A stretch of DNA of 64,000 nucleotides from positions 3,720,001 through 3,784,000 of the forward strand of contig NZ_CP109796.1 of the NCBI RefSeq assembly GCF_038725785.1, given 5' to 3'. This DNA is from Termitidicoccus mucosus (lineage in GTDB: Bacteria; Verrucomicrobiota; Verrucomicrobiia; Opitutales; Opitutaceae). Of this stretch, positions 1 through 64,000 are shown one piece after another; the stretch's first letter is position 1; every line of letters starts with the position of its first letter. The notes below the pieces were generated by a model. It was given only the letters and a program-made list of their open reading frames with translations. It ran no database searches and was not told where the DNA came from. The translations under genes and the position numbers were made by a program.

Positions 1-262
1 TCTTGGGTGAATGGAGGGATGGCTTGAGGCCTGCGACCGATGGAGTGGCAGTTTCTTCATCGATAGCCCAAATTTGGTTTCTATTTATAATATCAGGTTA
101 ATAATCGATATAAAACAATGCCTTCCTGCAGGTAAATTGGCGCTTACATCAATAATTGATATGCCTTCATTATGGTAAAAAAGATATTATCATTAAAATA
201 CGGGGATGCGAGTAGAAAGTTTGGAAATCCCGCTATTTCCCGCGTTTCCAAGATTCACCCCC
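1..262. other. AT-rich stretch without a recognisable gene
   Basis: No open reading frame with family features is visible here on either strand. The stretch is clearly richer in A and T than the genes that follow. It ends at the terminator of the small minus-strand gene downstream. It may be the promoter or 3' region of a gene left of the window. Nothing more specific can be supported. Confidence 0.5.
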
Positions 263-291
263 AAAAAAAGCCCCCGGATTTCTCCGGGGGC
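263..291 (-). terminator. Rho-independent terminator of the small minus-strand membrane protein gene
   Basis: A perfect 9-bp GC-rich stem (270-278 with 283-291) closes a 4-nt loop. On the minus strand it is followed by a run of seven T (263-269). It lies 33 bases beyond the stop codon of the gene at 324-509, which supports that gene being real. Confidence 0.85.
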
Positions 292-323
292 CGTTCTTGT
301 TTGGTTCTACTAAGAAAACACAC

Positions 324-509
324 TCAACGATTGCGGGAGTGACGGAGGTCACGCCCATAATCGATGACCGCCACGGTGAGGAGCGAAGCTACGGCTCCGT
401 AACCGAGGAGACTCTCAATCCTGATGTTCGTGTCCACAGTCGCGAGGACCGCGACGATGGCCGCAAAGCCACCGAGCACAAGAGCAGGAATCAAGCGGTT
501 GGTTTTCAT
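324..509 (-). CDS. Small two-helix membrane protein, unknown function
   Basis: A 61-residue protein. Residues 7-24 (IPALVLGGFAAIVAVLAT) and about 33-50 form two hydrophobic segments, and the C-terminus is basic (RDLRHSRNR), so both ends probably face the cytoplasm. I do not recognise a family. A strong factor-independent terminator follows directly, which argues that the gene is transcribed alone. No strong Shine-Dalgarno sequence is visible before the ATG. It diverges from the LysR regulator across about 200 AT-rich bases that probably hold both promoters. It could also be a chance open frame, but the terminator makes that less likely. Confidence 0.55.
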   Translation of the reverse strand: MKTNRLIPALVLGGFAAIVAVLATVDTNIRIESLLGYGAVASLLTVAVIDYGRDLRHSRNR

Positions 510-711
510 GTTTTTGCTTTCTGTTTTAGGTTAGCCGCACCTCGATACGAAATGCGGGATGCAATGATGATACAACACATCTGGAATAGGAGAAATAATT
601 GCTTTCTATTGAATTCATAGGAGGAAGCTATATATGCTTGAATTGGAAGATTAAGTTTAGGCTAGGAAATCATCGCAACTGATTGATCCTCTTTAATTTC
701 AGACTTATTGC

Positions 712-1635
712 ATGGAGCTTCAACAACTACGCTATCTCGTCGCCGTGGCCGAGACCGGGAATTTCACCCGGGCGGCCGAGCGCTGCTTTGTCACTCAACC
801 ATCTCTCAGTCAGCAGATAATAAATCTGGAGACCGAGCTGGGCCATAAACTCTTCCACCGGCTGGGACGCCGGGCGGTGCCGACCGAGACGGGCGAGATG
901 TTCATCGGACGCGCCCGCCGCATCCTGTTTGAGGTGGAAACGGCGGCCAAGGAGATTCAGGACAGCCCGTCCCAGGAGCGGCGCATCACGGTGGGCGCCA
1001 CCCCGAGCATCATGCCCTACTGGCTGCCGCCGCTTATCCTGGAGGCGACCGGGCGGTTTCCGGGCTTGGTGATCAACACGCTGGAAAACTTCCACGCGCC
1101 GCTGCTCAACGCGGTGGTGGACGGCGAGGTTGACCTGGCATTGATTTCGATGCCGGTGGACGACCACCGCGTGGCTGCGGAGGTCCTGTTTCGGGAGCCG
1201 CTGCTGCTGGTCGTCGCCGAAGGCCATCCGCTGGCGTCCAAGCCGGAGGTGACGGCGCACGATCTGGCGGATGAGACCTTTGTGCTGCTCGGGCATTCCA
1301 GCAGCCTGGCCTCGCAAATCCAGCGATTCTGCGGCGACCACGATTTCGAGCCGCGCAGCGGGCATCATTGCGCGCAGATACGCACCGTGAAATCACTCGT
1401 GGCGGTCGGCGCGGGGATCTCCATTTTGCCAAAATCGGCCCGCACCAGCGTGGACCCGGTGAGCCTGGTTTACCGGAAGCTGAGCGGTCGCGCCCCCTAT
1501 CGGGAAATCGCCCTTGTGCGCCACCTCCAGCGTTACCAAAGCCACGGCGCGAACCAGTTCATCACGCTCCTGCGGGAAAATGTGCGGGCCTTGGACGCGG
1601 GCAAAAGGGAGACCGGGGGTAAGGCCGGCAAATGA
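712..1635 (+). CDS. LysR-family transcriptional regulator, OxyR-like
   Basis: A 307-residue LysR regulator of normal length. Residues 1-60 form the winged helix-turn-helix (MELQQLRYLVAVAETGNFTR, then TQPSLSQQI), and about 90-295 the periplasmic-binding-protein-like effector domain. Overall it is closest to the OxyR branch (FVLLGHSS...RFC, then VKSLVAVGAGISILP). OxyR senses peroxide through a Cys pair in the pattern GHCLR(x)6C. Here the position matching the peroxidatic Cys reads Ser (S198 in GHSSSLA), while the partner Cys is kept (C207) and another Cys lies at 220. Classical disulfide sensing therefore looks unlikely and the effector is unknown. No catalase or peroxiredoxin lies nearby. It diverges from the small membrane protein gene, a usual arrangement for an autoregulated LysR gene. 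Confidence 0.9.
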   Translation: MELQQLRYLVAVAETGNFTRAAERCFVTQPSLSQQIINLETELGHKLFHRLGRRAVPTETGEMFIGRARRILFEVETAAKEIQDSPSQERRITVGATPSIMPYWLPPLILEATGRFPGLVINTLENFHAPLLNAVVDGEVDLALISMPVDDHRVAAEVLFREPLLLVVAEGHPLASKPEVTAHDLADETFVLLGHSSSLASQIQRFCGDHDFEPRSGHHCAQIRTVKSLVAVGAGISILPKSARTSVDPVSLVYRKLSGRAPYREIALVRHLQRYQSHGANQFITLLRENVRALDAGKRETGGKAGK

Positions 1636-1656
1636 CAGCCCAAAAAATCGTTCGGT

Positions 1657-1750
1657 TTTATCTCACACCAAGGCACGAAGGCACAAAGTACCGGCAAGTG
1701 TGCCGTTATGATTCATTCCTTTGTGCCTTCGTGCCTTGGTGTGAGATAAA
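1657..1750. repeat. Inverted repeat, 32-bp perfect arms (family E)
   Basis: Arms 1657-1688 and 1719-1750 are exact reverse complements over 32 bp, separated by 30 bases. The arm carries the word GGCACGAAGGCAC, which is itself a short repetition. The element lies between the LysR gene and the dehydrogenase gene and could fold into a long hairpin in RNA. It resembles the CGAAGG-type elements at 3066-3356 and 59882-59998. Confidence 0.9.
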
Positions 1751-1890
1751 TGGTTCCCTTGCCCGTTCCCCTTCCCGTTCACTCGTTTTGATTTCGGAAC
1801 GCTTCCTGCATGGGCACGATCACGGCTGGCAAACAAACATCGCGCGCGCCCGAAAAACCGCCAACATCCGCGCGCACCATTTTCCATCGC

Positions 1891-3042
1891 ATGAAAACCG
1901 TTCGCATAGGCATCGCAGGACTCGGCATGGGCACGCTCCATGCCAACAACATCCTTTCCGGCCAAATCCCGCGCCTCGAGCTCGCCGCCGTCGCCGACAT
2001 GGACGAGGCGCGCCGCGCCGCGTTTCCCGGCGTCAAGGGCTTCGCCACCGCCGAGGAGATGATCGGCTCCGGGCTGATCGACGCGATCCTCGTCGCCACG
2101 CCGCACTACTCGCACACGCCGATCGGCATCGCGGCGCTGCAGGCCGGGCTGCACGTGATGATGGAAAAACCGCTCGTCGTGCACAAGGCCGAGGCGCGCC
2201 GCCTGCTCGACGCGCACACCGGCAAAAAACAGGTCTTCGCGGTGATGTTCAACCAGCGCACCGATCCGTATTACCGGAAAATCCGCGAATACATCCGCAA
2301 CGGCGACCTCGGCGAGGTGCGCCGCGTGAACTGGATCGTGACCGACTGGTTCCGCACCGAGGCCTACTACGCCTCGAGCGCCTGGCGCGCCACGTGGAAG
2401 GGCGAGGGCGGCGGCGTGCTGCTCAACCAGTGCCCGCACAACCTCGACATGCTCCAGTGGCTCTTCGGCCTGCCCGCGCGCGTGCGCGCCCACGCCGGGT
2501 TCGGGCGCTACCACCGCATCGAGGTCGAGGACGATGTCACGGCCTACATCGAGTTTTCCAACGGCGCGACCGGCGTGTTTGTCGCCTCCACCGGCGAGGC
2601 GCCCGGCACCAACCGCCTCGAAATCACCGGCGAGCGCGGCCGTGTCGTGTATGAGAACGACCGGATCACCTTCACGCAAAACGCCGCCCCGATGACGCAG
2701 TTCAGCCGCGTGACCGCCGAGGCGTTCGCGCGTCCCGCCACAACGGAGCATGTCTTCGACGCGCCGGACCACGGCGAGCAGCACGCCGGCATCCTGAAGA
2801 ATTTCACCGGCGCGATTCTCGACGGGGAAAAACTGATCGCGCCCGCGTCCGAGGGGCTGGCCTCCGTCGAGATTGCCAACGCGATGCTGCTCTCCGCGTG
2901 GCTGGACAAGGACATCCCGTTCCCGCTCGACGCGGAGCTTTACGAAAAAATGCTCAACCAGCGCATCGCGATCTCCAGCGCGCCCAAGGTGAGGAAAACC
3001 GTCGTGAACCAGCCCGATTTTTCGAAATCGTTCCGGCGCTGA
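1891..3042 (+). CDS. Gfo/Idh/MocA-family NAD(P)-dependent oxidoreductase
   Basis: A 383-residue protein. The N-terminus shows the Rossmann motif (MKTVRIGIAGLGMGTLHANN). The family EKP motif follows (MMEKPLVVHK), whose Lys is part of the active site. The C-terminal alpha/beta domain contains GGGVLLNQCPHNLDMLQW, matching the family His/Asp region. Such enzymes oxidise or epimerise sugars, inositols or their derivatives with NAD(P). The substrate cannot be told from sequence. An in-frame ATG at 1810 would add 27 residues before the nucleotide-binding strand; that segment has no family similarity, so the start at 1891 is chosen. It stands alone between two inverted-repeat elements. A role in sugar catabolism is inferred from the carbohydrate-rich gene content of the window. 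Confidence 0.9.
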   Translation: MKTVRIGIAGLGMGTLHANNILSGQIPRLELAAVADMDEARRAAFPGVKGFATAEEMIGSGLIDAILVATPHYSHTPIGIAALQAGLHVMMEKPLVVHKAEARRLLDAHTGKKQVFAVMFNQRTDPYYRKIREYIRNGDLGEVRRVNWIVTDWFRTEAYYASSAWRATWKGEGGGVLLNQCPHNLDMLQWLFGLPARVRAHAGFGRYHRIEVEDDVTAYIEFSNGATGVFVASTGEAPGTNRLEITGERGRVVYENDRITFTQNAAPMTQFSRVTAEAFARPATTEHVFDAPDHGEQHAGILKNFTGAILDGEKLIAPASEGLASVEIANAMLLSAWLDKDIPFPLDAELYEKMLNQRIAISSAPKVRKTVVNQPDFSKSFRR

Positions 3043-3065
3043 GCGACGAAAACGGCCGGGCTTGG

Positions 3066-3356
3066 TTTTATATAACCGCGAAGAATACGAAGGGCGCGAA
3101 AAATATAATACCATTCCCGAACTATTTATAGACTTATCATGGTAGGGCGAGGCGTCCCGCCGAGCCGCGAACCGTTCACGGCTCGGCGGGACGCCTCGCC
3201 CTACCTGAATATAAATTTCGTTTGGAAACGATATAAGGGCCGGGTGCCACTCAACGTGCTGTCAGGCCGGGTGGCGCGGGCCTCTCTTTGCATCCCACCC
3301 ATAAAACCGGCACGCATTTTTTCCGCGCTCTTCGCGTCCTTCGCGGTTATATAAAA
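3066..3356. repeat. Nested inverted-repeat elements filling the gap (outer family E)
   Basis: This 360-base gap holds no gene. Outer arms (about 3066-3103 and 3317-3356) are imperfect reverse complements built on ACCGCGAAG and CGAAGG words. A complete family A palindrome (3141-3205) sits inside. Bases 3206-3316 show nothing recognisable. The nesting suggests that one element inserted into another. Confidence 0.75.
3141..3205. repeat. Family A palindromic element, 27-bp perfect arms
   Basis: Arms 3141-3167 and 3179-3205 are exact reverse complements (start GGTAGGGCGAGGCGTCCCGC), with an 11-base loop. The same 27-bp arm and a similar 11-base loop recur at 47992-48056. A one-sided copy is at 6683-6708. 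The bases just left of it (ATACCATTCCCGAA) also recur left of the 47992 copy, so the mobile unit is larger than the palindrome. Confidence 0.9.
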
Positions 3357-3402
3357 TCCATGCGCTTTCGGGGATATTCCGCATCCTTCGCCGCCGCCAG
3401 AG

Positions 3403-4635
3403 TCATGCCTGACGCGCCCGCCCGGCCGCCAGCCGCAACGACGCGAAGGCCGCCGCCGCGCACACCGCGAGCGTCACGCCCATGGGCGCCGCGCTCTCCG
3501 TGCCGAAGCAACCCGCCAGCGCGCCCGCCAGCCCGCCCATGCCGAATTGCAGCGTGCCGAGCAACGCCGCCGCGCTTCCCGCCGCGCGCCCAAACGGCTC
3601 CAGCGCCAGCGCAATCGCGTTCGGCCCCACCATGCCGCCCGACGCCAGGGTCAAAAAGAGCATCGCCACCATCGCCGGGAAACCCCCGAGCCCCGTCCAC
3701 GCGCACACCGCCAGCGCCAGCCCCGCGAGCAGCACCACGGCCAGCACGACGCCGAGTATCCGCCCCGGCGCGTGATTGTGCAGCAGCTTCCGGTTGAGCG
3801 CCGCCGCGCCGAGCATCCCCAGCGCATTGAGCCCGAAAAACGCCGAGAACCCCGCCGGCGACACGCCGTTCAACTCGATGAACACATGCGGCGAGCACGT
3901 GATGTAGGTGAACAAGGCCCCGGCGTTGAAGCCGAGTACCAGCGCGTAACCCAGGAAACGCCGTTCGCCCAGCAGCCGCCAGTAGCCCGCGACCGCCGAC
4001 AGCACGCCCAGCCGGCTCCGCCGTTCCGCCGGCAGCGATTCCGGCAGCCCGAACATCACCGCCAGCCACGCCGTCACCCCCACCGCCAGCAACACCCAGA
4101 AAATGCCGCGCCACCCGCCCAGCGGCAGGATTTGCGCCCCCGCTATCGGCGCGAGGATCGGGGCCGCGCCCATGACGATCATCAACAACGAAAACGCCGA
4201 CGCCGACTCGCGCCCCGAGAACCGGTCGCGGACGACGGCCCGCGAGAGCACCATCCCCGCCGCGCCGCCCAGCGCCATCGCCACCCGCCAGCCGATCAGC
4301 TCACCCGCCGACCCCGCGCTCGCGCAGCCCACCGACGCCAGCGCGAACAGCGCCAGCCCGCACAGCAACGGACGCCGCCGTCCGAACCGGTCGGAGAGCG
4401 GCCCGTAGATCATTTGGGAGAGCGCCACCGCGATGAAAAAGACGGACAGGCTGAATTGCGCCGCGCTCTCGCTGGTGCGCAGGTCGCGGGCGATTTGCGG
4501 CAGCGCGGGCAGATACATGTCGGTCGCAAGCGGCCCGAACGCGGCGAGCAGGGCGAGGATCAGGATCAATCGGTAGTAGCGCGCCCCGGCCCTTGCCGGC
4601 GGCGCGTGGTGGACAGTGTCGGTGTTTGCAACCAT
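3403..4635 (-). CDS. Bcr/CflA-type multidrug efflux transporter (MFS)
   Basis: A 410-residue major facilitator protein with about 12 hydrophobic segments. The first helix ends in FGPLATDMYLPALPQIA, the signature of the Bcr/CflA drug:H+ antiporter group (bicyclomycin, chloramphenicol, sulfonamide efflux). The MFS loop 2-3 motif appears as GPLSDRFGRRRPLL. The start at 4635 is preferred because the 30 residues that a start at 4725 would add are polar and unrelated to the family. It is convergent with the dehydrogenase gene and appears monocistronic. The real substrate is unknown. Confidence 0.9.
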   Translation of the reverse strand: MVANTDTVHHAPPARAGARYYRLILILALLAAFGPLATDMYLPALPQIARDLRTSESAAQFSLSVFFIAVALSQMIYGPLSDRFGRRRPLLCGLALFALASVGCASAGSAGELIGWRVAMALGGAAGMVLSRAVVRDRFSGRESASAFSLLMIVMGAAPILAPIAGAQILPLGGWRGIFWVLLAVGVTAWLAVMFGLPESLPAERRSRLGVLSAVAGYWRLLGERRFLGYALVLGFNAGALFTYITCSPHVFIELNGVSPAGFSAFFGLNALGMLGAAALNRKLLHNHAPGRILGVVLAVVLLAGLALAVCAWTGLGGFPAMVAMLFLTLASGGMVGPNAIALALEPFGRAAGSAAALLGTLQFGMGGLAGALAGCFGTESAAPMGVTLAVCAAAAFASLRLAAGRARQA

Positions 4636-4738
4636 CCCGCGCAGATTACGTTTTCCGGGTTTTGTGTCATGTGGCTTTTTTAAAAAACCGGGACGTCTCC
4701 GTTTGGCGTGAGGTTTCCAGAGCACGCGTCAACGCGTG

Positions 4739-4866
4739 GCGCAGGCATCCTTGCCTGCCGTCCTCAAAAGGTCGCGCGAAGCGCGGCATTTTTCCGAGAG
4801 AAAGAGAATCAGCGGCGCGGCGCGCCTTTGGTTTCGACGGCAGGCAGGATGCTACGCTACGAAACG
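4739..4866. repeat. Family D inverted-repeat element, copy 1
   Basis: Arms 4745-4762 and 4836-4852 share the words GGCATCC/GGATGC and CCTGCC/GGCAGG. The 70-base loop (GCGCGAAGCGCGGCATTT, then a GAGAGAAAG run) reappears in reverse orientation in the larger copy at 43490-43680. The element lies between two minus-strand genes and occupies much of the 282-base gap. Confidence 0.8.
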
Positions 4867-4917
4867 CCCGCGCCGCTCCTGCGCGGAATTTTTTCCCGGG
4901 CGGGGCCGCGGCCGCGC

Positions 4918-5844
4918 TCAGATTTGCGTGCGGAAGTAGGCGATGGCCCGCTTGAGGCCCTCCTCCAGCGGGATTTTCGGCTCCCAGCCGAGGACTTTTT
5001 TCGCCAGCGAGATGTCGGGACGGCGCTGCTTCGGGTCGTCGGACGGAAGCGGATGGTGGACGATTTTGGATTTGCCGCCGACCTGCTTGAGCACGGCCTC
5101 GGCCAGCCCGAGCATGGTGAACTCGCCCGGGTTGCCGCAGTTCAGCGGGCCGACGATCTCGGCCTGGTTCATGAAGCGCACAAAGCCTTCGATGAGGTCG
5201 TCCACATAGCAGAAGGAGCGCGTCTGCGAACCGTCGCCGTAGATGGTGAGGTCGTCGCCGCGCAGCGCCTGCACGATGAAGTTCGACACGACGCGTCCGT
5301 CGTTGGGGAGCATGCGCGGGCCGTAGGTGTTGAAGATACGGATGACGCGGATATCGACCTTGTTTTCGCGGTGGTAATCGAAGAAGAGCGTCTCGGCGCA
5401 ACGCTTGCCCTCGTCGTAGCAGGAGCGGCGCCCGATGGGGTTGACGTTGCCCCAGTAGTCCTCGGGCTGCGGGTGCACGTGCGGGTCGCCGTAAACCTCC
5501 GACGTGCTCGCCTGAAACACCCGCGCGCGCACGCGCTTGGCGAGGCCGAGGCAGTTGATCGCGCCCATCACCGAGGTCTTGGTGGTCTTGATGGGATTGT
5601 ACTGGTAGTGCGGCGGCGAGGCGGGACAGGCGAGGTTGTAGATCTGGTCCACCTCGAACTTGAACGGGTCGATCACGTCGTGCCGCACGAGTTCGAAACG
5701 CGGATGGCCGGCGAGGTGCGCGATGTTGGCCTTGCGGCCGGTGAAGAAGTTGTCGAGGCAGATGACCTCGTGCCCATCATTGATGAGACGGTCGCAAAGA
5801 TTGGAGCCGAGGAAGCCTGCGCCCCCTGTCACAAGAATACGCAT
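4918..5844 (-). CDS. uxs: UDP-glucuronate decarboxylase (UDP-xylose synthase)
   Basis: A 308-residue extended short-chain dehydrogenase. The N-terminus has the Rossmann motif ([16 protein letters not shown]), and the NAD ribose contact follows ([12 protein letters not shown]). Catalytic YxxxK is seen in [11 protein letters not shown], with the TSEVYGDP strand before it. The run [11 protein letters not shown] and the stretch NTYGPRM are characteristic of UXS enzymes, which convert UDP-glucuronate to UDP-xylose with tightly bound NAD. The product would feed cell-surface polysaccharide or glycoprotein synthesis. The start at 5844 places the glycine motif at residue 8; an in-frame ATG at 5973 would add 43 unrelated residues. 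Other NDP-sugar epimerases are possible but fit the motifs less well. Confidence 0.92.
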
Positions 5845-5996
5845 ACTGGGGTGCACGATGCGGAAAGCCCGCCGACGGGCCAGCGAAATCAGCACGGGGA
5901 AACCATTAACAAAAAATTCGTAGGGGCGCGGCGGCGCGGTGCGGACAGAAATGCCCGCGCGCCTCGAAAACACCCCGCGCTTGCGCCGCGCGGCCG

Positions 5997-6587
5997 TTGC
6001 GTCATTTTCCCGTCATGCTTTCGCGCCGCGCCTTTCATTTTCTCACGCCCGCCCTGCTCCTCGCCGCGCTGGTGGCCGGCGGATGCGGGAAGCCGCCCTA
6101 CGACACGCCGGTGAAGGCGGAAAGCGTCGAGCAACTGAATGTTTCCATCAGCTTTCTCGCCCGGCAGCTCGGTGCCGCGGAGACACAGGAAATCCACGCC
6201 TGCCTCGATGAGATCCGCCTCTCGCTCATGCAGCTCCAAGGCGCGGGCGGCCCCGCCGCCATCAACCGCGCCCTCTGCCAGAACGTCAACGGGCTGCCGC
6301 TCAAGTCCATCGTCGCACTCGGCTACGAATTGCGCATCGACCGGCTCGAACAGGAAAAGGCCGCGCTGGTGGAGGATCTCGCCTACAAGGAAAAACTCCG
6401 CACGAGCCCCGGCGACACCGCCTCCGCCACGACCCTGGCCAACCTGAAAATCGTCGGGCGCGAGCAGCTCGAAAAAATCAACGACAGAATCGAGCAAAGC
6501 AAAAAACGCCTCGAGGCGTTCCGCCAGCAGCACAACCTCGGCGGACATCCCGCCGCCAAGCCCATCCCCGACAAAAGCAACGCATAA
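5997..6587 (+). CDS. Putative lipoprotein, unknown function
   Basis: A 196-residue protein with a signal peptide (hydrophobic core [15 protein letters not shown]) and a lipobox LVAGGC, so it is predicted to be lipidated at the Cys of GGCGKPP. The mature part is largely helical and charged. Residues about 110-185 ([20 protein letters not shown]...[20 protein letters not shown]) look like coiled coil. No family is recognised. A second in-frame ATG at 6015 would also give a good signal peptide. It diverges from uxs. A periplasmic structural or envelope-associated role is only a guess. Confidence 0.75.
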
Positions 6588-6941
6588 CCGCCGTCGCGTA
6601 ACGGACGACGATGCCAGGCCGCATCCAATCACATGGCACCGGCGTCCCTATGCCATTCATAAGCAAGACTTGCCCTTCAGGCAGGGCGAGGCGTCCCGCC
6701 GAGCCGCGGCCCAGCCGGAGGCTGCGCCCTGCCATTAATGGCATCTACTGCGCCCTTCTCATTCGCAAATGGCATTCTATCTTCGGATATTTGGGGCTCG
6801 GTCTCCGAATTGCAGGGTGCAAGCAGCGATCCGATGCATATTGCGAAATGCACTGAAATCACGTTTTTGCAGGCTTCTTATATTATAATTAACTTATTGA
6901 CTATAGCCATATTATAAAATAAATCAGCGATTGGCACGCGG
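6588..6941. other. Gene-free gap with a degraded family A element
   Basis: No convincing gene is present. Bases 6680-6732 hold the left half of the family A palindrome (copy of the arm at 6683-6708) and a decayed right half (GCGCCCTGCC). Outer words ATGCCATTCATAAGC (6650) and AATGGCATTC flank it at a distance. Bases 6870-6925 are very AT-rich (TATTATAATTAAC, TTGACT, ATTATAAAAT) and probably include the promoter of the next gene, though no pair of boxes with good spacing can be fixed. Confidence 0.6.
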
Positions 6942-7289
6942 ATGGCTTTTATGGCGGCAGTTTCAACTACCATCACCATGAACCTGCCAAACGCCATCAG
7001 TCTTCTAGCCCTCGGAATTATTATGCGTCTGCTGCCCATCATAGCGCCGTCATGGGTGCCGGTTGACCCGTCGATCGGGACCAGCGCGCGCGAATTGTGG
7101 CTGATTCTGACTGGTTATGTGATTGGCGGGACCGGCGCGGTCTGGCTGCTGCGCGAGGGCACGCGGAAAACCGTGTTGGTGCTGGGCCAGGCCAATGCGC
7201 GGCTGCATGCGCTGGCCGAGGCCCGTGCGGAACGGCTCGCCCGCCGCTCCGGCGCCCTTCGGGACGCGGGCGCGCGCGTGAGGATGTAG
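6942..7289 (+). CDS. Small membrane protein, unknown function
   Basis: A 115-residue protein with two hydrophobic segments (about 15-36, LPNAISLLALGIIMRLLPII, and 52-71, LWLILTGYVIGGTGAVWLL). A basic, Ala/Arg-rich C-terminal helix follows (RLHALAEARAERLARR). Start codons at 6942, 6951 and 6978 are all in frame; the last begins just before the first membrane segment and may be the true one. No family is recognised. It precedes trpB by about 130 bases but shares no obvious function with it. Confidence 0.55.
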   Translation: MAFMAAVSTTITMNLPNAISLLALGIIMRLLPIIAPSWVPVDPSIGTSARELWLILTGYVIGGTGAVWLLREGTRKTVLVLGQANARLHALAEARAERLARRSGALRDAGARVRM

Positions 7290-7300
7290 TAGCAACGGGC

Positions 7301-7369
7301 TCGTTCTCGTTCTCTTGCTCATTCCCGTTCTCTCTTCCGGGACGTTTCGAGAACGCGCAGGAGAACGAT
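7301..7369. repeat. Degenerate inverted repeat of GTTCTC/GAGAAC words
   Basis: TCGTTCTCGTTCTC (7301-7314) is mirrored by two GAGAACG words in 7350-7369. The arms are short and imperfect. It lies in the leader of trpB. It could be a decayed member of the palindromic elements common in this window, or a weak hairpin in the trpB leader. Confidence 0.4.
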
Positions 7370-7417
7370 CGATCATGAAAAGCGGTTTGCCAGCGATGTG
7401 GCGCGGGGGTTCACTTC

Positions 7418-8670
<1,253 letters not shown>

Positions 8671-8671
<1 letters not shown>

Positions 8672-9120
8672 AGTGGCAAGACCCAAGTAGCAAGTATCAA
8701 GAGTACGGACAGGCATGAGTGGGCGAACGAATGATCTGACAGATCGAACTTTTGCGTTTGCTCAACGCGTGCGTCGTTTTGTGAACAGGCTGCCCCGGCA
8801 ACCTTCGAATTATGAAGACAGCAAACAACTCGTGCGTTCGTCAGGGTCGGTCGCAGCCAATTATATCGAGTCACAAGAAGGGCTCAGCAGAAAAGACTTC
8901 TTCTACCGGATAAAAGTCTGTCGCAAAGAAGCCCGTGAAAGCGCGCTTTGGCTGCGGCTGCTGGAAACCGGGGGCGATGCCACGCTCGACAGTGAGCGCC
9001 ATGCGCTCGCACAGGAGGCCGGCGAATTGAAGCGAATCTTTTCCAGCATCGCGGGCAAGGACGACACGGGTTGATCCTTGCCTGCTCTTTTCTTGCCACT
9101 TGTTACTTGCCACTTGTTAC
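8671..9120. repeat. Inverted short words flanking the four-helix-bundle gene
   Basis: AAGTGGCAAG (8671-8680) followed by AAGTAGCAAG lies directly after the trpB stop. CTTGCCACTT (9092-9101) with further TTGTTACTTGCCAC copies lies directly before yicC. The two sets are reverse complements, so the IVP gene is bracketed by inverted words. Similar words (AGTAACAAG, AAGTGACAAG) occur at 17753-17785 between coxA and coxC. Confidence 0.6.
8715..9074 (+). CDS. Four-helix-bundle protein (23S rRNA intervening-sequence / S23 family)
   Basis: A 119-residue protein. The segments LTDRTFAFAQRVRRFVNRLP, QLVRSSGSVAANYIESQEG and FFYRIKVCRKEARESALWLR match the four helix bundle family, first described from 23S rRNA intervening sequences. 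The fold is shared with the Avd accessory protein of diversity-generating retroelements. It is small, basic and probably nucleic-acid binding; its cellular role is not established. It sits between trpB and yicC, bracketed by inverted short repeats, and has less extreme codon GC than its neighbours. Both facts hint at insertion as a mobile cassette. No reverse transcriptase or variable repeat is nearby, so a retroelement cannot be claimed. Confidence 0.88.
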   Translation: MSGRTNDLTDRTFAFAQRVRRFVNRLPRQPSNYEDSKQLVRSSGSVAANYIESQEGLSRKDFFYRIKVCRKEARESALWLRLLETGGDATLDSERHALAQEAGELKRIFSSIAGKDDTG

Positions 9121-9128
9121 TTCTTCTC

Positions 9129-10013
9129 ATGCGAAGCATGACCGGCTATGGCCGCGCGTCCGCCGCGCTCGGCAACCACACCCTCACCGTCCAAGTCAAT
9201 TCCGTGAATCGCAAGACGCTCGATCTCGCGATCTCACTGCCCCCCGAATGGGCGGAATTCGAGGCGGCCTCGGGCGAGCTGGTGCGCAGATACGCGGCGC
9301 GCGGAAAGGTGGGCGCGCGCTTCGATGTCACCGGCGGCGAAGGCGCGCCGGCGCAGGCCGTCACGTGGGACGAGGCCGCGGTCGAGGCCACGCTCGACCG
9401 GCTCGTCGCGCAGGCGGCGCGGCGCGGCGCGCAACCGCCGCCCGTCGTCACGCCGGAACTCGTGTGGAGCGTGGCGAGCGCGCAGCGCAGGAAAACCGAG
9501 CTGCCCGCCGACGACGGGACGCGGACCCTCGTGCTCGGCACGCTGGAGGAGGCGCTGAAGGCGTTCGCCGCGATGCGCGAAAACGAGGGCGCCGCGCTCC
9601 TGAAGGACTTTCTCGCCCGCATCGAAACGCTCGCGGCGCACATCGCCGCCATCGCGGAGCTCGCGCCGCAAGTCGCGCCCGCCTGGCGCGACCAGTTGAT
9701 GAAGCGGCTGCGCGACGCCGGGCTCGAGCTGGACGCCGGCGACGAGCGCGTGCTGCGCGAGGTCGCGCTCTTCGCCGACCGCTGCGACATCACCGAGGAG
9801 CTCACGCGCCTGCGCAGCCACCTCGACCAGTTCGCCGCCCTGCTGCGCGGCGACGCGGAGATGGGACGCAAAGCCGAGTTCATCCTCCAGGAAATCGGCC
9901 GCGAGGTGAACACGATCGGCAGCAAGGCGAACAACCTCGAAATCTCGCGCCGCGTCATCGAGCTGAAAAACGAGCTCGAGCGCATCCGCGAGCAGATCGC
10001 GAACGTCGAGTGA
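9129..10013 (+). CDS. yicC: YicC-family endoribonuclease
   Basis: A 294-residue protein of normal family length. The N-terminus MRSMTGYGRASA is the family hallmark. The C-terminal DUF1732 domain is clear (FILQEIGREVNTIGSKAN, then IVELKNELERIREQIANVE). YicC/YloC proteins are metal-dependent endoribonucleases implicated in RNA turnover and stationary-phase fitness. The start at 9129 is fixed by the conserved MRSMTGYG; an in-frame ATG at 9078 would add a hydrophobic but unrelated 17-residue leader. Genes for guanylate kinase or RpoZ, which often follow yicC elsewhere, are not present here. Confidence 0.95.
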   Translation: MRSMTGYGRASAALGNHTLTVQVNSVNRKTLDLAISLPPEWAEFEAASGELVRRYAARGKVGARFDVTGGEGAPAQAVTWDEAAVEATLDRLVAQAARRGAQPPPVVTPELVWSVASAQRRKTELPADDGTRTLVLGTLEEALKAFAAMRENEGAALLKDFLARIETLAAHIAAIAELAPQVAPAWRDQLMKRLRDAGLELDAGDERVLREVALFADRCDITEELTRLRSHLDQFAALLRGDAEMGRKAEFILQEIGREVNTIGSKANNLEISRRVIELKNELERIREQIANVE

Positions 10014-10217
10014 GGCCCCGGATCGCGCGCGGCCGGCCGGAAATTGCGTATCCATAAAAAGAATACTGATAAAAAAATTACAGATAGGCTTGAACACCTT
10101 CTGTTTTTCCGCAAAGTAAGGTGCTGCGGCACAAGCGCGACACCCCGGGCACCGCTCAAAACCATACGAGAAGTTGTCAGGGGCATCGAGCATCCGTAAG
10201 TAACAACATAATAGATT

Positions 10218-10358
10218 ATGGCCCAAAAAACCACAAAGACTGCCAAGAAAGCCGTCGCCAAAAAGGCTCCGGCCAAGAAAGCTGTAGCCAAGAAGGCTCC
10301 GGCCAAGAAAGCCGTTGCCAAGAAGGCCCCGGCCAAGAAGGCAGCCAAGAAGAAATAA
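10218..10358 (+). CDS. Lys/Ala/Pro-rich histone H1-like peptide
   Basis: A 46-residue, extremely basic peptide starting MAQKTTKTAKKAVA and built from three near-identical units of the form AKKAVAKKAP, ending in KKAAKKK. The 30-base repeat units are visible in the DNA. Such sequences resemble the C-terminal tails of eukaryotic H1 and the bacterial Hc1/HctB or AlgP-type nucleoid proteins, which bind DNA without sequence specificity. A strong terminator begins 22 bases after the stop, supporting a real, separately transcribed gene. It is short enough to be missed by automatic callers. DNA compaction is inferred from composition only. Confidence 0.8.
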   Translation: MAQKTTKTAKKAVAKKAPAKKAVAKKAPAKKAVAKKAPAKKAAKKK

Positions 10359-10380
10359 TATTTCTTCTGGCTTTTCGCTT

Positions 10381-10418
10381 GAGCCACGCTTCCTCAAGGG
10401 GGCGTGGCTCATTTTTTT
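10381..10418 (+). terminator. Rho-independent terminator of the histone-like gene
   Basis: A 9-bp stem (GAGCCACGC 10381-10389 with 10402-10410) closes a 12-base loop. A run of seven T follows (10412-10418). It is placed directly after the histone-like reading frame and fits the plus strand. Confidence 0.9.
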
Positions 10419-10565
10419 CGGAGAGGGAAACCGGCGGCATCATGCCGCGCGCCGCCGTATCCAGAAAGTGGAGAGCGAGGCCGCCAGCGAGAGGGCGGGC
10501 AACGCGGCGCATGAAATTACGGGGCCAAAAAAGTAACTGATGTTACGCGGACGGCCCGAGGGATT

Positions 10566-10671
10566 GCGTGGCACGGGCGTCTCGCCCGTGTGGATTGTGT
10601 GGCATGGGCGTCCCCGCCCATGTTTTCGAAAGCTGGCCCCGCGAAGCACGGGCGTCCCGCCCGTGCCACGC
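10566..10671. repeat. Family C palindromic cluster (REP-like)
   Basis: Three related units lie in a row: 10566-10590, 10598-10622 and 10646-10671. Each contains a short hairpin of the type CACGGGCGTCTCGCCCGTG. The outer two are inverted (GCGTGGCACGGGCG against CGCCCGTGCCACGC). The unit 10599-10669 matches the 78-79-bp elements inside the GH65 and MFS genes. It fills most of the gap before the amidotransferase gene; bases 10420-10560 show nothing else. Confidence 0.85.
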
Positions 10672-10689
10672 GACCAGTCGTGTCGCGCA

Positions 10690-11430
10690 TCAGACGCGCA
10701 CGCGCGCCGCCGCGATGCGGGCAAAGCGTGGGAGCACGGAGGCCGCGAGCGGGGTCTCCTCGATGCCGGCCCGCAGCGCCGCGACGTCGTGCCCTTCCGC
10801 CCGAAGCTCGGCCTCGGTGCAGTCAAGATAAAGCCGCGATATGTCCGCGCTGAACTCGGGATGGAATTGCACGCCCCACGCGCACGCGCCGATGCGGAAG
10901 GCGTGGTGCGGCTCAAAATCGTTTTCCGCCAGCAGCACCGCGCCCGGCGGCAGCCGCAACACGGTCTGGCTGTGCGACACCGCCGCCGAAAACACATGCG
11001 GGAAACCGGCGAACAACGCGTCGCCATCCGCCTCGGGGCGGAGGCGGATGGCGGCATTGCCGAGTTCGTCGCCGCGCGGATGCCAGCCGGCCTCGCCGCC
11101 GAGCGCGTGCGCGAGGAGCTGGTGCCCGTAGCAAATGCCGAGCACCGGGACTTCGTTCGCCACGAGCCGCGCCAGCCAGCGCGCGGTCGCCTCGCTCCAA
11201 GGCGCGTGGTCGGTCACCATCGCATGCGAGCCGGTCACCACCACGCCGGCGGGCGATTCATGGCGGGCGAGCCCCGCGCCGTCGTCGGCCCGCGGATCGA
11301 CGACGGCGACGGACAGATCGACGCCGGCCTCGTCCAGACCGGCCCGCACCCAGTGCTCGAAGTCGCCGTGCACCGCCGCGATCCGCCCGAACGTATCGCC
11401 GAGTTTGATGACAAGAATCGGTTCGCTCAT
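10690..11430 (-). CDS. Class I glutamine amidotransferase-like protein
   Basis: A 246-residue stand-alone GATase1 domain. The nucleophile Cys lies in VLGICYGHQLLAHALGG, and the catalytic His in WGVQFHPEFS. Stand-alone proteins of this type (GMP-synthase-like, YfeJ-like) hydrolyse glutamine or gamma-glutamyl compounds, and some are gamma-glutamyl-gamma-aminobutyrate-type hydrolases. No synthetase partner is adjacent. The start at 11430 gives MSEPILVIK, the first beta strand; an in-frame start at 11505 would add 25 unrelated residues. It is probably monocistronic and enclosed by family C and family H palindromes. The substrate is unknown. Confidence 0.88.
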   Translation of the reverse strand: MSEPILVIKLGDTFGRIAAVHGDFEHWVRAGLDEAGVDLSVAVVDPRADDGAGLARHESPAGVVVTGSHAMVTDHAPWSEATARWLARLVANEVPVLGICYGHQLLAHALGGEAGWHPRGDELGNAAIRLRPEADGDALFAGFPHVFSAAVSHSQTVLRLPPGAVLLAENDFEPHHAFRIGACAWGVQFHPEFSADISRLYLDCTEAELRAEGHDVAALRAGIEETPLAASVLPRFARIAAARVRV

Positions 11431-11502
11431 GATATGATCATGAAACAAAGCAATCAACGTGCCGCAAGGCCCCGCGCCGTTTTCGCCCGCGCCGCCGCGA
11501 CG

Positions 11503-11673
11503 CAAAGGAGCGCGGGCATTCTTGCCCGCGAAAACGGGGGCGGTTTCCAGCCGTCGATTGTGCGGCAGGTCCAGCTCGGGCGCAGGCAGGCGATGTGGAA
11601 TGTCGTCAGCATGGGCGACCCGACCCGCCCATGCCGGTCGATCCTCGCGGGCAGGAATGCCCGCGCTCCTTTG
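11503..11673. repeat. Family H inverted repeat with an internal family C hairpin
   Basis: Arms 11503-11530 and 11646-11673 match over 28 bp with one mismatch. Each arm is itself a palindrome (CGCGGGCATTCTTGCCCGCG). Inside lies GCATGGGCG (11609-11617) paired with CGCCCATGC (11626-11634), a family C type hairpin. The architecture of two hairpin-forming arms in inverted order is that of a REP doublet (BIME/REPIN). Confidence 0.85.
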
Positions 11674-11688
11674 GCGGACACCTTGGGA

Positions 11689-12435
11689 TCACATCAACCC
11701 GAGGTGCGCGCGGGCGAGCGTGACGGCGGCGATGGCCGCGGTCTCGGTGCGAAGGACGCGGGGGCCGAGGTGCGCGAGGACGCAACCGGAGGCGCGAAAC
11801 AGGTCGCGCTCGGCGGCGGTCCAGCCGCGCTCGGAACCGAGGGCAAGGACAAGCGGGCGCGGCGGCTCGTGCGCGGACCGGGGCGGCAACGACGCGAGGA
11901 ACCGGCTGAGCGATTGCGGCGCCTCGTAGTTGTCGAGCGCGATGCGAATGGCGTCGGCGGAAAGCGCGGCGAAGGCCTCGGGAAGCGTTTGCGTCCAAGT
12001 GACGCGCGGGATGCGCGTGCAGAAGGCCTGCGCCGCCCCGGCCACGAGGTGCCGGCGCCATTCGCCGGTGCTCCAAAGCGTGCTGAGGGCGTAGGACGGC
12101 TCGCCGCGCCCGGTGGCGGCGAAATGGATTTCGGCGACCCCGAGCGCGGTCGCCTCATTGAGGATTTTGCGCGCGGTCTGCGGGCGCGGCAGACCGACGA
12201 TGAGCGCGATGGGCGGCGGAGGCGGCGGGGGCGCGGCGTCCCACGCGAAAGCGAGCGCGAGCGCGCCGGGCGTGACCGCGACGAGCGTGCCTTTGCCACG
12301 CGGCCCGTCGATGAGGCCGGCGTCGAAGGTGTCGCCGACGCGGCGGCGAAGCACATCGAGGATGTGCGCGGCGCGCGGGTCCGAGTGCGGAAGCGGCGCG
12401 GAGATTTCGTCGGCGGTGAAGAGGATGATGTTCAC
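11689..12435 (-). CDS. rsmE: 16S rRNA (uracil(1498)-N3)-methyltransferase
   Basis: A 248-residue protein matching RsmE, which methylates U1498 in helix 44 of 16S rRNA using S-adenosylmethionine. The N-terminal PUA-like part contains HILDVLRRRVGDTFDAG. The C-terminal SPOUT (trefoil-knot) domain shows LALGSERGWTAAE and LGPRVLRTETAAI, the characteristic SAM-binding knot. A proline run (residues about 69-75) sits between the domains. The length is normal. No prmA, often a neighbour, is seen here. Confidence 0.93.
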   Translation of the reverse strand: MNIILFTADEISAPLPHSDPRAAHILDVLRRRVGDTFDAGLIDGPRGKGTLVAVTPGALALAFAWDAAPPPPPPPIALIVGLPRPQTARKILNEATALGVAEIHFAATGRGEPSYALSTLWSTGEWRRHLVAGAAQAFCTRIPRVTWTQTLPEAFAALSADAIRIALDNYEAPQSLSRFLASLPPRSAHEPPRPLVLALGSERGWTAAERDLFRASGCVLAHLGPRVLRTETAAIAAVTLARAHLGLM

Positions 12436-12469
12436 GAGAATCCGCCGCCTTTGGCGCGGCCCGCGTTTT

Positions 12470-12787
12470 TTATTTCAGGAAATGCCCGGCAATCCCGACC
12501 AATGTGCCGATGACGACGGAATTGGCGGCGATGACCGGCAACGGTTTCCTGTCCGTCGCCCCGACATGTATTAATATGGGGAGCATCAATGCAAACGAGA
12601 TCAGCCCGCCTTCCAGCCACCATGGCACATGGGGCAGATCGATATTCACGATAATGATCGAGATGAAGAAGAAATACAAGAACGCCGCGATGGTCGAATG
12701 CCGCGGCAGTTTCCGGATGATCATGGGCGTGACATCGACCGCTCCGGCCACGAGACCAATTATCGCGGATAATAACAAGGCGTCCAT
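12470..12787 (-). CDS. Small integral membrane protein, unknown function
   Basis: A 105-residue protein with three or four hydrophobic segments (LLLSAIIGLVAGAVDV, IAAFLYFFFISIIIVNI, GLISFALMLPILIHV, VIAANSVVIGTLVGIAG). Conserved-looking polar spots are DVTPMIIRKLPR near the N-terminus and DRKP in the last loop. I cannot name a family. It lies 34 bases upstream of rsmE and 25 bases downstream of the aldo/keto reductase gene on the same strand, so all three may be cotranscribed. Its GC content is lower than that of its neighbours. Confidence 0.75.
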   Translation of the reverse strand: MDALLLSAIIGLVAGAVDVTPMIIRKLPRHSTIAAFLYFFFISIIIVNIDLPHVPWWLEGGLISFALMLPILIHVGATDRKPLPVIAANSVVIGTLVGIAGHFLK

Positions 12788-12812
12788 TGTCCTTCGTTAT
12801 TTCGCCCAAAAA

Positions 12813-13805
12813 TCACCCGGCGAGAATCGCGTCGATTTGGGCCAGTTCGCCGGCGGTGAAACGCGGGTTTTCCAGCGCGCCGAGGTTGTCCTCGATTTGC
12901 CTGACCTTGCTGGCGCCGATGAGCGCGGTGGTCACGGCGGGCTGGCGGAGCACCCAGGCGAGGGCCATTTGCGCGAGAGATTGGCCGCGAGCCTGGGCGA
13001 GGGCGTGGAGGGCGCGGATCTGGACGACCTTGGCCTCGGTGATGTGCTCGGGTTTCAGGAAACGCGGGTCGTGCGCGGCGCGGGAATCGGCCGGGATGCC
13101 GTCGAGGTAGCGGTCGGTGAGGAGTCCTTGCGCAAGCGGGCAGAAGGGAATGCAGCCGATGCCTTCGCGCGCGAGCACGTCGAGGAGTCCGTTTTCCACG
13201 GTGCGGTCAAACATGTGGTATTTCGGCTGGTGGAGGAGGCAGGGCGTGCCGAGGTCGCGGAGGATGGCGGCGGCGCGGGCGGTCTGGTCGGGGTTGTAGT
13301 TGGAGAGGGCGACGTAGAGGGCCTTGCCGGAGCGCACGGCGTGGGCGAGCGCGCCCATGGACTCCTCAAGCGGCGTTTCGGGGTCGGGACGGTGGTGGTA
13401 GAAGATGTCGACGTAGTCGAGACCGAGGCGGCGGAGGCTCTGGTCGAGGGACGCGAGCAGGAATTTGCGCGAGCCGAAATCGCCGTAGGGGCCGTCCCAG
13501 CCGTAATAGCCGGCCTTGGTGGAAATGATGAGCTCGTCGCGGTGGGCGGCGAGGTCCTCGCGGAGGATGCGACCGAAACAACGCTCGGCGGCGCCGACGG
13601 GCGGACCGTAGTTGTTGGCGATGTCGAAGTGGGTGATGCCGAGGTCGAACGCGCGCAGGACGAGGGCGCGGCTGTCGGCATGCGGGGTGATGTCGCCGAA
13701 ATTGTGCCAGAGGCCGAGCGAGAGGCGCGGGAGTTTCAGGCCGCTGCGGCCGCAGCGTTGATAAAGGGCGGGATTGGAATAGCGGGACGGCGAGGGTGTG
13801 TGCAT
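12813..13805 (-). CDS. Aldo/keto reductase, YghZ/GPR-like
   Basis: A 330-residue NADPH-dependent reductase with a TIM-barrel fold. The catalytic tetrad can be traced: Asp and Tyr in FDIANNYGPPVGAAE, Lys in LIISTKAGYYGWDGPYGDFG and His in DIFYHHRPD. The YGWDGPYGDFGSRK stretch and the length match the YghZ (L-glyceraldehyde 3-phosphate reductase) group, which detoxifies aldehydes. The start at 13805 (MHTPSPSRYSNPALYQRCG) is chosen because the extra 59 residues from a start at 13982 have no family similarity. It diverges from coxB across 243 bases. Confidence 0.92.
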   Translation of the reverse strand: MHTPSPSRYSNPALYQRCGRSGLKLPRLSLGLWHNFGDITPHADSRALVLRAFDLGITHFDIANNYGPPVGAAERCFGRILREDLAAHRDELIISTKAGYYGWDGPYGDFGSRKFLLASLDQSLRRLGLDYVDIFYHHRPDPETPLEESMGALAHAVRSGKALYVALSNYNPDQTARAAAILRDLGTPCLLHQPKYHMFDRTVENGLLDVLAREGIGCIPFCPLAQGLLTDRYLDGIPADSRAAHDPRFLKPEHITEAKVVQIRALHALAQARGQSLAQMALAWVLRQPAVTTALIGASKVRQIEDNLGALENPRFTAGELAQIDAILAG

Positions 13806-14048
13806 AAGGGAGGAGCGAACGGTGAAAAGGAAAAGAGTGAAAGGCGCAGTCTGCGCAGGCGTCCGCTCTTCTGCAAGCATGGCGGGAGTTGACGGTTGGA
13901 ATGGAACAGCGACCGGACATAAAGCCCCGCCGCGGGCGATCGTTTCGCGCAACACCCACGACATCCCGACGCACCCGCACAACTTTCACCGGCTGTTTAC
14001 CACATTCGGCCTTCACGTCATGCAGCTAATATTGCCTATTAGTTCAGC

Positions 14049-15554
14049 TTGATGAACGCGCCGACCCCTACGTCGCGCTCAGGGCACCAAAAAATCAGCT
14101 TCGTCCCTTCCGCTTTTAGTCCCGGTCCTCGCCTTGCCGCACTTCTCCGCGCATTTGCCCGCATGCTTTCACCTGCTTCATTTTTCCGGTGCCTTCACGC
14201 CTCCGCCATGCTGCGGCGGATGCGACGGGCCGGTTCGCGTTTTTGTCCGCGCCTCCCGGCTTTTCCGCGCGCCGCGCGCGCTGCCGCGCTGCTCGCGCTT
14301 CCCGTGATTTTTGGCGGCTGGCTTTCCGGCCCTCAATCGACCCTCGACACCGAAGGGCCGGTTGCGGAAAGCCAACGCCATCTCTTTTATACCACGCTCT
14401 GGGTCACCGTGGTCATTTTCGTGCTCGTGGCGTCGGTGCTGGCCTACGCCACGATAAAATTCCGCGCGCGCACCTCGGCCGACGAACACGCCGAGCCGCC
14501 CCCGCAAAGCCACGGCAACCCGTTGGTCGAGCTCACGCTCATCGGCCTGTCCGTCGCCGCGCTCGTCGTCATCGCGATTCCGACCCTGCGGGGCATCATG
14601 TACACCTACGACGTGCCCGAGGCCGAGCGGGCCGGCGCCTACGAAGTCACCGCGACCGGTTTCCAATGGTGGTTCAAATTCGACTATCCCGCCGAGGAAG
14701 TCGAACTCCCCAACAACGCCGGGCGCGCCCCGCTCACCGTCGCCAACGAGCTCGTCATCCCCGCCGGCCGCGCCGTGCGCATCGACCTCCGCGCCTACGA
14801 CGTCATCCACAGCTTCTGGGTCCCCAAACTCGCGGGCAAGGTCGACATGATCCCGAACCGGGGCAACCACCTCTGGCTCAAGGCCGACCGCCCCGGCTAC
14901 TATTGGGGCCAGTGCGCGGAGTTCTGCGGCGAGTCGCACGCCGTGATGCGCTTCCGCGTCATCGCGCTCGCCGCGGATGAGTTTGCCGCGTGGCTGGAAA
15001 ACCAGAAACACAACGCCCGCGACACCGCCGCGCAATCCGCCGGGGACAACAACGACACCGCGCCCGCCGCCCGCGTGCAATTTGCCGCCTACGAAAAAAT
15101 CCCGCGCAACACGCCCGGCTGGTCGGCGGACTTCGACGCCGACCCGCTCGTAAACTGGCGCCGCCAGCAGGAGCCGCGCCCGGCCGGCAGCCCGCCCGCG
15201 GACGCCGCGCTCATCGCCCGCGGCCGCGCGCTCTTCACCGAAAAAACCTGCATCACCTGCCACACCATCCGCGGCCACCACATCGGCGGCGCGCCCTTCG
15301 CGCCCGACCTCACGCACGTCGCCACGCGCACGACCATCGCCGGCGGCCTGCTCGAAAACACCGGCGCCAACCTCCACCGCTGGATCACCGATCCCGACGG
15401 CGTGAAACCCGGCAACAAGATGTGGCGCGGCGTCGGCGGCATGTCGGGCTACACCGTCCGCGACGACGACAACACCCTCGACTGGCGCACGCACATCGCC
15501 GTCACCGCCCCCGAGGCCGCCGCCCTCGTCGCCTACCTGCAAAGCCTGAAATGA
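14049..15554 (+). CDS. coxB: Cytochrome c oxidase subunit II with fused cytochrome c domain
   Basis: A 501-residue subunit II (caa3-like architecture). After a long basic leader, two membrane helices are visible (about 120-140, LWVTVVIFVLVASVLAYATI, and 160-180). The CuA cupredoxin domain follows: WWFKFDYP, HSFWVPKLAGKVDMIP, then CAEFCGESHAVMRF with both Cys, His and Met ligands. The C-terminal part carries a cytochrome c with the heme site CITCH and a later Met candidate (NKMWRGVGGM). It accepts electrons from cytochrome c and passes them to subunit I. The first about 70 residues are unusually Arg-rich; starts at 14052 or 14163 are possible. It leads the coxBACD operon. Confidence 0.95.
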   Translation: MMNAPTPTSRSGHQKISFVPSAFSPGPRLAALLRAFARMLSPASFFRCLHASAMLRRMRRAGSRFCPRLPAFPRAARAAALLALPVIFGGWLSGPQSTLDTEGPVAESQRHLFYTTLWVTVVIFVLVASVLAYATIKFRARTSADEHAEPPPQSHGNPLVELTLIGLSVAALVVIAIPTLRGIMYTYDVPEAERAGAYEVTATGFQWWFKFDYPAEEVELPNNAGRAPLTVANELVIPAGRAVRIDLRAYDVIHSFWVPKLAGKVDMIPNRGNHLWLKADRPGYYWGQCAEFCGESHAVMRFRVIALAADEFAAWLENQKHNARDTAAQSAGDNNDTAPAARVQFAAYEKIPRNTPGWSADFDADPLVNWRRQQEPRPAGSPPADAALIARGRALFTEKTCITCHTIRGHHIGGAPFAPDLTHVATRTTIAGGLLENTGANLHRWITDPDGVKPGNKMWRGVGGMSGYTVRDDDNTLDWRTHIAVTAPEAAALVAYLQSLK

Positions 15555-15572
15555 ACCGCCCGCCATGCCCTC

Positions 15573-15710
15573 CTCTCTTTCTTCTTTCCTCCCTGTCTTG
15601 GCAGACGGTCGCTTCGCCGGAACTCTTTCCTTCCGCGGCCCGCGACATCCGCCCGAAAACGCCTCCTCCGGCCTTGAGAAAGAATAACGAGAAAGAGGAA
15701 AGAGAAAGAT
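15573..15710. repeat. Family B element, CT-rich arm and GA-rich arm
   Basis: A CTCTCTTTCTTCTTTCC arm (15573-15592) and a GAGAAAGAGGAAAGAGAAAG arm (15690-15709) are imperfect reverse complements around a 100-base loop. The gap between coxB and coxA contains nothing else recognised. The words are shared with the elements at 18751, 39795, 44550, 46739 and 57393. Confidence 0.7.
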
Positions 15711-15743
15711 AACCAGACTGCCCGCGTCGTTTATATCCAAACA

Positions 15744-17765
15744 ATGGATACCACAGCCACACCCGCCCCCCTTCCCCGCCCCGCCGCGCCGCCGTCGCCC
15801 GGCTACTCCCCGCGCGCGCATCCCGATTACGCCCGCACCGCCGAGCGCCGCCCGTGGTTTTTCACCCGCCCGACCGCCGGGACCGGCCTCGTCTCCTGGC
15901 TCACTACCGTCGACCACAAACGCATCGGCATCCTCTACGGCATCTCGGCGCTGTTCTTTTTCCTCGTCGGCGGCGTCGAGGCGCTGCTCATCCGCATCCA
16001 GCTCGCCGTCCCGAACAACACCTTCCTCACCCACGCCGCCTACAACGAGCTCTTCACCATGCATGCGACGACGATGATCTTCCTCGCCGTCATGCCGCTC
16101 TCCACCGCCGCGTTCAACTACATCATGCCGCTGCAAATCGGCGCGCGCGACGTGGCCTTCCCGCGCCTCAACGGCTTCGCCTTCTGGCTCTTCCTCGCCG
16201 GCGCCATCGTGCTGAACGTCGGCTGGTTCGTCCGCTCCGGCGCGCCCGACGTCGGCTGGTTCGGCTACGCCCCGCTCACCTCCGCCGCCTACTCCAACCA
16301 GTTTCGCACCGACATCTCCACCGACCTCTGGATCGTCGGCCTGCAAATCCTCGGCGCGTCCTCCGTCATCGGCTCGCTGAATTTCATCGTCACCATCATC
16401 AACCTCCGCGCCCCCGGCATGACCATGATGCGCCTGCCGGTGTTCACGTGGATGACGCTCATCACCGCGTTTCTCATCATCCTCTCCTTCCCCGCCATCA
16501 CCATCGCGCTCGTCGAACTCATGATGGACCGCGGTTTCGGCGCGAATTTCTTCGAGGTCTCCAACGGCGGCCTGCCCATCCTCTGGCAGCACCTGTTCTG
16601 GATCTTCGGCCACCCCGAGGTTTACATCCTCATCCTGCCCGCGATGGGCATCATCTCGGAAATCCTTCCGTGCTTTTCCAGAAAACCGCTCTTCGGTTAT
16701 CCCATCGTGGTGTTCTCCGGCGCGTGCATCGGCCTGCTCGGCTTCGGCGTGTGGTCGCACCACATGTTCACCACCGGCATGGGCACGCTCGCCACGGCGG
16801 CGTTCTCGCTCGCGACCATGGCCATCGCGGTGCCGACCGGCGTGAAAATTTTCAACTGGATCGGCACGCTCTGGGGCGGGCATCTCATGATGCGCACGCC
16901 CATGATGTTCGCGCTCGGCTTTGTGTGGATGTTCATGATCGGCGGCTTCTCCGGCATCATGCACTCCGCCGCGCCCGCCGACTCGCAGCAACAGGACAGC
17001 TACTTCGTCGTCGCGCATTTTCACTACGTGCTCATCGGCGGCTCCATCTTCGCGCTCCTCGCCGGCATCCACTACTGGTTCCCGCTCGTGACCGGCCGCC
17101 TCGTCGACGAATTCTGGGGCAAGCTCTCCTTCTGGGTCATCTTCACCGGCTTCAACGTCACCTTTTTCCCCATGCACTTCCTCGGCCTCAACGGCATGCC
17201 CCGCCGCACCGCCGTGTACGACGGCAACATGGGCTGGAACACCCCCAATTTCATCTCGACCGTCGGCGCCTTCGTGCTCGGCATCGGCATCGCCATCTAT
17301 TTCGCCGCGCTCATCCGCTCCTATCGGAAAGGCCCGCGCGTCAACCGCGACCCCTGGGACGCCCGCACCCTCGAATGGTCGGTCGCCTCCTGCCCGCCGC
17401 CCGACTACAACTTCGCCGTCACTCCGCGCGTGCAGGCCAGGGATGCCTTCTGGCACGAAAAACGTAACACGGGCCACCTGCCCGCGCACGCCCGCCAGCC
17501 GGCTCCCGCCGCCGAACACGCTCCCGGGCAAACCCAAACCGCCCACGCCTCTCACGACGTTCACGGCCACGGCATCCACATGCCCAGCCAGTCCTGGTTC
17601 CCGATTGTCACGGCGCTGGGCATCCTCATCGGCGGCCTCTTCATGGCCAACCACAACTACATCGGCGCCATCGGCGGCGCGCTCCTTCTCTTTGCCGGCG
17701 CGACCCTCTGGGCCTTCGAAGGCCCGGGCGGATATCACGTGTTTCCGGAGGAAAGTAACAAGTGA
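15744..17765 (+). CDS. coxA: Cytochrome c oxidase subunit I
   Basis: A 673-residue heme-copper oxidase catalytic subunit. Ligand motifs are present: FTMHATTMIF (low-spin heme His), FGHPEVYILILP (CuB His, the Glu of the D-channel and the cross-linked Tyr), WSHHMFTTGM (two CuB His) and VVAHFHYVL (heme a3 and heme a His). The Glu in HPEVY places it in the A1 group. About 12 helices are followed by a linker (residues about 565-610, His/Ala/Pro-rich) and two further hydrophobic segments (WFPIVTALGILIGGLF and the following one). That C-terminal extension resembles part of a subunit III/IV fusion. It reduces O2 and pumps protons at the inner membrane. coxB lies 189 bases upstream and coxC 114 bases downstream. 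Confidence 0.97.
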   Translation: MDTTATPAPLPRPAAPPSPGYSPRAHPDYARTAERRPWFFTRPTAGTGLVSWLTTVDHKRIGILYGISALFFFLVGGVEALLIRIQLAVPNNTFLTHAAYNELFTMHATTMIFLAVMPLSTAAFNYIMPLQIGARDVAFPRLNGFAFWLFLAGAIVLNVGWFVRSGAPDVGWFGYAPLTSAAYSNQFRTDISTDLWIVGLQILGASSVIGSLNFIVTIINLRAPGMTMMRLPVFTWMTLITAFLIILSFPAITIALVELMMDRGFGANFFEVSNGGLPILWQHLFWIFGHPEVYILILPAMGIISEILPCFSRKPLFGYPIVVFSGACIGLLGFGVWSHHMFTTGMGTLATAAFSLATMAIAVPTGVKIFNWIGTLWGGHLMMRTPMMFALGFVWMFMIGGFSGIMHSAAPADSQQQDSYFVVAHFHYVLIGGSIFALLAGIHYWFPLVTGRLVDEFWGKLSFWVIFTGFNVTFFPMHFLGLNGMPRRTAVYDGNMGWNTPNFISTVGAFVLGIGIAIYFAALIRSYRKGPRVNRDPWDARTLEWSVASCPPPDYNFAVTPRVQARDAFWHEKRNTGHLPAHARQPAPAAEHAPGQTQTAHASHDVHGHGIHMPSQSWFPIVTALGILIGGLFMANHNYIGAIGGALLLFAGATLWAFEGPGGYHVFPEESNK

Positions 17766-17879
17766 CAAGGATCAAGTAACAAGAAACGCCCGCCTGAGGT
17801 TCTAATAAGCGCTCGTGTGTTCCGTGGGCCACAGATCCCGCACCTCACCATTCCGAATTCCGCAATCCGCATTTCCCTC

Positions 17880-18740
17880 ATGTCTCTCGCACCCGCAGCT
17901 CACACTCCGCCTGCCGCCGTCGCCCACCACGACGACGCGGCGGCCAGCGGCATCCCGAACAAAAAGCTCTTCATGTGGGCCTTCCTTGCGTCGGACTGCA
18001 TGTTTTTCGGCGCGCTCATTTCCACGCATCTCATCTACCGCCTGCATCCGCCGCCGGGCTCGCCGCATCCGCGCGACATCTTCAGCATCGAGCTCACCTC
18101 CTTCTCGACCTTCATCCTGCTCATGTCGTCCCTGTTGATGGCCATCGCCGTCAACTCCATCCAGAAGGACCAGGTCCGCGCCACCCGCCACAACCTTCTC
18201 GGCACGATCTTCTTCGGGCTCATCTTTCTCGGCTGCCAGGTGTATGAGTTCCGGCACTTCGTCCATGAGAAAGACCTCACGCTCTCCAACGGCATCTTCG
18301 GCTCCACCTTCTACACGCTCACCGGCACGCACGGCTGCCACGTCGCCATCGGCGTCCTCTGGCTGATCCTCATGTATATCCGCAGCTTCAAGCCCGCCGA
18401 TCCCGCCCGCCCCTGGCTCGCGCTCGCCGTCGCGCACTTCGCGATCTTTCTCGTCGCCATCATCGCCGGGATGGCCGCCGTGCTCGGTTTCGTGCACGCC
18501 GTCGAGGCGCACGGCCTCATGGGCGCGCTGGTCGAGTTTTTCAACGGCAACATGGTCCCCTTCCTCGTGACCCTGCTCGCCCTCACCGGGCTTGCCGTGT
18601 TCGGGCGCTACACCGGCCCGGTCGATTTCGGCGAGCCCAATGCCATCGACGTCGAATCCATGGGCCTCTACTGGCATTTCGTGGACATCGTCTGGATCGT
18701 CATCTTCACCGCCGTGTATTTGATGGAATACGTTCCCTGA
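17880..18740 (+). CDS. coxC: Cytochrome c oxidase subunit III
   Basis: A 286-residue membrane protein with about seven helices. Family marks are LFMWAFLASDCMFFGALISTH near the N-terminus, VYEFRHFVHE (conserved Glu), and GTHGCHVAIGVLWLI. The last helices end in YWHFVDIVWIVIFTAVYLME, the usual subunit III end. The start at 17880 (MSLAPAAHT) is preferred to an in-frame ATG at 17817. The gap upstream holds short AGTAACAAG-type repeated words. It stabilises the oxidase and the proton uptake path. Confidence 0.95.
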   Translation: MSLAPAAHTPPAAVAHHDDAAASGIPNKKLFMWAFLASDCMFFGALISTHLIYRLHPPPGSPHPRDIFSIELTSFSTFILLMSSLLMAIAVNSIQKDQVRATRHNLLGTIFFGLIFLGCQVYEFRHFVHEKDLTLSNGIFGSTFYTLTGTHGCHVAIGVLWLILMYIRSFKPADPARPWLALAVAHFAIFLVAIIAGMAAVLGFVHAVEAHGLMGALVEFFNGNMVPFLVTLLALTGLAVFGRYTGPVDFGEPNAIDVESMGLYWHFVDIVWIVIFTAVYLMEYVP

Positions 18741-18750
18741 CCCATTCCCG

Positions 18751-18849
18751 AATCTTTCCTCTTTCCTCTTTATCTTTATCTTTCTTCCGGCGCCACCCGG
18801 CGCGCCCAATCCAGAGAAAGAGGAAAGATAAAGAATAAAGAGAAAGATT
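18751..18849. repeat. Family B inverted repeat between coxC and coxD
   Basis: A CT-rich arm (18751-18786) and a GA-rich arm (18813-18849, AGAGAAAGAGGAAAGATAAA...) are imperfect reverse complements around a GC-rich loop. The GA-rich arm is nearly identical to the right arm of the 57393-57547 element. In transcripts the arms could form a hairpin inside the operon, which might adjust the level of coxD. Confidence 0.8.
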
Positions 18850-18877
18850 ATAAACCTCATCCTCATCTTCTCCTCCC

Positions 18878-19243
18878 ATGCCCGCTCCATCCATCCACAC
18901 CCACGAGGGCAAATTTCACCTCTTCATCCAGATCGCGATGCTCCTCGCCGTCATCACCGGCCTGGAAATCATCATCGTGTATCTTCCCATCGCGAAATGG
19001 ATCGTCGTCGCCTCGCTTGTCGTGCTGTCGCTGGTGAAATTCCTCTTCGTCATCTTCGCCTTCATGCACCTGCGCTGGGATCGGCGCTTCTGCACGATCC
19101 TCTTCTTCATCGGACTGTTTCTCGCGACCCTCATCGGCTGGGCGCTCCTCTCCCTTTTCAACTCCGAATCCAGCGCCCCGCTCGAAACCGCCGGGCTCAC
19201 CCGGTCCGCGCCAGCCGCACCGAGCGCACCTGGTATTGCGTAA
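18878..19243 (+). CDS. coxD: Cytochrome c oxidase subunit IV (prokaryotic, CtaF/CoxD-like)
   Basis: A 121-residue protein with three hydrophobic segments (IAMLLAVITGLEIIIVYL, WIVVASLVVLSLVKFLFVIFAF, FCTILFFIGLFLATLIGWALL). The middle segment ends in VKFLFVIFAFMHLRWD, the signature of the small prokaryotic subunit IV. The Pro/Ala-rich tail overlaps the 3' end of the convergent mannosidase gene by 47 bases. It closes the coxBACD operon and probably assists assembly or stability of the complex. Confidence 0.9.
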   Translation: MPAPSIHTHEGKFHLFIQIAMLLAVITGLEIIIVYLPIAKWIVVASLVVLSLVKFLFVIFAFMHLRWDRRFCTILFFIGLFLATLIGWALLSLFNSESSAPLETAGLTRSAPAAPSAPGIA

Positions 19244-22200
19244 ACGGCACGCGCAGCCCGCCGTCCGCGTCCGTCGCCCGCGCGGCGGATTCCTCCGGCT
19301 CCCCGTCCATCGTCGCCGGCATCGCGCTCCATCCCGGCGCCGGACGGACAAACGCCGTCCCGCCGCGCCCCTGCGTCTCATGGAGACGCAAAATCCATCC
19401 GTCCCGCACCGGCTCGGCCCACGCGGGGACCAGCGACGGCGCGCCGTCAACCGACCGCAGCCCCGCGCTCGCCGCCGGACCTTCGTGCGGCACGCAAGGG
19501 GTGAAAAGCGTGTCGGCCAGCAACGCCGGCTGCGTGTCGGGCGCGCCGTCCGCCGAGAAATGCGTGAGCGCCAGCCGCGCGCAGTGCCGCCCGAGGTCGG
19601 AATGCACCGGACGGCCCGGCGTCTCGCGGATTTGCGGATGATGATCGGCCTCGGTCACGAACGCGCTGCGCAGCAGGCTCACGCCCGCGACACCCTCGCG
19701 CACCGACACGCCGTATTTCGCCTCGCTCACGATGGACAACCCCTCCGCATGCGCGTCGTCGAGCACGGTCAGCCAGCGGCTCATGGGCAGCTCCCAGTTC
19801 GCCTCCTCGCGTGCGTATCCCGGCCATTGCCCGCGCAACACGCTGCCGAACGGCGCGCCGAACCGCGCGTCCCGCCCCGCGTAGCGCGTCGCAAAAATCG
19901 CCTTCATCCACATGAGCGGGTCGTGCCAGTCGATGTCGTAGTCCACGCGCAGCACCGGCTCGTGCGCGGTCAGCGAATAGCGCGCGATCACGCGGCTCTT
20001 CGCGCCCACGCGCCACGGGAAACTCACGCTGGCCGTCAGCCCGTCCACCGCGACCACCGGCGCGCCGTCCGGACGCGCCTCCTGCCCGGCGACCAGCGCC
20101 GTGCGGTCAACGTCCCACGCCGCGAAATCCGCCGGATGATCGGGATACGCGACGAGTCTGCCGGTGCCGGCGTCGAGTGCGACCTCGCGTCCGTCCACCA
20201 TCAGACGCGTGAGCAGGCTGTCCGCCTCAAATTCGGCGCGCACGCGCTCGTTTTCCAAGAAATCAACCCCGCCGCGCGGCGCGTTTGCCTCGACTGTTTT
20301 CAGCTGCCCGGCCGGCGCGCCGGAAAGCGGCGGGAGTTCATAACAACGCCCGCCGTCCGTCCACGTGCGCGTCACCGCGAGAGGGTTGAACCATCCGCGC
20401 GCAGACTCATGTATTTCCGGAGGGGCGACCTCCGTGTCGTCCGCATTCGCTGGAGGACGGCACGGAGGCCGTCCCTCCATTTTGCCCGACGACAGCACCT
20501 CCGCCGCGCCGCCCAGCGCGTCCGCCGCGAGCTGTTCCAATTCGGGAATCGCCCGCGCGTAAACCTCCCAAATCGAGCTGCCCGGGATGTGGTCGTGAAA
20601 TTGCGAAAACACCAGCCGCTTCCACGCGTGCGCGCCCACCGGTCCCGCGCCGGTCGCGGCGTGCGCGGCCTCCTGGATTTGCAACGCGCGCTCCAGCGCG
20701 CGAAACGCCGCCTTCAGCCGCCCGTGCGTCGTGAACACGCCGCGGTGCAGCTCCAGCAGCAGTTCGCCCGTCACGGCCGGCAGCTCGTCGCGCACCGCGC
20801 CCAGCCGGTCGAAAAACGCCTCGATGCCGCCCCATTCCACGCGCGGCACGCCGGCGAGGCTGCGCACGCGGCGCGCCCGCTCGAGCATTTCCTCCGTCGG
20901 CCCGCCGCCGCCGTCGCCGTAGCCGGTCGGCACGAGAAACTCGGGATGCACGGCGGCCTGCTGATGGTGCAGCGCGTCCTCGCGCAAACGGCGGATGTCC
21001 ACCGCCTCGTTGTAATCGTGCAGCAGCACGATGTGCGCCGCGACCTCCGAGCCGTCGGCCCCGCGCCAGCGGAAGCTCGTGTGCGGAAACCGGTTCACCG
21101 TGCTCCAAGAAAGTTTGGTCGTGAAAAAGCCCTCCACGCCGCAGCCGCGCAGAAGCTGCGGCATGCAACCGCTGTAGCCAAAGACATCCGGCAGCCAGAA
21201 CACCCGCGCGCGCCCGCCGCCGCGCAGCGCCGCAAACTCGCGCTGCCCGATGCGCAGCCCGCGCAGCAGCGCCTCGCCGCACGGGAGCTGCGTGTCGCAC
21301 TCCACGTAGCCCGCGCCGGTCGCCTCCCAGCGTCCCGCGGCGATGAGCCCGCGCACGCGCTCGTGCAACGCCGGCGCGTGGCGGCGCACGGCCTCGTAGC
21401 TCGCCGGTTGCGAATAGCCGAAGCGAAATTCCGGATACTCCCGCAGCAGCCGCGCCTGCGTGGCCCAGGTGTGGATGGCCTTGAACTCGCCCACGCGCTC
21501 GGGCCACAGCCACACGAGGTCGATGTGCGCATGCCCGGTCAGCACCGCCCGTAACGCATCGGGCGCGGCGGGGAAATCGCGCATGATTTTTTTCAGCTCC
21601 GCCGAAAACGCCTCCGACCCGTCGCGGTCGAGCGCATCCACGGCCCGGTCGAGCAGCCGGCACCAGCGCCGGAAAAGCGGACTCGCCCGCAACACCGGCG
21701 GCGTGAACCGCACCGGATCGGTGAACACCTTCGGCGTCGGTCCGACCGGCGCGGGCGGCTGGAAATCGCGATGCTCCGCCTCCAGCACGTCGAGCAACAC
21801 CTTCAAGTCGTTCCACGCATCCCATGCCAGGTCATCGCGCGCGAACAGCCGCGGCGGCGCGAACCGGCTGCCGCGCTCGTCGAGCGGCGAGGCCTCGCCG
21901 GCGAGCCAGATGGCCGAGCGGATGCACACCGCCTCCACCAGCGCCTCGCGCGCGCCCGCCGGCAGCGGGCAGTATTTGTGCGCCACGTCGAGCCCGGACC
22001 AGGGCTCGACGTTTACATACAACGTCGCCTCCGCTTGGTCGCGCCATTCGAGATAGCGCGTGCGCTTGTCCCCGTCCGGCGCGGCGGGCAGCGCGAGCCG
22101 GAACCAGCGCTGAGCGTATTTCGGCCCCCAGTGAAACTCACCGGCGTCGTTCAACACCACCGGCGAAAAATCGACGCCGGCGAGCTGCCCCGGCACGCGA

Positions 22201-22349
22201 AAACCGGGCTCGGGGAAACTGCGCGTCTGCGCGATTTCGATGCGCGCGGCCTCATCCGGCAGCGGCTGCCAGATGCGCGCCTGCAAACGCCGCGCCGCCT
22301 CGGCGACGCGCGCGGGAATGAGCTGCGTGAGAAAAGTGCGTGGAAGCAT
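19197..22349 (-). CDS. Alpha-mannosidase, glycoside hydrolase family 38
   Basis: A 1050-residue enzyme of normal GH38 length. The catalytic domain shows the zinc site HxD in GHAHIDLVWLWPE. The nucleophile Asp lies in FWLPDVFGYSGCMPQLL, and a further metal His in HIVLLHDYNEA. The GH38 middle and C-terminal beta domains follow (VSFPWRVGAKSRVIARYSLTAHEPVLRVDYDIDW in pieces). It removes alpha-linked mannose from glycans. There is no signal peptide, so it probably acts in the cytoplasm on imported oligosaccharides. Residues about 625-644 are encoded by an inserted palindromic element (GKMEGRPPCRPPANADDTEV), lying near the join between domains. The gene ends inside coxD on the other strand. Confidence 0.92.
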   Translation of the reverse strand: MLPRTFLTQLIPARVAEAARRLQARIWQPLPDEAARIEIAQTRSFPEPGFRVPGQLAGVDFSPVVLNDAGEFHWGPKYAQRWFRLALPAAPDGDKRTRYLEWRDQAEATLYVNVEPWSGLDVAHKYCPLPAGAREALVEAVCIRSAIWLAGEASPLDERGSRFAPPRLFARDDLAWDAWNDLKVLLDVLEAEHRDFQPPAPVGPTPKVFTDPVRFTPPVLRASPLFRRWCRLLDRAVDALDRDGSEAFSAELKKIMRDFPAAPDALRAVLTGHAHIDLVWLWPERVGEFKAIHTWATQARLLREYPEFRFGYSQPASYEAVRRHAPALHERVRGLIAAGRWEATGAGYVECDTQLPCGEALLRGLRIGQREFAALRGGGRARVFWLPDVFGYSGCMPQLLRGCGVEGFFTTKLSWSTVNRFPHTSFRWRGADGSEVAAHIVLLHDYNEAVDIRRLREDALHHQQAAVHPEFLVPTGYGDGGGGPTEEMLERARRVRSLAGVPRVEWGGIEAFFDRLGAVRDELPAVTGELLLELHRGVFTTHGRLKAAFRALERALQIQEAAHAATGAGPVGAHAWKRLVFSQFHDHIPGSSIWEVYARAIPELEQLAADALGGAAEVLSSGKMEGRPPCRPPANADDTEVAPPEIHESARGWFNPLAVTRTWTDGGRCYELPPLSGAPAGQLKTVEANAPRGGVDFLENERVRAEFEADSLLTRLMVDGREVALDAGTGRLVAYPDHPADFAAWDVDRTALVAGQEARPDGAPVVAVDGLTASVSFPWRVGAKSRVIARYSLTAHEPVLRVDYDIDWHDPLMWMKAIFATRYAGRDARFGAPFGSVLRGQWPGYAREEANWELPMSRWLTVLDDAHAEGLSIVSEAKYGVSVREGVAGVSLLRSAFVTEADHHPQIRETPGRPVHSDLGRHCARLALTHFSADGAPDTQPALLADTLFTPCVPHEGPAASAGLRSVDGAPSLVPAWAEPVRDGWILRLHETQGRGGTAFVRPAPGWSAMPATMDGEPEESAARATDADGGLRVPFTQYQVRSVRLARTG
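20419..20478. repeat. Family G palindrome inserted in frame in the mannosidase gene
   Basis: The 60-base unit starts GGAGGGGCGACCTCCGTG and ends CACGGAGGCCGTCCCTCC, with inverted halves. It equals 20 codons, so the mannosidase frame is kept. A half copy (ACGGAGGTCGTCCCTCC) lies inside the ferrochelatase gene near 44597. Confidence 0.85.
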
Positions 22350-22400
22350 GGGATGGAAAAAATTTATGACGCCATTGATGAATTAAAATACCCTTTTGGT

Positions 22401-22479
22401 GGAGGGCCGAGCTCCTGCGAGGCCGTCGCGGAAAAACGCCGCGTATAACCGCGACGGCCTCGCGGGAGCTCGGCCCTCC
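22401..22479. repeat. Family F inverted repeat, 31-bp arms
   Basis: Arms 22401-22431 and 22449-22479 match over 31 bp with one mismatch (start GGAGGGCCGAGCTCC). The loop is 17 bases. The sequence to the right (GTTCGGAATTGGTAT, 22496-22510) is the reverse complement of the left flank of the family A elements, so the outer ends may be shared by both families. It lies upstream of the mannosidase gene. Confidence 0.88.
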
Positions 22480-22537
22480 AGAAGAGTGAATTTCGTTCGG
22501 AATTGGTATGACGCCCCGGATAAAGGAGCTTCTGACG

Positions 22538-22564
22538 AAAAAGAACGGCCCCTTCCGGGACCGT
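22538..22564 (-). terminator. Rho-independent terminator of the modular hydrolase gene
   Basis: On the minus strand, an 8-bp stem (22545-22552 with 22557-22564) with a 4-base loop is followed by a T-rich run (GTTCTTTTTCG). It lies 37 bases after the stop codon of the large secreted hydrolase, at the end of the carbohydrate cluster. Confidence 0.8.
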
Positions 22565-22600
22565 CCTCGCGTGATTGATTCGGAAAAACCTCGCTGGCTT

Positions 22601-25600
22601 CTACTCAACATATCTCTTGCGACCGCAACGGCGCAGCAGCAGCAACAAGCCCAGCACACCCGCCAGCCATCCACTGGGCGCGCCGCCACCGGTGTCGAAA
22701 TCACCGTCGGAAAGCGGCGGATCGTTGCCGGTCACGGTCAATGCCAGGCGGTCGCTGCTCCTGCCGACTTCATTGGCGGCAATCACCGAATACACCCCGG
22801 CATCGGCGGTGCGCAGCGAGACGATTTCCAAGGTTGCCCCGGTGGCGCCGGAAATCAGCGCGCCATCCTTATACCATTGATAGGTGGCGGACGGCGAGGC
22901 GCGCACGGTGCCGTCAAAGGTGACTGTCGCCCTCGTGGCGGCACTGGTGTTTGCGAGCGGAATGACCGGCGCCGGACTTGCCAGGATAATACGCACGGCG
23001 GCATTCCCCGTATCCATCACATGGACAAATCCGTCCGGATTGATCGCGATGCCGGCGGGCCCGTTGAGCTCGCCATCCGCGTTGTCGGCGACCGTTGCCG
23101 TCTGCCGCGAAACCGGATCATACGCGCGCACCTTGCCGCTTCCGGTATCGGCGATGTAAACCAAGCCGGACGCGTCGATGGCGACCGCCTCCGGTGTGCT
23201 CAATCCTGTCGCGGCAGTCGTCACCGCGCCGGTGGCCAGGTTGACCTCCTTCAGGGTGTTGCTCGCGGCGTCCGCAATATAGAGCCTGCCCGTCGCCTCG
23301 TTGAGGGCGAGGCCGGCGGGCGAGTTGAGACCGGTTTCGACCAGCGTTGCGATTGTCCCGTCCACGGCGATTTTCCTGAGTTTGTTGGTGTCGATTTCGG
23401 AAACATACACGGTGCCGTCACCCGCCACGGCCAGGCCGCCGATGTCGCCAAGCCCGGCGGCCAGGGCGGGCGTCACGGGCGTGCCGTCGGCGTGCAGTTT
23501 CGTGATGCTGCCGTCGCTGGCGCCGACGTAGAACGTGCCGTCGCCGGCGATGGCGATCGCGGTCGCATTTGCGATGGCCGCAAAGGTGGAAACGCTGTCG
23601 TCGGTCACCGCGATTTTCTTGATGGCACCGGCATCCACGACGAAGAGGTTGCCCGCGGCGTCAAACACGCCGGCCGCCGGACTGTTGAGGGCGGGCGTGT
23701 TTTCCACGACGGACTCGACCTCCACGATGCCCGCGATGGTGATGACGATCTCCGCGCGTGCCGAGCCGGCTGCATTGGCGGCGGTCAGCGTGACGTTGAA
23801 TTTTCCGCTGATCGCCGGCGTGCCGGAAATTTCGCCGGTGGATGCATTGAGACTCAGCCCTTCGGGAAGACCAGTCGCGGTGTAACTGGAGGGGAGGTGG
23901 TTCGCCGTGATTTGGTAAGTGAAGCCGGTGCCGAGGGAGCCGTCCGCCGTGGCGGAGCCGGAAATCACCGGGGCATATCGCACCGGGTTGATGGTGAGCG
24001 CCAGCGTCGCGGTGTCCGCCCCTTTGCTGTTGGTTGCGGACAGGACGATCTGGCTGGAGCCGGAGGCAGTCGGTATGCCGGCGATTTCACCGGTGGCGGG
24101 GTCGATGGACAGTCCGCCAGGCAATGGCGAGGCGCCGAAAGCGTCCGGTTCGTTGGTGGCCGTGATGTTGTATAGGAACGGCTCGCCGACATAAGCCGGG
24201 GCGGCGGTGGCGCTGGTTATCACCGGCGGGAAAAGCTCCTCGGCGATGGTCATCACCAAGGTCGCCGTGCCGGTGCCCGCCGGGTTGGTGGCGGACAGCC
24301 CGACATTAAAGGTGCCGGATTGGGCGGGCGCGCCCGAAATCAAGCCTGTCGCAGTGTTTATATTAAGACCGGAAGGCAGCCCGGTCGCGCCATAACTGGC
24401 GGGCGAGTGGTTTGCGACGATCTGATAGGAAAACGGCTCGGCCACCGCCCCCGACTTCGTGAGCGCGCTGGAAATGACCGGACTCAGGCTGGCGCCAGCG
24501 ACTGGATGGCTCGGAACTCCCTCGCCCGCGGCGGCGCCGATGGATGCGACGGTGTAATAATAAACGGTATCGGCTGCTGCGGCGATGTCACTATAAGTGG
24601 TGGCGGCGAGGTTCTGCGCCAGCACCGTCCACGGGCCGGCCGGAGCGGGTGCGCGACGGACCGTGTAGCCGGTTGCGCCGGTCACGGCGCTCCATGACAG
24701 CGTGAGCGGCGGGCTGCCGCTGGTCGCCACCAAGCCGGCGGGCGGACGTGGTTTCACCAATACAAAACGAACGGCATCGGCAATGACGTAGGTGCCCGCG
24801 GCCGTGCCGTCATTTTTAATCACCACGCCACCCGCAGCACCTGCCGCGCCGGCGGCGAAATCATACGTGCCGAGCAGCATCCACGTGCCGCTGTTGGCCT
24901 TTTGGTTGACGGTCACGGAATGGGTGCCGGCGGTGTCCGTGATCTCAACCGGGGTATTATTCGGCCGGTTGCCGTTCGCCACCCATCGTATATAAACATC
25001 GTAGCCGCCGGCGGTGGCGATGGCGGGCGTGAACGCGGCGCTTTTGCCGCCCTTGCCGGCATTCCCGTCATGAAGGTAATTCGCCCCGTAAGAATCCAAG
25101 GGAAACTTGGTATTGCCAAAAGGCGCCGAGACAGAGGCGGTCCACGCGCCGGTGAGCGTGACAAACGGCGCGCCATCGAGATTGTCTATGATGGACTTGA
25201 ACGGTACCGCCGAGACCGGCGCCGATGCCGCGCTTTCGCCGCCGGGCGCGACGGCGGTGACAGTATAATAAACCGGCGCGCCGTCGGCCAGGCCGGTGTC
25301 GGTGTATTCGGTGGCGGTGATGCCGGAGGAGACAGTGGTATAAACACCGTCGGCGGCGGTGGCGCGTTTTATAATATATGAATCCGCCTCGAAAACGGGA
25401 GCCCATTTGAGCGTGATTTGCCCGGCGGCGGGAGTGGCGCGCAAACCCGCCGGCGCCGATGCCGCGCCGCCCGACGCCGAGGCGCCCAGGCGCACAATCG
25501 TGACGCGGTCGGTGACGGCGACGCTGAGCGCGCCGCCGGCGATGGGCGCATCCGTCGCGCTCATCACTCCGGTGTCATCGAGGGTGAAGATGCGCGCGCC

Positions 25601-26944
25601 CTGGATGGAGGCGGGAAGGGCAAGCGAGACGGTTTGCGGCGGGTTGTCGAATATTGCGCCGTCGGTGGTGGCGTTGTAACTTGATATTCCGAGCCAGAGG
25701 CAGAGGTAGAAATCGCCGTTGCGTTTCTGGAAAAGCGCGGAGCACACGTTGCCGGTGTCGCCGGACATGGTGTAATCAAGCGTGCCGGCGGCAAACGCGG
25801 AGCCGGGGTCTTTCAAAACAGAGAGCAGGTTTTTTACGGCGTGATAAGCCGGTTTGGGGGCGAGGTTGTTTTGTATCAGCCCGAAATTCTGTTCATTCAC
25901 CGTGGTCGGCGCCGGCGGGTCCACGCTGACATTCCAGCCCTCGTCCACCAGTTCGTAGGCGGCGGTGACGGCGAAACCCTTCAGGAAATGCGCCAGAAAA
26001 TAACGCGGCATGTAGCGCCCCTGCACGACGGGAGGCCATACTTGGGGGGATGCCCCGGACACCGTCGGCGCGCCGCCTTCCGTGACAATCATCCCCTTGC
26101 CGGGCGCCTGCGCTTGCGCGCAATTTTCAATCACAAAATCAATGCCCCGGATGGTGCCGGTCTCCGGCTCTCGCCCGTAATAATAATGATGAATGTTGCT
26201 GTAATCCACATGGGCGCCCAGATCGCCGGTTTTCAGGTAAGGCGAGTCGGCCTCCGTCACCGGCGCCGACTGCGGTGTTTGAAAAGATGGCCCGATGAGC
26301 GGAATGTCCGCGAGGGCGGGGTCGGCGGCAAGCCGGGCCTTCGCGGACGCCGTGGCGGCCTTGATATAATTTATATAATAAGAGTCCGACGCCGGGTCGT
26401 CGGAAAGCGTCGCGGTGTCGCCGGGGTGCCAGCGGGTGGCTGCGCGCTGGCTCGCGCTGTCGAGCTCGTTGTTCATCTCGACAAACGCGACCGTGTCGCG
26501 CCCGGCCTTGCGGATAAAATCGTCGATATTATACACCGGCGTCGTGGCGTTGCCGTAGGACTCGCCCGCGGCCCAGTAGTTGGGGTCGGGACGGAGGCCG
26601 GCGGCGGGATGGATGGTAATGATGCTCTTCACCCCGGCGTCGGCGAGCCACTGGATGCGTTTGATAAAATCGTCGCTGCTGCCGGTGTCGCGAATGTGGC
26701 GGATGCCCGAGTCCACCAGCAAGTCGGCGAGCTGGTCGAACTTCGCCATATAGACATCCGGGAACGGCGTGGTCGTGCTCCCGCCCTTGCGCCAGTGGGT
26801 GGCGACGGCGGTGGAGGCGACAAAGCTGTCCGCCTGGCTGGCTTGCGCCGGCTCGGCGACGACGTCGGGGACGGGGAGCAGGGGCGCGCACACGGCGGCG
26901 GCCAGCGTCATCCAGGTCCACTTCAGGAGGGGCGTTTTTTTCAT
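22601..26944 (-). CDS. Large secreted modular glycoside hydrolase-like protein with NHL repeats
   Basis: A 1447-residue protein with a signal peptide (MKKTPLLKWTWMTLAAAVCA, cleavage near AEPAQA). Residues about 40-480 resemble a clan A TIM barrel: a candidate acid/base Glu lies in FVEMNNELD (E160) and a candidate nucleophile in MIVTEGGAPT (E289). Fibronectin type III-like domains follow, with a golvesin/XLY-type beta domain (GTHSVTVNQKANSGTW). Three putative Ig (He_PIG) repeats come next (PLPGGLSIDPATGEIAGIPT type). Then come NHL beta-propeller-like repeats (GRLYIADAASNTLKEV) and an Ig-like domain. The C-terminus is Gly-rich, then GGAPSGW, a hydrophobic helix and RRCGRKR, a sorting-signal layout. 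The exact GH family and substrate are uncertain. It ends the cluster. Confidence 0.85.
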   Translation of the reverse strand: MKKTPLLKWTWMTLAAAVCAPLLPVPDVVAEPAQASQADSFVASTAVATHWRKGGSTTTPFPDVYMAKFDQLADLLVDSGIRHIRDTGSSDDFIKRIQWLADAGVKSIITIHPAAGLRPDPNYWAAGESYGNATTPVYNIDDFIRKAGRDTVAFVEMNNELDSASQRAATRWHPGDTATLSDDPASDSYYINYIKAATASAKARLAADPALADIPLIGPSFQTPQSAPVTEADSPYLKTGDLGAHVDYSNIHHYYYGREPETGTIRGIDFVIENCAQAQAPGKGMIVTEGGAPTVSGASPQVWPPVVQGRYMPRYFLAHFLKGFAVTAAYELVDEGWNVSVDPPAPTTVNEQNFGLIQNNLAPKPAYHAVKNLLSVLKDPGSAFAAGTLDYTMSGDTGNVCSALFQKRNGDFYLCLWLGISSYNATTDGAIFDNPPQTVSLALPASIQGARIFTLDDTGVMSATDAPIAGGALSVAVTDRVTIVRLGASASGGAASAPAGLRATPAAGQITLKWAPVFEADSYIIKRATAADGVYTTVSSGITATEYTDTGLADGAPVYYTVTAVAPGGESAASAPVSAVPFKSIIDNLDGAPFVTLTGAWTASVSAPFGNTKFPLDSYGANYLHDGNAGKGGKSAAFTPAIATAGGYDVYIRWVANGNRPNNTPVEITDTAGTHSVTVNQKANSGTWMLLGTYDFAAGAAGAAGGVVIKNDGTAAGTYVIADAVRFVLVKPRPPAGLVATSGSPPLTLSWSAVTGATGYTVRRAPAPAGPWTVLAQNLAATTYSDIAAAADTVYYYTVASIGAAAGEGVPSHPVAGASLSPVISSALTKSGAVAEPFSYQIVANHSPASYGATGLPSGLNINTATGLISGAPAQSGTFNVGLSATNPAGTGTATLVMTIAEELFPPVITSATAAPAYVGEPFLYNITATNEPDAFGASPLPGGLSIDPATGEIAGIPTASGSSQIVLSATNSKGADTATLALTINPVRYAPVISGSATADGSLGTGFTYQITANHLPSSYTATGLPEGLSLNASTGEISGTPAISGKFNVTLTAANAAGSARAEIVITIAGIVEVESVVENTPALNSPAAGVFDAAGNLFVVDAGAIKKIAVTDDSVSTFAAIANATAIAIAGDGTFYVGASDGSITKLHADGTPVTPALAAGLGDIGGLAVAGDGTVYVSEIDTNKLRKIAVDGTIATLVETGLNSPAGLALNEATGRLYIADAASNTLKEVNLATGAVTTAATGLSTPEAVAIDASGLVYIADTGSGKVRAYDPVSRQTATVADNADGELNGPAGIAINPDGFVHVMDTGNAAVRIILASPAPVIPLANTSAATRATVTFDGTVRASPSATYQWYKDGALISGATGATLEIVSLRTADAGVYSVIAANEVGRSSDRLALTVTGNDPPLSDGDFDTGGGAPSGWLAGVLGLLLLLRRCGRKRYVE

Positions 26945-27091
26945 GATGCGTTGCGAGGGTTTGCGAATGATTAAACTGGATCCCGGGGGATCGGGCTTGG
27001 GAACGCGGGTGATTCTTGCGGACGGGGGCCGGGGGACAATCCAAGTGCGGCGCGGCGGGACAAGGGCAATTCCACGGGTGGAACGCCGGGC

Positions 27092-28414
27092 TTACACAGC
27101 TTCGCCGGCCGGTTTTATGATATCCTTGCTTCGTATAAAGAACGCCATCACGAGCGCGGCGCACGGATGCAGGAAGCCCATCACGATAAAAAGCGTGTCC
27201 ATGCCGAACAAGGTGGCCGCCTGGCCGATGAGCCAGTTGAACACGATCGCCCCCGTCGCGCCAAACGCGCCCGCGATGCCGTAAACGCTGGCCACGTTTC
27301 CCACCGGGAAAATTTGCGCGATGATGGGCGCGATGGAGCCGAGCCAGGCGTTGCACAACACGGCGATGATGCAAAACAGCACGATGGTCGGCATGATGGG
27401 CATATGAGGTATCAGCCAGCAAAGCGGCCCCGCCACCGCTGTTGCCATGACGAGATATTTGCGCCCGCGCAGGCCGGCGAGCTTGGCGCGGTGGTCGGAC
27501 AGCGCGGTGAACGCCAGTCCGCCGAGCGTCGCACACAAAAACGGAATCCACCCAATGACACCGAGCAGTCCAATGGAAACCTGCTTCGACTCCTGCAAAT
27601 ATCCCGGCATCCAGAACAGACAGAAATACCAAACCGGGTCACTGAGAAGCCGCACAAGGATCACGCCCCAGAGCGGACGCTGCCGCCAGAGCCGGCCCCA
27701 CGGAAGCGGCGGCGCGGCGGCGGCGGGTTGCGTGGCATGGACGTCCCCGCCCATGTTTTTCGGGGATGGCGGCGCGGAGCACCGTCGCACGGGCGGGTCG
27801 CCCGTGCCACCCGATCCGGCTGACGGCTCCCGGTATTTCGTCCACCACAACCACGCCAGCATGATCCCGAGCGCGCCCGGCACGACGAAGGCCAGTCGCC
27901 AGTGAAAGTGAATCGTCAGCCATGCGATGATGGGCACCGCCGTGATGCTCCCGATGCTTGTCCCGATGGTGGCGAGCGCCATGAAGACCCCGCGGTTTTT
28001 ATCCGCCGCCCAGACGGTGGACACGCGCATGGTCACCGGAAACAAACCCGGCTCCGCCAGCCCGAGAAAACCGCGCAAAATAATCATCAGCCAAAGCGTG
28101 TGCGCAAGCCCGCAGCCCACCGTCACCAGCGACCACACAAACACAAACAACGTCAGCGCCATCCTTGGCCCGATGCGGTCCACCACCCAGCCGCTGCCGA
28201 TATAGGCAAGGGCGTAACAGGCGGTGAAGGCGTTCACAAGCAGCGCGTAGCCGGAATCGTCAATTTCGAACGCCGCCTTGATGGTCGTCTTGAGGACGGA
28301 GACGGTCTGCCGGTCAAACTGGTTCAGGTAGCCGATGAAAATCAGCAGCCCGAGAATCAGCCAGCGGTAGTTCGGCGAGAGCGGCTTCGCGGCGGCGGGG
28401 TTTGCGACGATCAT
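27092..28414 (-). CDS. MFS transporter of the anion:cation symporter (ExuT-like) group
   Basis: A 440-residue, 12-helix transporter. The N-terminal WLILGLLIFIGYLNQFDRQTVSVL and the stretch RGFLGLAEPGLFPVTMRVSTVW match the ACS family, which includes hexuronate (ExuT) and aldonate carriers. Proton-driven uptake of a sugar acid or related anion is the best guess. The central cytoplasmic loop (residues about 202-228) is encoded by an inserted family C palindrome. The ATG at 28414 is preferred to an upstream TTG at 28438. It follows the TonB receptor gene by 20 bases and is presumably cotranscribed with it. Confidence 0.9.
   Translation of the reverse strand: MIVANPAAAKPLSPNYRWLILGLLIFIGYLNQFDRQTVSVLKTTIKAAFEIDDSGYALLVNAFTACYALAYIGSGWVVDRIGPRMALTLFVFVWSLVTVGCGLAHTLWLMIILRGFLGLAEPGLFPVTMRVSTVWAADKNRGVFMALATIGTSIGSITAVPIIAWLTIHFHWRLAFVVPGALGIMLAWLWWTKYREPSAGSGGTGDPPVRRCSAPPSPKNMGGDVHATQPAAAAPPLPWGRLWRQRPLWGVILVRLLSDPVWYFCLFWMPGYLQESKQVSIGLLGVIGWIPFLCATLGGLAFTALSDHRAKLAGLRGRKYLVMATAVAGPLCWLIPHMPIMPTIVLFCIIAVLCNAWLGSIAPIIAQIFPVGNVASVYGIAGAFGATGAIVFNWLIGQAATLFGMDTLFIVMGFLHPCAALVMAFFIRSKDIIKPAGEAV
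27732..27810. repeat. Family C palindrome inserted in the MFS transporter gene
   Basis: A 79-base unit with inverted ends (GTGGCA/TGCCAC) and two internal hairpins (CATGGACGTCCCCGCCCATG; CACGGGCGGGTCGCCCGTG). Its central GCGGCGCGGAGC is shared with the unit at 36493-36570. It lies in the loop between the two six-helix halves of the transporter and does not stop the reading frame. Confidence 0.87.
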
Positions 28415-28434
28415 GGCACGGGACTGGGATTTGT

Positions 28435-30648
28435 TCAAAACCTGACCTCGATGGAACCGGCGAAGGTGCGCGGCATGCCGTAGAAATTATAAGAGGAAAA
28501 ATATTCCTTGTCGGTCAGGTTGTTGATCTCGCCGCGAAGCGTGACCGGCATTTTCCCGACTTTAAAGGAATAGGTGAGGCTGAGGTCGAGCTTGGTATAG
28601 GAGGGCGCCTCAATGCCGGGCTGGTCCCACCAGCCGAACTGGGTGCGGCGGCCGGACATGTATACGACGCCCAGCCCGCCCGCCAGTCCCTTGAGCGCGC
28701 CATTGGAAATGCGATAATGGTTCCAGAGCGTGACCTGGTGCTTGGGCACGTTGGCGACGCGGCCGAGGCGCTGGACGAGATTCTGGTAGGCCTTGACGAC
28801 TTCCGCATCGATATAGGAATAACCAAATGTGAGCTGCCAGGGCTTCGCCGGTTGCGCCTGGAGCGTGAACTCCACGCCCTTGCTCTCTATTTCACCGGAG
28901 GCGATGTAGTAGCCCGAGTGATCGGGGTCGGTGCTGGCGGTGTTCCTCTGCTTGAGCGAATAGGCCGTGACCGTGCCGGAAAGCTTGTCCTTGATGATAT
29001 TGTATTTGAAACCGAAGTCCCAGCCCTCGCCCTCGATGGGGTCGATCAGCTTGCCGTCGTAGGTATAATAAAGCGGCTGCGGATTGAAGGACTGGCTGAA
29101 ACTGACGAAGGCCGACAGCCCGGGAACGATTTTATAGGAAGCTCCGTAAGACTGGACGATATTGTCGTCGGTGGACTGCTGGCGCGAATTAACGGCCGGG
29201 TCGATGTTCTTTAAAATATTATCGATATAGGTGTAACGAATGGATTGAAGGAGAGTAAGGCGCCGCTTGAAGAATTGCAGGATGTTGTTCATCGAAACAC
29301 TCTCATAACGGGCGAGGGTGCGGCGAAGGGTAAAGATGTCAAAATCGGACGGCGCGCCGAAGTCATAATTGCTGGGGCCGTTTTTATCGAGATAAACCCG
29401 CGGAAGGACTCCGGTGAAGGTTCTCCGGTAGATGTCGTTCTTCGTATCAAAGTAATAATAGTCGGCGCCGAACATGAGCTTGTGGTCTATCCCCCAGTAT
29501 TGAAACTGCCCCACCGCGTAAACCTGCGGATTGACGGCATAGCTGACCGCATCCGGCATGTAATCAATCTGGGTGCGGGAAACGGCCCGGACTCCGCTGG
29601 GATCGGCCGCGCCCGTGGCGGGATTCACCAAGACAATCTGGGACCCCATGCTGGGGAGCAGGCGCGCCACATCCTGATAGGTGTACATGAGGCCGACACG
29701 GAACGTCCATGCGCGGTTGAGCTGATACGTAAAGTCGGTCAGCGCCGAGACCTGGTCCGTGTTGGCGTAGGCATTGGGACCGTAGCTGTTGAACGAGTGG
29801 GAGACATCGTGAACGTAGGTCCGGGTGCTGGCGCCGGTAAGCGTATAGTAACCGATGTCCGCGCTGGGAATGACCTTGCTGCGGATGAACTGGACATCGG
29901 ACTGGAGCGTGATCTTCGAACTCGGTTTCCAAAGCGCGGTGCCCGCGACGACATGGCGCTTGCGGTTCGCGAAATCCTGATGCGAATCGAAATCCTCGTA
30001 AACCGCCGCGAGGCGGTAGGAGAGGGATTTGCTCCGCGTGAGCGGACCGCCATTGACGAGTTGCGCGCGGAAGCGGTCATAGCTTTCGTAGCGGCTGGAA
30101 AGGGATGACGACTGCTTCGCGGGCGGTTTGCGGGTGATATAGTTGCGGGTGCCGCCGGGCTCGATGGGGCCGGAAAAGGTGGAGGACGGACCTTTTATGA
30201 TTTCGATGCGGTCAAGCAACACCGGGTCCACGATGAAGGACGAAGGGAAGCCGTTGCGATAAGAGGTGCTGGTCTGGATGCCGCGGATAATGAAACGCCC
30301 GCCGTAGGCATCGTCCGCGCCGGGAGTGTCGTCCGCGTAGGTGATGCCGGCGGAGTATTGCAACGCCTGCTGCATGTCGATCGCGCCGATGTCCTTGATG
30401 AATTCGGAAGTGACCACATCGACCGTCTTCGGGAGTTCAAGCAGGTTGGTGTTCAGGCGCGTGCCGGACACGGCGTTGGTGGCGCCGTAGCTGTCGTCTT
30501 TCTGGTCCCTCACCTCAAATGGCGTGAGGACAACGATGTCTCCTTCGTCTTCCGGAATGGCCGGCGAGGTGCCGGTTTGTTGCGCGCCCAGGATGCAGGG
30601 TGCGAGCAGGAGGACCGGAAATAAACGCGTCAGTTTGGGTGTGCTCAT
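28435..30648 (-). CDS. TonB-dependent outer-membrane receptor
   Basis: A 737-residue receptor. Signal peptide residues are about 1-22 (LFPVLLLAPCILGAQQ). A TonB box-like segment DIVVLTPFEV is followed by the plug domain (SGTRLNTNLLELPKTVDVVTSEFIKDIGAIDMQQAL; RFIIRGIQTS; LLDRIEIIKGPSS). The 22-strand barrel follows and ends in SIEVRF, the aromatic C-terminus needed for assembly. The plug is of the FhuA/siderophore-receptor type, but in this phylum such receptors often sit in glycan loci; context (transporter, hydrolases, phosphorylase) suggests an oligosaccharide ligand. An in-frame ATG at 30741 would put 31 polar residues before the signal peptide and is rejected. Confidence 0.93.
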   Translation of the reverse strand: MSTPKLTRLFPVLLLAPCILGAQQTGTSPAIPEDEGDIVVLTPFEVRDQKDDSYGATNAVSGTRLNTNLLELPKTVDVVTSEFIKDIGAIDMQQALQYSAGITYADDTPGADDAYGGRFIIRGIQTSTSYRNGFPSSFIVDPVLLDRIEIIKGPSSTFSGPIEPGGTRNYITRKPPAKQSSSLSSRYESYDRFRAQLVNGGPLTRSKSLSYRLAAVYEDFDSHQDFANRKRHVVAGTALWKPSSKITLQSDVQFIRSKVIPSADIGYYTLTGASTRTYVHDVSHSFNSYGPNAYANTDQVSALTDFTYQLNRAWTFRVGLMYTYQDVARLLPSMGSQIVLVNPATGAADPSGVRAVSRTQIDYMPDAVSYAVNPQVYAVGQFQYWGIDHKLMFGADYYYFDTKNDIYRRTFTGVLPRVYLDKNGPSNYDFGAPSDFDIFTLRRTLARYESVSMNNILQFFKRRLTLLQSIRYTYIDNILKNIDPAVNSRQQSTDDNIVQSYGASYKIVPGLSAFVSFSQSFNPQPLYYTYDGKLIDPIEGEGWDFGFKYNIIKDKLSGTVTAYSLKQRNTASTDPDHSGYYIASGEIESKGVEFTLQAQPAKPWQLTFGYSYIDAEVVKAYQNLVQRLGRVANVPKHQVTLWNHYRISNGALKGLAGGLGVVYMSGRRTQFGWWDQPGIEAPSYTKLDLSLTYSFKVGKMPVTLRGEINNLTDKEYFSSYNFYGMPRTFAGSIEVRF

Positions 30649-30787
30649 GTTGGGATTCACGGTTTGTGTTTTGAAACGGGGTTGAGGGGAGGCCGTTGTC
30701 CGTGTTGATCGGGATTGTTTGCAGTCGTGCGGGTTGTCCAAGTGGAAGCGCCCTGGGATGGCGATGTGAGTTCCGCCAATGGAACGC

Positions 30788-33700
30788 CTAGCGCCCCCAT
30801 ATCTCCACCTCGTCGAGCGTGCCGCCGGCGGCGGGCCATTCGACGACGAGCTTCACGTGGCGGGCGCGCACGTCGTCGAGGCCGGCGATGAGCTCCATTT
30901 CGTTCGCGGTCCACGCGATGGTCTTTTGCAGCGCGAACGAGCCGCCATCCTCGCTCGTGAGCACGCGCACTTCGCGCGGCTGGACAGGCTCGGGGCCGGC
31001 GACGATGTTCAGGCGGCGGAGGGCATGCGCGTCCCGCAGGTCAAACACCACCTCGACTTGCCGCGACGGGTAGCGCGCGTAGAATGTCTTCACGTAGTCG
31101 CCCCGGTTGAAACTGTTGCGCTCGCCGCCGATGCTGCCGAAACCGCCCGTCAGCGCCTCGCCGGGTTTGGTGCGGCCGGCCTTGCTGATGGGATCGGCGG
31201 CGGCCCACGACGGATCGGTGTAGCGGTAGGTCGCGCCGGTTTTCTTTTTATACGGATAATCGTCGGGGTAGCGCGCATTGTCGGTCAGCAGCAGCGGGAT
31301 GTCCGCGGGGACAGGCGCGCCCTCGACCCAGGTCGCGGCGATCGCGCGGTCTTCGCCGGCGGTATTCCAGCGCGCGACGAGGGGATAAATCCAATCGGGC
31401 GCCATGCGCCTGCCGTCGGGTTCCGCCGTGATGGTGAAGCTCGCCTCGGCGGACGCTCCGGGGGCGAGCGCGGGCGTGGCGGCATTGCTCCCGGAAATCG
31501 TCCAGCCCGCGGGCGCAAGCAGGCGCAGTCCGCCCTCGGGGAGCGTGGCGCCGGTGGTGTTGAAGAGCGTGGCGCTCACGGCAAACGTCGCGCCGGGCGC
31601 GACCTTCGCGGTCTGGCCGTCCGCCGATACCGCGCCGGTCTCGATGCGCGAGAGGCCGATGAGCGGGTCGTGCTTTCGGAAAAAATACAACACACCGGCG
31701 CTCGCCACCTCCGGCAGCGACACACGGTGCAACGCGCCGGAGACACGCCTCACTTTCACCGGATGCAGCCCGGCGTCCTCTGCCGCCGCCCAGAGCGCGC
31801 TTTCCCATGCGCCATCGGGAAGCGGCAACTCGATCTCACCCGCGGGGATTTTTTCCTGCGGGTCAAGTTGCGCGCGATCGGCCACGACGACGGCAATGTT
31901 TCCCGCCGCGTCAACATACGGCTGCTCGATGCGAATGATGCGCGTGGCATCGCCGCCGCCGGAAACAACCGCCGTGGCCGGCTTCACGCCGGCGCGCGCG
32001 AGCAGGCCGCCGAGCCACGCGCCGATGTCGAACTCGCCGGGGAACGCCGCGTAGTGCTCGCTGCCGGCGGTGGGGGCGGCCACGGACTGCGTGGATGCGA
32101 GCGCGTCGGCCTTCCGGTCGTGGACAAGGGAGCCGAGTTCGAAAGGCAGCAGCAGGATGCGGCCGTCGTGGAAGGTTTTCAGGAGCGCGAGCGGCGCGCC
32201 TTTCTCGTCCTTCGCCAGCACCTCGGCGTCACTCACGGTAATGCTGACGGGGGTCTTTGCGGCGACCCGGCGGCCATCGAGTTCAAAGCCGATTTCGCCC
32301 GGCGCAGGCAAACGCGTCACCTCGACGCCCATCGGCTTGGCGAAGGCGTTGAGCTTGCGGTGGTGCTGGTCAAAGTAGCCGGGCATCGTGTCGGCGACGA
32401 GCACGCGGCCCGAGGCGGTGAAGCGCGCGATGGCCTCGCATTCGCGGGGCGCGAGATGCTCCGCGCCTACGAGCACGAGCGCGTCGTAGGCCGCGAGATA
32501 ATCGTCCCGGAGCTTCTCGTAGGGCAGCACGTCCACCCAGTAACCCTGTTCGCGCAGCCAGCGGAAAACCATCCAGCGGTGATTGCGCGGATAGGAGAAA
32601 CGGCCCTCGTTTTTGTTCCGGTCCGACCGCTCCGAAAGCAGGATGTCGCGCTTCGGCACGAGCATGGCGATGCGCGGCAGGCCGGGCGCGGGGACGGCGT
32701 CGGTCCAGAACTTTTCGCTGCGGTGCACCGCGCCCGCCCAGCGCGCGGCGTAGAAGAGCTTGTCCTTCGGCCGCCCCGTCACGGGGTCAATGAACGCGAA
32801 GGTGTTGAAGTCGTCCTTTTTCGGCGCGCCGATGTATCCAGGCGTGAAATACATCATGCCCTTCACGCCGTTGGCCAGCAGCCGCCACTCGGTGGCGGCA
32901 AACTGGTGACCGGGGCCGCCGTGGTTGTTGTTTTCGCAAAGCATCACGCCGAAGCCGGGCGCGCGGTCGGCGGGGCGGATGCAGTTATAAATGTAGTTCG
33001 CCTCATAGGCCTGCCGGTCGCCAGCGCCATACATGTCGATGCCATAGAGCCCGCCGCCGTAGGGACGCACGGCCTCGGCGAAACTTCCGTGGTCCATCAT
33101 GCGCATGCGGGCGCAGTCGGGCACTTCAAGGGTGATCTGCGTGCTCTTGTGCACCACGCCGCGCTTGCGCGGATCGGCCTCGCGCATCGCCGCCATTTGC
33201 TCGGCCATCACGTGGGTGAAAAACCCGGCCTGAAACTCGCACCAGTCGAGAAACAGTCCCGGATTCTTCGCGTATTCGTCCACATCGGGCGTGTGCGCGG
33301 CGAGCCTGGCGTCGAATTTCTTGAATGTCGTGCCGCCCCACGCCTCGTTGAGCGCGGCAATGTCGCCGCCGTAGGCGCGCTTCAGCCACTCGACAAAGAG
33401 TTTTTTGGCTCCGGGCGAATGATTCGGGCGCGCCTCCCACTCGTTGTCGAGCCCCCAGCGCACGACGCTGTTGTCGATCGGCGAGCCGGCGCGGGACTTC
33501 ACATGCTCGGTGACATATTGCTTGAGAAACAGGCGGGTGTTCGGGTCGAAAACATCGCAAAGGTCGATGATCTTCGGGAGATCGCGCGTCCTCTCGCTCG
33601 GGTGCGCGTAGGGTTTGCCATCCGGGCCGATGGCCAGGCGCAGCGGCCCGATGCCCTTCACCGGCCCGGTCTGCGTCGCGCCGTTTCTCAACGCCGCGCT

Positions 33701-34069
33701 GAACAGTCCCGCCAGGCTGTCGGCCGGCAGCGCCATGCTGTAATGCTGAAGGCCCAACCGCGACTGGAGATACGCGGACGGTCCTGGATACGGCAGCCCT
33801 TTCACAACCGAGTCAAACATCGCGGTGTCCTGCGCCTGGTTGTAACCGAGCTGCACCACCTGCTCCGGACGACCGCGCACGAAGCCCATCGGATACGCGC
33901 CTTCGCGCGGGCTGCCATCGGCGTTGCGCAGCAGCGAATACGCGGACGAGTTTTCGAGCGGGTCGGACGCGGCGGTCGCCGCCGGGAGGGCAAACGCGGC
34001 GAGCACGATCACGAAAAATCTCAGGCTGGGCATGCAGGCAAACGGTAGCGGGTGTTTTGAGGTCGTCAT
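30788..34069 (-). CDS. Secreted GH42-like beta-galactosidase-type hydrolase
   Basis: A 1093-residue protein. A signal peptide (FFVIVLAAFALPAATAA) starts near a second ATG at 34033, which may be the true start. The TIM barrel (about 40-470) carries RWGLDNEWEARPNHS (acid/base Glu after Asn) and VMLCENNNHGG (candidate nucleophile Glu). A Rossmann-like trimerisation domain follows (YLAAYDALVLVGAEHL). Next comes an NEW3-type beta domain (APGATFAVSATLFNTTGA) and a discoidin-like end (VVFDLRDAHALRRLNIV). GH42 and related clan A enzymes cleave beta-galactosides, but the specificity here is not provable. It follows pgmB by 20 bases and lies 139 bases before the TonB receptor gene. Confidence 0.82.
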   Translation of the reverse strand: MTTSKHPLPFACMPSLRFFVIVLAAFALPAATAASDPLENSSAYSLLRNADGSPREGAYPMGFVRGRPEQVVQLGYNQAQDTAMFDSVVKGLPYPGPSAYLQSRLGLQHYSMALPADSLAGLFSAALRNGATQTGPVKGIGPLRLAIGPDGKPYAHPSERTRDLPKIIDLCDVFDPNTRLFLKQYVTEHVKSRAGSPIDNSVVRWGLDNEWEARPNHSPGAKKLFVEWLKRAYGGDIAALNEAWGGTTFKKFDARLAAHTPDVDEYAKNPGLFLDWCEFQAGFFTHVMAEQMAAMREADPRKRGVVHKSTQITLEVPDCARMRMMDHGSFAEAVRPYGGGLYGIDMYGAGDRQAYEANYIYNCIRPADRAPGFGVMLCENNNHGGPGHQFAATEWRLLANGVKGMMYFTPGYIGAPKKDDFNTFAFIDPVTGRPKDKLFYAARWAGAVHRSEKFWTDAVPAPGLPRIAMLVPKRDILLSERSDRNKNEGRFSYPRNHRWMVFRWLREQGYWVDVLPYEKLRDDYLAAYDALVLVGAEHLAPRECEAIARFTASGRVLVADTMPGYFDQHHRKLNAFAKPMGVEVTRLPAPGEIGFELDGRRVAAKTPVSITVSDAEVLAKDEKGAPLALLKTFHDGRILLLPFELGSLVHDRKADALASTQSVAAPTAGSEHYAAFPGEFDIGAWLGGLLARAGVKPATAVVSGGGDATRIIRIEQPYVDAAGNIAVVVADRAQLDPQEKIPAGEIELPLPDGAWESALWAAAEDAGLHPVKVRRVSGALHRVSLPEVASAGVLYFFRKHDPLIGLSRIETGAVSADGQTAKVAPGATFAVSATLFNTTGATLPEGGLRLLAPAGWTISGSNAATPALAPGASAEASFTITAEPDGRRMAPDWIYPLVARWNTAGEDRAIAATWVEGAPVPADIPLLLTDNARYPDDYPYKKKTGATYRYTDPSWAAADPISKAGRTKPGEALTGGFGSIGGERNSFNRGDYVKTFYARYPSRQVEVVFDLRDAHALRRLNIVAGPEPVQPREVRVLTSEDGGSFALQKTIAWTANEMELIAGLDDVRARHVKLVVEWPAAGGTLDEVEIWGR

Positions 34070-34089
34070 GGATTTTATTGGGAAAGTTT

Positions 34090-34758
34090 TCAGGCTGTCG
34101 GAACGGAGGCGGCGGGCAGCAGCCGGTCGAGGCCGGAGACCACGAGATCCGCATCGCGCAAAATCGCCGCGTCTCCGATGCCCACCACGCGCATGCCCGC
34201 GCGCCGGGCCGCCTCCACGCCGGCGGCGGCGTCCTCGAACACCACGCAGTCGGCCGGCGCCAGCGCCAGCTCCCGCGCAGCCAGAAGGAAGACCTCGGGA
34301 TCGGGCTTGGCGTTGGTCACCCTGGTGCCGTCGATCACCGCATCGAACAACCCGGCGATGCCCAGCCGTTGCAGGATCATCCCGGCGTTTTTGCTCGCCG
34401 ATCCGAGCGCGACGCGGCGTCCGGCCGCGCGTTGCGCCAGAAGATAGTCGCGCGCGCCGGGCAGAAGCTCGCTTCCGTCCATGCGCGCGAGGGACTCGAC
34501 ATACCAGCGGTTCTTTTTCTCCGCGAGCGCGGCCTTCTTTTCCACGCCGAGGGAAAGCCCCCCGGCCTCCAGCAATAGCTCCAGCGAGCGGGCGCGGCTC
34601 ACGCCCTTGAGCCGTTCGTTGTCCGCAAGGCTGAACTCGAAGCCGAGTTCGGATGCGAGCCGCCGCCACGCAAGGTAATGATAGCGGGCCGTGTCGACGA
34701 TCACGCCGTCGAGGTCAAAAATGGCGCCGCGCGACTGAAGCATCGGGTCGTTGATCAT
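34090..34758 (-). CDS. pgmB: Beta-phosphoglucomutase (HAD superfamily)
   Basis: A 222-residue HAD phosphatase-fold mutase. Motif I is FDLDGVIVDTARYHYLAWRR, with the nucleophile Asp and the acid/base Asp two residues on. The cap specificity loop reads ERLKGVSRARSLELLLE. Motif II/III appear as VALGSASKNA and NAKPDPEVFLLA, and motif IV as CVVFEDAAAGVEAA. It converts beta-glucose-1-phosphate to glucose-6-phosphate. The gene lies 11 bases after the GH65 phosphorylase gene, the classic pairing with inverting maltose, trehalose or kojibiose phosphorylases that release this very sugar phosphate. Confidence 0.95.
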   Translation of the reverse strand: MINDPMLQSRGAIFDLDGVIVDTARYHYLAWRRLASELGFEFSLADNERLKGVSRARSLELLLEAGGLSLGVEKKAALAEKKNRWYVESLARMDGSELLPGARDYLLAQRAAGRRVALGSASKNAGMILQRLGIAGLFDAVIDGTRVTNAKPDPEVFLLAARELALAPADCVVFEDAAAGVEAARRAGMRVVGIGDAAILRDADLVVSGLDRLLPAASVPTA

Positions 34759-34769
34759 GGCTGGAAGAT

Positions 34770-37253
34770 TCACGCGGTTGCCGTGGCCGAGGTGATGGTC
34801 TCGCCCGGCGCGCAATCGCGGCGCGCGCCGCCGTGCAGCTCAAACGCCGCCGGCGCGGTGTTCGCCGCATCGGCCGTCACGGTGATCGCGGCGCGCGTGA
34901 CGCGCACCGCGAACCATTGGCCGCGCGTGCAGAAACGGAACGCCAGGGCGCGCCATGCGGACGGCAGTATCGGATTTACGGATACGAAATCGCGCGCCAT
35001 GCGCAGCCCGCCGAAGCCGAGCACGGCGGTCATCCACGCGCCGCCGTTCGCCGCCGGGTGCGTGCCGCCGATGTAGAGCGGGCCGACGTATTGTTTTGAG
35101 TTGCCCGTCAGGTCGATGGTCGCGGTCTTGAGAAAGTAGCGATACGCCCAGTCCGTCTTGCCGATGTCGGCCGCCACGAGCGCGTAAACGCACGGGCTGA
35201 GACTGGAACCGTGCTCGGTGCGCGGCTCGTAATACTCCCAGTTGGCGCGCTTGACCTCGTCGGAAAACTCGTCGCGAAACAGGTGCGTCATCAACACCAC
35301 GTCGGCCTGCTTGATGACCTTGGTGTTCGCCGCCACGCCGTGGGTCGCGCCCCAGTATTCGTTCGGCTTGATGACGCGGGCGCGCACCTCGGCCAGGCTC
35401 GCGTCCTCCAGCCGGCGGTAGCCGTCGAATTGCTCGATGATTCCGGTGCCGGGCGCGGGCTGCGGACGGTAAAGCGCCGCCGCCATCTCCTCCAGCCGGC
35501 GCGCGTCGTCCCCGTAGTCGAGGCGCGCGACCAGCTCCGCACGGGCCGCCTGCGCGTGCTCCGCCAGCAACGCCAGCGTGTCGAGGGCGATGCGCAGCGT
35601 GGCCGCGACCATGGCATTGGTGAAGGCGTTGTTGTCCACGCGCTCGTGGTATTCGTCGGGACCGACGACATCGCGCAGCTCAAACCGGCGCGTGTCGGGA
35701 TTGATGCAGGCGCGGGAAAGGAAAAAACGCGCGCACTCCAGCACGACCTCCGCGCCCGTGCCGGCGAGGAAGCCGAGGTCGCCCGTCTGCTCGAAATGCC
35801 GCCACACCGCCACCGCCACATCGGCGCTGATGTGCACCTGCCTGTCGCGGAAATATGTGCGCAGCGGACGGCCGGTGAACACGTCGGTGACGTTGAAATA
35901 CGTGCAGGCGTCGTCGCCCGTCTCCTGGCTTTCCCACGCGTAGAACGCGCCGCGAAACCCGAGGTCGGCCGCCTTGCGCCGCGCACCGTCGAGCGTATGC
36001 CGCCGGTAGGCGAGCAGCCGCCGCGCCGTCTCGGGCTGCGTGTGGTTGAAGAACGGCAGCATGAAGATTTCCGTGTCCCAAAACACGCCGCCCTTGTAAA
36101 CCTGTCCCGACAGCCCGCGCGCCGGAATCGACACGCGATCCGAGTGCCCCGGCGCGATGATGAGGAGCTGGTAGATGCTGTGCCGAAGCGCCAGTTGCGC
36201 CCCGTCGTCACCCTCGATTTGCACGTCCGAGCGCGCCCAGCGCTCCGCCCAGACCGCGCGGTGCGCGGCAAGCAGCGCATCGTAACCGGCGGCCCGCGCC
36301 GCGCGGCAGGCCGCCGCCGCGGCATCCGCGGCGGACGGCGCGGGGCGACCTTCCCCATCCACGCCGTCGTCCGCGAAAATCGCTATGTATTGAACAAATG
36401 AATACTCAATGCCGGCCCGCGCGACGAGCGTCATGCGACGAAGAATCCTGGGCGCGCCGATTGCCCCGCTGTCGCCGGAGACAGCGGATTGAGTGGCACG
36501 GGCGACTCGCCCGTGTTCTTCGGCATTCGCGGCGCGGAGCGCCGCCGCATGGGCGAGTCGCCCATGCCACCCTATCATTTCGTCGCCGCGCAAATCGTCC
36601 TTGGCAAACGCCGGCTCCACCGCGGCCGCGACGGCCACCGCCCGTCCCTGTTCCTGCGTGCGGGCGGCGAGCCGCATCACGCCGCCGCGTTCAGACTCGG
36701 CGAAATCCCGCAAATGGGGGCCGTTCAAATCCCACACGTCGCCGTCGATGCCCGCCTCGATGACGAGCCGGCAGCCGCCCGATGTGCTCACCGCGAAACG
36801 CAACGCGCCGATATGCGTGTCGGCCGCGCTCAGGAAACGTTCCGCCCGCAGCGTCACTTCGCAGCCGTCATCCAGGCGGAACACCGTTTCACGCGAGTGC
36901 AGCGCCGCGCGCAAGTCGAGCCGCTGGCGGTGCGCGGACGGCGCGCGCGACTCCGGCGACAGCAGTTCGCCGTCGAGCCACACGCGCACGAAGAAGGGAT
37001 TCGGGGCGTTGACCGGCTCGCGCCATTTCCCCGGGACCTGGTCGTAGAGCCCCGCCAGCGTGCAGGCGGCGAGCTGCCGCCTGGAAAATTCCTCCAGCGT
37101 GCCGCGCACACCGGCGCGCCCGTTTCCGATCATGAACTTGCAGCCGTTCTTCTCGATGGCCGCCGGGTCAAACGCGGTGTCCTCCACCATCCAGCCGCGG
37201 CTGGCGGACGGCGGTGCGGGGTGCTGACGGAAGCTTTCTTTTATCGCGGTCAT
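34770..37253 (-). CDS. Glycoside hydrolase family 65 disaccharide phosphorylase
   Basis: An 827-residue GH65 enzyme. The N-terminal beta-sandwich has GWMVEDTAFDPAAIEKNGCKF and FMIGNGRAGVRGTLEE. The (alpha/alpha)6 barrel shows SGQVYKGGVFWDTEIFMLPF and the catalytic general acid Glu in DVVGPDEYHERVDNNAFTN. A phosphate-site-like segment lies late in the barrel (KQADVVLMTHLF; TEHGSSLSPCVYALVAA). GH65 enzymes phosphorolyse maltose, trehalose, kojibiose, nigerose or similar alpha-glucosides to beta-glucose-1-phosphate. Residues about 229-254 come from an inserted family C palindrome in the N-terminal domain. The start at 37253 is chosen since the additional 31 residues upstream lack similarity. It is coupled to pgmB. 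Confidence 0.92.
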   Translation of the reverse strand: MTAIKESFRQHPAPPSASRGWMVEDTAFDPAAIEKNGCKFMIGNGRAGVRGTLEEFSRRQLAACTLAGLYDQVPGKWREPVNAPNPFFVRVWLDGELLSPESRAPSAHRQRLDLRAALHSRETVFRLDDGCEVTLRAERFLSAADTHIGALRFAVSTSGGCRLVIEAGIDGDVWDLNGPHLRDFAESERGGVMRLAARTQEQGRAVAVAAAVEPAFAKDDLRGDEMIGWHGRLAHAAALRAANAEEHGRVARATQSAVSGDSGAIGAPRILRRMTLVARAGIEYSFVQYIAIFADDGVDGEGRPAPSAADAAAAACRAARAAGYDALLAAHRAVWAERWARSDVQIEGDDGAQLALRHSIYQLLIIAPGHSDRVSIPARGLSGQVYKGGVFWDTEIFMLPFFNHTQPETARRLLAYRRHTLDGARRKAADLGFRGAFYAWESQETGDDACTYFNVTDVFTGRPLRTYFRDRQVHISADVAVAVWRHFEQTGDLGFLAGTGAEVVLECARFFLSRACINPDTRRFELRDVVGPDEYHERVDNNAFTNAMVAATLRIALDTLALLAEHAQAARAELVARLDYGDDARRLEEMAAALYRPQPAPGTGIIEQFDGYRRLEDASLAEVRARVIKPNEYWGATHGVAANTKVIKQADVVLMTHLFRDEFSDEVKRANWEYYEPRTEHGSSLSPCVYALVAADIGKTDWAYRYFLKTATIDLTGNSKQYVGPLYIGGTHPAANGGAWMTAVLGFGGLRMARDFVSVNPILPSAWRALAFRFCTRGQWFAVRVTRAAITVTADAANTAPAAFELHGGARRDCAPGETITSATATA
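36493..36570. repeat. Family C palindrome inserted in frame in the GH65 gene
   Basis: A 78-base unit (26 codons) with inverted ends GTGGCA/TGCCAC. It has two internal hairpins (CACGGGCGACTCGCCCGTG and CATGGGCGAGTCGCCCATG) and the shared centre GCGGCGCGGAGC. On the gene strand it adds peptide WHGRLAHAAALRAANAEEHG. The MFS copy is read in a different frame. Confidence 0.9.
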
Positions 37254-37272
37254 GATGATGCTCCCACGGGAT

Positions 37273-38364
37273 TCATGAACCGCCAAACTCCGCAACCAGG
37301 CGGCAAGCGCGCTCAAGCTCATGCGGACGGATTTCCAGCCATACATGCGCCAGCGACGGGTTCTTCAGCCGACGCAGGACCGCCTCGCACGAATCCAGCG
37401 AGCCTAGCAGTTGCATTTTCAGCCCGGCGGACTCGACAGCCTCGAACACTTCCGGCCATTCCGATTGCGGCGGCTGGCCCGTGCCGGGCACCCACTGAAT
37501 GCCGCGTAAGTTGGGGATGGTCAGCAAATGCGGCAGGTGCGGCAACTCACCCTTGCCGTCCAGATGATAGAAAGGATGCGCGAGCCGCACGCAATTTTCC
37601 TCAAGGCGCGGACGGACGAACTCGCAAAACATCGCCGGTGAAATCATGTAGGAAAAATCCGACTGCAACATGTCACAAGTCCCGGACGAGAGCAGGCCGG
37701 CCCAGCAACTTGAAACCAGCGCCCGGGCGCGGATCATCGTGTCGAAATGATCATACGCGACCGCGCGCGCGGCCTGCTCCTCTCCGGTCAGCCGTTTGAC
37801 TTCGGCGGGGTCGTCGAGCAGGTCGAGCATCAGCGCCTCGGAGTTGCGCAGGGTCGCCAGGATGTCGAGCACGCCGCCCAAGTCGGTCATGCCGGGAATC
37901 AGCGGCTGCTTGTCCAAGCGCGATAGTTGCTCGTGGTAAAGTTCCGTCAACCAGAGCGCCCAGTCGCTCCGCGGGTCGAAGACAATGCGCATTCCGGACA
38001 GCGGCAGGCCGGCGAATTGCCCCGGCTCGAACCAAACCGTGTCCTTCCCCGCATGGCCCGTGCCGCCGACCAGGGCCGCCAGCACGCCGGGGCCGAAGTT
38101 CATCCATTGCAGCGGAAATCCGTCCCCGATGTAGCGGCGGGAGGAGAGCTTGAAATACTCCGCGTCAATGATGTCCGCCGGGGCAGCATCGCGCGGATAC
38201 TCGGGGATGAACGACCGCGGCTCCAGTCTTGATACCGGCAGCGTGGGCTCGGCGCCGGTGCAAACGATGTTAAAAACCGGACGGCCAAGCTCGCCGCGCC
38301 ACCACTGGTCATTGACGGCGATGACGGAGGAGAGATCGACCTCCTGGAGGGTCTTGGCTTTCAT
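37273..38364 (-). CDS. Uroporphyrinogen decarboxylase (URO-D)-like protein
   Basis: A 363-residue protein of the URO-D superfamily found in carbohydrate loci of Bacteroidota, Lentisphaerota and Verrucomicrobiota. Recognisable parts are SCWAGLLSSGTCDMLQSDFSYMISP (in pieces), FCEFVRPRLEENCVRLAHPFYHLDGKGELPHLP and IQWVPGTGQPP. True HemE has an N-terminal RQAGRYLPEYR motif, which is absent, so heme synthesis is unlikely. Relatives include cobalamin-dependent methyltransferases (MtaA/CmuA type) and proteins of unknown function. It overlaps the FAD oxidoreductase gene by an ATGA and precedes the GH65 gene by 19 bases, so it is translationally coupled in the cluster. Confidence 0.82.
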   Translation of the reverse strand: MKAKTLQEVDLSSVIAVNDQWWRGELGRPVFNIVCTGAEPTLPVSRLEPRSFIPEYPRDAAPADIIDAEYFKLSSRRYIGDGFPLQWMNFGPGVLAALVGGTGHAGKDTVWFEPGQFAGLPLSGMRIVFDPRSDWALWLTELYHEQLSRLDKQPLIPGMTDLGGVLDILATLRNSEALMLDLLDDPAEVKRLTGEEQAARAVAYDHFDTMIRARALVSSCWAGLLSSGTCDMLQSDFSYMISPAMFCEFVRPRLEENCVRLAHPFYHLDGKGELPHLPHLLTIPNLRGIQWVPGTGQPPQSEWPEVFEAVESAGLKMQLLGSLDSCEAVLRRLKNPSLAHVWLEIRPHELERACRLVAEFGGS

Positions 38365-39689
38365 GGGCGGGAGAGCGCGGGCAGGGCGCGGAGTTGTTTA
38401 TCCATCGCCGCGCGTATTGAACCGGATGATACGGTTGAGAGCGGAATCTTCGCCTGCGCGGCGAGCGCCGCCCCCGTGCCGGCGGCCTCGCCGAGGCCCA
38501 TGCAGGTCGGCATCACGCGGAAACTCCCCGCCGCCTCGTGCGTGGCGCTGATGCAGCGGCCGGCGGCGGCGATGTTTTCCAGATTGGCAGGAAGCAGGCA
38601 GCCCCACGGAATGCCGTAAACATGGCCGGACGGCATCGACTCGAACTGCGTCGCCGCGCTGTCCGGGCTGTGCACGTCGATCGGATAGGCGCAGCGCGTA
38701 ATCGTGTCGTTCGGCATGCGGCTCGCGCGTACGTCGTCCTCGGTGAGCACGGCGCGCCCGACGATGCGGCGGCTCTCGCGCACGCCGATTTGCGGGCCGG
38801 TCTGCGCCAGATGCGCATCGGCGAAGCCGGGGATGTGGTTGCGGAAAAAGCGCGCCAACTCGCCGGCCTGACGGCGGCCCTCGATCTCGGCGCGCGTGAC
38901 ATCGAGCGGGTCGCACGCGCTGAGCCCGTTGATGCGCGTGCCATTGATGGTGACGCGGGTCGGGTCGCCGGGCGCGGCCCAGAGCATGGCGATGTTTTCT
39001 CGCGGGATGGTCCATTCGCCGGCGGCGCGGGCGCGGGAGGCTTCCGCGCCGAAACAGTCGCACTTGACCGCGTAGCGCCCGGCCTCGATGGGCAGGCCGG
39101 CATCCGCCCACGCGCGCGGGTCGAATCCCGCCAGTTGCACCACCATCGACATCGGCTGGGCGCGTCCGTCGCTGTTGCGGCCGTGCGTGGTCTGCGCGCC
39201 CGCGGAGGCGCACACATCGGCGTCGCCGGTGGCATCGATCACATAATCGGCACGCACGCGGATGCGCGCGTTTTTCGCCACGAACTCGACCCGCCATGCA
39301 CCGTCGTCCGCGCGTGCCACGCGATCCAGCAGACAATGATAAAGCAGCGTCACGCCCGCGCGGAGGAGCGTTTCCTCCATGAGTGTTTTGGTGAACTCCG
39401 GGTCGATGTAGTCCGCGTGCGCGTAGCCGACGTGATAGGAAAGCCCCGCCGCGCGCAGCCGTCCGATGAGTCCGCGATAAGCCGCCTCGCTCAAGTCCTC
39501 GCCGCCGCCGCGATAGTTCAGATAGCAGCTCAGGTTTGCAGCCGCGCCCATGCCGCCAAGGTAGCCGTGATGTTCGACGAGGAGGACCTTGCACCCCGCC
39601 CTGCTCGCGGCGAGCGCCGCGCCATAACCGGCGGGGCCGCCGCCGACGACCAGACACGGGGTGGTAAAATCGCAGGGTTTCGCTTGCAT
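38361..39689 (-). CDS. FAD-dependent oxidoreductase (FAD_oxidored family)
   Basis: A 442-residue flavoprotein. The dinucleotide-binding motif is CLVVGGGPAGYGAALAASRA followed by LLVEHHGYLGGMGAAAN. A second FAD site appears in VIDATGDADVCASAG, and the family stretch QIGVRESRRIVGRAVLTEDD is present. The C-terminal VYGIPWGCLLPANLENIAAAGRCISATHEA also fits. Members accompany sugar-degradation clusters, but their substrates are largely unknown; some oxidise hydroxyl groups of sugars or sugar acids. It is the first gene of the minus-strand cluster and diverges from the IclR regulator. The start at 39689 puts the Rossmann strand at residue 11. Confidence 0.88.
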   Translation of the reverse strand: MQAKPCDFTTPCLVVGGGPAGYGAALAASRAGCKVLLVEHHGYLGGMGAAANLSCYLNYRGGGEDLSEAAYRGLIGRLRAAGLSYHVGYAHADYIDPEFTKTLMEETLLRAGVTLLYHCLLDRVARADDGAWRVEFVAKNARIRVRADYVIDATGDADVCASAGAQTTHGRNSDGRAQPMSMVVQLAGFDPRAWADAGLPIEAGRYAVKCDCFGAEASRARAAGEWTIPRENIAMLWAAPGDPTRVTINGTRINGLSACDPLDVTRAEIEGRRQAGELARFFRNHIPGFADAHLAQTGPQIGVRESRRIVGRAVLTEDDVRASRMPNDTITRCAYPIDVHSPDSAATQFESMPSGHVYGIPWGCLLPANLENIAAAGRCISATHEAAGSFRVMPTCMGLGEAAGTGAALAAQAKIPLSTVSSGSIRAAMDKQLRALPALSRP

Positions 39690-39775
39690 GACGACATGCT
39701 CAACCACGCCGCGGGAAAACAACCAGCCGGGACGCCGCGCGATGCGCGGCTGGATTCCACCCGCGGAACGGGTGT

Positions 39776-39880
39776 AACTCAAAGTTGTGTCACTCCCTCT
39801 TTCTTCTTTCCTCTTTATCTTTCGTCAGGCACGAGCAGGGAGAAAGAGGAAAGATTCCGGCGGTGACATCACTTTGAGTT
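39776..39880. repeat. Family B inverted repeat in the IclR/FAD intergenic region
   Basis: Outer arms AACTCAAAG (39776-39784) and CTTTGAGTT (39872-39880) enclose a CT-rich arm (39795-39822) and a GA-rich arm (39838-39855, GGGAGAAAGAGGAAAGATT). The element sits in the shared divergent promoter region, so it may affect transcription of both genes or carry the promoter. Confidence 0.78.
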
Positions 39881-39954
39881 GCAACCCCGCGGAACAGGGC
39901 GGGGCGAATAAAGATTGCCTCGCCGCACCCGCCTCGGATTCAGTTGCCCGCAAA

Positions 39955-40725
39955 ATGAGCCCGCCCCGGCAAGAACGAACCGAGACCCCGCTGACCCAAG
40001 GCATCGCCGTCGTGCGCCTGCTGCTCCAGCGCGGCTATGCGCTCGGCGTCACGCAGATCGCCGCCGATCTCGGCATGCCGAAATCTTCGCTGCACCGCCT
40101 GCTGAAGACCCTCTGCCAGATCGGTTTTCTCCAGCAAAATCCGCGCAATCACCGCTACGGCGTGGACGCGGGGATCTTTGCCTTCGTGCACGAGATCGCC
40201 GCCCATTTCGCGCGCAACATGAGCCTCGACACCGCACTGCGCAAAGCGGCCGCGACGCTCGACGCCAGCGTGTATATCGACATGCTCGGCGGGCGCAATG
40301 CCTACGTGGTGTGCGCCGCCGGCGACGAGGGCAACACCCTGCGCCTCGGCATGAACAGCCCCATACACGCCTCGTCGCCGGGCAAGATCCTCGTCGCGCA
40401 AATGCCCGAATCCTCGTGGCCCGCCTACGCACCGCGCGAGGACGACGAGGCGGTCACGCCCTGCACCAACCTTTCGCCCGAACGCTTCTATGCGCAGCTC
40501 CGCCAGGCGCGCGAGGCCGGCTTCGCCTGGAACATCCGCGAAACCAGCGTCGATCACGTGTCGGTTGCCGCCGTGGTGCGCGAGCCGCTCGTCAACCCGC
40601 CGCGCCTCGCCGTCGCGATCCTGCTCCGCCACGATGCCTATCTGCATCGCGACCAGCACGAACTCGAGCAATCCGTCCTCGCCCTCGCCGACCGCCTCGG
40701 CCGCGTGCTGGCCGTGAAACGGTGA
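39955..40725 (+). CDS. IclR-family transcriptional regulator
   Basis: A 256-residue regulator. Residues about 12-70 form the winged helix (TQGIAVVRLLLQRGYALGVT; ADLGMPKSSLHRLLKTLCQIGFL). The effector domain follows (SVYIDMLGGRNAYVVCAAGDE; LGMNSPIHASSPGKILVAQM; SVAAVVREPLVNPP). IclR proteins sense small organic acids or sugar acids. It diverges from the FAD oxidoreductase-led cluster, which makes control of that cluster the most likely role, though this is inference. An in-frame ATG at 39787 would run through the palindromic element and is rejected. Confidence 0.92.
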   Translation: MSPPRQERTETPLTQGIAVVRLLLQRGYALGVTQIAADLGMPKSSLHRLLKTLCQIGFLQQNPRNHRYGVDAGIFAFVHEIAAHFARNMSLDTALRKAAATLDASVYIDMLGGRNAYVVCAAGDEGNTLRLGMNSPIHASSPGKILVAQMPESSWPAYAPREDDEAVTPCTNLSPERFYAQLRQAREAGFAWNIRETSVDHVSVAAVVREPLVNPPRLAVAILLRHDAYLHRDQHELEQSVLALADRLGRVLAVKR

Positions 40726-40758
40726 GCGCAAATCGCCGGACTGCGCGACGCGTCAGCC

Positions 40759-41187
40759 TTACTGCTTCAGCAAAAACCGCAGCGCCGCGAAATATCCCTC
40801 CAAGCCCAGGCCGGTCACCATGCCGACGCACGCCGGCGCGGTGAGCGACTTGTGGCGGAATTCCTCGCGCTTGTAGATATTCGAAATGTGCACCTCCACC
40901 GTCGGCAGGTGCGCGCCCAGCAGCGCGTCCCGCAAGCCCACGCTCGTGTGCGTGAGCGCGCCGAAATTCACGACGAGGCCGTCCGCCTTTGCGTCCGCCA
41001 GCGCCGCGATCCGGTCAATCAACGCCCCCTCGTGGTTCGATTGGAAAAACTCCAGCCGCGCCGCGCCGTCGAACTCCGCGCGCAGCCGCTCCTCCAGTTG
41101 CGCCAGCGTGGTCGCGCCGTAAATCTCCGGCTCGCGTTTGCCGAGCCGGTCGAGATTGGGGCCGTTGAGGATGCCGATGGTTTTCAT
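40759..41187 (-). CDS. aroQ: 3-dehydroquinate dehydratase, type II
   Basis: A 142-residue enzyme of the dodecameric type II class. The catalytic Tyr and Arg lie in NGPNLDRLGKREPEIYG. The substrate loop reads NFGALTHTSVGLRDAL, and the catalytic His in VEVHISNIYKREEFRHKS. It performs the trans dehydration of 3-dehydroquinate to 3-dehydroshikimate in aromatic amino acid synthesis. The start at 41187 is fixed by MKTIGILNGPN. It is convergent with the IclR gene and not linked to other aro genes; a DAHP synthase gene lies about 15 kb away. Confidence 0.96.
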   Translation of the reverse strand: MKTIGILNGPNLDRLGKREPEIYGATTLAQLEERLRAEFDGAARLEFFQSNHEGALIDRIAALADAKADGLVVNFGALTHTSVGLRDALLGAHLPTVEVHISNIYKREEFRHKSLTAPACVGMVTGLGLEGYFAALRFLLKQ

Positions 41188-41246
41188 GGAATATAGTTTA
41201 AGTTGAGGGTGAGGGTGATGTTTAAGGGCGGTTTGAAAAATTTGAT

Positions 41247-41341
41247 TTAATCGCGGAAGCGCGGAAAGGCTGAATTTAATGGCGGGCAATCATGGCAAAA
41301 CAGGTTCCGCGTTTTCGTTTTTTCCGCGCTTCCGCGATTAA
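41247..41341. repeat. Family E-like inverted repeat, 21-bp perfect arms
   Basis: Arms 41247-41267 and 41321-41341 are exact reverse complements (TTAATCGCGGAAGCGCGGAAA). The 53-base loop shows no gene. It separates aroQ from the Nif3-like gene, both on the minus strand. Confidence 0.88.
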
Positions 41342-41357
41342 AATGCAAACCTGTTTT

Positions 41358-42110
41358 TCAGAGCGGATTCTCCGTGGCGATGAACTCCCATGGCAGTCCG
41401 AATTTTTCCGCCAGTTCCGCCGCGAGCGCGCGCACGCCGTGGGTCTCGGTCGCGTAGTGGCCGCACAAATACACGTTCAACCCCGATTCCTGCGCCACGT
41501 TGAACCACTCCTCGCGCAGTTCGCCCGTCACCAGCGTCGTCACGCCCACCGCCAGCATCCCGGGGATGGCGCTGTTGCCGCTCCCGCTGCAAAACGCCAC
41601 CTTGCCCGGCCGCTCCGGCCCGCATTCCACCGGCACCACGCGCGCGTAGAGCGATTCCAGCCGCGACCGCAGCGCCGCCCGCGTGTCCGCCCACGCCGCC
41701 ACCCAGCCCACCGGCTCGCCGTCGCGCACGAGAAACGGCTCGTCCGGCGCGAGCCCGAGTTGGCGGGCGAGCAGGGCGTTGTTGCCGATCTCCGGGTGCG
41801 CGTCGAGCGGCAGATGGCACGAATACAGCGCGCAATTTCCAAGCACCAGCGTGCTCACCCGCCCGTAAACCGGCCCGGTGATCGGACGCGGCATGTCCCA
41901 GAACATCCCGTGGTGCGCGACCAGAAAATCCACGCCCGCCGCGACCGCCTTGCGAAACGGTGCCACGCCCGAGTCCACGATCGCGCCGACCTTGGTCACG
42001 CGCCCGTCGTTCGCGACCTGCAACCCGTTGAACGCCCCCGGCGCGTCCTTGAACGCCGCGCGCCGCGTGCGTGTGTCGCAATAGTCAACCAATTCCTGAA
42101 GCGAAGCCAT
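41358..42110 (-). CDS. Nif3-like dinuclear metal-center protein
   Basis: A 250-residue member of the Nif3/YbgI family (GTP cyclohydrolase I type 2 homologue). The metal-binding histidines appear in DFLVAHHGMFWD, in YSCHLPLDAHPEIGNN and at the C-terminus in LCGHYATETHGVRALAAEL. The proteins form toroidal hexamers with two metal ions per subunit; the physiological reaction is not settled. The gene seems to be alone. Its promoter would lie in 42111-42250. Confidence 0.93.
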   Translation of the reverse strand: MASLQELVDYCDTRTRRAAFKDAPGAFNGLQVANDGRVTKVGAIVDSGVAPFRKAVAAGVDFLVAHHGMFWDMPRPITGPVYGRVSTLVLGNCALYSCHLPLDAHPEIGNNALLARQLGLAPDEPFLVRDGEPVGWVAAWADTRAALRSRLESLYARVVPVECGPERPGKVAFCSGSGNSAIPGMLAVGVTTLVTGELREEWFNVAQESGLNVYLCGHYATETHGVRALAAELAEKFGLPWEFIATENPL

Positions 42111-42350
42111 GCCCTACCCTCGCCCCGCGCCGCTCTTCGGTCAACCGCGAAGCCGTCGGGGCATGCGGCACATCGCGAGGCGAAAACCGCGAGAGCCTCG
42201 CATTTCTCATAAAAGCCGGACTCAAAGGCCAAATCTGTGAGAACATCCTATTGACAAACATGAAGATAGATTAAATGCCTTGTGCATGAAAACCTCCTGC
42301 CCGGCCAAGGCCGGTTTAGCCTGATAACACAGTCCGGCAAGAATATCACC

Positions 42351-42695
42351 ATGCACCGCTATATTGCCCGATTCATTGGTTGTATTATACTCGGTATTGT
42401 ATTTTCGATTCCCACATTTTTGGCATCCTGGGGGTCCGGCCTCGCTCCCGTCGGAAAGAAGCAGATCACAGTGCGAACCGATGGCACGACATCGGACGTT
42501 ATTGCTGCCATCGAATCGTTAGAAAGAAAAGACCTGACGATTCGGGCCACGGACAAGCCTGTAACTTTGCATCCTATCAGCATGCCCATTGTGGCGGCAC
42601 TGACGATGACAGGCATGCTGTGGATCGCGTGCGGTGTTGTGAAGCGGGTCGAGGAATCGCTGTCCTCGCCAAAGAAGAACGCGTTGAACCAGTAG
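42351..42695 (+). CDS. Small membrane protein, unknown function
   Basis: A 114-residue protein with two hydrophobic segments (FIGCIILGIVFSIPTFLASW and IVAALTMTGMLWIACGVV). Between them is a soluble part (KKQITVRTDGTTSDVIAAIESLERKDLTIRATDKPV) that looks like a small alpha/beta unit. An in-frame ATG at 42282 would add 23 residues. A TTGACA hexamer lies at 42251-42256 with an AT-rich stretch 15 bases on (TAAATG), a weak promoter candidate. The base composition is visibly less GC-rich than the surroundings, as in the next gene, and recent acquisition of both is possible. No family is recognised. Confidence 0.6.
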   Translation: MHRYIARFIGCIILGIVFSIPTFLASWGSGLAPVGKKQITVRTDGTTSDVIAAIESLERKDLTIRATDKPVTLHPISMPIVAALTMTGMLWIACGVVKRVEESLSSPKKNALNQ

Positions 42696-42733
42696 GCAGG
42701 GGCAGTTTAAAGGGACGGCGTAATATTGATCCC

Positions 42734-43432
42734 GTGACGGCAAAAGACATACAGAAAGAACTTGAAGCGCTCTCCACTCCGGAGAAAAAAGAGTTCCTGC
42801 CCCGCTTCTTCAAGACGGGGAAAGGCCAGTATGGAGAAGGGGACAAGTTTATCGGAGTGGTGGTGCCGGATACCCGCAAGGTGGCCAAAAGCCACAAGGA
42901 TATATCGCATGCCGAGATCATCAAACTTCTGCACAGTGAATACCACGAATGCCGCCTGTGTGCGTTATTGATCTTGGTGGAAAGGTTCAAGAAGGCAAAG
43001 GAGTCGGAAAGAAAGGAAATTTATGAATTTTATCTGTCTTCCACCCGTTGGATCAACAACTGGGATTTGGTCGACCTCAGCGCCAAGGACATAGTGGGAG
43101 AATATCTCGTGGACAAGGACAGGGCCATTTTATACAAGCTGGCGAAAAGCGAACTGTTATGGGACCAGCGCATAGCCATACTTGCCACATTCGCCTTTAT
43201 CAGGCGGGGTGATCTCGATGATATATTTGCCCTGTCCCAAAAATTATTGCGGCACAGGCACGACTTGATGCACAAGGCCGTCGGCTGGATGCTTCGCGAA
43301 GCGGGGAAAAAAGATAAAAACAAACTTTGCGGCTTTCTCGACCGCCATCGCGGAGAAATGCCGCGCACCATGCTCCGCTATTCCTTGGAAAAATTCAGCG
43401 CGGAGGAGAGGGCGCATTATATGAGAAGATAA
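42734..43432 (+). CDS. DNA alkylation repair protein (AlkD-like)
   Basis: A 232-residue HEAT-like repeat protein of the AlkC/AlkD glycosylase family. Family marks are FFKTGKGQYGEGDKFIGVVVP near the N-terminus, WINNWDLVDLSAKDIVG (with the catalytic Asp of the NWDLVD motif), SELLWDQRIAILATFAFIRRG (Trp and Arg of the DNA-binding cleft) and GEMPRTMLRYSLEKF at the end. AlkD excises N3- and N7-alkylated purines without base flipping. The start is a GTG at 42734, giving VTAKDIQKEL; no in-frame ATG fits. It follows the small membrane gene closely. Codon use is less GC-rich than average here, pointing to acquisition by transfer. Confidence 0.88.
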   Translation: MTAKDIQKELEALSTPEKKEFLPRFFKTGKGQYGEGDKFIGVVVPDTRKVAKSHKDISHAEIIKLLHSEYHECRLCALLILVERFKKAKESERKEIYEFYLSSTRWINNWDLVDLSAKDIVGEYLVDKDRAILYKLAKSELLWDQRIAILATFAFIRRGDLDDIFALSQKLLRHRHDLMHKAVGWMLREAGKKDKNKLCGFLDRHRGEMPRTMLRYSLEKFSAEERAHYMRR

Positions 43433-43489
43433 TAGATTGCCTTTCGTTTATTCTGTCTCAACTGGCAGGGTCGGCTCGCGTGTCTGTTT

Positions 43490-43680
43490 AGCGTGATTAC
43501 TGCTTCGCGCGGCAGCGCGCGTAGCGCAGGCATCCCTGCCTGCCGTCGAAACCGAAGGCGCGAAGCGACGCCGACTTTCTCTCTTTCCCCTAATAAATGC
43601 CGCGCTTCGCGCGATCACATCAGGACGGCAGGCAGGATGCCTGCGCTACGCGCGCTGCCGCGCGAACCTGAAATCACGCT
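43490..43680. repeat. Family D inverted-repeat element, copy 2
   Basis: Nested arms: AGCGTGATT (43490-43498) with AATCACGCT (43672-43680), and an about 40-bp arm 43507-43547 with 43624-43663 (GCAGCGCGCGTAGCGCAGGC on the left). The loop contains GCGCGAAGCGACGCC and an ATTTATTAG-side word that reappear reversed in the copy at 4739-4866. It fills most of the 296-base gap between alkD and hemH. Confidence 0.87.
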
Positions 43681-43728
43681 CAATGGATACCTTCACCGGC
43701 AAAGCCCCTCACATATATCCCAAGCTTT

Positions 43729-44928
43729 TCACGCTTCCGCCAGCAGCGCTGCGCGCTCGCGGGCCTGGGTGGCGGAGGGCGCCTCGCCGGCGAGCCAGCG
43801 GCGCACGCGGGCTTCGAGGAAGTCTATATACATCGGCTGGTCGTTGAGGCAGGGGATTTGATAATAAGATTCGCCGCCCGCATCCAGGAAGGTCTTCCGG
43901 CCCGCGATGGCGATTTCCTCCAGGGTCTCAAGGCAGTCGGTCACGAACGCCGGCGACATCACGAGCAGGCGCTTCACGCCGGCGGACGGCAGGCGCGCGA
44001 GGGTCTCGTCGGTGAAGGGCGAGAGCCAGGGCTCGCCCACGAGCCGCGATTGGAAGGACACCGAGTAGCGCCCGGCGGCGAGCGCGGCGCGGCGCACGAA
44101 AGCCTGCGTGGTGCGGAGGCATTGCGCCTTGTAGCAGGTGCCGTGCACGGGCGAGTCGATCTCGCAGCAGCCGCGCACGAGGGTGCAGTGCGCGCGCGAG
44201 GTGTCGGCCTTGCGCAGGTGGCGCTCGGGGATGCCGTGATAGCTGAAAAGCAGGAGGTCGTGCGGCTGCGCGAGCGCGGGACGCGCGGACGCCACCAGCG
44301 CGTCGATGTAATCGGCGTCGTTATAGAAAGGCTGCACGCAGTCCACGCGCAGCTCCGGCGCGAGGCGCGCGGCCTGCTCGTAAACCTCGGCCACCACCGT
44401 CTCCCACGACGACATGGCGTAGTGCGGATACTGCGGGAAAAGCAGCGCGTGCTCCACGCCGTCGGCGGCGAGTTGCGCGACCACCGACGCGATGGACGGC
44501 TCCCCGTAGCGCATCGCCAGATACACGGGCGTTTCTCCGCCCTGCGCAGTTCTTTCCTCTTTTTCTTTCCTCTCCGTCCTCTCAGAACCGGACGACACGG
44601 AGGTCGTCCCTCCAGCGGAATGGTTTTTGTCCCCTGCGCCTTCCGCGGCGGCGGCCAGGCGCGCGGCGAGCTTGTCGCGCACGGAGCGCGAGGTGACGAT
44701 GAGCGGCGAGCCTTCCGGCGTCCAGATGGTGGAGTAGGCGTGGGCCGAGTTTTCGACGCGCTTGCGGATGATGATCTGGTTGACCAGAAACGAGCGCAGC
44801 AGCCGGTTGTCCGGTTTGTCGATGACGCGCGGATCGCCCAGAAATTCGCTCAGGTAGCGGCGCACGTCGGGCACGCTGGTGGAGTCGGGGGAGCCGAGGT
44901 TGACGAGAAGAACGGCGCGCTTGGGCAT
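43729..44928 (-). CDS. hemH: Ferrochelatase
   Basis: A 399-residue ferrochelatase that inserts Fe2+ into protoporphyrin IX. N-terminal signature: AVLLVNLGSPDSTSVPDVRRYL. Active-site His region: LLLFSYHGIPERHLRKADTS. Late motif: VSFQSRLVGEPWLSPFTDET and a Glu cluster in CLETLEEIAIAGRK. Most bacterial enzymes have about 310-370 residues. The excess is a segment at residues about 97-133 (Gly/Ser/Glu/Arg-rich) encoded by inserted family B and G repeat sequence, just before YLAMRYGEPS. The start at 44928 is fixed by MPKRAVLLVN. It diverges from gpmI and would supply protoheme, a precursor of the heme a needed by the cox operon products. Confidence 0.95.
   Translation of the reverse strand: MPKRAVLLVNLGSPDSTSVPDVRRYLSEFLGDPRVIDKPDNRLLRSFLVNQIIIRKRVENSAHAYSTIWTPEGSPLIVTSRSVRDKLAARLAAAAEGAGDKNHSAGGTTSVSSGSERTERKEKEERTAQGGETPVYLAMRYGEPSIASVVAQLAADGVEHALLFPQYPHYAMSSWETVVAEVYEQAARLAPELRVDCVQPFYNDADYIDALVASARPALAQPHDLLLFSYHGIPERHLRKADTSRAHCTLVRGCCEIDSPVHGTCYKAQCLRTTQAFVRRAALAAGRYSVSFQSRLVGEPWLSPFTDETLARLPSAGVKRLLVMSPAFVTDCLETLEEIAIAGRKTFLDAGGESYYQIPCLNDQPMYIDFLEARVRRWLAGEAPSATQARERAALLAEA
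44550..44613. repeat. Repeat insertion (families B and G) inside hemH
   Basis: A CT-rich stretch (44550-44582, TTCTTTCCTCTTTTTCTTTCC type) is followed by half of the family G palindrome (44590-44613, ending CGGAGGTCGTCCCTCC). The sequence stays open in the hemH frame and codes for GTTSVSSGSERTERKEKEER. Ferrochelatases elsewhere lack this stretch. Confidence 0.8.
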
Positions 44929-45075
44929 GGAGCCGGGATTCTCGGCGCGGTTGCCCCCGGAAGTCAATGGATGCGTAAACTACGCCAAGAGTTTTGCCTT
45001 TAGTTGACAGCCGCGCGTGTCATACGCTCGGCGTTCACTTTTGTTTAACCGGCGCAACCGCCACGCACTCTCCTT

Positions 45076-46668
45076 ATGAGCACATCACGCAAACCCGTTG
45101 TCCTTATCATTCGCGACGGCTGGGGCAAAAATCCCCGGCCCGAGCAACACGACTTCAATGCCGTCGAGCTGGCGAAGCATCCCGCCGACGACATGCTGCA
45201 CGCGAAGTATCCCTTCGCGCTGGTCAAGGCCAGCGGCCTCGATGTCGGCCTGCCCGACGGCGTGATGGGCAACAGCGAAGTCGGCCACGAAAACATCGGC
45301 GCGGGCCGCATCGTGGACCAGGAACTCGTGCGCATCAACAAGCTCTTCTCCGAAAAACGCCTCGCCGCCAACACGGTCTGGCGCGCCGCCGTCGAGCGCG
45401 TGAAAAAGAACCCGTCGGCCAGGCTCCACCTCATGGGCATCGTCTCCGACGCCGGCGTGCACGGCATGCTGGAGCACCTCTACGGCCTCCTCGCCCAGGC
45501 CAAGGCCGACGGCGTCGGCGCGAACCAAGTCTTCATCCACGCCTTCACCGACGGGCGCGACACGCCGCCGCACAGCGGCCTCGGCTACGTGAAACAGGTC
45601 GAGGCGAAATGCCGCGAAATCGGCATCGGCAAAATCGCCAGCGTGTGCGGACGCTTCTGGGCCATGGACCGCGACAACCGCTGGGAGCGCGTCAGCAAAG
45701 CCTACAACCTGCTCACCGGCCGCGCCATCGCGGCCACCGCGCCCAGCGCCGAGGCCGCCGTGCAGCACTACTACGACCATCCGCTCGGCGAAACGCAGAA
45801 GGGCGACGAGTTCGTCACGCCCACCGCCGTGACCGGCGCCGACGGCAAGCCGCTCGCCACCATCGCCGACGGCGACGCCGTCATTTTCTACAACTACCGC
45901 GGCGACCGCCCGCGCGAAATCACCAAGGCCTTTGTCATCGACGGATTCGACGGTTTCGACCGCGGCAAAAAACTCGACCTCTACTACGCCACCATGGCCG
46001 AATACGAGGCCGGCCTGCCCGTGCACGTGATCCTGCCGAAGCCGGAAAAGTTGAAAAACATCCTCGGCCAGGTCGTGGCCGACGCCGGCATCGCGCAATT
46101 CCGCTGCGCCGAGACCGAGAAGAACCCGCACGTCACCTTTTTCTTCAACAACTATCGCAAGGACCCCTTCCCCGGCGAGGACCGCGTGTGTCCCGCCAGC
46201 CCGAAAGTCCCCACCTACGACATGCAGCCGGAAATGTCCGCCGCCGAGGTCACGCGCCTCACGAAGGATGCGATCCTCTCCGGCAAATACGGCCTCGTCG
46301 TGGTGAACTTCGCCAACCCCGACATGGTCGGCCACACCGGCTCGCTGCCCGCCGCGATCAAGGCAGTCGAGGCGACCGACGCCGGCGTGGGCACGCTGCT
46401 CGCCGCCGTGGAAAAGATGGGCGGCCACGCCGTGGTCTGCGCCGACCACGGCAACTGCGAGCAGATGTGGGACCCGTCCGTGAACGGCCCGCACACCGCG
46501 CACACTCTGAATCTCGTGGAGGTGTTTGTATTCGGAAACGGATACGCCGCCGGAAAAACGAAGATGCGCGCGGGCGGCCGCCTCGGCGACCTCGCCCCGA
46601 CGATCCTCGCGCTGATGGGGCTGCCCAAGCCCGCCGAGATGACCGGCGAAAGCCTGATCCTCGGTTGA
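45076..46668 (+). CDS. gpmI: 2,3-bisphosphoglycerate-independent phosphoglycerate mutase
   Basis: A 530-residue manganese-dependent mutase of glycolysis. The N-terminal metal Asp is in [13 protein letters not shown], and the phospho-acceptor Ser in [17 protein letters not shown]. Inserted transferase domain motifs are [14 protein letters not shown] and [13 protein letters not shown]. The C-terminal metal site appears in [15 protein letters not shown] and [14 protein letters not shown]. It interconverts 3- and 2-phosphoglycerate. Length and motifs are normal. The divergent 147-base gap to hemH holds the promoters; a TTGACA at 45004 is visible but no well-spaced second box. Confidence 0.97.
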
Positions 46669-46678
46669 TTCCGAGGCT

Positions 46679-46704
46679 CCATGCACTCCCGGGCGAGTGC
46701 ATGG
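46679..46704 (+). terminator. Hairpin after gpmI, possible terminator without T run
   Basis: A perfect 10-bp stem (CCATGCACTC 46679-46688 with 46695-46704) and a 6-base loop begin 10 bases after the gpmI stop codon. No T run follows, so it may be a processing or stability hairpin, or rely on Rho. Confidence 0.5.
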
Positions 46705-46738
46705 CCAGTTGGGGGGCAACCGGAAGTAACGTCAGCCG

Positions 46739-46820
46739 CTCTTTCTTCTTTCCTCTTTATCTTTCTCTTTCTCCCGCCGGCCCTCTTTTTGGGACGGAAA
46801 AAGAGAAAGAGGAAAGATTT
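46739..46820. repeat. Family B inverted repeat downstream of gpmI
   Basis: A CT-rich arm (46739-46774, CTCTTTCTTCTTTCCTCTTT) and a GA-rich arm (46798-46820, AAAAAGAGAAAGAGGAAAG) are reverse complements with a few mismatches. With the hairpin before and the promoter after, it fills the 303-base gap. Confidence 0.82.
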
Positions 46821-46886
46821 CCGGCAGAACGGCATTGCTGCCGGCTGCTCCCCAAATCGGGGCCGGCCGCCCCGTCCTGTTCCCAT

Positions 46887-46916
46887 TTGACAACACCGTC
46901 ATGTGAAGCATATTAC
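46887..46916 (+). promoter_or_regulatory. Candidate sigma-70 promoter of yjdI-pirin
   Basis: TTGACA (46887-46892) is followed after 18 bases by TATTAC (46911-46916). Both match the -35 and -10 consensus well (6/6 and 4/6). It lies 56 bases before the yjdI start codon. Confidence 0.5.
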
Positions 46917-46971
46917 ACGACGGACAAGACGCATGCGCTGCGTCATTCCATAGCCTCAACCCAAAATCACC

Positions 46972-47193
46972 ATGGCAAAGGAATATACGAACGGGGAAAT
47001 CACGATTGTCTGGCAGCCGGAAAAATGCGCCCACGCGGGTGTCTGCGCCAAGACGCTGCCGGAAGTTTACAAGCCGCAGGAGCGTCCGTGGATCAGGCCG
47101 GACAAGGCGACGACGGCGGAACTCAAGCGGCAGATCGACCAATGCCCGTCAGGCGCCCTGTCGTGGCGCGCGGGCGGCAGACAGGCGGCATGA
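46972..47193 (+). CDS. yjdI: YjdI-type mono-cluster ferredoxin-like protein
   Basis: A 73-residue protein of the (4Fe-4S) mono-cluster YjdI family. Cluster ligands can be seen in EKCAHAGVCAKTLPEVY and DQCPSGALSW. The family stretch ITIVWQPEKC and the tail SGALSWR are typical. Its electron partners are not known; members often sit beside small N-acetyltransferases or redox genes. It is followed after 16 bases by the pirin gene, so the two are probably cotranscribed. Confidence 0.9.
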   Translation: MAKEYTNGEITIVWQPEKCAHAGVCAKTLPEVYKPQERPWIRPDKATTAELKRQIDQCPSGALSWRAGGRQAA

Positions 47194-47209
47194 CAACGAA
47201 AGGATGCCG

Positions 47210-47932
47210 ATGAAAACGGAACTGTTTTTGGCCGACACGCGCGGGCATGCGAACCATGGCTGGCTGGACACGCACCACACGTTCAGTTTCGCGGGTTATC
47301 ACGACCCTGCGCGCGTGCAATTCGGAGTGCTGCGCGTGGTGAATGACGACATTGTCGCGCCGGGCATGGGCTTCGGGACGCACCCGCACGCCAACATGGA
47401 GATTGTCTCGATTCCCTTGCGCGGCGCCCTGCGGCACAAGGACAGCATGGGCAACGGCGGCGTGATTCGCGCGGGCGAGATCCAGGTAATGAGCGCAGGG
47501 AGCGGGATTACGCACAGCGAGTTTAACGCGAGCACGGACGAGGACGTGAATTTTTTCCAGATCTGGATTTTCCCCAACAAACGAAATGTCACGCCACGCT
47601 ACGAGCAGAAAAAAATGGACTTGTTGAAAAACCAACTGACGCAGGTTGTCTCGCCAAGCGCGGGCGACGCGGGCGTGTGGTTGCATCAGGACGCCTGGTT
47701 CCACATGGGCGTTTTCGACGAGGGTCGGGTGTTTGATTACAAATTGAAGAAGAGCGGCGACGGACTTTTTGCGATGGTGATCGAGGGAAAGTTCGAGGCC
47801 GACGGAAAGGCGCTGGAGCGGCGCGACGCGGTTGGAATCACCGGCACGGACGCGGTGGCGTTCAAAACCCTGTCGCCGGACGCGCAGATTTTGCTGGTCG
47901 AGGTGCCGATGACGGGAAATCCGTCCGGCTGA
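47210..47932 (+). CDS. Pirin-family protein (YhhW-like bicupin)
   Basis: A 240-residue bicupin. The N-terminal cupin has the metal-binding residues in FGTHPHANMEIVSIPLRGAL and GSGITHSEFN (His, His, His, with Glu in NMEIV). The start FLADTRGHANHGWLDTHHTFSF is typical. Bacterial pirins such as YhhW show quercetin 2,3-dioxygenase activity in vitro; others act as metal-dependent regulators. A GAAAGG ribosome-binding site lies 6 bases before the ATG at 47210; an ATG at 47204 is also in frame. Pairing with YjdI suggests a redox-linked role, which is an inference. Confidence 0.92.
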   Translation: MKTELFLADTRGHANHGWLDTHHTFSFAGYHDPARVQFGVLRVVNDDIVAPGMGFGTHPHANMEIVSIPLRGALRHKDSMGNGGVIRAGEIQVMSAGSGITHSEFNASTDEDVNFFQIWIFPNKRNVTPRYEQKKMDLLKNQLTQVVSPSAGDAGVWLHQDAWFHMGVFDEGRVFDYKLKKSGDGLFAMVIEGKFEADGKALERRDAVGITGTDAVAFKTLSPDAQILLVEVPMTGNPSG

Positions 47933-47991
47933 ACTTTCGCGACGAAGCGCGCATGCGCCCCGCTTTTCATACCATTCTCGAATCATCTAAT

Positions 47992-48056
47992 GGTAGGGCG
48001 AGGCGTCCCGCCGAGCCGCGAACAGCCAACGGCTCGGCGGGACGCCTCGCCCTACC
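47992..48056. repeat. Family A palindromic element, 27-bp perfect arms, copy 2
   Basis: Arms 47992-48018 and 48030-48056 are identical to those at 3141-3205, with an 11-base loop starting CGAAC in both copies. The left flank ATACCATTCTCGAAT also matches. It lies between the convergent pirin and GH106-like genes, where it may act as a bidirectional terminator. Confidence 0.92.
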
Positions 48057-48115
48057 GAAATATGGATTTTGCCCGGAGATGGCATTGCCGGTCCGGGCCC
48101 TGAAAACGCCGGTTG

Positions 48116-50833
48116 TCACCGCTCCACCTTCAGCGGCGTGAGCGTCACGGGACCGAGAAGGCCGGAGGGCTGAAGCGGCCACAGGCCCGCGTCGAGCGGC
48201 TTGTAGTGCGCGTTGACGAAATTGATTTCGTGGAAATTTTTCCAGACCACGCCGCGCTGGTCCAGGTCGCGGATGCGGTTCGCGGCGAGGTTTGTCACCT
48301 CGATGGCGAGGTGGTTCTTGCCGGGACGCAGGCAATGGCCGATGCGCGCGCGGAAGGGCAGGCACCAGAGCAGGCCGACATCGCGGCCGTTGACGAGCAC
48401 GCGCGCGGTCTCGCGCACGTCGCCGAGGTCGAGCCACCAGTCCTCGACCTCCGCGCCCTCGGGCGCGGCCGGCAGCTCGAAATCGAGTTCGTAGCGCGCC
48501 ATGCCGGCGAAACGCCCGGCCTCGCCGCCCTGGTCGGTCCAAGAGGTGAGCGCGGCGGTTTTGAAGGGCGGCGGAAGCTGCGGGCCGCCGCTCGCAAAGG
48601 TGACCGTCCACCTGCCGCCGAGGGCGGCGGGCTCGCCCACGGGGGCGGAATAGGTCCATGACGCGGCATTTTCCGGGACGGCCTCGCCCGCGTAGGTGCG
48701 GACGATGATGGACTGGCCGGGCGCGAGTTGCAGGCCGACGGAAAGCGTGGCGGGCGTGCCGGCATCGGAATCGGCGCGGGCGGCGGAATAGCGGGCCATG
48801 CCGGACACGCCGGAAAGCGGGTCGTAGAGCGCGGCGGCGGCATCCTCGGTGACGAGCGGGGCGGCGTCGGAGTAGGGCTTGTCCGTGAGATTGGCGATGA
48901 ACCAGATGTGGCCGTCGGGCAGCGCGCGCCGGACGAAGCGCAAGCCGCTGTCGGCGATGGTCTCGCGGGCGACGGGCACGAGGCCGAGAAGCGTGTCGAG
49001 ATCGTCGCCGACATAGACGTTGCCCTTGCCGAGCATCGCGGCGCGCACGGCGGTGCCGGGCGGCGGGAGCTCGATGCGCGCGAGTTGTTCCGCAAACTCG
49101 GCGCGGCGGCTTTCGAGCCGGGCGAAACCGGGCACGTCGGCGGGCATGGCGTCGAAGAAGAGAATCCGCGCGCCCTGGCTCGCGAGGTCGAGCAGGCGGC
49201 GGAGCGTGGCGGCGGGCATGTGGCCGGTCCGGGGCACGAGGACGGCCTGGTATTCGGCGGTCCCGATGGTCCTCAGCCTGCTGCTCCTGGGAACGCAGGC
49301 CGTGGTGCGTAGTTGTTCGTCGGATACGAAATCAAACGTGTATCCGCGGTCGATCAGCGCCTGCGCGAGCCGGCCGGCCGGCGCCTCGGTGAGCCAGTCG
49401 TGGCCGTGCATGCCGAGGTTGCGGTTCCAGCCTTTCGGGTCGTGCCAGAGGTCGTAAACCGGCCAGTAGAGGAGGATGCCGTTGTCGGGCCGGCCGGCCT
49501 GGAGGAAGGACTGGACGCGGGTGATGTAGGCGTTGAGCGCGGCGAATTCGTGCCAGAGCGGATTGCGCGGGTTGTATTGGGTGGAGGCGTAGAAGAGCCA
49601 GCCAGGCCAGGGCGCGTCGGCGGGGCTGAAGCACGAGCCGTGGTAAAAGATGTGGTTGATCCCGGTGAGGAAAAGCTGGTCAAGCTCGGGCTTGAGCCCG
49701 GAGGGCGCCTCGTGGAAATGCTCGCGCGCCCACGTGAAGGCCTCGGACGAGGCGAGTTTTTTCCCGGCCACGTGCGCGGCGGACGAGGCGAGCTGGTTGA
49801 CGAGCGGTTGCGGCACCTCGCGGCTGCGCTCCTCCGGCGGATTGCGGTAGAACGGAATCGGGAAATCGGTGGAGCCGAAAATCTCCGTCTCGGGGATGTC
49901 GGAGAGCGCGTAGAGGTCGAGAAGATTGGCGGGCGCGCCGTGCGCCTGCTCGCGGCTGATGCCGCCGACCGAGCGCGTCCACGTGTGCCAGGCGCGGACG
50001 TAGTCCATGTGCAGGGCGGCGAGCGTCTCGCGGTAATCGGACTTGATGCGCGCGATCGTGTCGGCGTCGCTTTCGGCGGCGGGCGCGGCGGCGAGCATCG
50101 CGGCGTGAGCGGCGAGGTCGTAGCCATGCCGTTTGCGGAAGGCGTCGGGGAGTTCCGCGGCCCAGTTGGCCTTATATTCGAACGAATCGTGGAACTGCGC
50201 GCGGATGGCGCCGGGCGGGAGCTGCTTGAGCGCGGCGGTGAACGGTTCGAGGTAATGCGCGAGCGCGGCGGTCGAATAGGGATTGAGCACGGGGCCCGCG
50301 CCGCCCGGCGCGGAGCGTTTCACGCGAAAGTCCGTCGGCTTCGGCGTGAATTTTCCGTCCGTGATTTCGATGGCGAGCTCGGCGTCCTCCGGGCGGACTT
50401 GCGGGCCGCCGAAAGGCCAGCCGGTGCCCGTCGCCATGTCCACGCCGAGCCCGAGCCGGGCGGCCTCGGCGGCGGTGTGGCGCAGCACCTCGATATAACG
50501 CGGGGAGAGAAAGGCGATGTAGCGGCGCTCAAACCCCCGCGCGCCGTAGATGGGCGTGATCTCCACGCCGCCGAGGCCCGCGCCGGCAAATGCGGCCAGC
50601 TCGCGCGTGAGGTTGGCCTCGTCCACCGCGCTGCCCGGCCACCACCAGCGCGTCCACGGCCGCGTCACGCGGGTGGTTTCGGGCCACGCGGGCGGCTGCG
50701 CGGTGTCGCCGCCGGACTGCGGAGCGGCGTCCGAAGGGCGAGGCTCGTCGTCTGCGTGTATCGAAAAAAAGGATACCGCCTGCAACATCGCCAGGACGAG
50801 GGTGAATGAGGATCGGGTCATGTGCGCTGACAT
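48116..50833 (-). CDS. Secreted glycosyl hydrolase, GH106 (alpha-L-rhamnosidase)-like
   Basis: A 905-residue protein with a signal peptide (SSFTLVLAMLQAVSFFSIHA). The N-terminal part reads RPWTRWWWPGSAVDEANLTR and AGLGGVEITPIYGARGFE, typical of the GH106-type hydrolases of Bacteroidota and Verrucomicrobiota. Further marks are GVDMATGTGWPFGGPQV and HDSFEYKANWAAELPDAFRK, a region holding candidate catalytic Glu residues. The C-terminal beta domain (RYELDFELP; WWLDLGDVRETARVLVNGRD) resembles a galactose-binding fold. GH106 members remove rhamnose from plant or microbial polysaccharides; the substrate here is uncertain. The start at 50833 (MSAHMTRSS) or 50821 is equally possible. Confidence 0.85.
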   Translation of the reverse strand: MSAHMTRSSFTLVLAMLQAVSFFSIHADDEPRPSDAAPQSGGDTAQPPAWPETTRVTRPWTRWWWPGSAVDEANLTRELAAFAGAGLGGVEITPIYGARGFERRYIAFLSPRYIEVLRHTAAEAARLGLGVDMATGTGWPFGGPQVRPEDAELAIEITDGKFTPKPTDFRVKRSAPGGAGPVLNPYSTAALAHYLEPFTAALKQLPPGAIRAQFHDSFEYKANWAAELPDAFRKRHGYDLAAHAAMLAAAPAAESDADTIARIKSDYRETLAALHMDYVRAWHTWTRSVGGISREQAHGAPANLLDLYALSDIPETEIFGSTDFPIPFYRNPPEERSREVPQPLVNQLASSAAHVAGKKLASSEAFTWAREHFHEAPSGLKPELDQLFLTGINHIFYHGSCFSPADAPWPGWLFYASTQYNPRNPLWHEFAALNAYITRVQSFLQAGRPDNGILLYWPVYDLWHDPKGWNRNLGMHGHDWLTEAPAGRLAQALIDRGYTFDFVSDEQLRTTACVPRSSRLRTIGTAEYQAVLVPRTGHMPAATLRRLLDLASQGARILFFDAMPADVPGFARLESRRAEFAEQLARIELPPPGTAVRAAMLGKGNVYVGDDLDTLLGLVPVARETIADSGLRFVRRALPDGHIWFIANLTDKPYSDAAPLVTEDAAAALYDPLSGVSGMARYSAARADSDAGTPATLSVGLQLAPGQSIIVRTYAGEAVPENAASWTYSAPVGEPAALGGRWTVTFASGGPQLPPPFKTAALTSWTDQGGEAGRFAGMARYELDFELPAAPEGAEVEDWWLDLGDVRETARVLVNGRDVGLLWCLPFRARIGHCLRPGKNHLAIEVTNLAANRIRDLDQRGVVWKNFHEINFVNAHYKPLDAGLWPLQPSGLLGPVTLTPLKVER

Positions 50834-51044
50834 GGGAAGTCGGGGGTTGGAAGGAATGTTCACACTGTAACCACAAATGCGTCATTCAAGACGCGGCCAT
50901 ATTGACAGTCAACGGGCGGATGGCCCGGGCTGCATTGGTCAGCAAAACGCGCCCTTGGTTCGCCATCGCAAGCAATTTGCCTGACACGCGCGCGAACCGA
51001 GGCAAAAGAGCAGCCGCGGCGTTTGGCGGTCAGGGCACGGCGGG

Positions 51045-51065
51045 ATGCAACCTAATAGGTTGCAT
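51045..51065. promoter_or_regulatory. Perfect 9-bp palindrome, operator-like
   Basis: ATGCAACCT-AAT-AGGTTGCAT is a perfect dyad with a 3-base centre. It sits in the 281-base gap between the minus-strand yceH and GH106-like genes (yceH stop 50 bases away). The surrounding bases hold no gene. It could be an operator for the downstream GH106-like gene or a small hairpin at the end of yceH; no T run is present. Confidence 0.45.
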
Positions 51066-51114
51066 TTCCGGGAAAGCCGGTGTGCCTTATCTAGTTACGA
51101 CATTATTTAAGTTG

Positions 51115-51870
51115 CTAGGCGTCTCCCAAGGCCTTGCGCAGGGCTGCCAGCTCGCCGCGCAACTGCGCGACCTCCGCTTCGAGCGCATCGAGGCGCTGCG
51201 CGACCTCGGGCGGGAGCGTCATCGTCACGGTGACGGGGGCCGGAACCGCGCCTCCGATGTCGGCGGCGGACGGTTCGCCGGTGAGAAGCTGCGCCCAGCG
51301 CGCCTCTTTCTGTCCGGTCTGCCGCGCGAGTTTTCGTGTGAGCGATCCCGACGGGCGCACGGCCAGATCGGCGAGAATCTGCTCAATCTCGCCCGCATCC
51401 GGCATCGCGTGCATGCGCTCGGCGCGGGCGCGCAGCTCCGCGGTCGTTTGCGGGCCGCGCAGCAAGAGTTCCGCCAGCAACACGCGCGCGACGGACTCGA
51501 CCGGCCAGACCAGATCGAGCGTCTGCTTGTATTTCGGCACGCGGGCATCCGCGCCGGCGAAAAGCGTGGCGAGCTGCTTCTGCCGCAAGCCGTCGAGCGC
51601 CAGCTCGACCTCGCCCGCCGAGGCCTCGATGACCGGCGCGCGGTTGTTGCGCTGGTTGCAGGCGTTGACCAGGGCGTTGAGCGAGAGCGGGTAAACGTCG
51701 GGCGTGGCCAGTTCCTTCTCGATCAGGCAGCCAAGCACGCGCGCCTCGAGCGCGGAGAGCAGCAGCCCGGCCGGCGCGGCGGACGCGGATGCGGATGCGC
51801 CGGCATCGTCGGGAGACGCGGACATGGCGGAGGCGGGAATCGAGTCGGGGGAAAGCGGGTCGGCGTTCAT
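51115..51870 (-). CDS. YceH/DUF480-family protein
   Basis: A 251-residue protein. After an Ala/Ser-rich leader the two winged-helix DUF480 domains are clear: LSALEARVLGCLIEKELATP and YPLSLNALVNACNQRNNRAP, then VLLAELLLRGPQTTAELRAR. The C-terminus is a predicted coiled coil (VAQRLDALEAEVAQLRGELAALRK, in two pieces). The family is widely conserved, but no biochemical role is established. The start at 51870 is chosen over one at 51906. Confidence 0.93.
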   Translation of the reverse strand: MNADPLSPDSIPASAMSASPDDAGASASASAAPAGLLLSALEARVLGCLIEKELATPDVYPLSLNALVNACNQRNNRAPVIEASAGEVELALDGLRQKQLATLFAGADARVPKYKQTLDLVWPVESVARVLLAELLLRGPQTTAELRARAERMHAMPDAGEIEQILADLAVRPSGSLTRKLARQTGQKEARWAQLLTGEPSAADIGGAVPAPVTVTMTLPPEVAQRLDALEAEVAQLRGELAALRKALGDA

Positions 51871-51955
51871 GCGGCGATCTTCATCGCGGACAAACGCAGG
51901 CCGCAAGCGCAGAGGGAGCGACGGCAGGCGGCCCGCGAGGCGCCACCGCCCATTT

Positions 51956-53326
51956 TCAAGACCGGCCGGGGCGGGTTTGCTGGCGCGAGGAATCGCGGGA
52001 GGACGACGAACGCGGGGATGCCGTCGCCTTGTCCTGTCTTTCCGATGAGCGGCCCGGCGCGACTGCCCGCGGCTGGGTGCGCGCCGGCGGCTGGGACGGA
52101 CGCGCCTGTTGCGACGGAGCGGGCTGCACGGACGGACGGGGCTGCTGCCGGGATGGCCGGACGGCCTGCTGCTGGAGGGGCGATGGCGAGGTGCGCTGAA
52201 CCTGGCGCGGGACGGTCGTGTTTGCGGCGCGCCTGTCGGTCATGGTGGCGGCGGACTGGCGCCCATGGATTCGCGGATGGCCGGTCGGCGCGGTCGCGCG
52301 ATTGTCGAAGCCGGCCGGCCCGTCGTAGTGCGTGCGGGTCGTCGTGTGCCGGTTGAAGTGCGTCGTGGTGATGTTGCTGGCGGTTTCCTGCCGGTCGAAT
52401 GACTGGTGGCGCGGCGGCGGACGGCTGCCGGGATTGCGCCCGGGCGGAGGATTGGTCGGGCGCTGGTCGGACGGACGCTGGTAATTCGGCGGACGCGGAT
52501 GGCGGTGCGGCGGATTGGCGTGCGCCCAGTCCGGGTTGCCGCGGGGCGGGCGCGGATGGATGACCGGGCCGGGCGGACGGTGAGGCGGCGGCGGGCGGTG
52601 CGGATTGGGCCGCCAAGTGTGCCGGTATTTCAGATGCGGCGGCGGGGGCGGCCCGTAACGCCACGCGGGGCGGTAATACCATGAGGGCGACCACGCGCCG
52701 ATCCAGATGCTGCGGCCGATCCAGTTGCAATCGTAGGAAAGCCACGGGCCGCAGGGCCAGGCGGGGCCATAGTAGTAGCGCACCCGGCTCACATAAACGA
52801 CGGCGGGGTCGTAATAGGGCACATAAACCACCTCGGTGCGCGTGGGGATGATGCGGATGTAGTCGCCCTCGTTGACCACGGTGAGCTGCTCGTTGCTCGG
52901 GAGGTTGCCGACGGACTGGGCCTGGCCGCGAAGCCGCTGGACGGCGGCCATCACGTCTTCGGGCTGGGCGATGACGGCGGCGCCGAGTTGCTGCGTCCAG
53001 GCGAGGTTTTCGTCCATCCAGCGCAGCACGTCCGGATAATGCGCGAGGGCGCGCACGCTGGCGTCCCAAGGCTGGTTGTCGATTTGCGCGGCGTCGCCGC
53101 CGTTCTCGAGGTAACGCGCGGCAAGCACGATGTCGGCGGGATTGGTGGACGCGGGCAGGATGACGGCGAGGAGCGTGTCGGGATACAACGCGACGGGACC
53201 GGCAAGCGTGTCGAGGGCGGAAGCGTCAAGCCGGGCGGTCTCGGCGGCGGCGGGAGATGGGTCGGCCCGCATGGCACCTGCGAGGAGGATGCCCAGGCCC
53301 AGAAAAAGGAAGGTGATCGTTTTCAT
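51956..53326 (-). CDS. DUF3300-family secreted protein with a Pro/Arg-rich tail
   Basis: A 456-residue protein with a signal peptide (TITFLFLGLGILLAGAMRA). Residues about 35-200 form the DUF3300 domain (LDTLAGPVALYPDTLLAVIL; STNPADIVLAARYLE; VVYVPYYDPAVVY). The middle is Trp/Tyr/Pro-rich (WYYRPAWRYGPPPPPH). The tail from about 250 is low in complexity, rich in Pro, Arg, His and Gln (SRQQPRPSVQPAPSQQARPS). The function of the family is unknown; location in the envelope is expected. It lies 110 bases downstream of the GT8 gene on the same strand. Confidence 0.88.
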   Translation of the reverse strand: MKTITFLFLGLGILLAGAMRADPSPAAAETARLDASALDTLAGPVALYPDTLLAVILPASTNPADIVLAARYLENGGDAAQIDNQPWDASVRALAHYPDVLRWMDENLAWTQQLGAAVIAQPEDVMAAVQRLRGQAQSVGNLPSNEQLTVVNEGDYIRIIPTRTEVVYVPYYDPAVVYVSRVRYYYGPAWPCGPWLSYDCNWIGRSIWIGAWSPSWYYRPAWRYGPPPPPHLKYRHTWRPNPHRPPPPHRPPGPVIHPRPPRGNPDWAHANPPHRHPRPPNYQRPSDQRPTNPPPGRNPGSRPPPRHQSFDRQETASNITTTHFNRHTTTRTHYDGPAGFDNRATAPTGHPRIHGRQSAATMTDRRAANTTVPRQVQRTSPSPLQQQAVRPSRQQPRPSVQPAPSQQARPSQPPARTQPRAVAPGRSSERQDKATASPRSSSSRDSSRQQTRPGRS

Positions 53327-53435
53327 GGGGAGGATGATTTTGGGCGTTTCTTTCCATGAAGGACTCCATTTCCCCGGAAAAGATGCGGGAAGTTTGCGTT
53401 TTTGGCCGCAAGGGACGGCACCGGCGTCTGGAGGA

Positions 53436-54356
53436 TTATCGAGGTTTCGTGCCGGACAATCCCACCGCCTTGCGCAGGGAATAGCGGGTGCGGGCGAGCA
53501 GCGGGCGCAGGGGCGAGTTCCGCAAGTATTGGCGGACGTTGAGTTTCGCGCGCCAGCCGGGCCAGCCGGCGACGGCCAGGGCGTCCACAAAGGGCTGGCG
53601 CGCAGCGGCGGGGTAGCCGCAATGCCAGGGTTTGTTGCGTCCGGAATAATGCAGCAGCGCGGCGTCGGCCGGGATGTCGTGGCGCTCGTAGAGCTGATGG
53701 TTCCAGCGCGAGGGAAGCCGCGCCCATTCGCGGCGGAAAAAAACGTTCAGCGCATCCTGATCGTGAGAAATGAACTGGTGCTGCTCGGCCAGGGCGAGGC
53801 AGGTGTGCAGCGCGCCGCGGCGGCGCCATTCGGCGATATTGATGACGAGGAAACCGGCGTTGAAATAAAGCTCGTCGGGCGTGGTGCCCGCGGCGAGCAC
53901 CGCGGACTGGCGGCCGATCTGGTGCTGGAAGCGCGCGTCGGGATAATTGGGCGCGGCCCAGACCGGGTGGACGGGTTGGGCGCGGGCGGTGTCGAGAAGC
54001 GGCGCGGGATTTTCCAGAAAAACGATGTCGGTGTCGAAATAGACGCAGAAATCGTCCTCGATGTGGTCGGCGACAAAGAGGCGGGCGTAGGTCAGGAGGC
54101 TGCCTTCGAGCGCGGGGGCGCGGCAGTGAGGCGGCCAGCGAAACGGGACAAACTGGAGGCGCGCGGCGGAGCCATGCCGGCGGGAGGCATGGTCGGCGAG
54201 GCGCGCGCAGACGTGCGCCGGGAAACCGCCGTCGAGGACGGTGAGATTGAACGGGGTGCCGGCGGGAAGAACCTCGACGAGCGAGCCGACGGCGGCGATG
54301 AGCCCCCAGGTGACGCCTGCGTCGCCCGAGGTGAGAAAAGAGAGTGGTGCGGTCAT
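53436..54356 (-). CDS. Glycosyltransferase family 8
   Basis: A 306-residue GT-A fold enzyme. The metal-binding DxD is in DDFCVYFDTDIVFLENP. Other GT8 marks are LYFNAGFLVINIAEWRR, FISHDQDALNVFFRREW and LLHYSGRNKPWHCGY. Relatives are LPS galactosyl/glucosyltransferases (RfaI/J type) and glycogenins. It likely adds a hexose to a surface glycan or lipopolysaccharide core. The gene begins within the stop codon of the GT2 gene (ATGA overlap), so the two are translated together. Confidence 0.92.
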   Translation of the reverse strand: MTAPLSFLTSGDAGVTWGLIAAVGSLVEVLPAGTPFNLTVLDGGFPAHVCARLADHASRRHGSAARLQFVPFRWPPHCRAPALEGSLLTYARLFVADHIEDDFCVYFDTDIVFLENPAPLLDTARAQPVHPVWAAPNYPDARFQHQIGRQSAVLAAGTTPDELYFNAGFLVINIAEWRRRGALHTCLALAEQHQFISHDQDALNVFFRREWARLPSRWNHQLYERHDIPADAALLHYSGRNKPWHCGYPAAARQPFVDALAVAGWPGWRAKLNVRQYLRNSPLRPLLARTRYSLRKAVGLSGTKPR

Positions 54357-55201
54357 GCGTGGGCGTGGAAAAACCTGGAGCGCACGAGTTCGAGCACGTG
54401 ACGGGTGGTGCGCCGGAGGAATCTGGGGTTTCGCCAGAGGTGCAGGCGGGGACGGTTCAACCTGCGGGCGAGCCGGTTGTAGTAACGGTTGATTTCGCGG
54501 TCGAAACGGTAGCGGTGAAAGGGCTTCGAGAAACGCTGGCTCATGTTGACGCCGTGCTGGCGATAGAGCGTCCAGGGATCGTCGAGCGTGACGGCTCGCC
54601 CGCGCAGGACGGCGTTGATGCAAAAGGCGATGTCCGGGCTCATGTGCGGATAGGCCGCGAGATCGAGCGGCATGATTTTTGCCAGAAGTTCGCGGCGCAT
54701 GGCGAGGGCGCTGGTCGGATAGAAAAAATCGAGATCGTGGAGGCGGCGTATCTGGCGCTCGATGGCGACGCCGTGCGTCCACTCGTGGCGGATGACGCCG
54801 AGGGAGCGCCCATCCGCGTCGATGCGGGCCAGCGGAGCCTGCACGAGCATGACGCCGGGATCGGCGGCGAAGGCGCGCCCGTAGGCGTCGAGTTTGCCGG
54901 GCAGAAAGGCGTCGTCGCTGTCGAGGAGGAAAACGAGATCGGTGTCGGGGCGGCTGTGGCGGTGGCCCTGATTGATGGCGTTGATGAGGGCGGCGCGGTT
55001 GGAGCCGGCGAACTTCGGCGCGAGGACGGCGCGGATGCGGCCGCCATAGGAGGCGAGGATGGCGCGACTGTCGTCGGTGCTGCCGTCGTCGTATACGACG
55101 ATTTCGTCGCCGGGGCGGACTTGCGCCAAGGCGGAGTCGATGCACGCGCGAAGGAAGGGCGCGTAGTTGTGGTTGTTGATGAGGATCGAGCGAGTCGGCA
55201 T
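54353..55201 (-). CDS. Glycosyltransferase family 2
   Basis: A 282-residue GT2 enzyme. N-terminal SILINNHNYAPFLRACIDSALAQ and EIVVYDDGSTDDSRAIL form the nucleotide-sugar site; the DxD-like motif is VFLLDSDDAFLPGKLD. The C-terminal 60 residues are very basic (RRLNRPRLHLWRNPRFLRRT), suggesting attachment to the inner membrane. It acts with the overlapping GT8 gene on an unknown surface glycan. Uxs at the left of the window could supply UDP-xylose, but no link is shown. Confidence 0.92.
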   Translation of the reverse strand: MPTRSILINNHNYAPFLRACIDSALAQVRPGDEIVVYDDGSTDDSRAILASYGGRIRAVLAPKFAGSNRAALINAINQGHRHSRPDTDLVFLLDSDDAFLPGKLDAYGRAFAADPGVMLVQAPLARIDADGRSLGVIRHEWTHGVAIERQIRRLHDLDFFYPTSALAMRRELLAKIMPLDLAAYPHMSPDIAFCINAVLRGRAVTLDDPWTLYRQHGVNMSQRFSKPFHRYRFDREINRYYNRLARRLNRPRLHLWRNPRFLRRTTRHVLELVRSRFFHAHA

Positions 55202-55458
55202 GGCGCGCGAAGGCCGCGGCGGGCTGGAGGGCGCGACGGCGCGATTGCGTGACGGATTATAGCATCCATCACGCCAATGCTCAAATGATTGGGCGAAGTT
55301 GGGGCGGACGGAGTCCGGCGCGGCGGGGAATTTTCTCGTTTTGTTTATGATTTCGCCGGGACGGGAAGAGGCAGGCGCGGGGCGCGGCAGGAAGCAACGC
55401 CAGCAAAGCTACGGATGCGGCCAGGCGACGCGGCTATGTTCCTGCCTGCGCCACGCGT

Positions 55459-56514
55459 TCACGCGAAGCGCGGGGCGAGGGCGGCGTGGAGTTCGCGGAT
55501 GAGCGACTCGGTCGTCTCCCAGCCGATGCAGCCGTCGGTGATGGACACGCCGTAGCGGAGTTTTTCCCTCGGCTGCGGGAAGGGCTGGTTGCCCGGGAGC
55601 AGGTTGCTCTCGACCATCGCGCCCATGACGGCGGTGTCGGCGGCGATGAGCTGGCGGGTGATCTCGCGCAGCACTTCGGCCTGGCGCTCGGGCTTCTTGG
55701 CGGAATTGTCGTGGCTGCAATCGACGAGAATGGAGCGCGACAGGCCGGCCTTCGCGAGCGCGGCGGCGGCCTCGGCGATGTGGGCGGCGGAGTAGTTCGG
55801 GCCTTTCGCGCCGCCGCGCAGGACGATGTGGCAGTAGGGGTTGCCGCGCGTGACGATGGCCGAGGCGCGGCCATCGGTGTCGATGCCGAGGAAAGTCTGG
55901 GGCTGGGAGCCGGCCTTGATGGCGTTGATGGCGGCGGCGAGCGTGCCGTCGGTGCTGTTTTTGAAGCCGAGCGGCATGGAAAGGCCCGAGGCCATCTGAC
56001 GATGCGTTTGCGACTCGGTGGTGCGCGCGCCGATGGCCGACCAGCAGATGAGGTCGGCGATGTATTGCGGCGTGATGGGATCGAGCAGCTCGGTCGCGGT
56101 CGGCAGGCCGAGGTCGAGCACCTCGCGCAGGAAACGGCGCGCGGCGAGCAGGCCGGCGGCGATGTCATGCGAGCCGTCGAGCCTCGGATCCATGATGAGC
56201 CCCTTCCAGCCGATGGCCGTGCGGGGTTTTTCAAAATACACGCGCATCACGATCAGCACGCGGTCGGCGACTTCGCGGGCGAGCGCGGCGAGGCGGCGGG
56301 CGTATTCGGCGCCGGCGGCGGTGTCATGGATGGAGCAGGGCCCGACAATGAGCAGGAAACGTTTGTCCGCCGAGAAGAGCAGGCGCTGGATTTCCTCGCG
56401 GGTGCGGGCGATAAACTCGGCCTGCGCCTCGGTCTTCGGCTCGGCGGCGAGCAACTCGGCGGGCGAGGGGAGACGGCGTGTCTCCACCACATTGATGTCG
56501 GAGGTCTTTTGCAT
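55459..56514 (-). CDS. aroF: 3-deoxy-7-phosphoheptulonate (DAHP) synthase, class I
   Basis: A 351-residue enzyme that condenses phosphoenolpyruvate with erythrose 4-phosphate, the first step of the shikimate pathway. Motifs: LLIVGPCSIHDTAAGAEYA, EKPRTAIGWKGLIMDPRLDG, SAIGARTTESQTHRQMASGL, LRGGAKGPNYSAAH and VDCSHDNSAKKPERQ. The metal ligands (Cys, His, Glu, Asp) lie in these stretches. The N-terminal 40 residues are the regulatory arm typical of AroF/G/H; which aromatic amino acid inhibits it cannot be told. The symbol aroF is given for the class. Confidence 0.95.
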   Translation of the reverse strand: MQKTSDINVVETRRLPSPAELLAAEPKTEAQAEFIARTREEIQRLLFSADKRFLLIVGPCSIHDTAAGAEYARRLAALAREVADRVLIVMRVYFEKPRTAIGWKGLIMDPRLDGSHDIAAGLLAARRFLREVLDLGLPTATELLDPITPQYIADLICWSAIGARTTESQTHRQMASGLSMPLGFKNSTDGTLAAAINAIKAGSQPQTFLGIDTDGRASAIVTRGNPYCHIVLRGGAKGPNYSAAHIAEAAAALAKAGLSRSILVDCSHDNSAKKPERQAEVLREITRQLIAADTAVMGAMVESNLLPGNQPFPQPREKLRYGVSITDGCIGWETTESLIRELHAALAPRFA

Positions 56515-56652
56515 GGCAGACCGGCCAGACTGGCACAGTGCGGGTGGCGTGCAAGCGCGCGGTGCGGCAGCGCCCTGCCCGCCGCTCGCCGCGCCACCGC
56601 CGCCAAATTCTCTTTCGACAGCCCGGGCGGGTTTTGCTTGGATCGGCGCTCC

Positions 56653-57324
56653 ATGTTTCCACAAGTGGCAACCCTGCTCGGAATCCTGACCGTCGGGCTG
56701 GTGAGTCCCGGCCCGGACTTTTTTCTCGTGCTGAAAAACAGCATGAGCGGCTCGCGCTCGCGCGCGTTTGCGACCGGCATCGGCATCGCGGTCGGCCTCA
56801 CCATGCAGGTGGTCGCGCTCTCGCTCGGACTGGCGGTCGCCCCGCCGGTCGTGCTGCGCTGCATCCAGCTCGCGGGCGCAGGCGTGCTGATCTGGCTCGG
56901 GCTGCGCGCGCTGCTCTCGCGTCCGGCCCCCGTTCCGCCCGCGGCCATTCAAGCGGCGGCCCGCGCGACCGCGGTCGGCGGCGCGACGCCGCAGGACGGC
57001 CCGGACGAACGCAGGCAGGCGATGGCGGGGTTCATGGAAGGCTTTTTGTGCAACGCCACCAACGTGAAGGTGTTCATCTTCTTCGTGAGCATTTTCTCGC
57101 AATTCCTGCCGGCGGGCGCGCCGTGGCAATGGCGCGTGGCGGTCCCGGTGATCGTGGTACTGCACGGCGCGATCATGTGGTCGCTCATCACCGCGGCGCT
57201 GCTGTCGCCCCCGGTGGCCTCGCGGCTCGCGCGGGCGCAACGCTGGCTGCCCCGGGTGTTCGGCGTGGTGCTGATCGGTTTCGCCGCCTTCGTGATCTGG
57301 GAGGCGGCGCGCGGCGCGTGGTGA
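56653..57324 (+). CDS. LysE-family amino acid exporter
   Basis: A 223-residue membrane protein with about six helices. The family start VATLLGILTVGLVSPGPDFFLVLKNSM includes the conserved SPGPD motif. The next helix pair (GIGIAVGLTMQVVALSLGLA) and the stretch FLCNATNVKVFIFFVSIFSQF (the NP-K-like motif) match RhtB/LysE exporters, which expel amino acids or homoserine lactones. It diverges from aroF; the two promoters would share 56515-56652. The substrate is unknown. Confidence 0.9.
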   Translation: MFPQVATLLGILTVGLVSPGPDFFLVLKNSMSGSRSRAFATGIGIAVGLTMQVVALSLGLAVAPPVVLRCIQLAGAGVLIWLGLRALLSRPAPVPPAAIQAAARATAVGGATPQDGPDERRQAMAGFMEGFLCNATNVKVFIFFVSIFSQFLPAGAPWQWRVAVPVIVVLHGAIMWSLITAALLSPPVASRLARAQRWLPRVFGVVLIGFAAFVIWEAARGAW

Positions 57325-57392
57325 GCGCGCGCGGGGCGCGTTTTTCCACAAGTCAGGCAGGGGCGAGGGGGGATAATTCAAAACACCCCGCC

Positions 57393-57547
57393 TCTTTCTC
57401 TTTATTCTTTATCTTTCCTCTTTCTCTTTCGTCAGGAACAGGGAACAGGGAACAGGGAACAGGAACAGGAACAGGGAACAGGGAACAGGGAACAGGGAAC
57501 AGGGAACAGGGAAGAGAAAGAGGAAAGATAAAGAATAAAGAGAAAGA
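57393..57547. repeat. Family B inverted repeat, 35-bp perfect arms, with a GGGAACA minisatellite in the loop
   Basis: Arms 57393-57427 and 57513-57547 are exact reverse complements over 35 bp (TCTTTCTCTTTATTCTTTAT...). The loop is almost entirely a tandem array of GGGAACA with a few GGAACA units (57435-57511, about 11 units). The right arm ends 7 bases before the stop codon of the LptF/G gene. Confidence 0.95.
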
Positions 57548-57554
57548 TAAAAAA

Positions 57555-58706
57555 TCAGCGCATCCGGGCGAAAAACCAGGCGCCGATGAGGATCATCGCG
57601 GCGCTGGGCACGCAGGCCGCGACGAGCGGGTCGAGCGTGCCGCGCACGCCGAGCGCGGTGGCGAATTTCATCAGCACGAAATAAAGCAGGAACAACCCCA
57701 GCGATTTCGACACGCCCACGGCCGGATTCACGCGCACGCCGGACACCGCAAACGGAATCGCGATCGCGATCACGATCAGCGGCCCGAGCGTGCTCGCGAG
57801 CACCTCGTAATAGCGGATCAGGTAGATCGTGAGCTTCGGGTTGTCGTCGCTCTGGAAATACTCGATGATGCGCCGCAGCTCGAAAAACGAAAGGTCATTC
57901 GGCTTCACGTCAAACACGAGCATGAGCGCGGGATCCTCGGTGTAATAGGACATGACGCGCTCGTCGAAATTCACCACCCGCGTCTCATGGCCCGTTTCGA
58001 GATCGAACCATGTTTCGCGCCCGCGCAGAAAAACCCAGCAGCCGCGCTCCTGGTCGTAACGCGCCTCCTCGGCGTAAAAACGGATTTTTTCCTGCCGCTT
58101 CAGCGTGAGCTCCGACACGCTCACGCCATAGGCCCGCTGCGCGAACCGGCTGTAACGGTTGATGAACCAAAGCCGGCCCGCCTGCTGGTTGTCGAACGTG
58201 ACCGTGCGCGTCACGCCCACCGCCGACGCCTCCTGCGCCTGCGCGGCCTCGTGCTTGAACCCCATCTGTTCCAGCAACGACCGCGAGGCCTCCACCGACC
58301 ACGGCACCACGCTGGCGTTGAGCCCCCACATGACGCCGCACAACACCAGCCCTGCGAGCCAGATGGCGCGCGTGATGCGGAAGATGCCCAGCCCAGCCGC
58401 GCGCATGGCGGTGATTTCGTTGCTGCGGTGGAGCTGCCCGAGCGCATAAAGCAGCGAGACCAGCACGATGACGGGCAGCACAAACGAAAGGAAACTCGGG
58501 ATGGTGATGATGAAATAATACGCCATGTCCCCGAGACCCGCGCCCATGTTTTGCAGGTCGCGAAAATCCGAATACATCGCCTGGATGAGCAGCAGTCCGA
58601 CCGTGGCGGCCAGCACCAAGGCAAAGATGGTGAGCCATTCGCGTAAGATGTGCCGGTCAATCGTGTTCAACTCGCCCGATAAAAGGAGCACGGTGATGGT
58701 TGGCAA
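57555..58706 (-). CDS. LptF/LptG-family permease (YjgP/YjgQ)
   Basis: A 383-residue membrane protein with three helices at each end and a large periplasmic beta-jellyroll between. N-terminal marks: TIDRHILREWLTIFALVLAA and LPVIVLVSLLYALGQLHRSNEITAMRAAG, whose last part is the coupling helix that contacts the ATPase LptB. C-terminal: SGVRVNPAVGVSKSLGLFLLYF. It extracts lipopolysaccharide from the inner membrane as LptB2FG. The partner permease and lptB are not adjacent. Whether this copy is LptF or LptG cannot be told. A start at 58706 gives MPTITVLLL; a later ATG would lose the first arm. Confidence 0.92.
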   Translation of the reverse strand: MPTITVLLLSGELNTIDRHILREWLTIFALVLAATVGLLLIQAMYSDFRDLQNMGAGLGDMAYYFIITIPSFLSFVLPVIVLVSLLYALGQLHRSNEITAMRAAGLGIFRITRAIWLAGLVLCGVMWGLNASVVPWSVEASRSLLEQMGFKHEAAQAQEASAVGVTRTVTFDNQQAGRLWFINRYSRFAQRAYGVSVSELTLKRQEKIRFYAEEARYDQERGCWVFLRGRETWFDLETGHETRVVNFDERVMSYYTEDPALMLVFDVKPNDLSFFELRRIIEYFQSDDNPKLTIYLIRYYEVLASTLGPLIVIAIAIPFAVSGVRVNPAVGVSKSLGLFLLYFVLMKFATALGVRGTLDPLVAACVPSAAMILIGAWFFARMR

Positions 58707-58882
58707 AACCCAAAAAAAACGAAATCGTGCACCCGCCGCCCCGAGCCTTCACTCAACACCCATCGGGCAATCCCCAAAAAATGGACAGGGCGCCAAGTCA
58801 AAAAACTGTCTGAAAATGTCACCCCTTGCCACCCGCATGCGTCATTCCTAGCCTCCCGTCCAAGAAATTTACTTCCCGACCC

Positions 58883-59428
58883 ATGAATACAGCCAACCCT
58901 GCCGCACCCGCGATATTTGCCCCCCTTACCCTGCGTGAGAAGGCGTTCTACTTCTGGAGCGCCGTTTTTGTCATCGGCAACCTTGCCCTGCCGCAACTCA
59001 GCCACCTCGCGCCGCTCGGAGGAAAAACGCTCCTGCCGATTTATTTCTTCACGCTCATCGCCGCCGTCCGCTGCGGCTGGCAGGCCGGCGTGCTCGTCGC
59101 GCTCGCCTCGCCTCTGCTCAACCACGCCCTCTTCGGCATGCCGCCCGCCGCCATGCTGCCGGTGATCCTGGCGAAATCCCTCCTCATCGCCGCGCTTGCG
59201 CCGCTCGTCACCCGCCGTCTGGGCGTCACCCTCGCCGCGCTCGCGCTCGCCGTCGTCTCCTACCAGGTGGCCGGCGGCCTCTTCGAGTGGGCATGGACCG
59301 GCAGCCCCGCCAAGGCGCTTCAAGACATCCGCATCGGCTGGCCCGGCATGCTGCTCCAGGTCATCGGCGGCCTCATCGTGCTGCGGCTGCTTGCGAGACA
59401 GCTTCCGTTCCCCTCCGCCCGCTCGTAA
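58883..59428 (+). CDS. Small polytopic membrane protein, ECF S-component-like
   Basis: A 181-residue protein with five or six hydrophobic segments. Short Gly/Pro loops (LGGKTLLPIYFFTLIAAVRCGW; SPLLNHALFGMPPAAMLPVI) resemble substrate-binding S components of energy-coupling-factor vitamin transporters. The family is not certain. The start at 58883 is chosen over one at 58826. The phosphoribosyltransferase gene starts 17 bases after its stop, so the pair is probably an operon, and uptake of a nucleobase or vitamin precursor followed by ribosylation is a plausible but unproven role. Confidence 0.65.
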   Translation: MNTANPAAPAIFAPLTLREKAFYFWSAVFVIGNLALPQLSHLAPLGGKTLLPIYFFTLIAAVRCGWQAGVLVALASPLLNHALFGMPPAAMLPVILAKSLLIAALAPLVTRRLGVTLAALALAVVSYQVAGGLFEWAWTGSPAKALQDIRIGWPGMLLQVIGGLIVLRLLARQLPFPSARS

Positions 59429-59445
59429 ATGACGGGGAGCCGGCC

Positions 59446-59856
59446 ATGACAGTCGCCGCCGACCAAAAAACCTTCGCGGACATCATCGCCCGCCTGCGCG
59501 TCCTCGCGATCCCGGAGGAGTTCGACATGATCGTCGCCATCGCCAACGGCGGCCTTCTCCCCGCCGCGCTCCTCCACGAACGCCTCGGCCTCGAGGTCAA
59601 CGTGCTTCGCATCAACTGGCGCGCCCCCGACAACACCCCGCGCGGCCCCGCCCCGCGCCTCCTCCGCGAGCCTGATTTCGACTTCGCCGGCAAACGCCTC
59701 CTGCTGGCCGACGACCGCATCAAGTCCGGCACGACCATCGTCTTCGCGAAGCAGGTTCTCTCCGCCGCCGCCCTCATCCGCACCTTCGCCATCAACGGCG
59801 CCGCCGACTACGCCCTCTACGACGAGGACTGCTTCCGCATGCCCTGGCGGCTCTGA
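59446..59856 (+). CDS. Phosphoribosyltransferase-fold protein
   Basis: A 136-residue type I PRTase-like domain. The early strand and loop are FDMIVAIANGGLLPAALLHE. The PRPP motif appears as RLLLADDRIKSGTTIVFAK, where the usual VDDvxxTGxT pattern has become ADDRIKSGTT: the two acidic residues are kept and the TG is replaced by SG. It is shorter than most hypoxanthine or xanthine PRTases. Real catalysis is likely but not certain, and the base acceptor is unknown. It is coupled to the upstream membrane protein gene. Confidence 0.8.
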   Translation: MTVAADQKTFADIIARLRVLAIPEEFDMIVAIANGGLLPAALLHERLGLEVNVLRINWRAPDNTPRGPAPRLLREPDFDFAGKRLLLADDRIKSGTTIVFAKQVLSAAALIRTFAINGAADYALYDEDCFRMPWRL

Positions 59857-59881
59857 AATCATATGACCAATCAGCAAGCAT

Positions 59882-59998
59882 AAACCGCGAAGGACACGAA
59901 GAGCGCGAAGGATAACCACAGCCAGTTTTTCCGCTCCCCATTTCGCTCACGAACCAACTCCTCCTTTTTCTTCGCACCCTTCGCGCCCTTGGCGGTTT
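59882..59998. repeat. Family E inverted repeat (CGAAGG words)
   Basis: A left arm AAACCGCGAAGGACACGAAG (59882-59911) and a right arm TTCTTCGCACCCTTCGCGCC (59968-59998) are imperfect reverse complements around 56 bases. The left arm resembles the outer arms at 3066-3356. It lies between the PRTase and DUF362 genes. Confidence 0.78.
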
Positions 59999-60018
59999 GC
60001 AACCAGCTCCCATCCTTT

Positions 60019-60957
60019 ATGAACACCCGTCGTGATTTTCTCAAAAAAGGCTTCGCCGTCGGCGCCGCCTTCTCGCTCGCCGATCTGGGCGGCCTCTTCT
60101 CCACCGCCGCCCGCGCCGACGACGCGCCCGCCGCAAAAGCCGGCGCTCCGAAGCTCGTCGCCATCCGCGACGGCGACCGCACCGTCATGCTCGACCGCGC
60201 CATCAACGAACTCGGCGGCATGTCCGCCTTCGTGCGCCCCGGCCAGACCGTCGTCATCAAGCCCAACATCGGCTGGGACGTCGTCCCCGAACGCTCCGCC
60301 AACACCCACCCCGACATCGTCCGCCGCCTCATCGAGCTCTGTCTCGCCGCCGGGGCCTCCAGCGTGTCCGTCTTCGACCACACCTGCGACGCCTGGGAGC
60401 GCGCCTACGACCACAGCGGCATCGCCCAGGCCGTGAAGGATGCCGGCGGGAAAATGGTTCCCGGCCACGACGAATCCTACTACCGCGAGGTCGAAGTCCC
60501 CGGCGGGGAAAAACTCAAAACCGTGCGCGTCCACTCGCTCATCCTCGACAGCGACGTGTTCATCAACGCCCCCGTGCTCAAGCACCACGGCGGCGCGACC
60601 ATGACCGCCTGCATGAAAAACCTCATGGGCGCCATCTGGGACCGCGGCTTTTTCCACCGCAACAACCTGCACCAGTGCATCACCGATTTCGTGCGCTTCA
60701 AGCGCCCCGCGCTCAATGTCCTCGACGCCTACGCCCCGATGATGCGCAACGGCCCGCGCGGCAAGAGCGCCGAGGATCTCATCCACACGCGCACGCTCCT
60801 CGCCTCGACCGACATCGTCGCCATCGACGCCGCCGCCTCGAAAATCCTCGGTCACGCGGAAACCGGCATCGAACACGTCCGCTTGGGCGCCGCCGCCGGC
60901 CTCGGCGTCGGCGAATTGAGCAAAGTCGACATCCAGCGCATCAAGCTCGCCGCCTAA
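60019..60957 (+). CDS. DUF362-family protein with a twin-arginine signal
   Basis: A 312-residue protein. The N-terminus MNTRRDFLKKGFAVGAAFSLA is a Tat signal (RRDFLK), so a folded, cofactor-bearing protein is exported. The DUF362 body shows TVVIKPNIGWDVVPERSANTHP, VSVFDHTCDAWERAY, DSDVFINAPVLKHHGGATMT and CMKNLMGAIWDRGFFH. Members often occur with ferredoxin domains; the function is not established. This copy has few Cys and no own ferredoxin motif. The polyferredoxin encoded 326 bases downstream on the same strand is the probable partner. The start at 60019 is given by the Tat motif. Confidence 0.9.
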   Translation: MNTRRDFLKKGFAVGAAFSLADLGGLFSTAARADDAPAAKAGAPKLVAIRDGDRTVMLDRAINELGGMSAFVRPGQTVVIKPNIGWDVVPERSANTHPDIVRRLIELCLAAGASSVSVFDHTCDAWERAYDHSGIAQAVKDAGGKMVPGHDESYYREVEVPGGEKLKTVRVHSLILDSDVFINAPVLKHHGGATMTACMKNLMGAIWDRGFFHRNNLHQCITDFVRFKRPALNVLDAYAPMMRNGPRGKSAEDLIHTRTLLASTDIVAIDAAASKILGHAETGIEHVRLGAAAGLGVGELSKVDIQRIKLAA

Positions 60958-60962
60958 CGTTT

Positions 60963-61240
60963 GAAAATCCCAAATCTCGAAAACCCAAATCCAAAAAAAA
61001 TCCCAAATCTCAAAATCCGAAATTCCAAAAACAACACCGGCACCGGAGCGGCACATTCTTTGTCGAGCCCGGTCGCCGTCCATTGCCACCCGTCGAAACA
61101 TGTCACCGCCCGGTGGTTCGCCAGCACCGGCATCGGCGCTGACTTTTTTGAGATTTGGATATTCCGGGATTCGGAATTTTTTTGGGATTGTCAGGCTTCT
61201 CGCTTCGCGCGGAAGGGATTTCGAGATTTGAAATTTTGCC
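60963..61240. repeat. Family I inverted repeat of AAATCCCAAATCT words
   Basis: The left part (60963-61030) has several copies of AAATCCCAAATCTC-like words. The right part (61144-61240) has their reverse complements (GAGATTTGGATATTCC, TTTTTTTGGGATTG, TTCGAGATTTGAAATTTT). The 110-base centre is GC-rich and shows nothing else. It fills the 326-base gap between the DUF362 and polyferredoxin genes. Confidence 0.8.
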
Positions 61241-61283
61241 ACTGATTCCGCCATTCCCCCGCGCCGCCGCCTCTTTCCTTCCC

Positions 61284-62927
61284 ATGCGTTCTCGCAACCT
61301 CCCGAAACTGCTCCGTGTCGTCATCGCCCTCGCGTGCTTCGCCGTGGCGCTGGTTGCCTTTCTCGACTACCGCGACCTCGTCCCCGCCGCGCCCAAGCAC
61401 GCCATCGCCGCCGCGCAATTCGTGCCTTCCGCGCTCGCGCTCGGCACCGGCGCGGCGCTCTCGCTCGCCTGCCTCGTCATCCTCGCCGCCACCCTCGCGC
61501 TCGGCCGCGTGTATTGCTCGACGCTCTGCCCGCTCGGCGTGTTTCAGGACATCGTCTCGCGCGCGGCGGCCCTCGCGCGCAAAATTTTCGGCAAAAGAAA
61601 AACGTTTCTCCCCTTCCGCCCCGCGCACGAAAAGACCCGTCACGTCATCCTCGTGCTCGCGCTGCTCGCCGTCGCAGCCGGCTGGGGCGGCTTCGCGCTC
61701 GCGTGGCTCGACCCCTACAGCAACTTCGGGCGCTTCGCCGGCACGCTCTTCCGCCCGCCCGTCATCCTTGCCAACAACCTCGTCGCCGCCCTCGCGCAAA
61801 AAGCCGGTTTCAACGCCGTCCCTCCCGTCGGCGTTCCCTGGGCCGGCATCGGCGTGTTTCTCCCCGTGCTCGCGATCTTCGGCGTCGTCACCGTGATGTC
61901 GGCGTGGCGCGGACGGCTCTACTGCAACACCGTCTGCCCCGTCGGCACGCTGCTCGGTCTTGTCTCGCGCCGCGCGCTCTGGCGTCTCGCCATCGACCAG
62001 ACCGCCTGCGTGCGCTGCGGGGACTGCCTGAAGAATTGCAAGGCCCAATGCATCGACCTCCGCACGCAAACCATCGACCACTCGCGCTGCGTCGGCTGCT
62101 TCGACTGCATTGCCGTCTGCGACGAGAACGGCATCGGCCACCGCTGGCTCGGCCGCGCGCCGAAAGGCCCGCCGAAAAATCCCCGCGTCCCGCAAAGGAA
62201 AAACTTTTCCCAGCCGGCGCAAAGCGGGGACTCCACCTCGCGCCGCTCCTTCATCGCCGCCAACCTCGCCGGCGCGCTTGCCCTCGGCACGGCCGCGCCA
62301 CTTTTCGCCGCGGCGCATGCCGGCGGCGACGGCGAGCGTCACCGGGAGCGCCATCGCGCCGGCGGACGCGCCATTGCCCCGCCTGGCTCGCGCGGCGCGC
62401 GCGAGTTCACCGCGCGCTGCACCGCCTGCCAGCTCTGCGTGAGCGCGTGCCCCAGCCATGTCATCGAGCCCGCGCTTCTGGCTTACGGCACCCTCAACGG
62501 CATGCTGAAGCCGCGCCTGAACTTCGACCACAGCTTTTGCAATTTCGACTGCACCGTGTGCGGCGAGGTTTGCCCCGACGGCGCCATCCAGCCGCTCACC
62601 CGCGACACGAAGCACACCACGCGCATCGGCGTGGCCGAGGTGACGCTCTCGCATTGCATCGTCATCACCGAGGACACCGCCTGCGGCGCGTGCGCCGAGC
62701 ACTGCCCGACCGCGGCGTTGCAAATGAAACCGGGCGACGCCCGCTTCGCCCAGCCGGAAGTCAGCGCGGAATACTGCATCGGCTGCGGCGCCTGCCAATA
62801 CGCCTGCCCCGCGCACCCGGTGAAAGCGGTCATCGTGCGCGGCCTGGCGAAGCATGAAACCGCCAGCGTGCTGGTGCAGGAAAAAGCCGAGGCCCCGAAA
62901 GGGACCGAGGGCGATTTCGCGTTTTAG
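61284..62927 (+). CDS. Membrane polyferredoxin fused to a Tat-type ferredoxin module
   Basis: A 547-residue protein. The N-terminal half is NapH/YccM-like: four or so helices, two CxxxCP motifs (CSTLCPLG and CNTVCPVG), then two ferredoxin clusters (CVRCGDCLKNCKAQC and CVGCFDCIAVC). At residue about 318 a twin-arginine-like motif and helix occur inside the chain (STSRRSFIAANLAGALALG). Beyond it is a NapG-like part with four more cluster sites (CTACQLCVSACP, CTVCGEVCPDG, CGACAEHCPT, CIGCGACQYACP). It probably moves electrons from the membrane pool to the periplasm. The upstream DUF362 gene is the likely partner. The natural substrate is unknown. Its stop overlaps the convergent NHL gene by 4 bases. 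Confidence 0.88.
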   Translation: MRSRNLPKLLRVVIALACFAVALVAFLDYRDLVPAAPKHAIAAAQFVPSALALGTGAALSLACLVILAATLALGRVYCSTLCPLGVFQDIVSRAAALARKIFGKRKTFLPFRPAHEKTRHVILVLALLAVAAGWGGFALAWLDPYSNFGRFAGTLFRPPVILANNLVAALAQKAGFNAVPPVGVPWAGIGVFLPVLAIFGVVTVMSAWRGRLYCNTVCPVGTLLGLVSRRALWRLAIDQTACVRCGDCLKNCKAQCIDLRTQTIDHSRCVGCFDCIAVCDENGIGHRWLGRAPKGPPKNPRVPQRKNFSQPAQSGDSTSRRSFIAANLAGALALGTAAPLFAAAHAGGDGERHRERHRAGGRAIAPPGSRGAREFTARCTACQLCVSACPSHVIEPALLAYGTLNGMLKPRLNFDHSFCNFDCTVCGEVCPDGAIQPLTRDTKHTTRIGVAEVTLSHCIVITEDTACGACAEHCPTAALQMKPGDARFAQPEVSAEYCIGCGACQYACPAHPVKAVIVRGLAKHETASVLVQEKAEAPKGTEGDFAF

Positions 62928-64000
62928 CCGGTTTTGTTTTTGCGGTATAAACGCAGCAGACCGAGCGCAGCCAGCGCGATGACAAACCACGGCGAAGGCG
63001 CGCCGCCGCCACCACCGCCGCTTCCTCCAGTCGAACCGCCACCGCCGCCGGTATTCCCTCCTGTGCCGCCGCCGGTGGTTCCCGAAGAGACGGGCGTCAC
63101 CGCCAGCGTGGTGACCTCGCGCGTGGCGAGATTGAGCTTGCGGATGACGGAGTTCGCGGTGTCGGCGATGTAGAGATTCCCGGATGAATCATAGGCCACA
63201 TCATGCGGATGGTCGAACCATGCATCCTCCGCGCTGCCATCCTTGAGTCCATGCACACCGGGATTGCCCGCGAGGGTGGTGACTTCGCCGACGGCCGAAA
63301 CACGGCGAATGGTGGAGTTGTTGGTATCGGCAATATAAAGGTTGCCGGAGGAATCGGTGGCGAGACCTCGGGGTGAATTAAATTCCGCCGCGCGCCCCGT
63401 GCCATCCCGCCAGCCGCCGGTGCCGGAACCGGCAAGGGTGGACACACTGCCCGAAGAAGAGACAATCCGGATGGCATGATTGCCGGCATCGGCGACAACA
63501 AGGTCGGCGCCGGTGGCTTTTCTCACCATGCCTGACGGCTGGTTGAATCGGGCGTCAGACCGTGCATTGTCGAGATAACCCGCCTGATCGGGGAATCCTG
63601 CTTTTATTGGCACGCGGGTGGTGCCGCTAATAGTCTCGATGGGGCCGAAGATTGCGTGTCCGGGATTGGCAGAGAAACAAACCTCGTCGCCGTATATGCT
63701 GGAAACCACCGAATAGGGAGTGATGGTCACGGATGTCGTGGTAAAACGCATCGTATATGTAATTTGTCCGTTGGTTGAGAGATAACGCAAGGCGTTGTTG
63801 CCTGAATCAGCAATATAAAGAGTGCTGCCGGCCGCGGATATGCCCATGGGCTGGCTGAAGCGGACGGAAGCGCCTGTGCCGTGCGCATACCCGCTTTGTC
63901 CTGTGGCACCGGCCAGCACGGCCGATTGAAGATTCGATAATCCGACTTTTTGCACGGTATGCAAACTCGCGTCGGTTATATAAAGTGCGCCACCTGACAC
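62924..64000 (-). CDS. NHL-repeat secreted protein, 3' part (runs off the window)
   Basis: The last 358 residues of a longer protein; the 5' end lies beyond base 64000. At least four NHL-type repeats are visible (SSGNLYIADTNNSTIRRVSA; GADLVVADAGNHAIRIVSSS; SGNLYIADTANSVIRKLN), each followed by TTLAG-like strands, forming a beta-propeller. The end is a Gly/Ser-rich linker, GGGAPSPWF, a hydrophobic helix and RLYRKNKTG, a tripartite sorting-tail layout like that of the large hydrolase at 22601-26944. Surface or outer-membrane anchoring is likely. The function is unknown. Confidence 0.88.
   Translation of the reverse strand: MSGGALYITDASLHTVQKVGLSNLQSAVLAGATGQSGYAHGTGASVRFSQPMGISAAGSTLYIADSGNNALRYLSTNGQITYTMRFTTTSVTITPYSVVSSIYGDEVCFSANPGHAIFGPIETISGTTRVPIKAGFPDQAGYLDNARSDARFNQPSGMVRKATGADLVVADAGNHAIRIVSSSGSVSTLAGSGTGGWRDGTGRAAEFNSPRGLATDSSGNLYIADTNNSTIRRVSAVGEVTTLAGNPGVHGLKDGSAEDAWFDHPHDVAYDSSGNLYIADTANSVIRKLNLATREVTTLAVTPVSSGTTGGGTGGNTGGGGGSTGGSGGGGGGAPSPWFVIALAALGLLRLYRKNKTG

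Follow-up and report, generated by a model that had tools for sequence, protein, structure and literature searches.

The BIMEs, or REP dimers, of enterobacteria and Pseudomonas are mainly extragenic. REPs inside genes were reported by Di Nocera, De Gregorio and Rocco in 2013 (PMC3733652), and that paper describes the GTAG type as commonest in Opitutus terrae, where the GTAG-20 units are mostly GTGG-tagged and the REP-bearing genes named encode RNA helicases, UvrA and DNA ligase. In the same paper, REPs favour convergent and unidirectional neighbours, and intragenic insertions may be neutral owing to their position in flexible linkers or loops, the inactivating ones being lost; the authors also find it questionable that insertions should be without effect when so many repair genes have them. 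The Rickettsia palindromic elements (RPEs) are described, in a 2024 review, as inserting in frame and as about 150 bp long (PMC10969869).

We analysed a stretch of 64,000 nucleotides from Termitidicoccus mucosus (the window; coordinates refer to it unless the genome is named). We consider it very probable that a GTGG-tagged REP dimer inserted here into an N-terminal loop of a GH65 protein, kept the reading frame and was tolerated under selection. The features concerned are the following:

34773-37253, minus strand: GH65 glycoside phosphorylase gene that bears the insertion (ORF of 827 aa counted from the probable start; the stop codon occupies 34770-34772)
34090-34815, minus strand: downstream ORF of 241 aa, by eye a beta-phosphoglucomutase-like phosphatase
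36485-36578 (about), no strand assigned: REP dimer in the GH65 gene, from an alignment of 25 genomic copies
36493-36570, no strand assigned: 78-nt core GTGGCA...TGCCAC, 26 codons long, not codon-aligned
36466-36487, no strand assigned: 22-nt perfect hairpin CCGCTGTC-GCCGGA-GACAGCGG adjoining the REP, read from the sequence

The dimer consists of two GTGG-tagged hairpins placed head to head with a short spacer between them and GTGG feet at both outer ends, and alignment of the 25 genomic copies gives a unit length of about 91–94 nt. An HMM built from these copies, the GH65 copy among them, matches the gene at 36486-36576 (E 9.5e-19), and the dimer encodes approximately residues 226–257. In the 7.92-Mb genome, GTGGCAYGGGCG, the core of the hairpin, is found 211 times in comparison with 25 occurrences of a reversed control pattern, and a whole-genome search with a 106-nt query returned at least 69 matches (40 of 250 candidates scored); the abundance of the repeat is far above chance. 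The element has the traits of the GTAG superfamily of REPs, being a short palindrome with a GTAG-like foot (the GTGG variant) and present in many dispersed copies, often as dimers. Its GH65 copy is 78–86% identical at the DNA level to the 24 next best genomic copies.

The window holds further repeats. A different palindrome, ending in a GTAG foot (GGTAGGGCGAGGC...), is present at 3139-3218 and 47990-48069 in copies that are 90% identical to each other; it is probably a second REP family. A composite inverted repeat with 56-nt arms, 88% complementary, occupies 43480-43690, and its inner parts recur inverted at 4752-4848. Tandem 15-nt repeats at 10242-10357 encode a lysine/alanine-rich stretch, histone H1-like by eye, and a G-rich GGAACAG tandem repeat at 57435-57554 is followed by purine-rich AAAGAGGAAAGATAAAG tracts that recur elsewhere in the window.

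The 78-nt palindromic unit that an earlier note had placed at 36493-36570 is there as claimed, reading GTGGCA...TGCCAC, and it does lie in frame: the GH65 gene is intact and its 827-aa ORF is open throughout. The note had further equated the unit with 26 codons and about 26 added residues. Its length agrees with this, but the core is not codon-aligned, and the closest homologue found, L132, lacks 37 residues that start after RGDE and end before APRILRR; an insert of 26 residues is ruled out by this gap, and a seven-sequence alignment puts the size at about 41 residues. The 37 extra codons correspond to the REP dimer plus the 22-nt hairpin at 36466-36487, which lies inside the gap against L132 and forms a separate stem in the RNA fold. 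As the excess takes in this neighbouring hairpin, 26 residues describe the REP core and not the whole extra segment.

The note had set beforehand, as the finding that would count against an insertion, the same segment in distant homologues. It was absent from 86/86 GH65 homologues of several phyla in one alignment (80 genome-collection loci and six others, including the genome's own second GH65 gene, L037) and from 32/32 homologues, mostly of the same family, in a second; the two sets overlap and contain a few duplicate sequences. The host's family includes G213, whose GH65 segment (L147) is identical to that of L104 (Opitutaceae). The alignment that the note had called for thus confirms the insertion and corrects its size. 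A few homologues, among them L069 and L074, have different expansions some way upstream of the insert position. In a nucleotide scan of 111 GH65 loci, some of which overlap one another, the element was found, at a threshold of E 0.01, inside the gene in one, the window's own. A weaker copy (E 0.00066) lies about 320 nt upstream of the GH65 gene of G007, where it was seen in two overlapping loci. A search for GH65 in both same-genus genomes (72% and 68% complete) gave no match at E 1e-50. The direct repeat GGCGAC at the flanks of the segment comprises six G+C-rich bases and may be due to chance. That the insertion postdates the lineage split from the nearest relatives examined is suggested by these alignments, and we hold it as part of our best explanation only, with the same high confidence. 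The opposite reading, that this GH65 subfamily has long had such a loop of its own and that the likeness to the repeat is accidental, draws on the variable length of this loop among homologues, L132 itself being a few residues longer than most others; with 78–86% DNA identity to genomic copies and with no homologue examined carrying the segment, we give it almost no credence.

The claim that the unit falls in the N-terminal domain was borne out. Pfam matches place the N-terminal domain of the GH65 protein at residues 26–292, the catalytic domain at 357–740 and the C-terminal domain at 750–808, and the N-terminal match spans 267 protein residues against 227 profile positions. We computed an AlphaFold2 model from a 41-sequence alignment (mean pLDDT 86, pTM 0.90). 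Confidence drops across residues 231–270 (pLDDT block means 55, 46, 33 and 60), where the insert lies between the strands 221–228 and 269–278 and includes a low-confidence helix at 229–246; residues 1–16 and 451–467 are likewise below pLDDT 50. Among solved structures, the 2-O-alpha-glucosylglycerol phosphorylases 4ktr and 4ktp come nearest, and superposition on 4ktr gives TM scores of 0.87 (query) and 0.94 (target), the GH65 fold being kept in the model despite the insert. The predicted structure is in keeping with an added, flexible loop in the N-terminal domain, and the earlier suggestion of a surface loop has only indirect support, from the low pLDDT of the segment flanked by the two strands.

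Among the homologues, an insert of 37 residues within a conserved domain is out of the ordinary, and the genome has a second GH65 gene, so one might see in this locus a decaying pseudogene that stayed open by chance after the insertion. Against this stand 827 codons free of stops and frameshifts, the presence of all three Pfam domains, the invariant columns of the catalytic domain, which are kept, and 72% identity to L132. Coding potential is found on both sides in one frame, but it is near zero on one side in the 180 nt beside the element. Taken together, we regard decay as most improbable; the enzyme is presumably made and active, and repeat DNA is supported by the alignments as a source of added protein sequence in this gene.

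To see this copy among the others, we surveyed 2.46 Mb of the same chromosome (positions 1.90–4.36 Mb, window included). Genes were called with a simple home-made hexamer gene finder, which marks 80% of the region as coding and makes cluster counts near the threshold soft. The repeat HMM gave 82 merged matches, of which 59 with E below 0.02 formed 55 clusters; the 23 matches left out (E 0.02 or more) lie outside (14) or inside (9) predicted genes and include a copy in the E2 gene (E 0.025) and one in a histidine kinase at 3963864 (E 1.2). Predicted genes hold 23/55 clusters, far fewer than expected from 80% of bases (P 6e-10, same gene finder), and genes are thus still avoided by the element. 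A comparison of 18/55 with 80% coding (4e-14) was set aside since only one side of it was curated, 23/55 being the like-for-like figure.

Judged by the coding frames of the flanks, 17 of the 55 clusters, in 15 genes, are in frame and open; coding is strong on both flanks in 12 and weak on one flank in five, and 6/17 of the matches are only 31–39 nt long. These 17 are what was kept from the 23 clusters in predicted genes. Among the six rejected, five (genome positions 2455153, 3264365, 3616958, 3799299 and 3928064) have flanks that are not coding in one frame, and 2618388 sits between an FtsX/MacB permease and an ABC ATPase; 3281537, first doubtful, was kept, as its near flanks share a coding frame and the cluster falls within a solute-binding domain. 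In one cluster both flanks are strongly coding, on one strand but in different frames, and by Pfam they belong to two different complete genes; among the 38 clusters not in frame, this between-genes case is the only one that has a same-strand predicted gene at most 40 nt away on either side. None of the 55 clusters was recognised as breaking the frame of a gene, though weakly coding flanks could hide some. Even with the rejected between-genes cluster counted as broken, the probability of 12 or more of 13 in frame, given one third, is 1.7e-5: in-frame copies exceed broken ones. The binomial with all 17 in-frame clusters (17/18, 9.6e-8) was set aside as lopsided, because it includes the five weakly coding in-frame clusters while 12 weakly coding clusters in other frames are not called broken.

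The 32/55 clusters outside predicted genes comprise 19 convergent, 12 codirectional and one divergent position. Intergenic copies thus lie at the 3' sides of genes and, as is typical of REPs, most copies are intergenic; the distribution agrees with the neighbour preference described in PMC3733652.

We searched for the hosts of the in-frame copies with Pfam, covering 10/15 genes, the remaining five being mostly very long proteins. The hosts include a UgpC/MalK-like ABC ATPase, dihydrolipoyl dehydrogenase (LpdA), a DUF5107/TPR protein (two copies), a solute-binding/permease ORF, CobN, an AAA/VWA protein like magnesium chelatase subunits (two copies), an MFS transporter in the window, GH65, MutL and a DEAD-box helicase. 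In MutL, the helicase and the AAA/VWA protein the copies fall between Pfam domains, and in dihydrolipoyl dehydrogenase, the ABC ATPase and CobN where the best solved relative is shorter. The MFS gene carries the second in-frame copy of the window:

27095-28438, minus strand: MFS transporter gene with the second in-frame copy (best NCBIfam match, below cut-off, to the D-galactonate transporter subfamily)
27725-27816, no strand assigned: REP dimer in the MFS gene (E 7.9e-19; ORF residues 208–239)

The MFS family model spans this element with a net gain of only about six residues, so no clean insertion is demonstrated there. Adjacent genes for the E2 component of a 2-oxoacid dehydrogenase and dihydrolipoyl dehydrogenase each contain an in-frame half-REP (L212:11697-14501; genome 3051697-3054501), that of E2 lying in the linker that joins the E3-binding domain to the catalytic one. 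The MutL REP dimer is located in an interdomain linker (L257:152-2146; genome 4000149-4002146).

The 2.46 Mb contain 37 copies of at least 60 nt with E below 1e-5, and any one of the six frames is free of stops in 28–35 of them. The element is thus almost free of stop codons in six frames, and an insertion with a length divisible by three is read through as protein. Stop codons are for the same reason not what forces a register, and the copies nevertheless share one: with only genuine insertions considered, 18/20 exact hairpins in the 17 in-frame clusters use a single codon register (P 2.3e-7 versus one third), as do 25/30 hairpins when up to two mismatches are allowed and 15/17 clusters with one vote each (P 4.5e-6). 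The favoured register encodes GTGVPPV-like and HGRDARAT-like peptides, while the register giving VAWASRP and WAGRPCH is not used by any exact hairpin of the 17 clusters. GH65 is one of two exceptions, its upstream half being in the rarer register and reading WHGRLAH. An earlier phase table was set aside as the control pattern proved phase-biased too, which we ascribe to G+C-rich third positions. A codon-phased preference for target sites could be an alternative source of the register bias.

The coding-strand RNA of a 126-nt stretch folds at −79.3 kcal/mol (z −6.35 versus shuffles), with the stem of the dimer present and the GTGG feet paired with each other. So stable a hairpin, together with the mostly convergent and only once divergent setting of the intergenic copies at gene 3' sides, is what one would expect if the REP were kept for a role in RNA or DNA, as an mRNA hairpin tuning phosphorylase–mutase expression or as a topology site, with the peptide as a by-product. 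The in-frame copies are, on the other hand, held by unrelated genes, more than a third of their matches are of the short 31–39 nt kind, and the register bias points to the protein level; we therefore judge such a role quite unlikely.

Comparisons with relatives were made from match coordinates only, taking the length difference between outer match ends. The element was found in 5/7 relatives searched (E 0.001): G001 and G002, of the same genus, and more weakly G005, G007 and G018. In G001, the MutL match runs through the element and is 219 nt longer, and E2 is 195 nt longer at the site, in a match that does not cover the element; in G002, LpdA and E2 have the start of the element in common and are 156 and 87 nt longer, respectively. 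Orthologous matches were sought for MutL of G002 and LpdA of G001, and none was found. All four same-genus length differences are multiples of three, as are 12/13 of the comparisons that the five relatives allow (counted by hand from the tables), the exception being E2 in G007, where the difference is +58 nt and the match ends in repeat-rich sequence. The copies in MutL (G001) and in LpdA and E2 (G002) thus appear, from the match coordinates, to be shared at the same place within the genus. In G125, of another genus, the LpdA match has a net deficit of 42 nt, which makes it probable that this genome lacks the 39-nt copy, and the MutL linker has repeat matches of its own.

Under the explanation that we prefer, a non-autonomous palindromic REP dimer, residing mostly between genes, would have inserted into a strand–strand loop of the GH65 N-terminal domain after the split from the nearest relatives examined and, its length being a multiple of three, would be translated as a peptide. 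Selection would purge frame-breaking and badly placed insertions, and those remaining would be tolerated peptide spacers, often in loops or linkers; the peptide in GH65 is presumably neutral. A bolder proposal, which we find doubtful yet worth stating, is that the REP is shaped for harmlessness in genes, with six nearly open frames and retention almost only in the one register that yields Gly/Pro/Arg-rich spacers (GTGVPPV, HGRDARAT). In this family, REPs would on that view keep supplying proteins with new linkers whose length changes by whole codons, gained or lost, inside a genus, and some of these linkers would be in use by core proteins such as MutL and 2-oxoacid dehydrogenase E2 and E3.

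As for mobilisation, a Y1/RAYT transposase is the presumed agent. The genome has Y1_Tnp matches at seven loci, and the fetched flank of one (L044) contains an element copy, which copy number alone could explain; a transposase linked to the element was sought among these seven Y1-type loci and none could be tied to it. At L040:1393-2064, a Y1-transposase-like ORF is flanked on either side by matches to a different type of palindrome, whose translation reads SAGILPAV, and is possibly a transposase with its own repeat family.

The locus offers a clean example of repeat DNA turned protein sequence in an Opitutaceae bacterium. The census converts an anecdote into countable data on in-frame versus broken copies, on register and on length changes between congeners, and whether the peptides are tolerated or used is now testable in proteins with known assays (MutL, LpdA and GH65). 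The open-access literature contains, among the matches listed, no account of this GH65 insertion, of a bias in register or of congeneric length differences that keep the frame; a search for "repetitive extragenic palindromic" in Opitutaceae by those terms found none, and the peptide motifs gave an unrelated match only. Intragenic REPs are already known in kind, and what is new is the GH65 insertion, the further genes, the counted excess of in-frame copies, the register bias and the sharing with congeners.

With the BIMEs and REP dimers of enterobacteria and Pseudomonas, and their RAYTs (TnpA-REP), the element shares the head-to-head dimer and the high copy number. It resembles the O. terrae GTAG-20 units, as described in PMC3733652, in being a palindrome with a GTGG foot that forms dimers, is mostly intergenic and has many units in known genes; it differs from them in occurring in another genus of Opitutaceae and in other target genes. 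From its GTGG tag, it probably belongs with the GTAG-20 family. The parallel that the earlier note drew with RPEs stands functionally and not taxonomically: in PMC10969869 and PMC3733652, these are palindromic repeats lying in frame in many unrelated protein genes and adding peptides, and the element here likewise lies in frame in GH65 and 14 further genes, whereas RPEs belong to Rickettsia, of a different phylum, and are longer at about 150 bp. The element is a GTGG-tagged REP dimer that acts like RPEs in a host outside Rickettsia.
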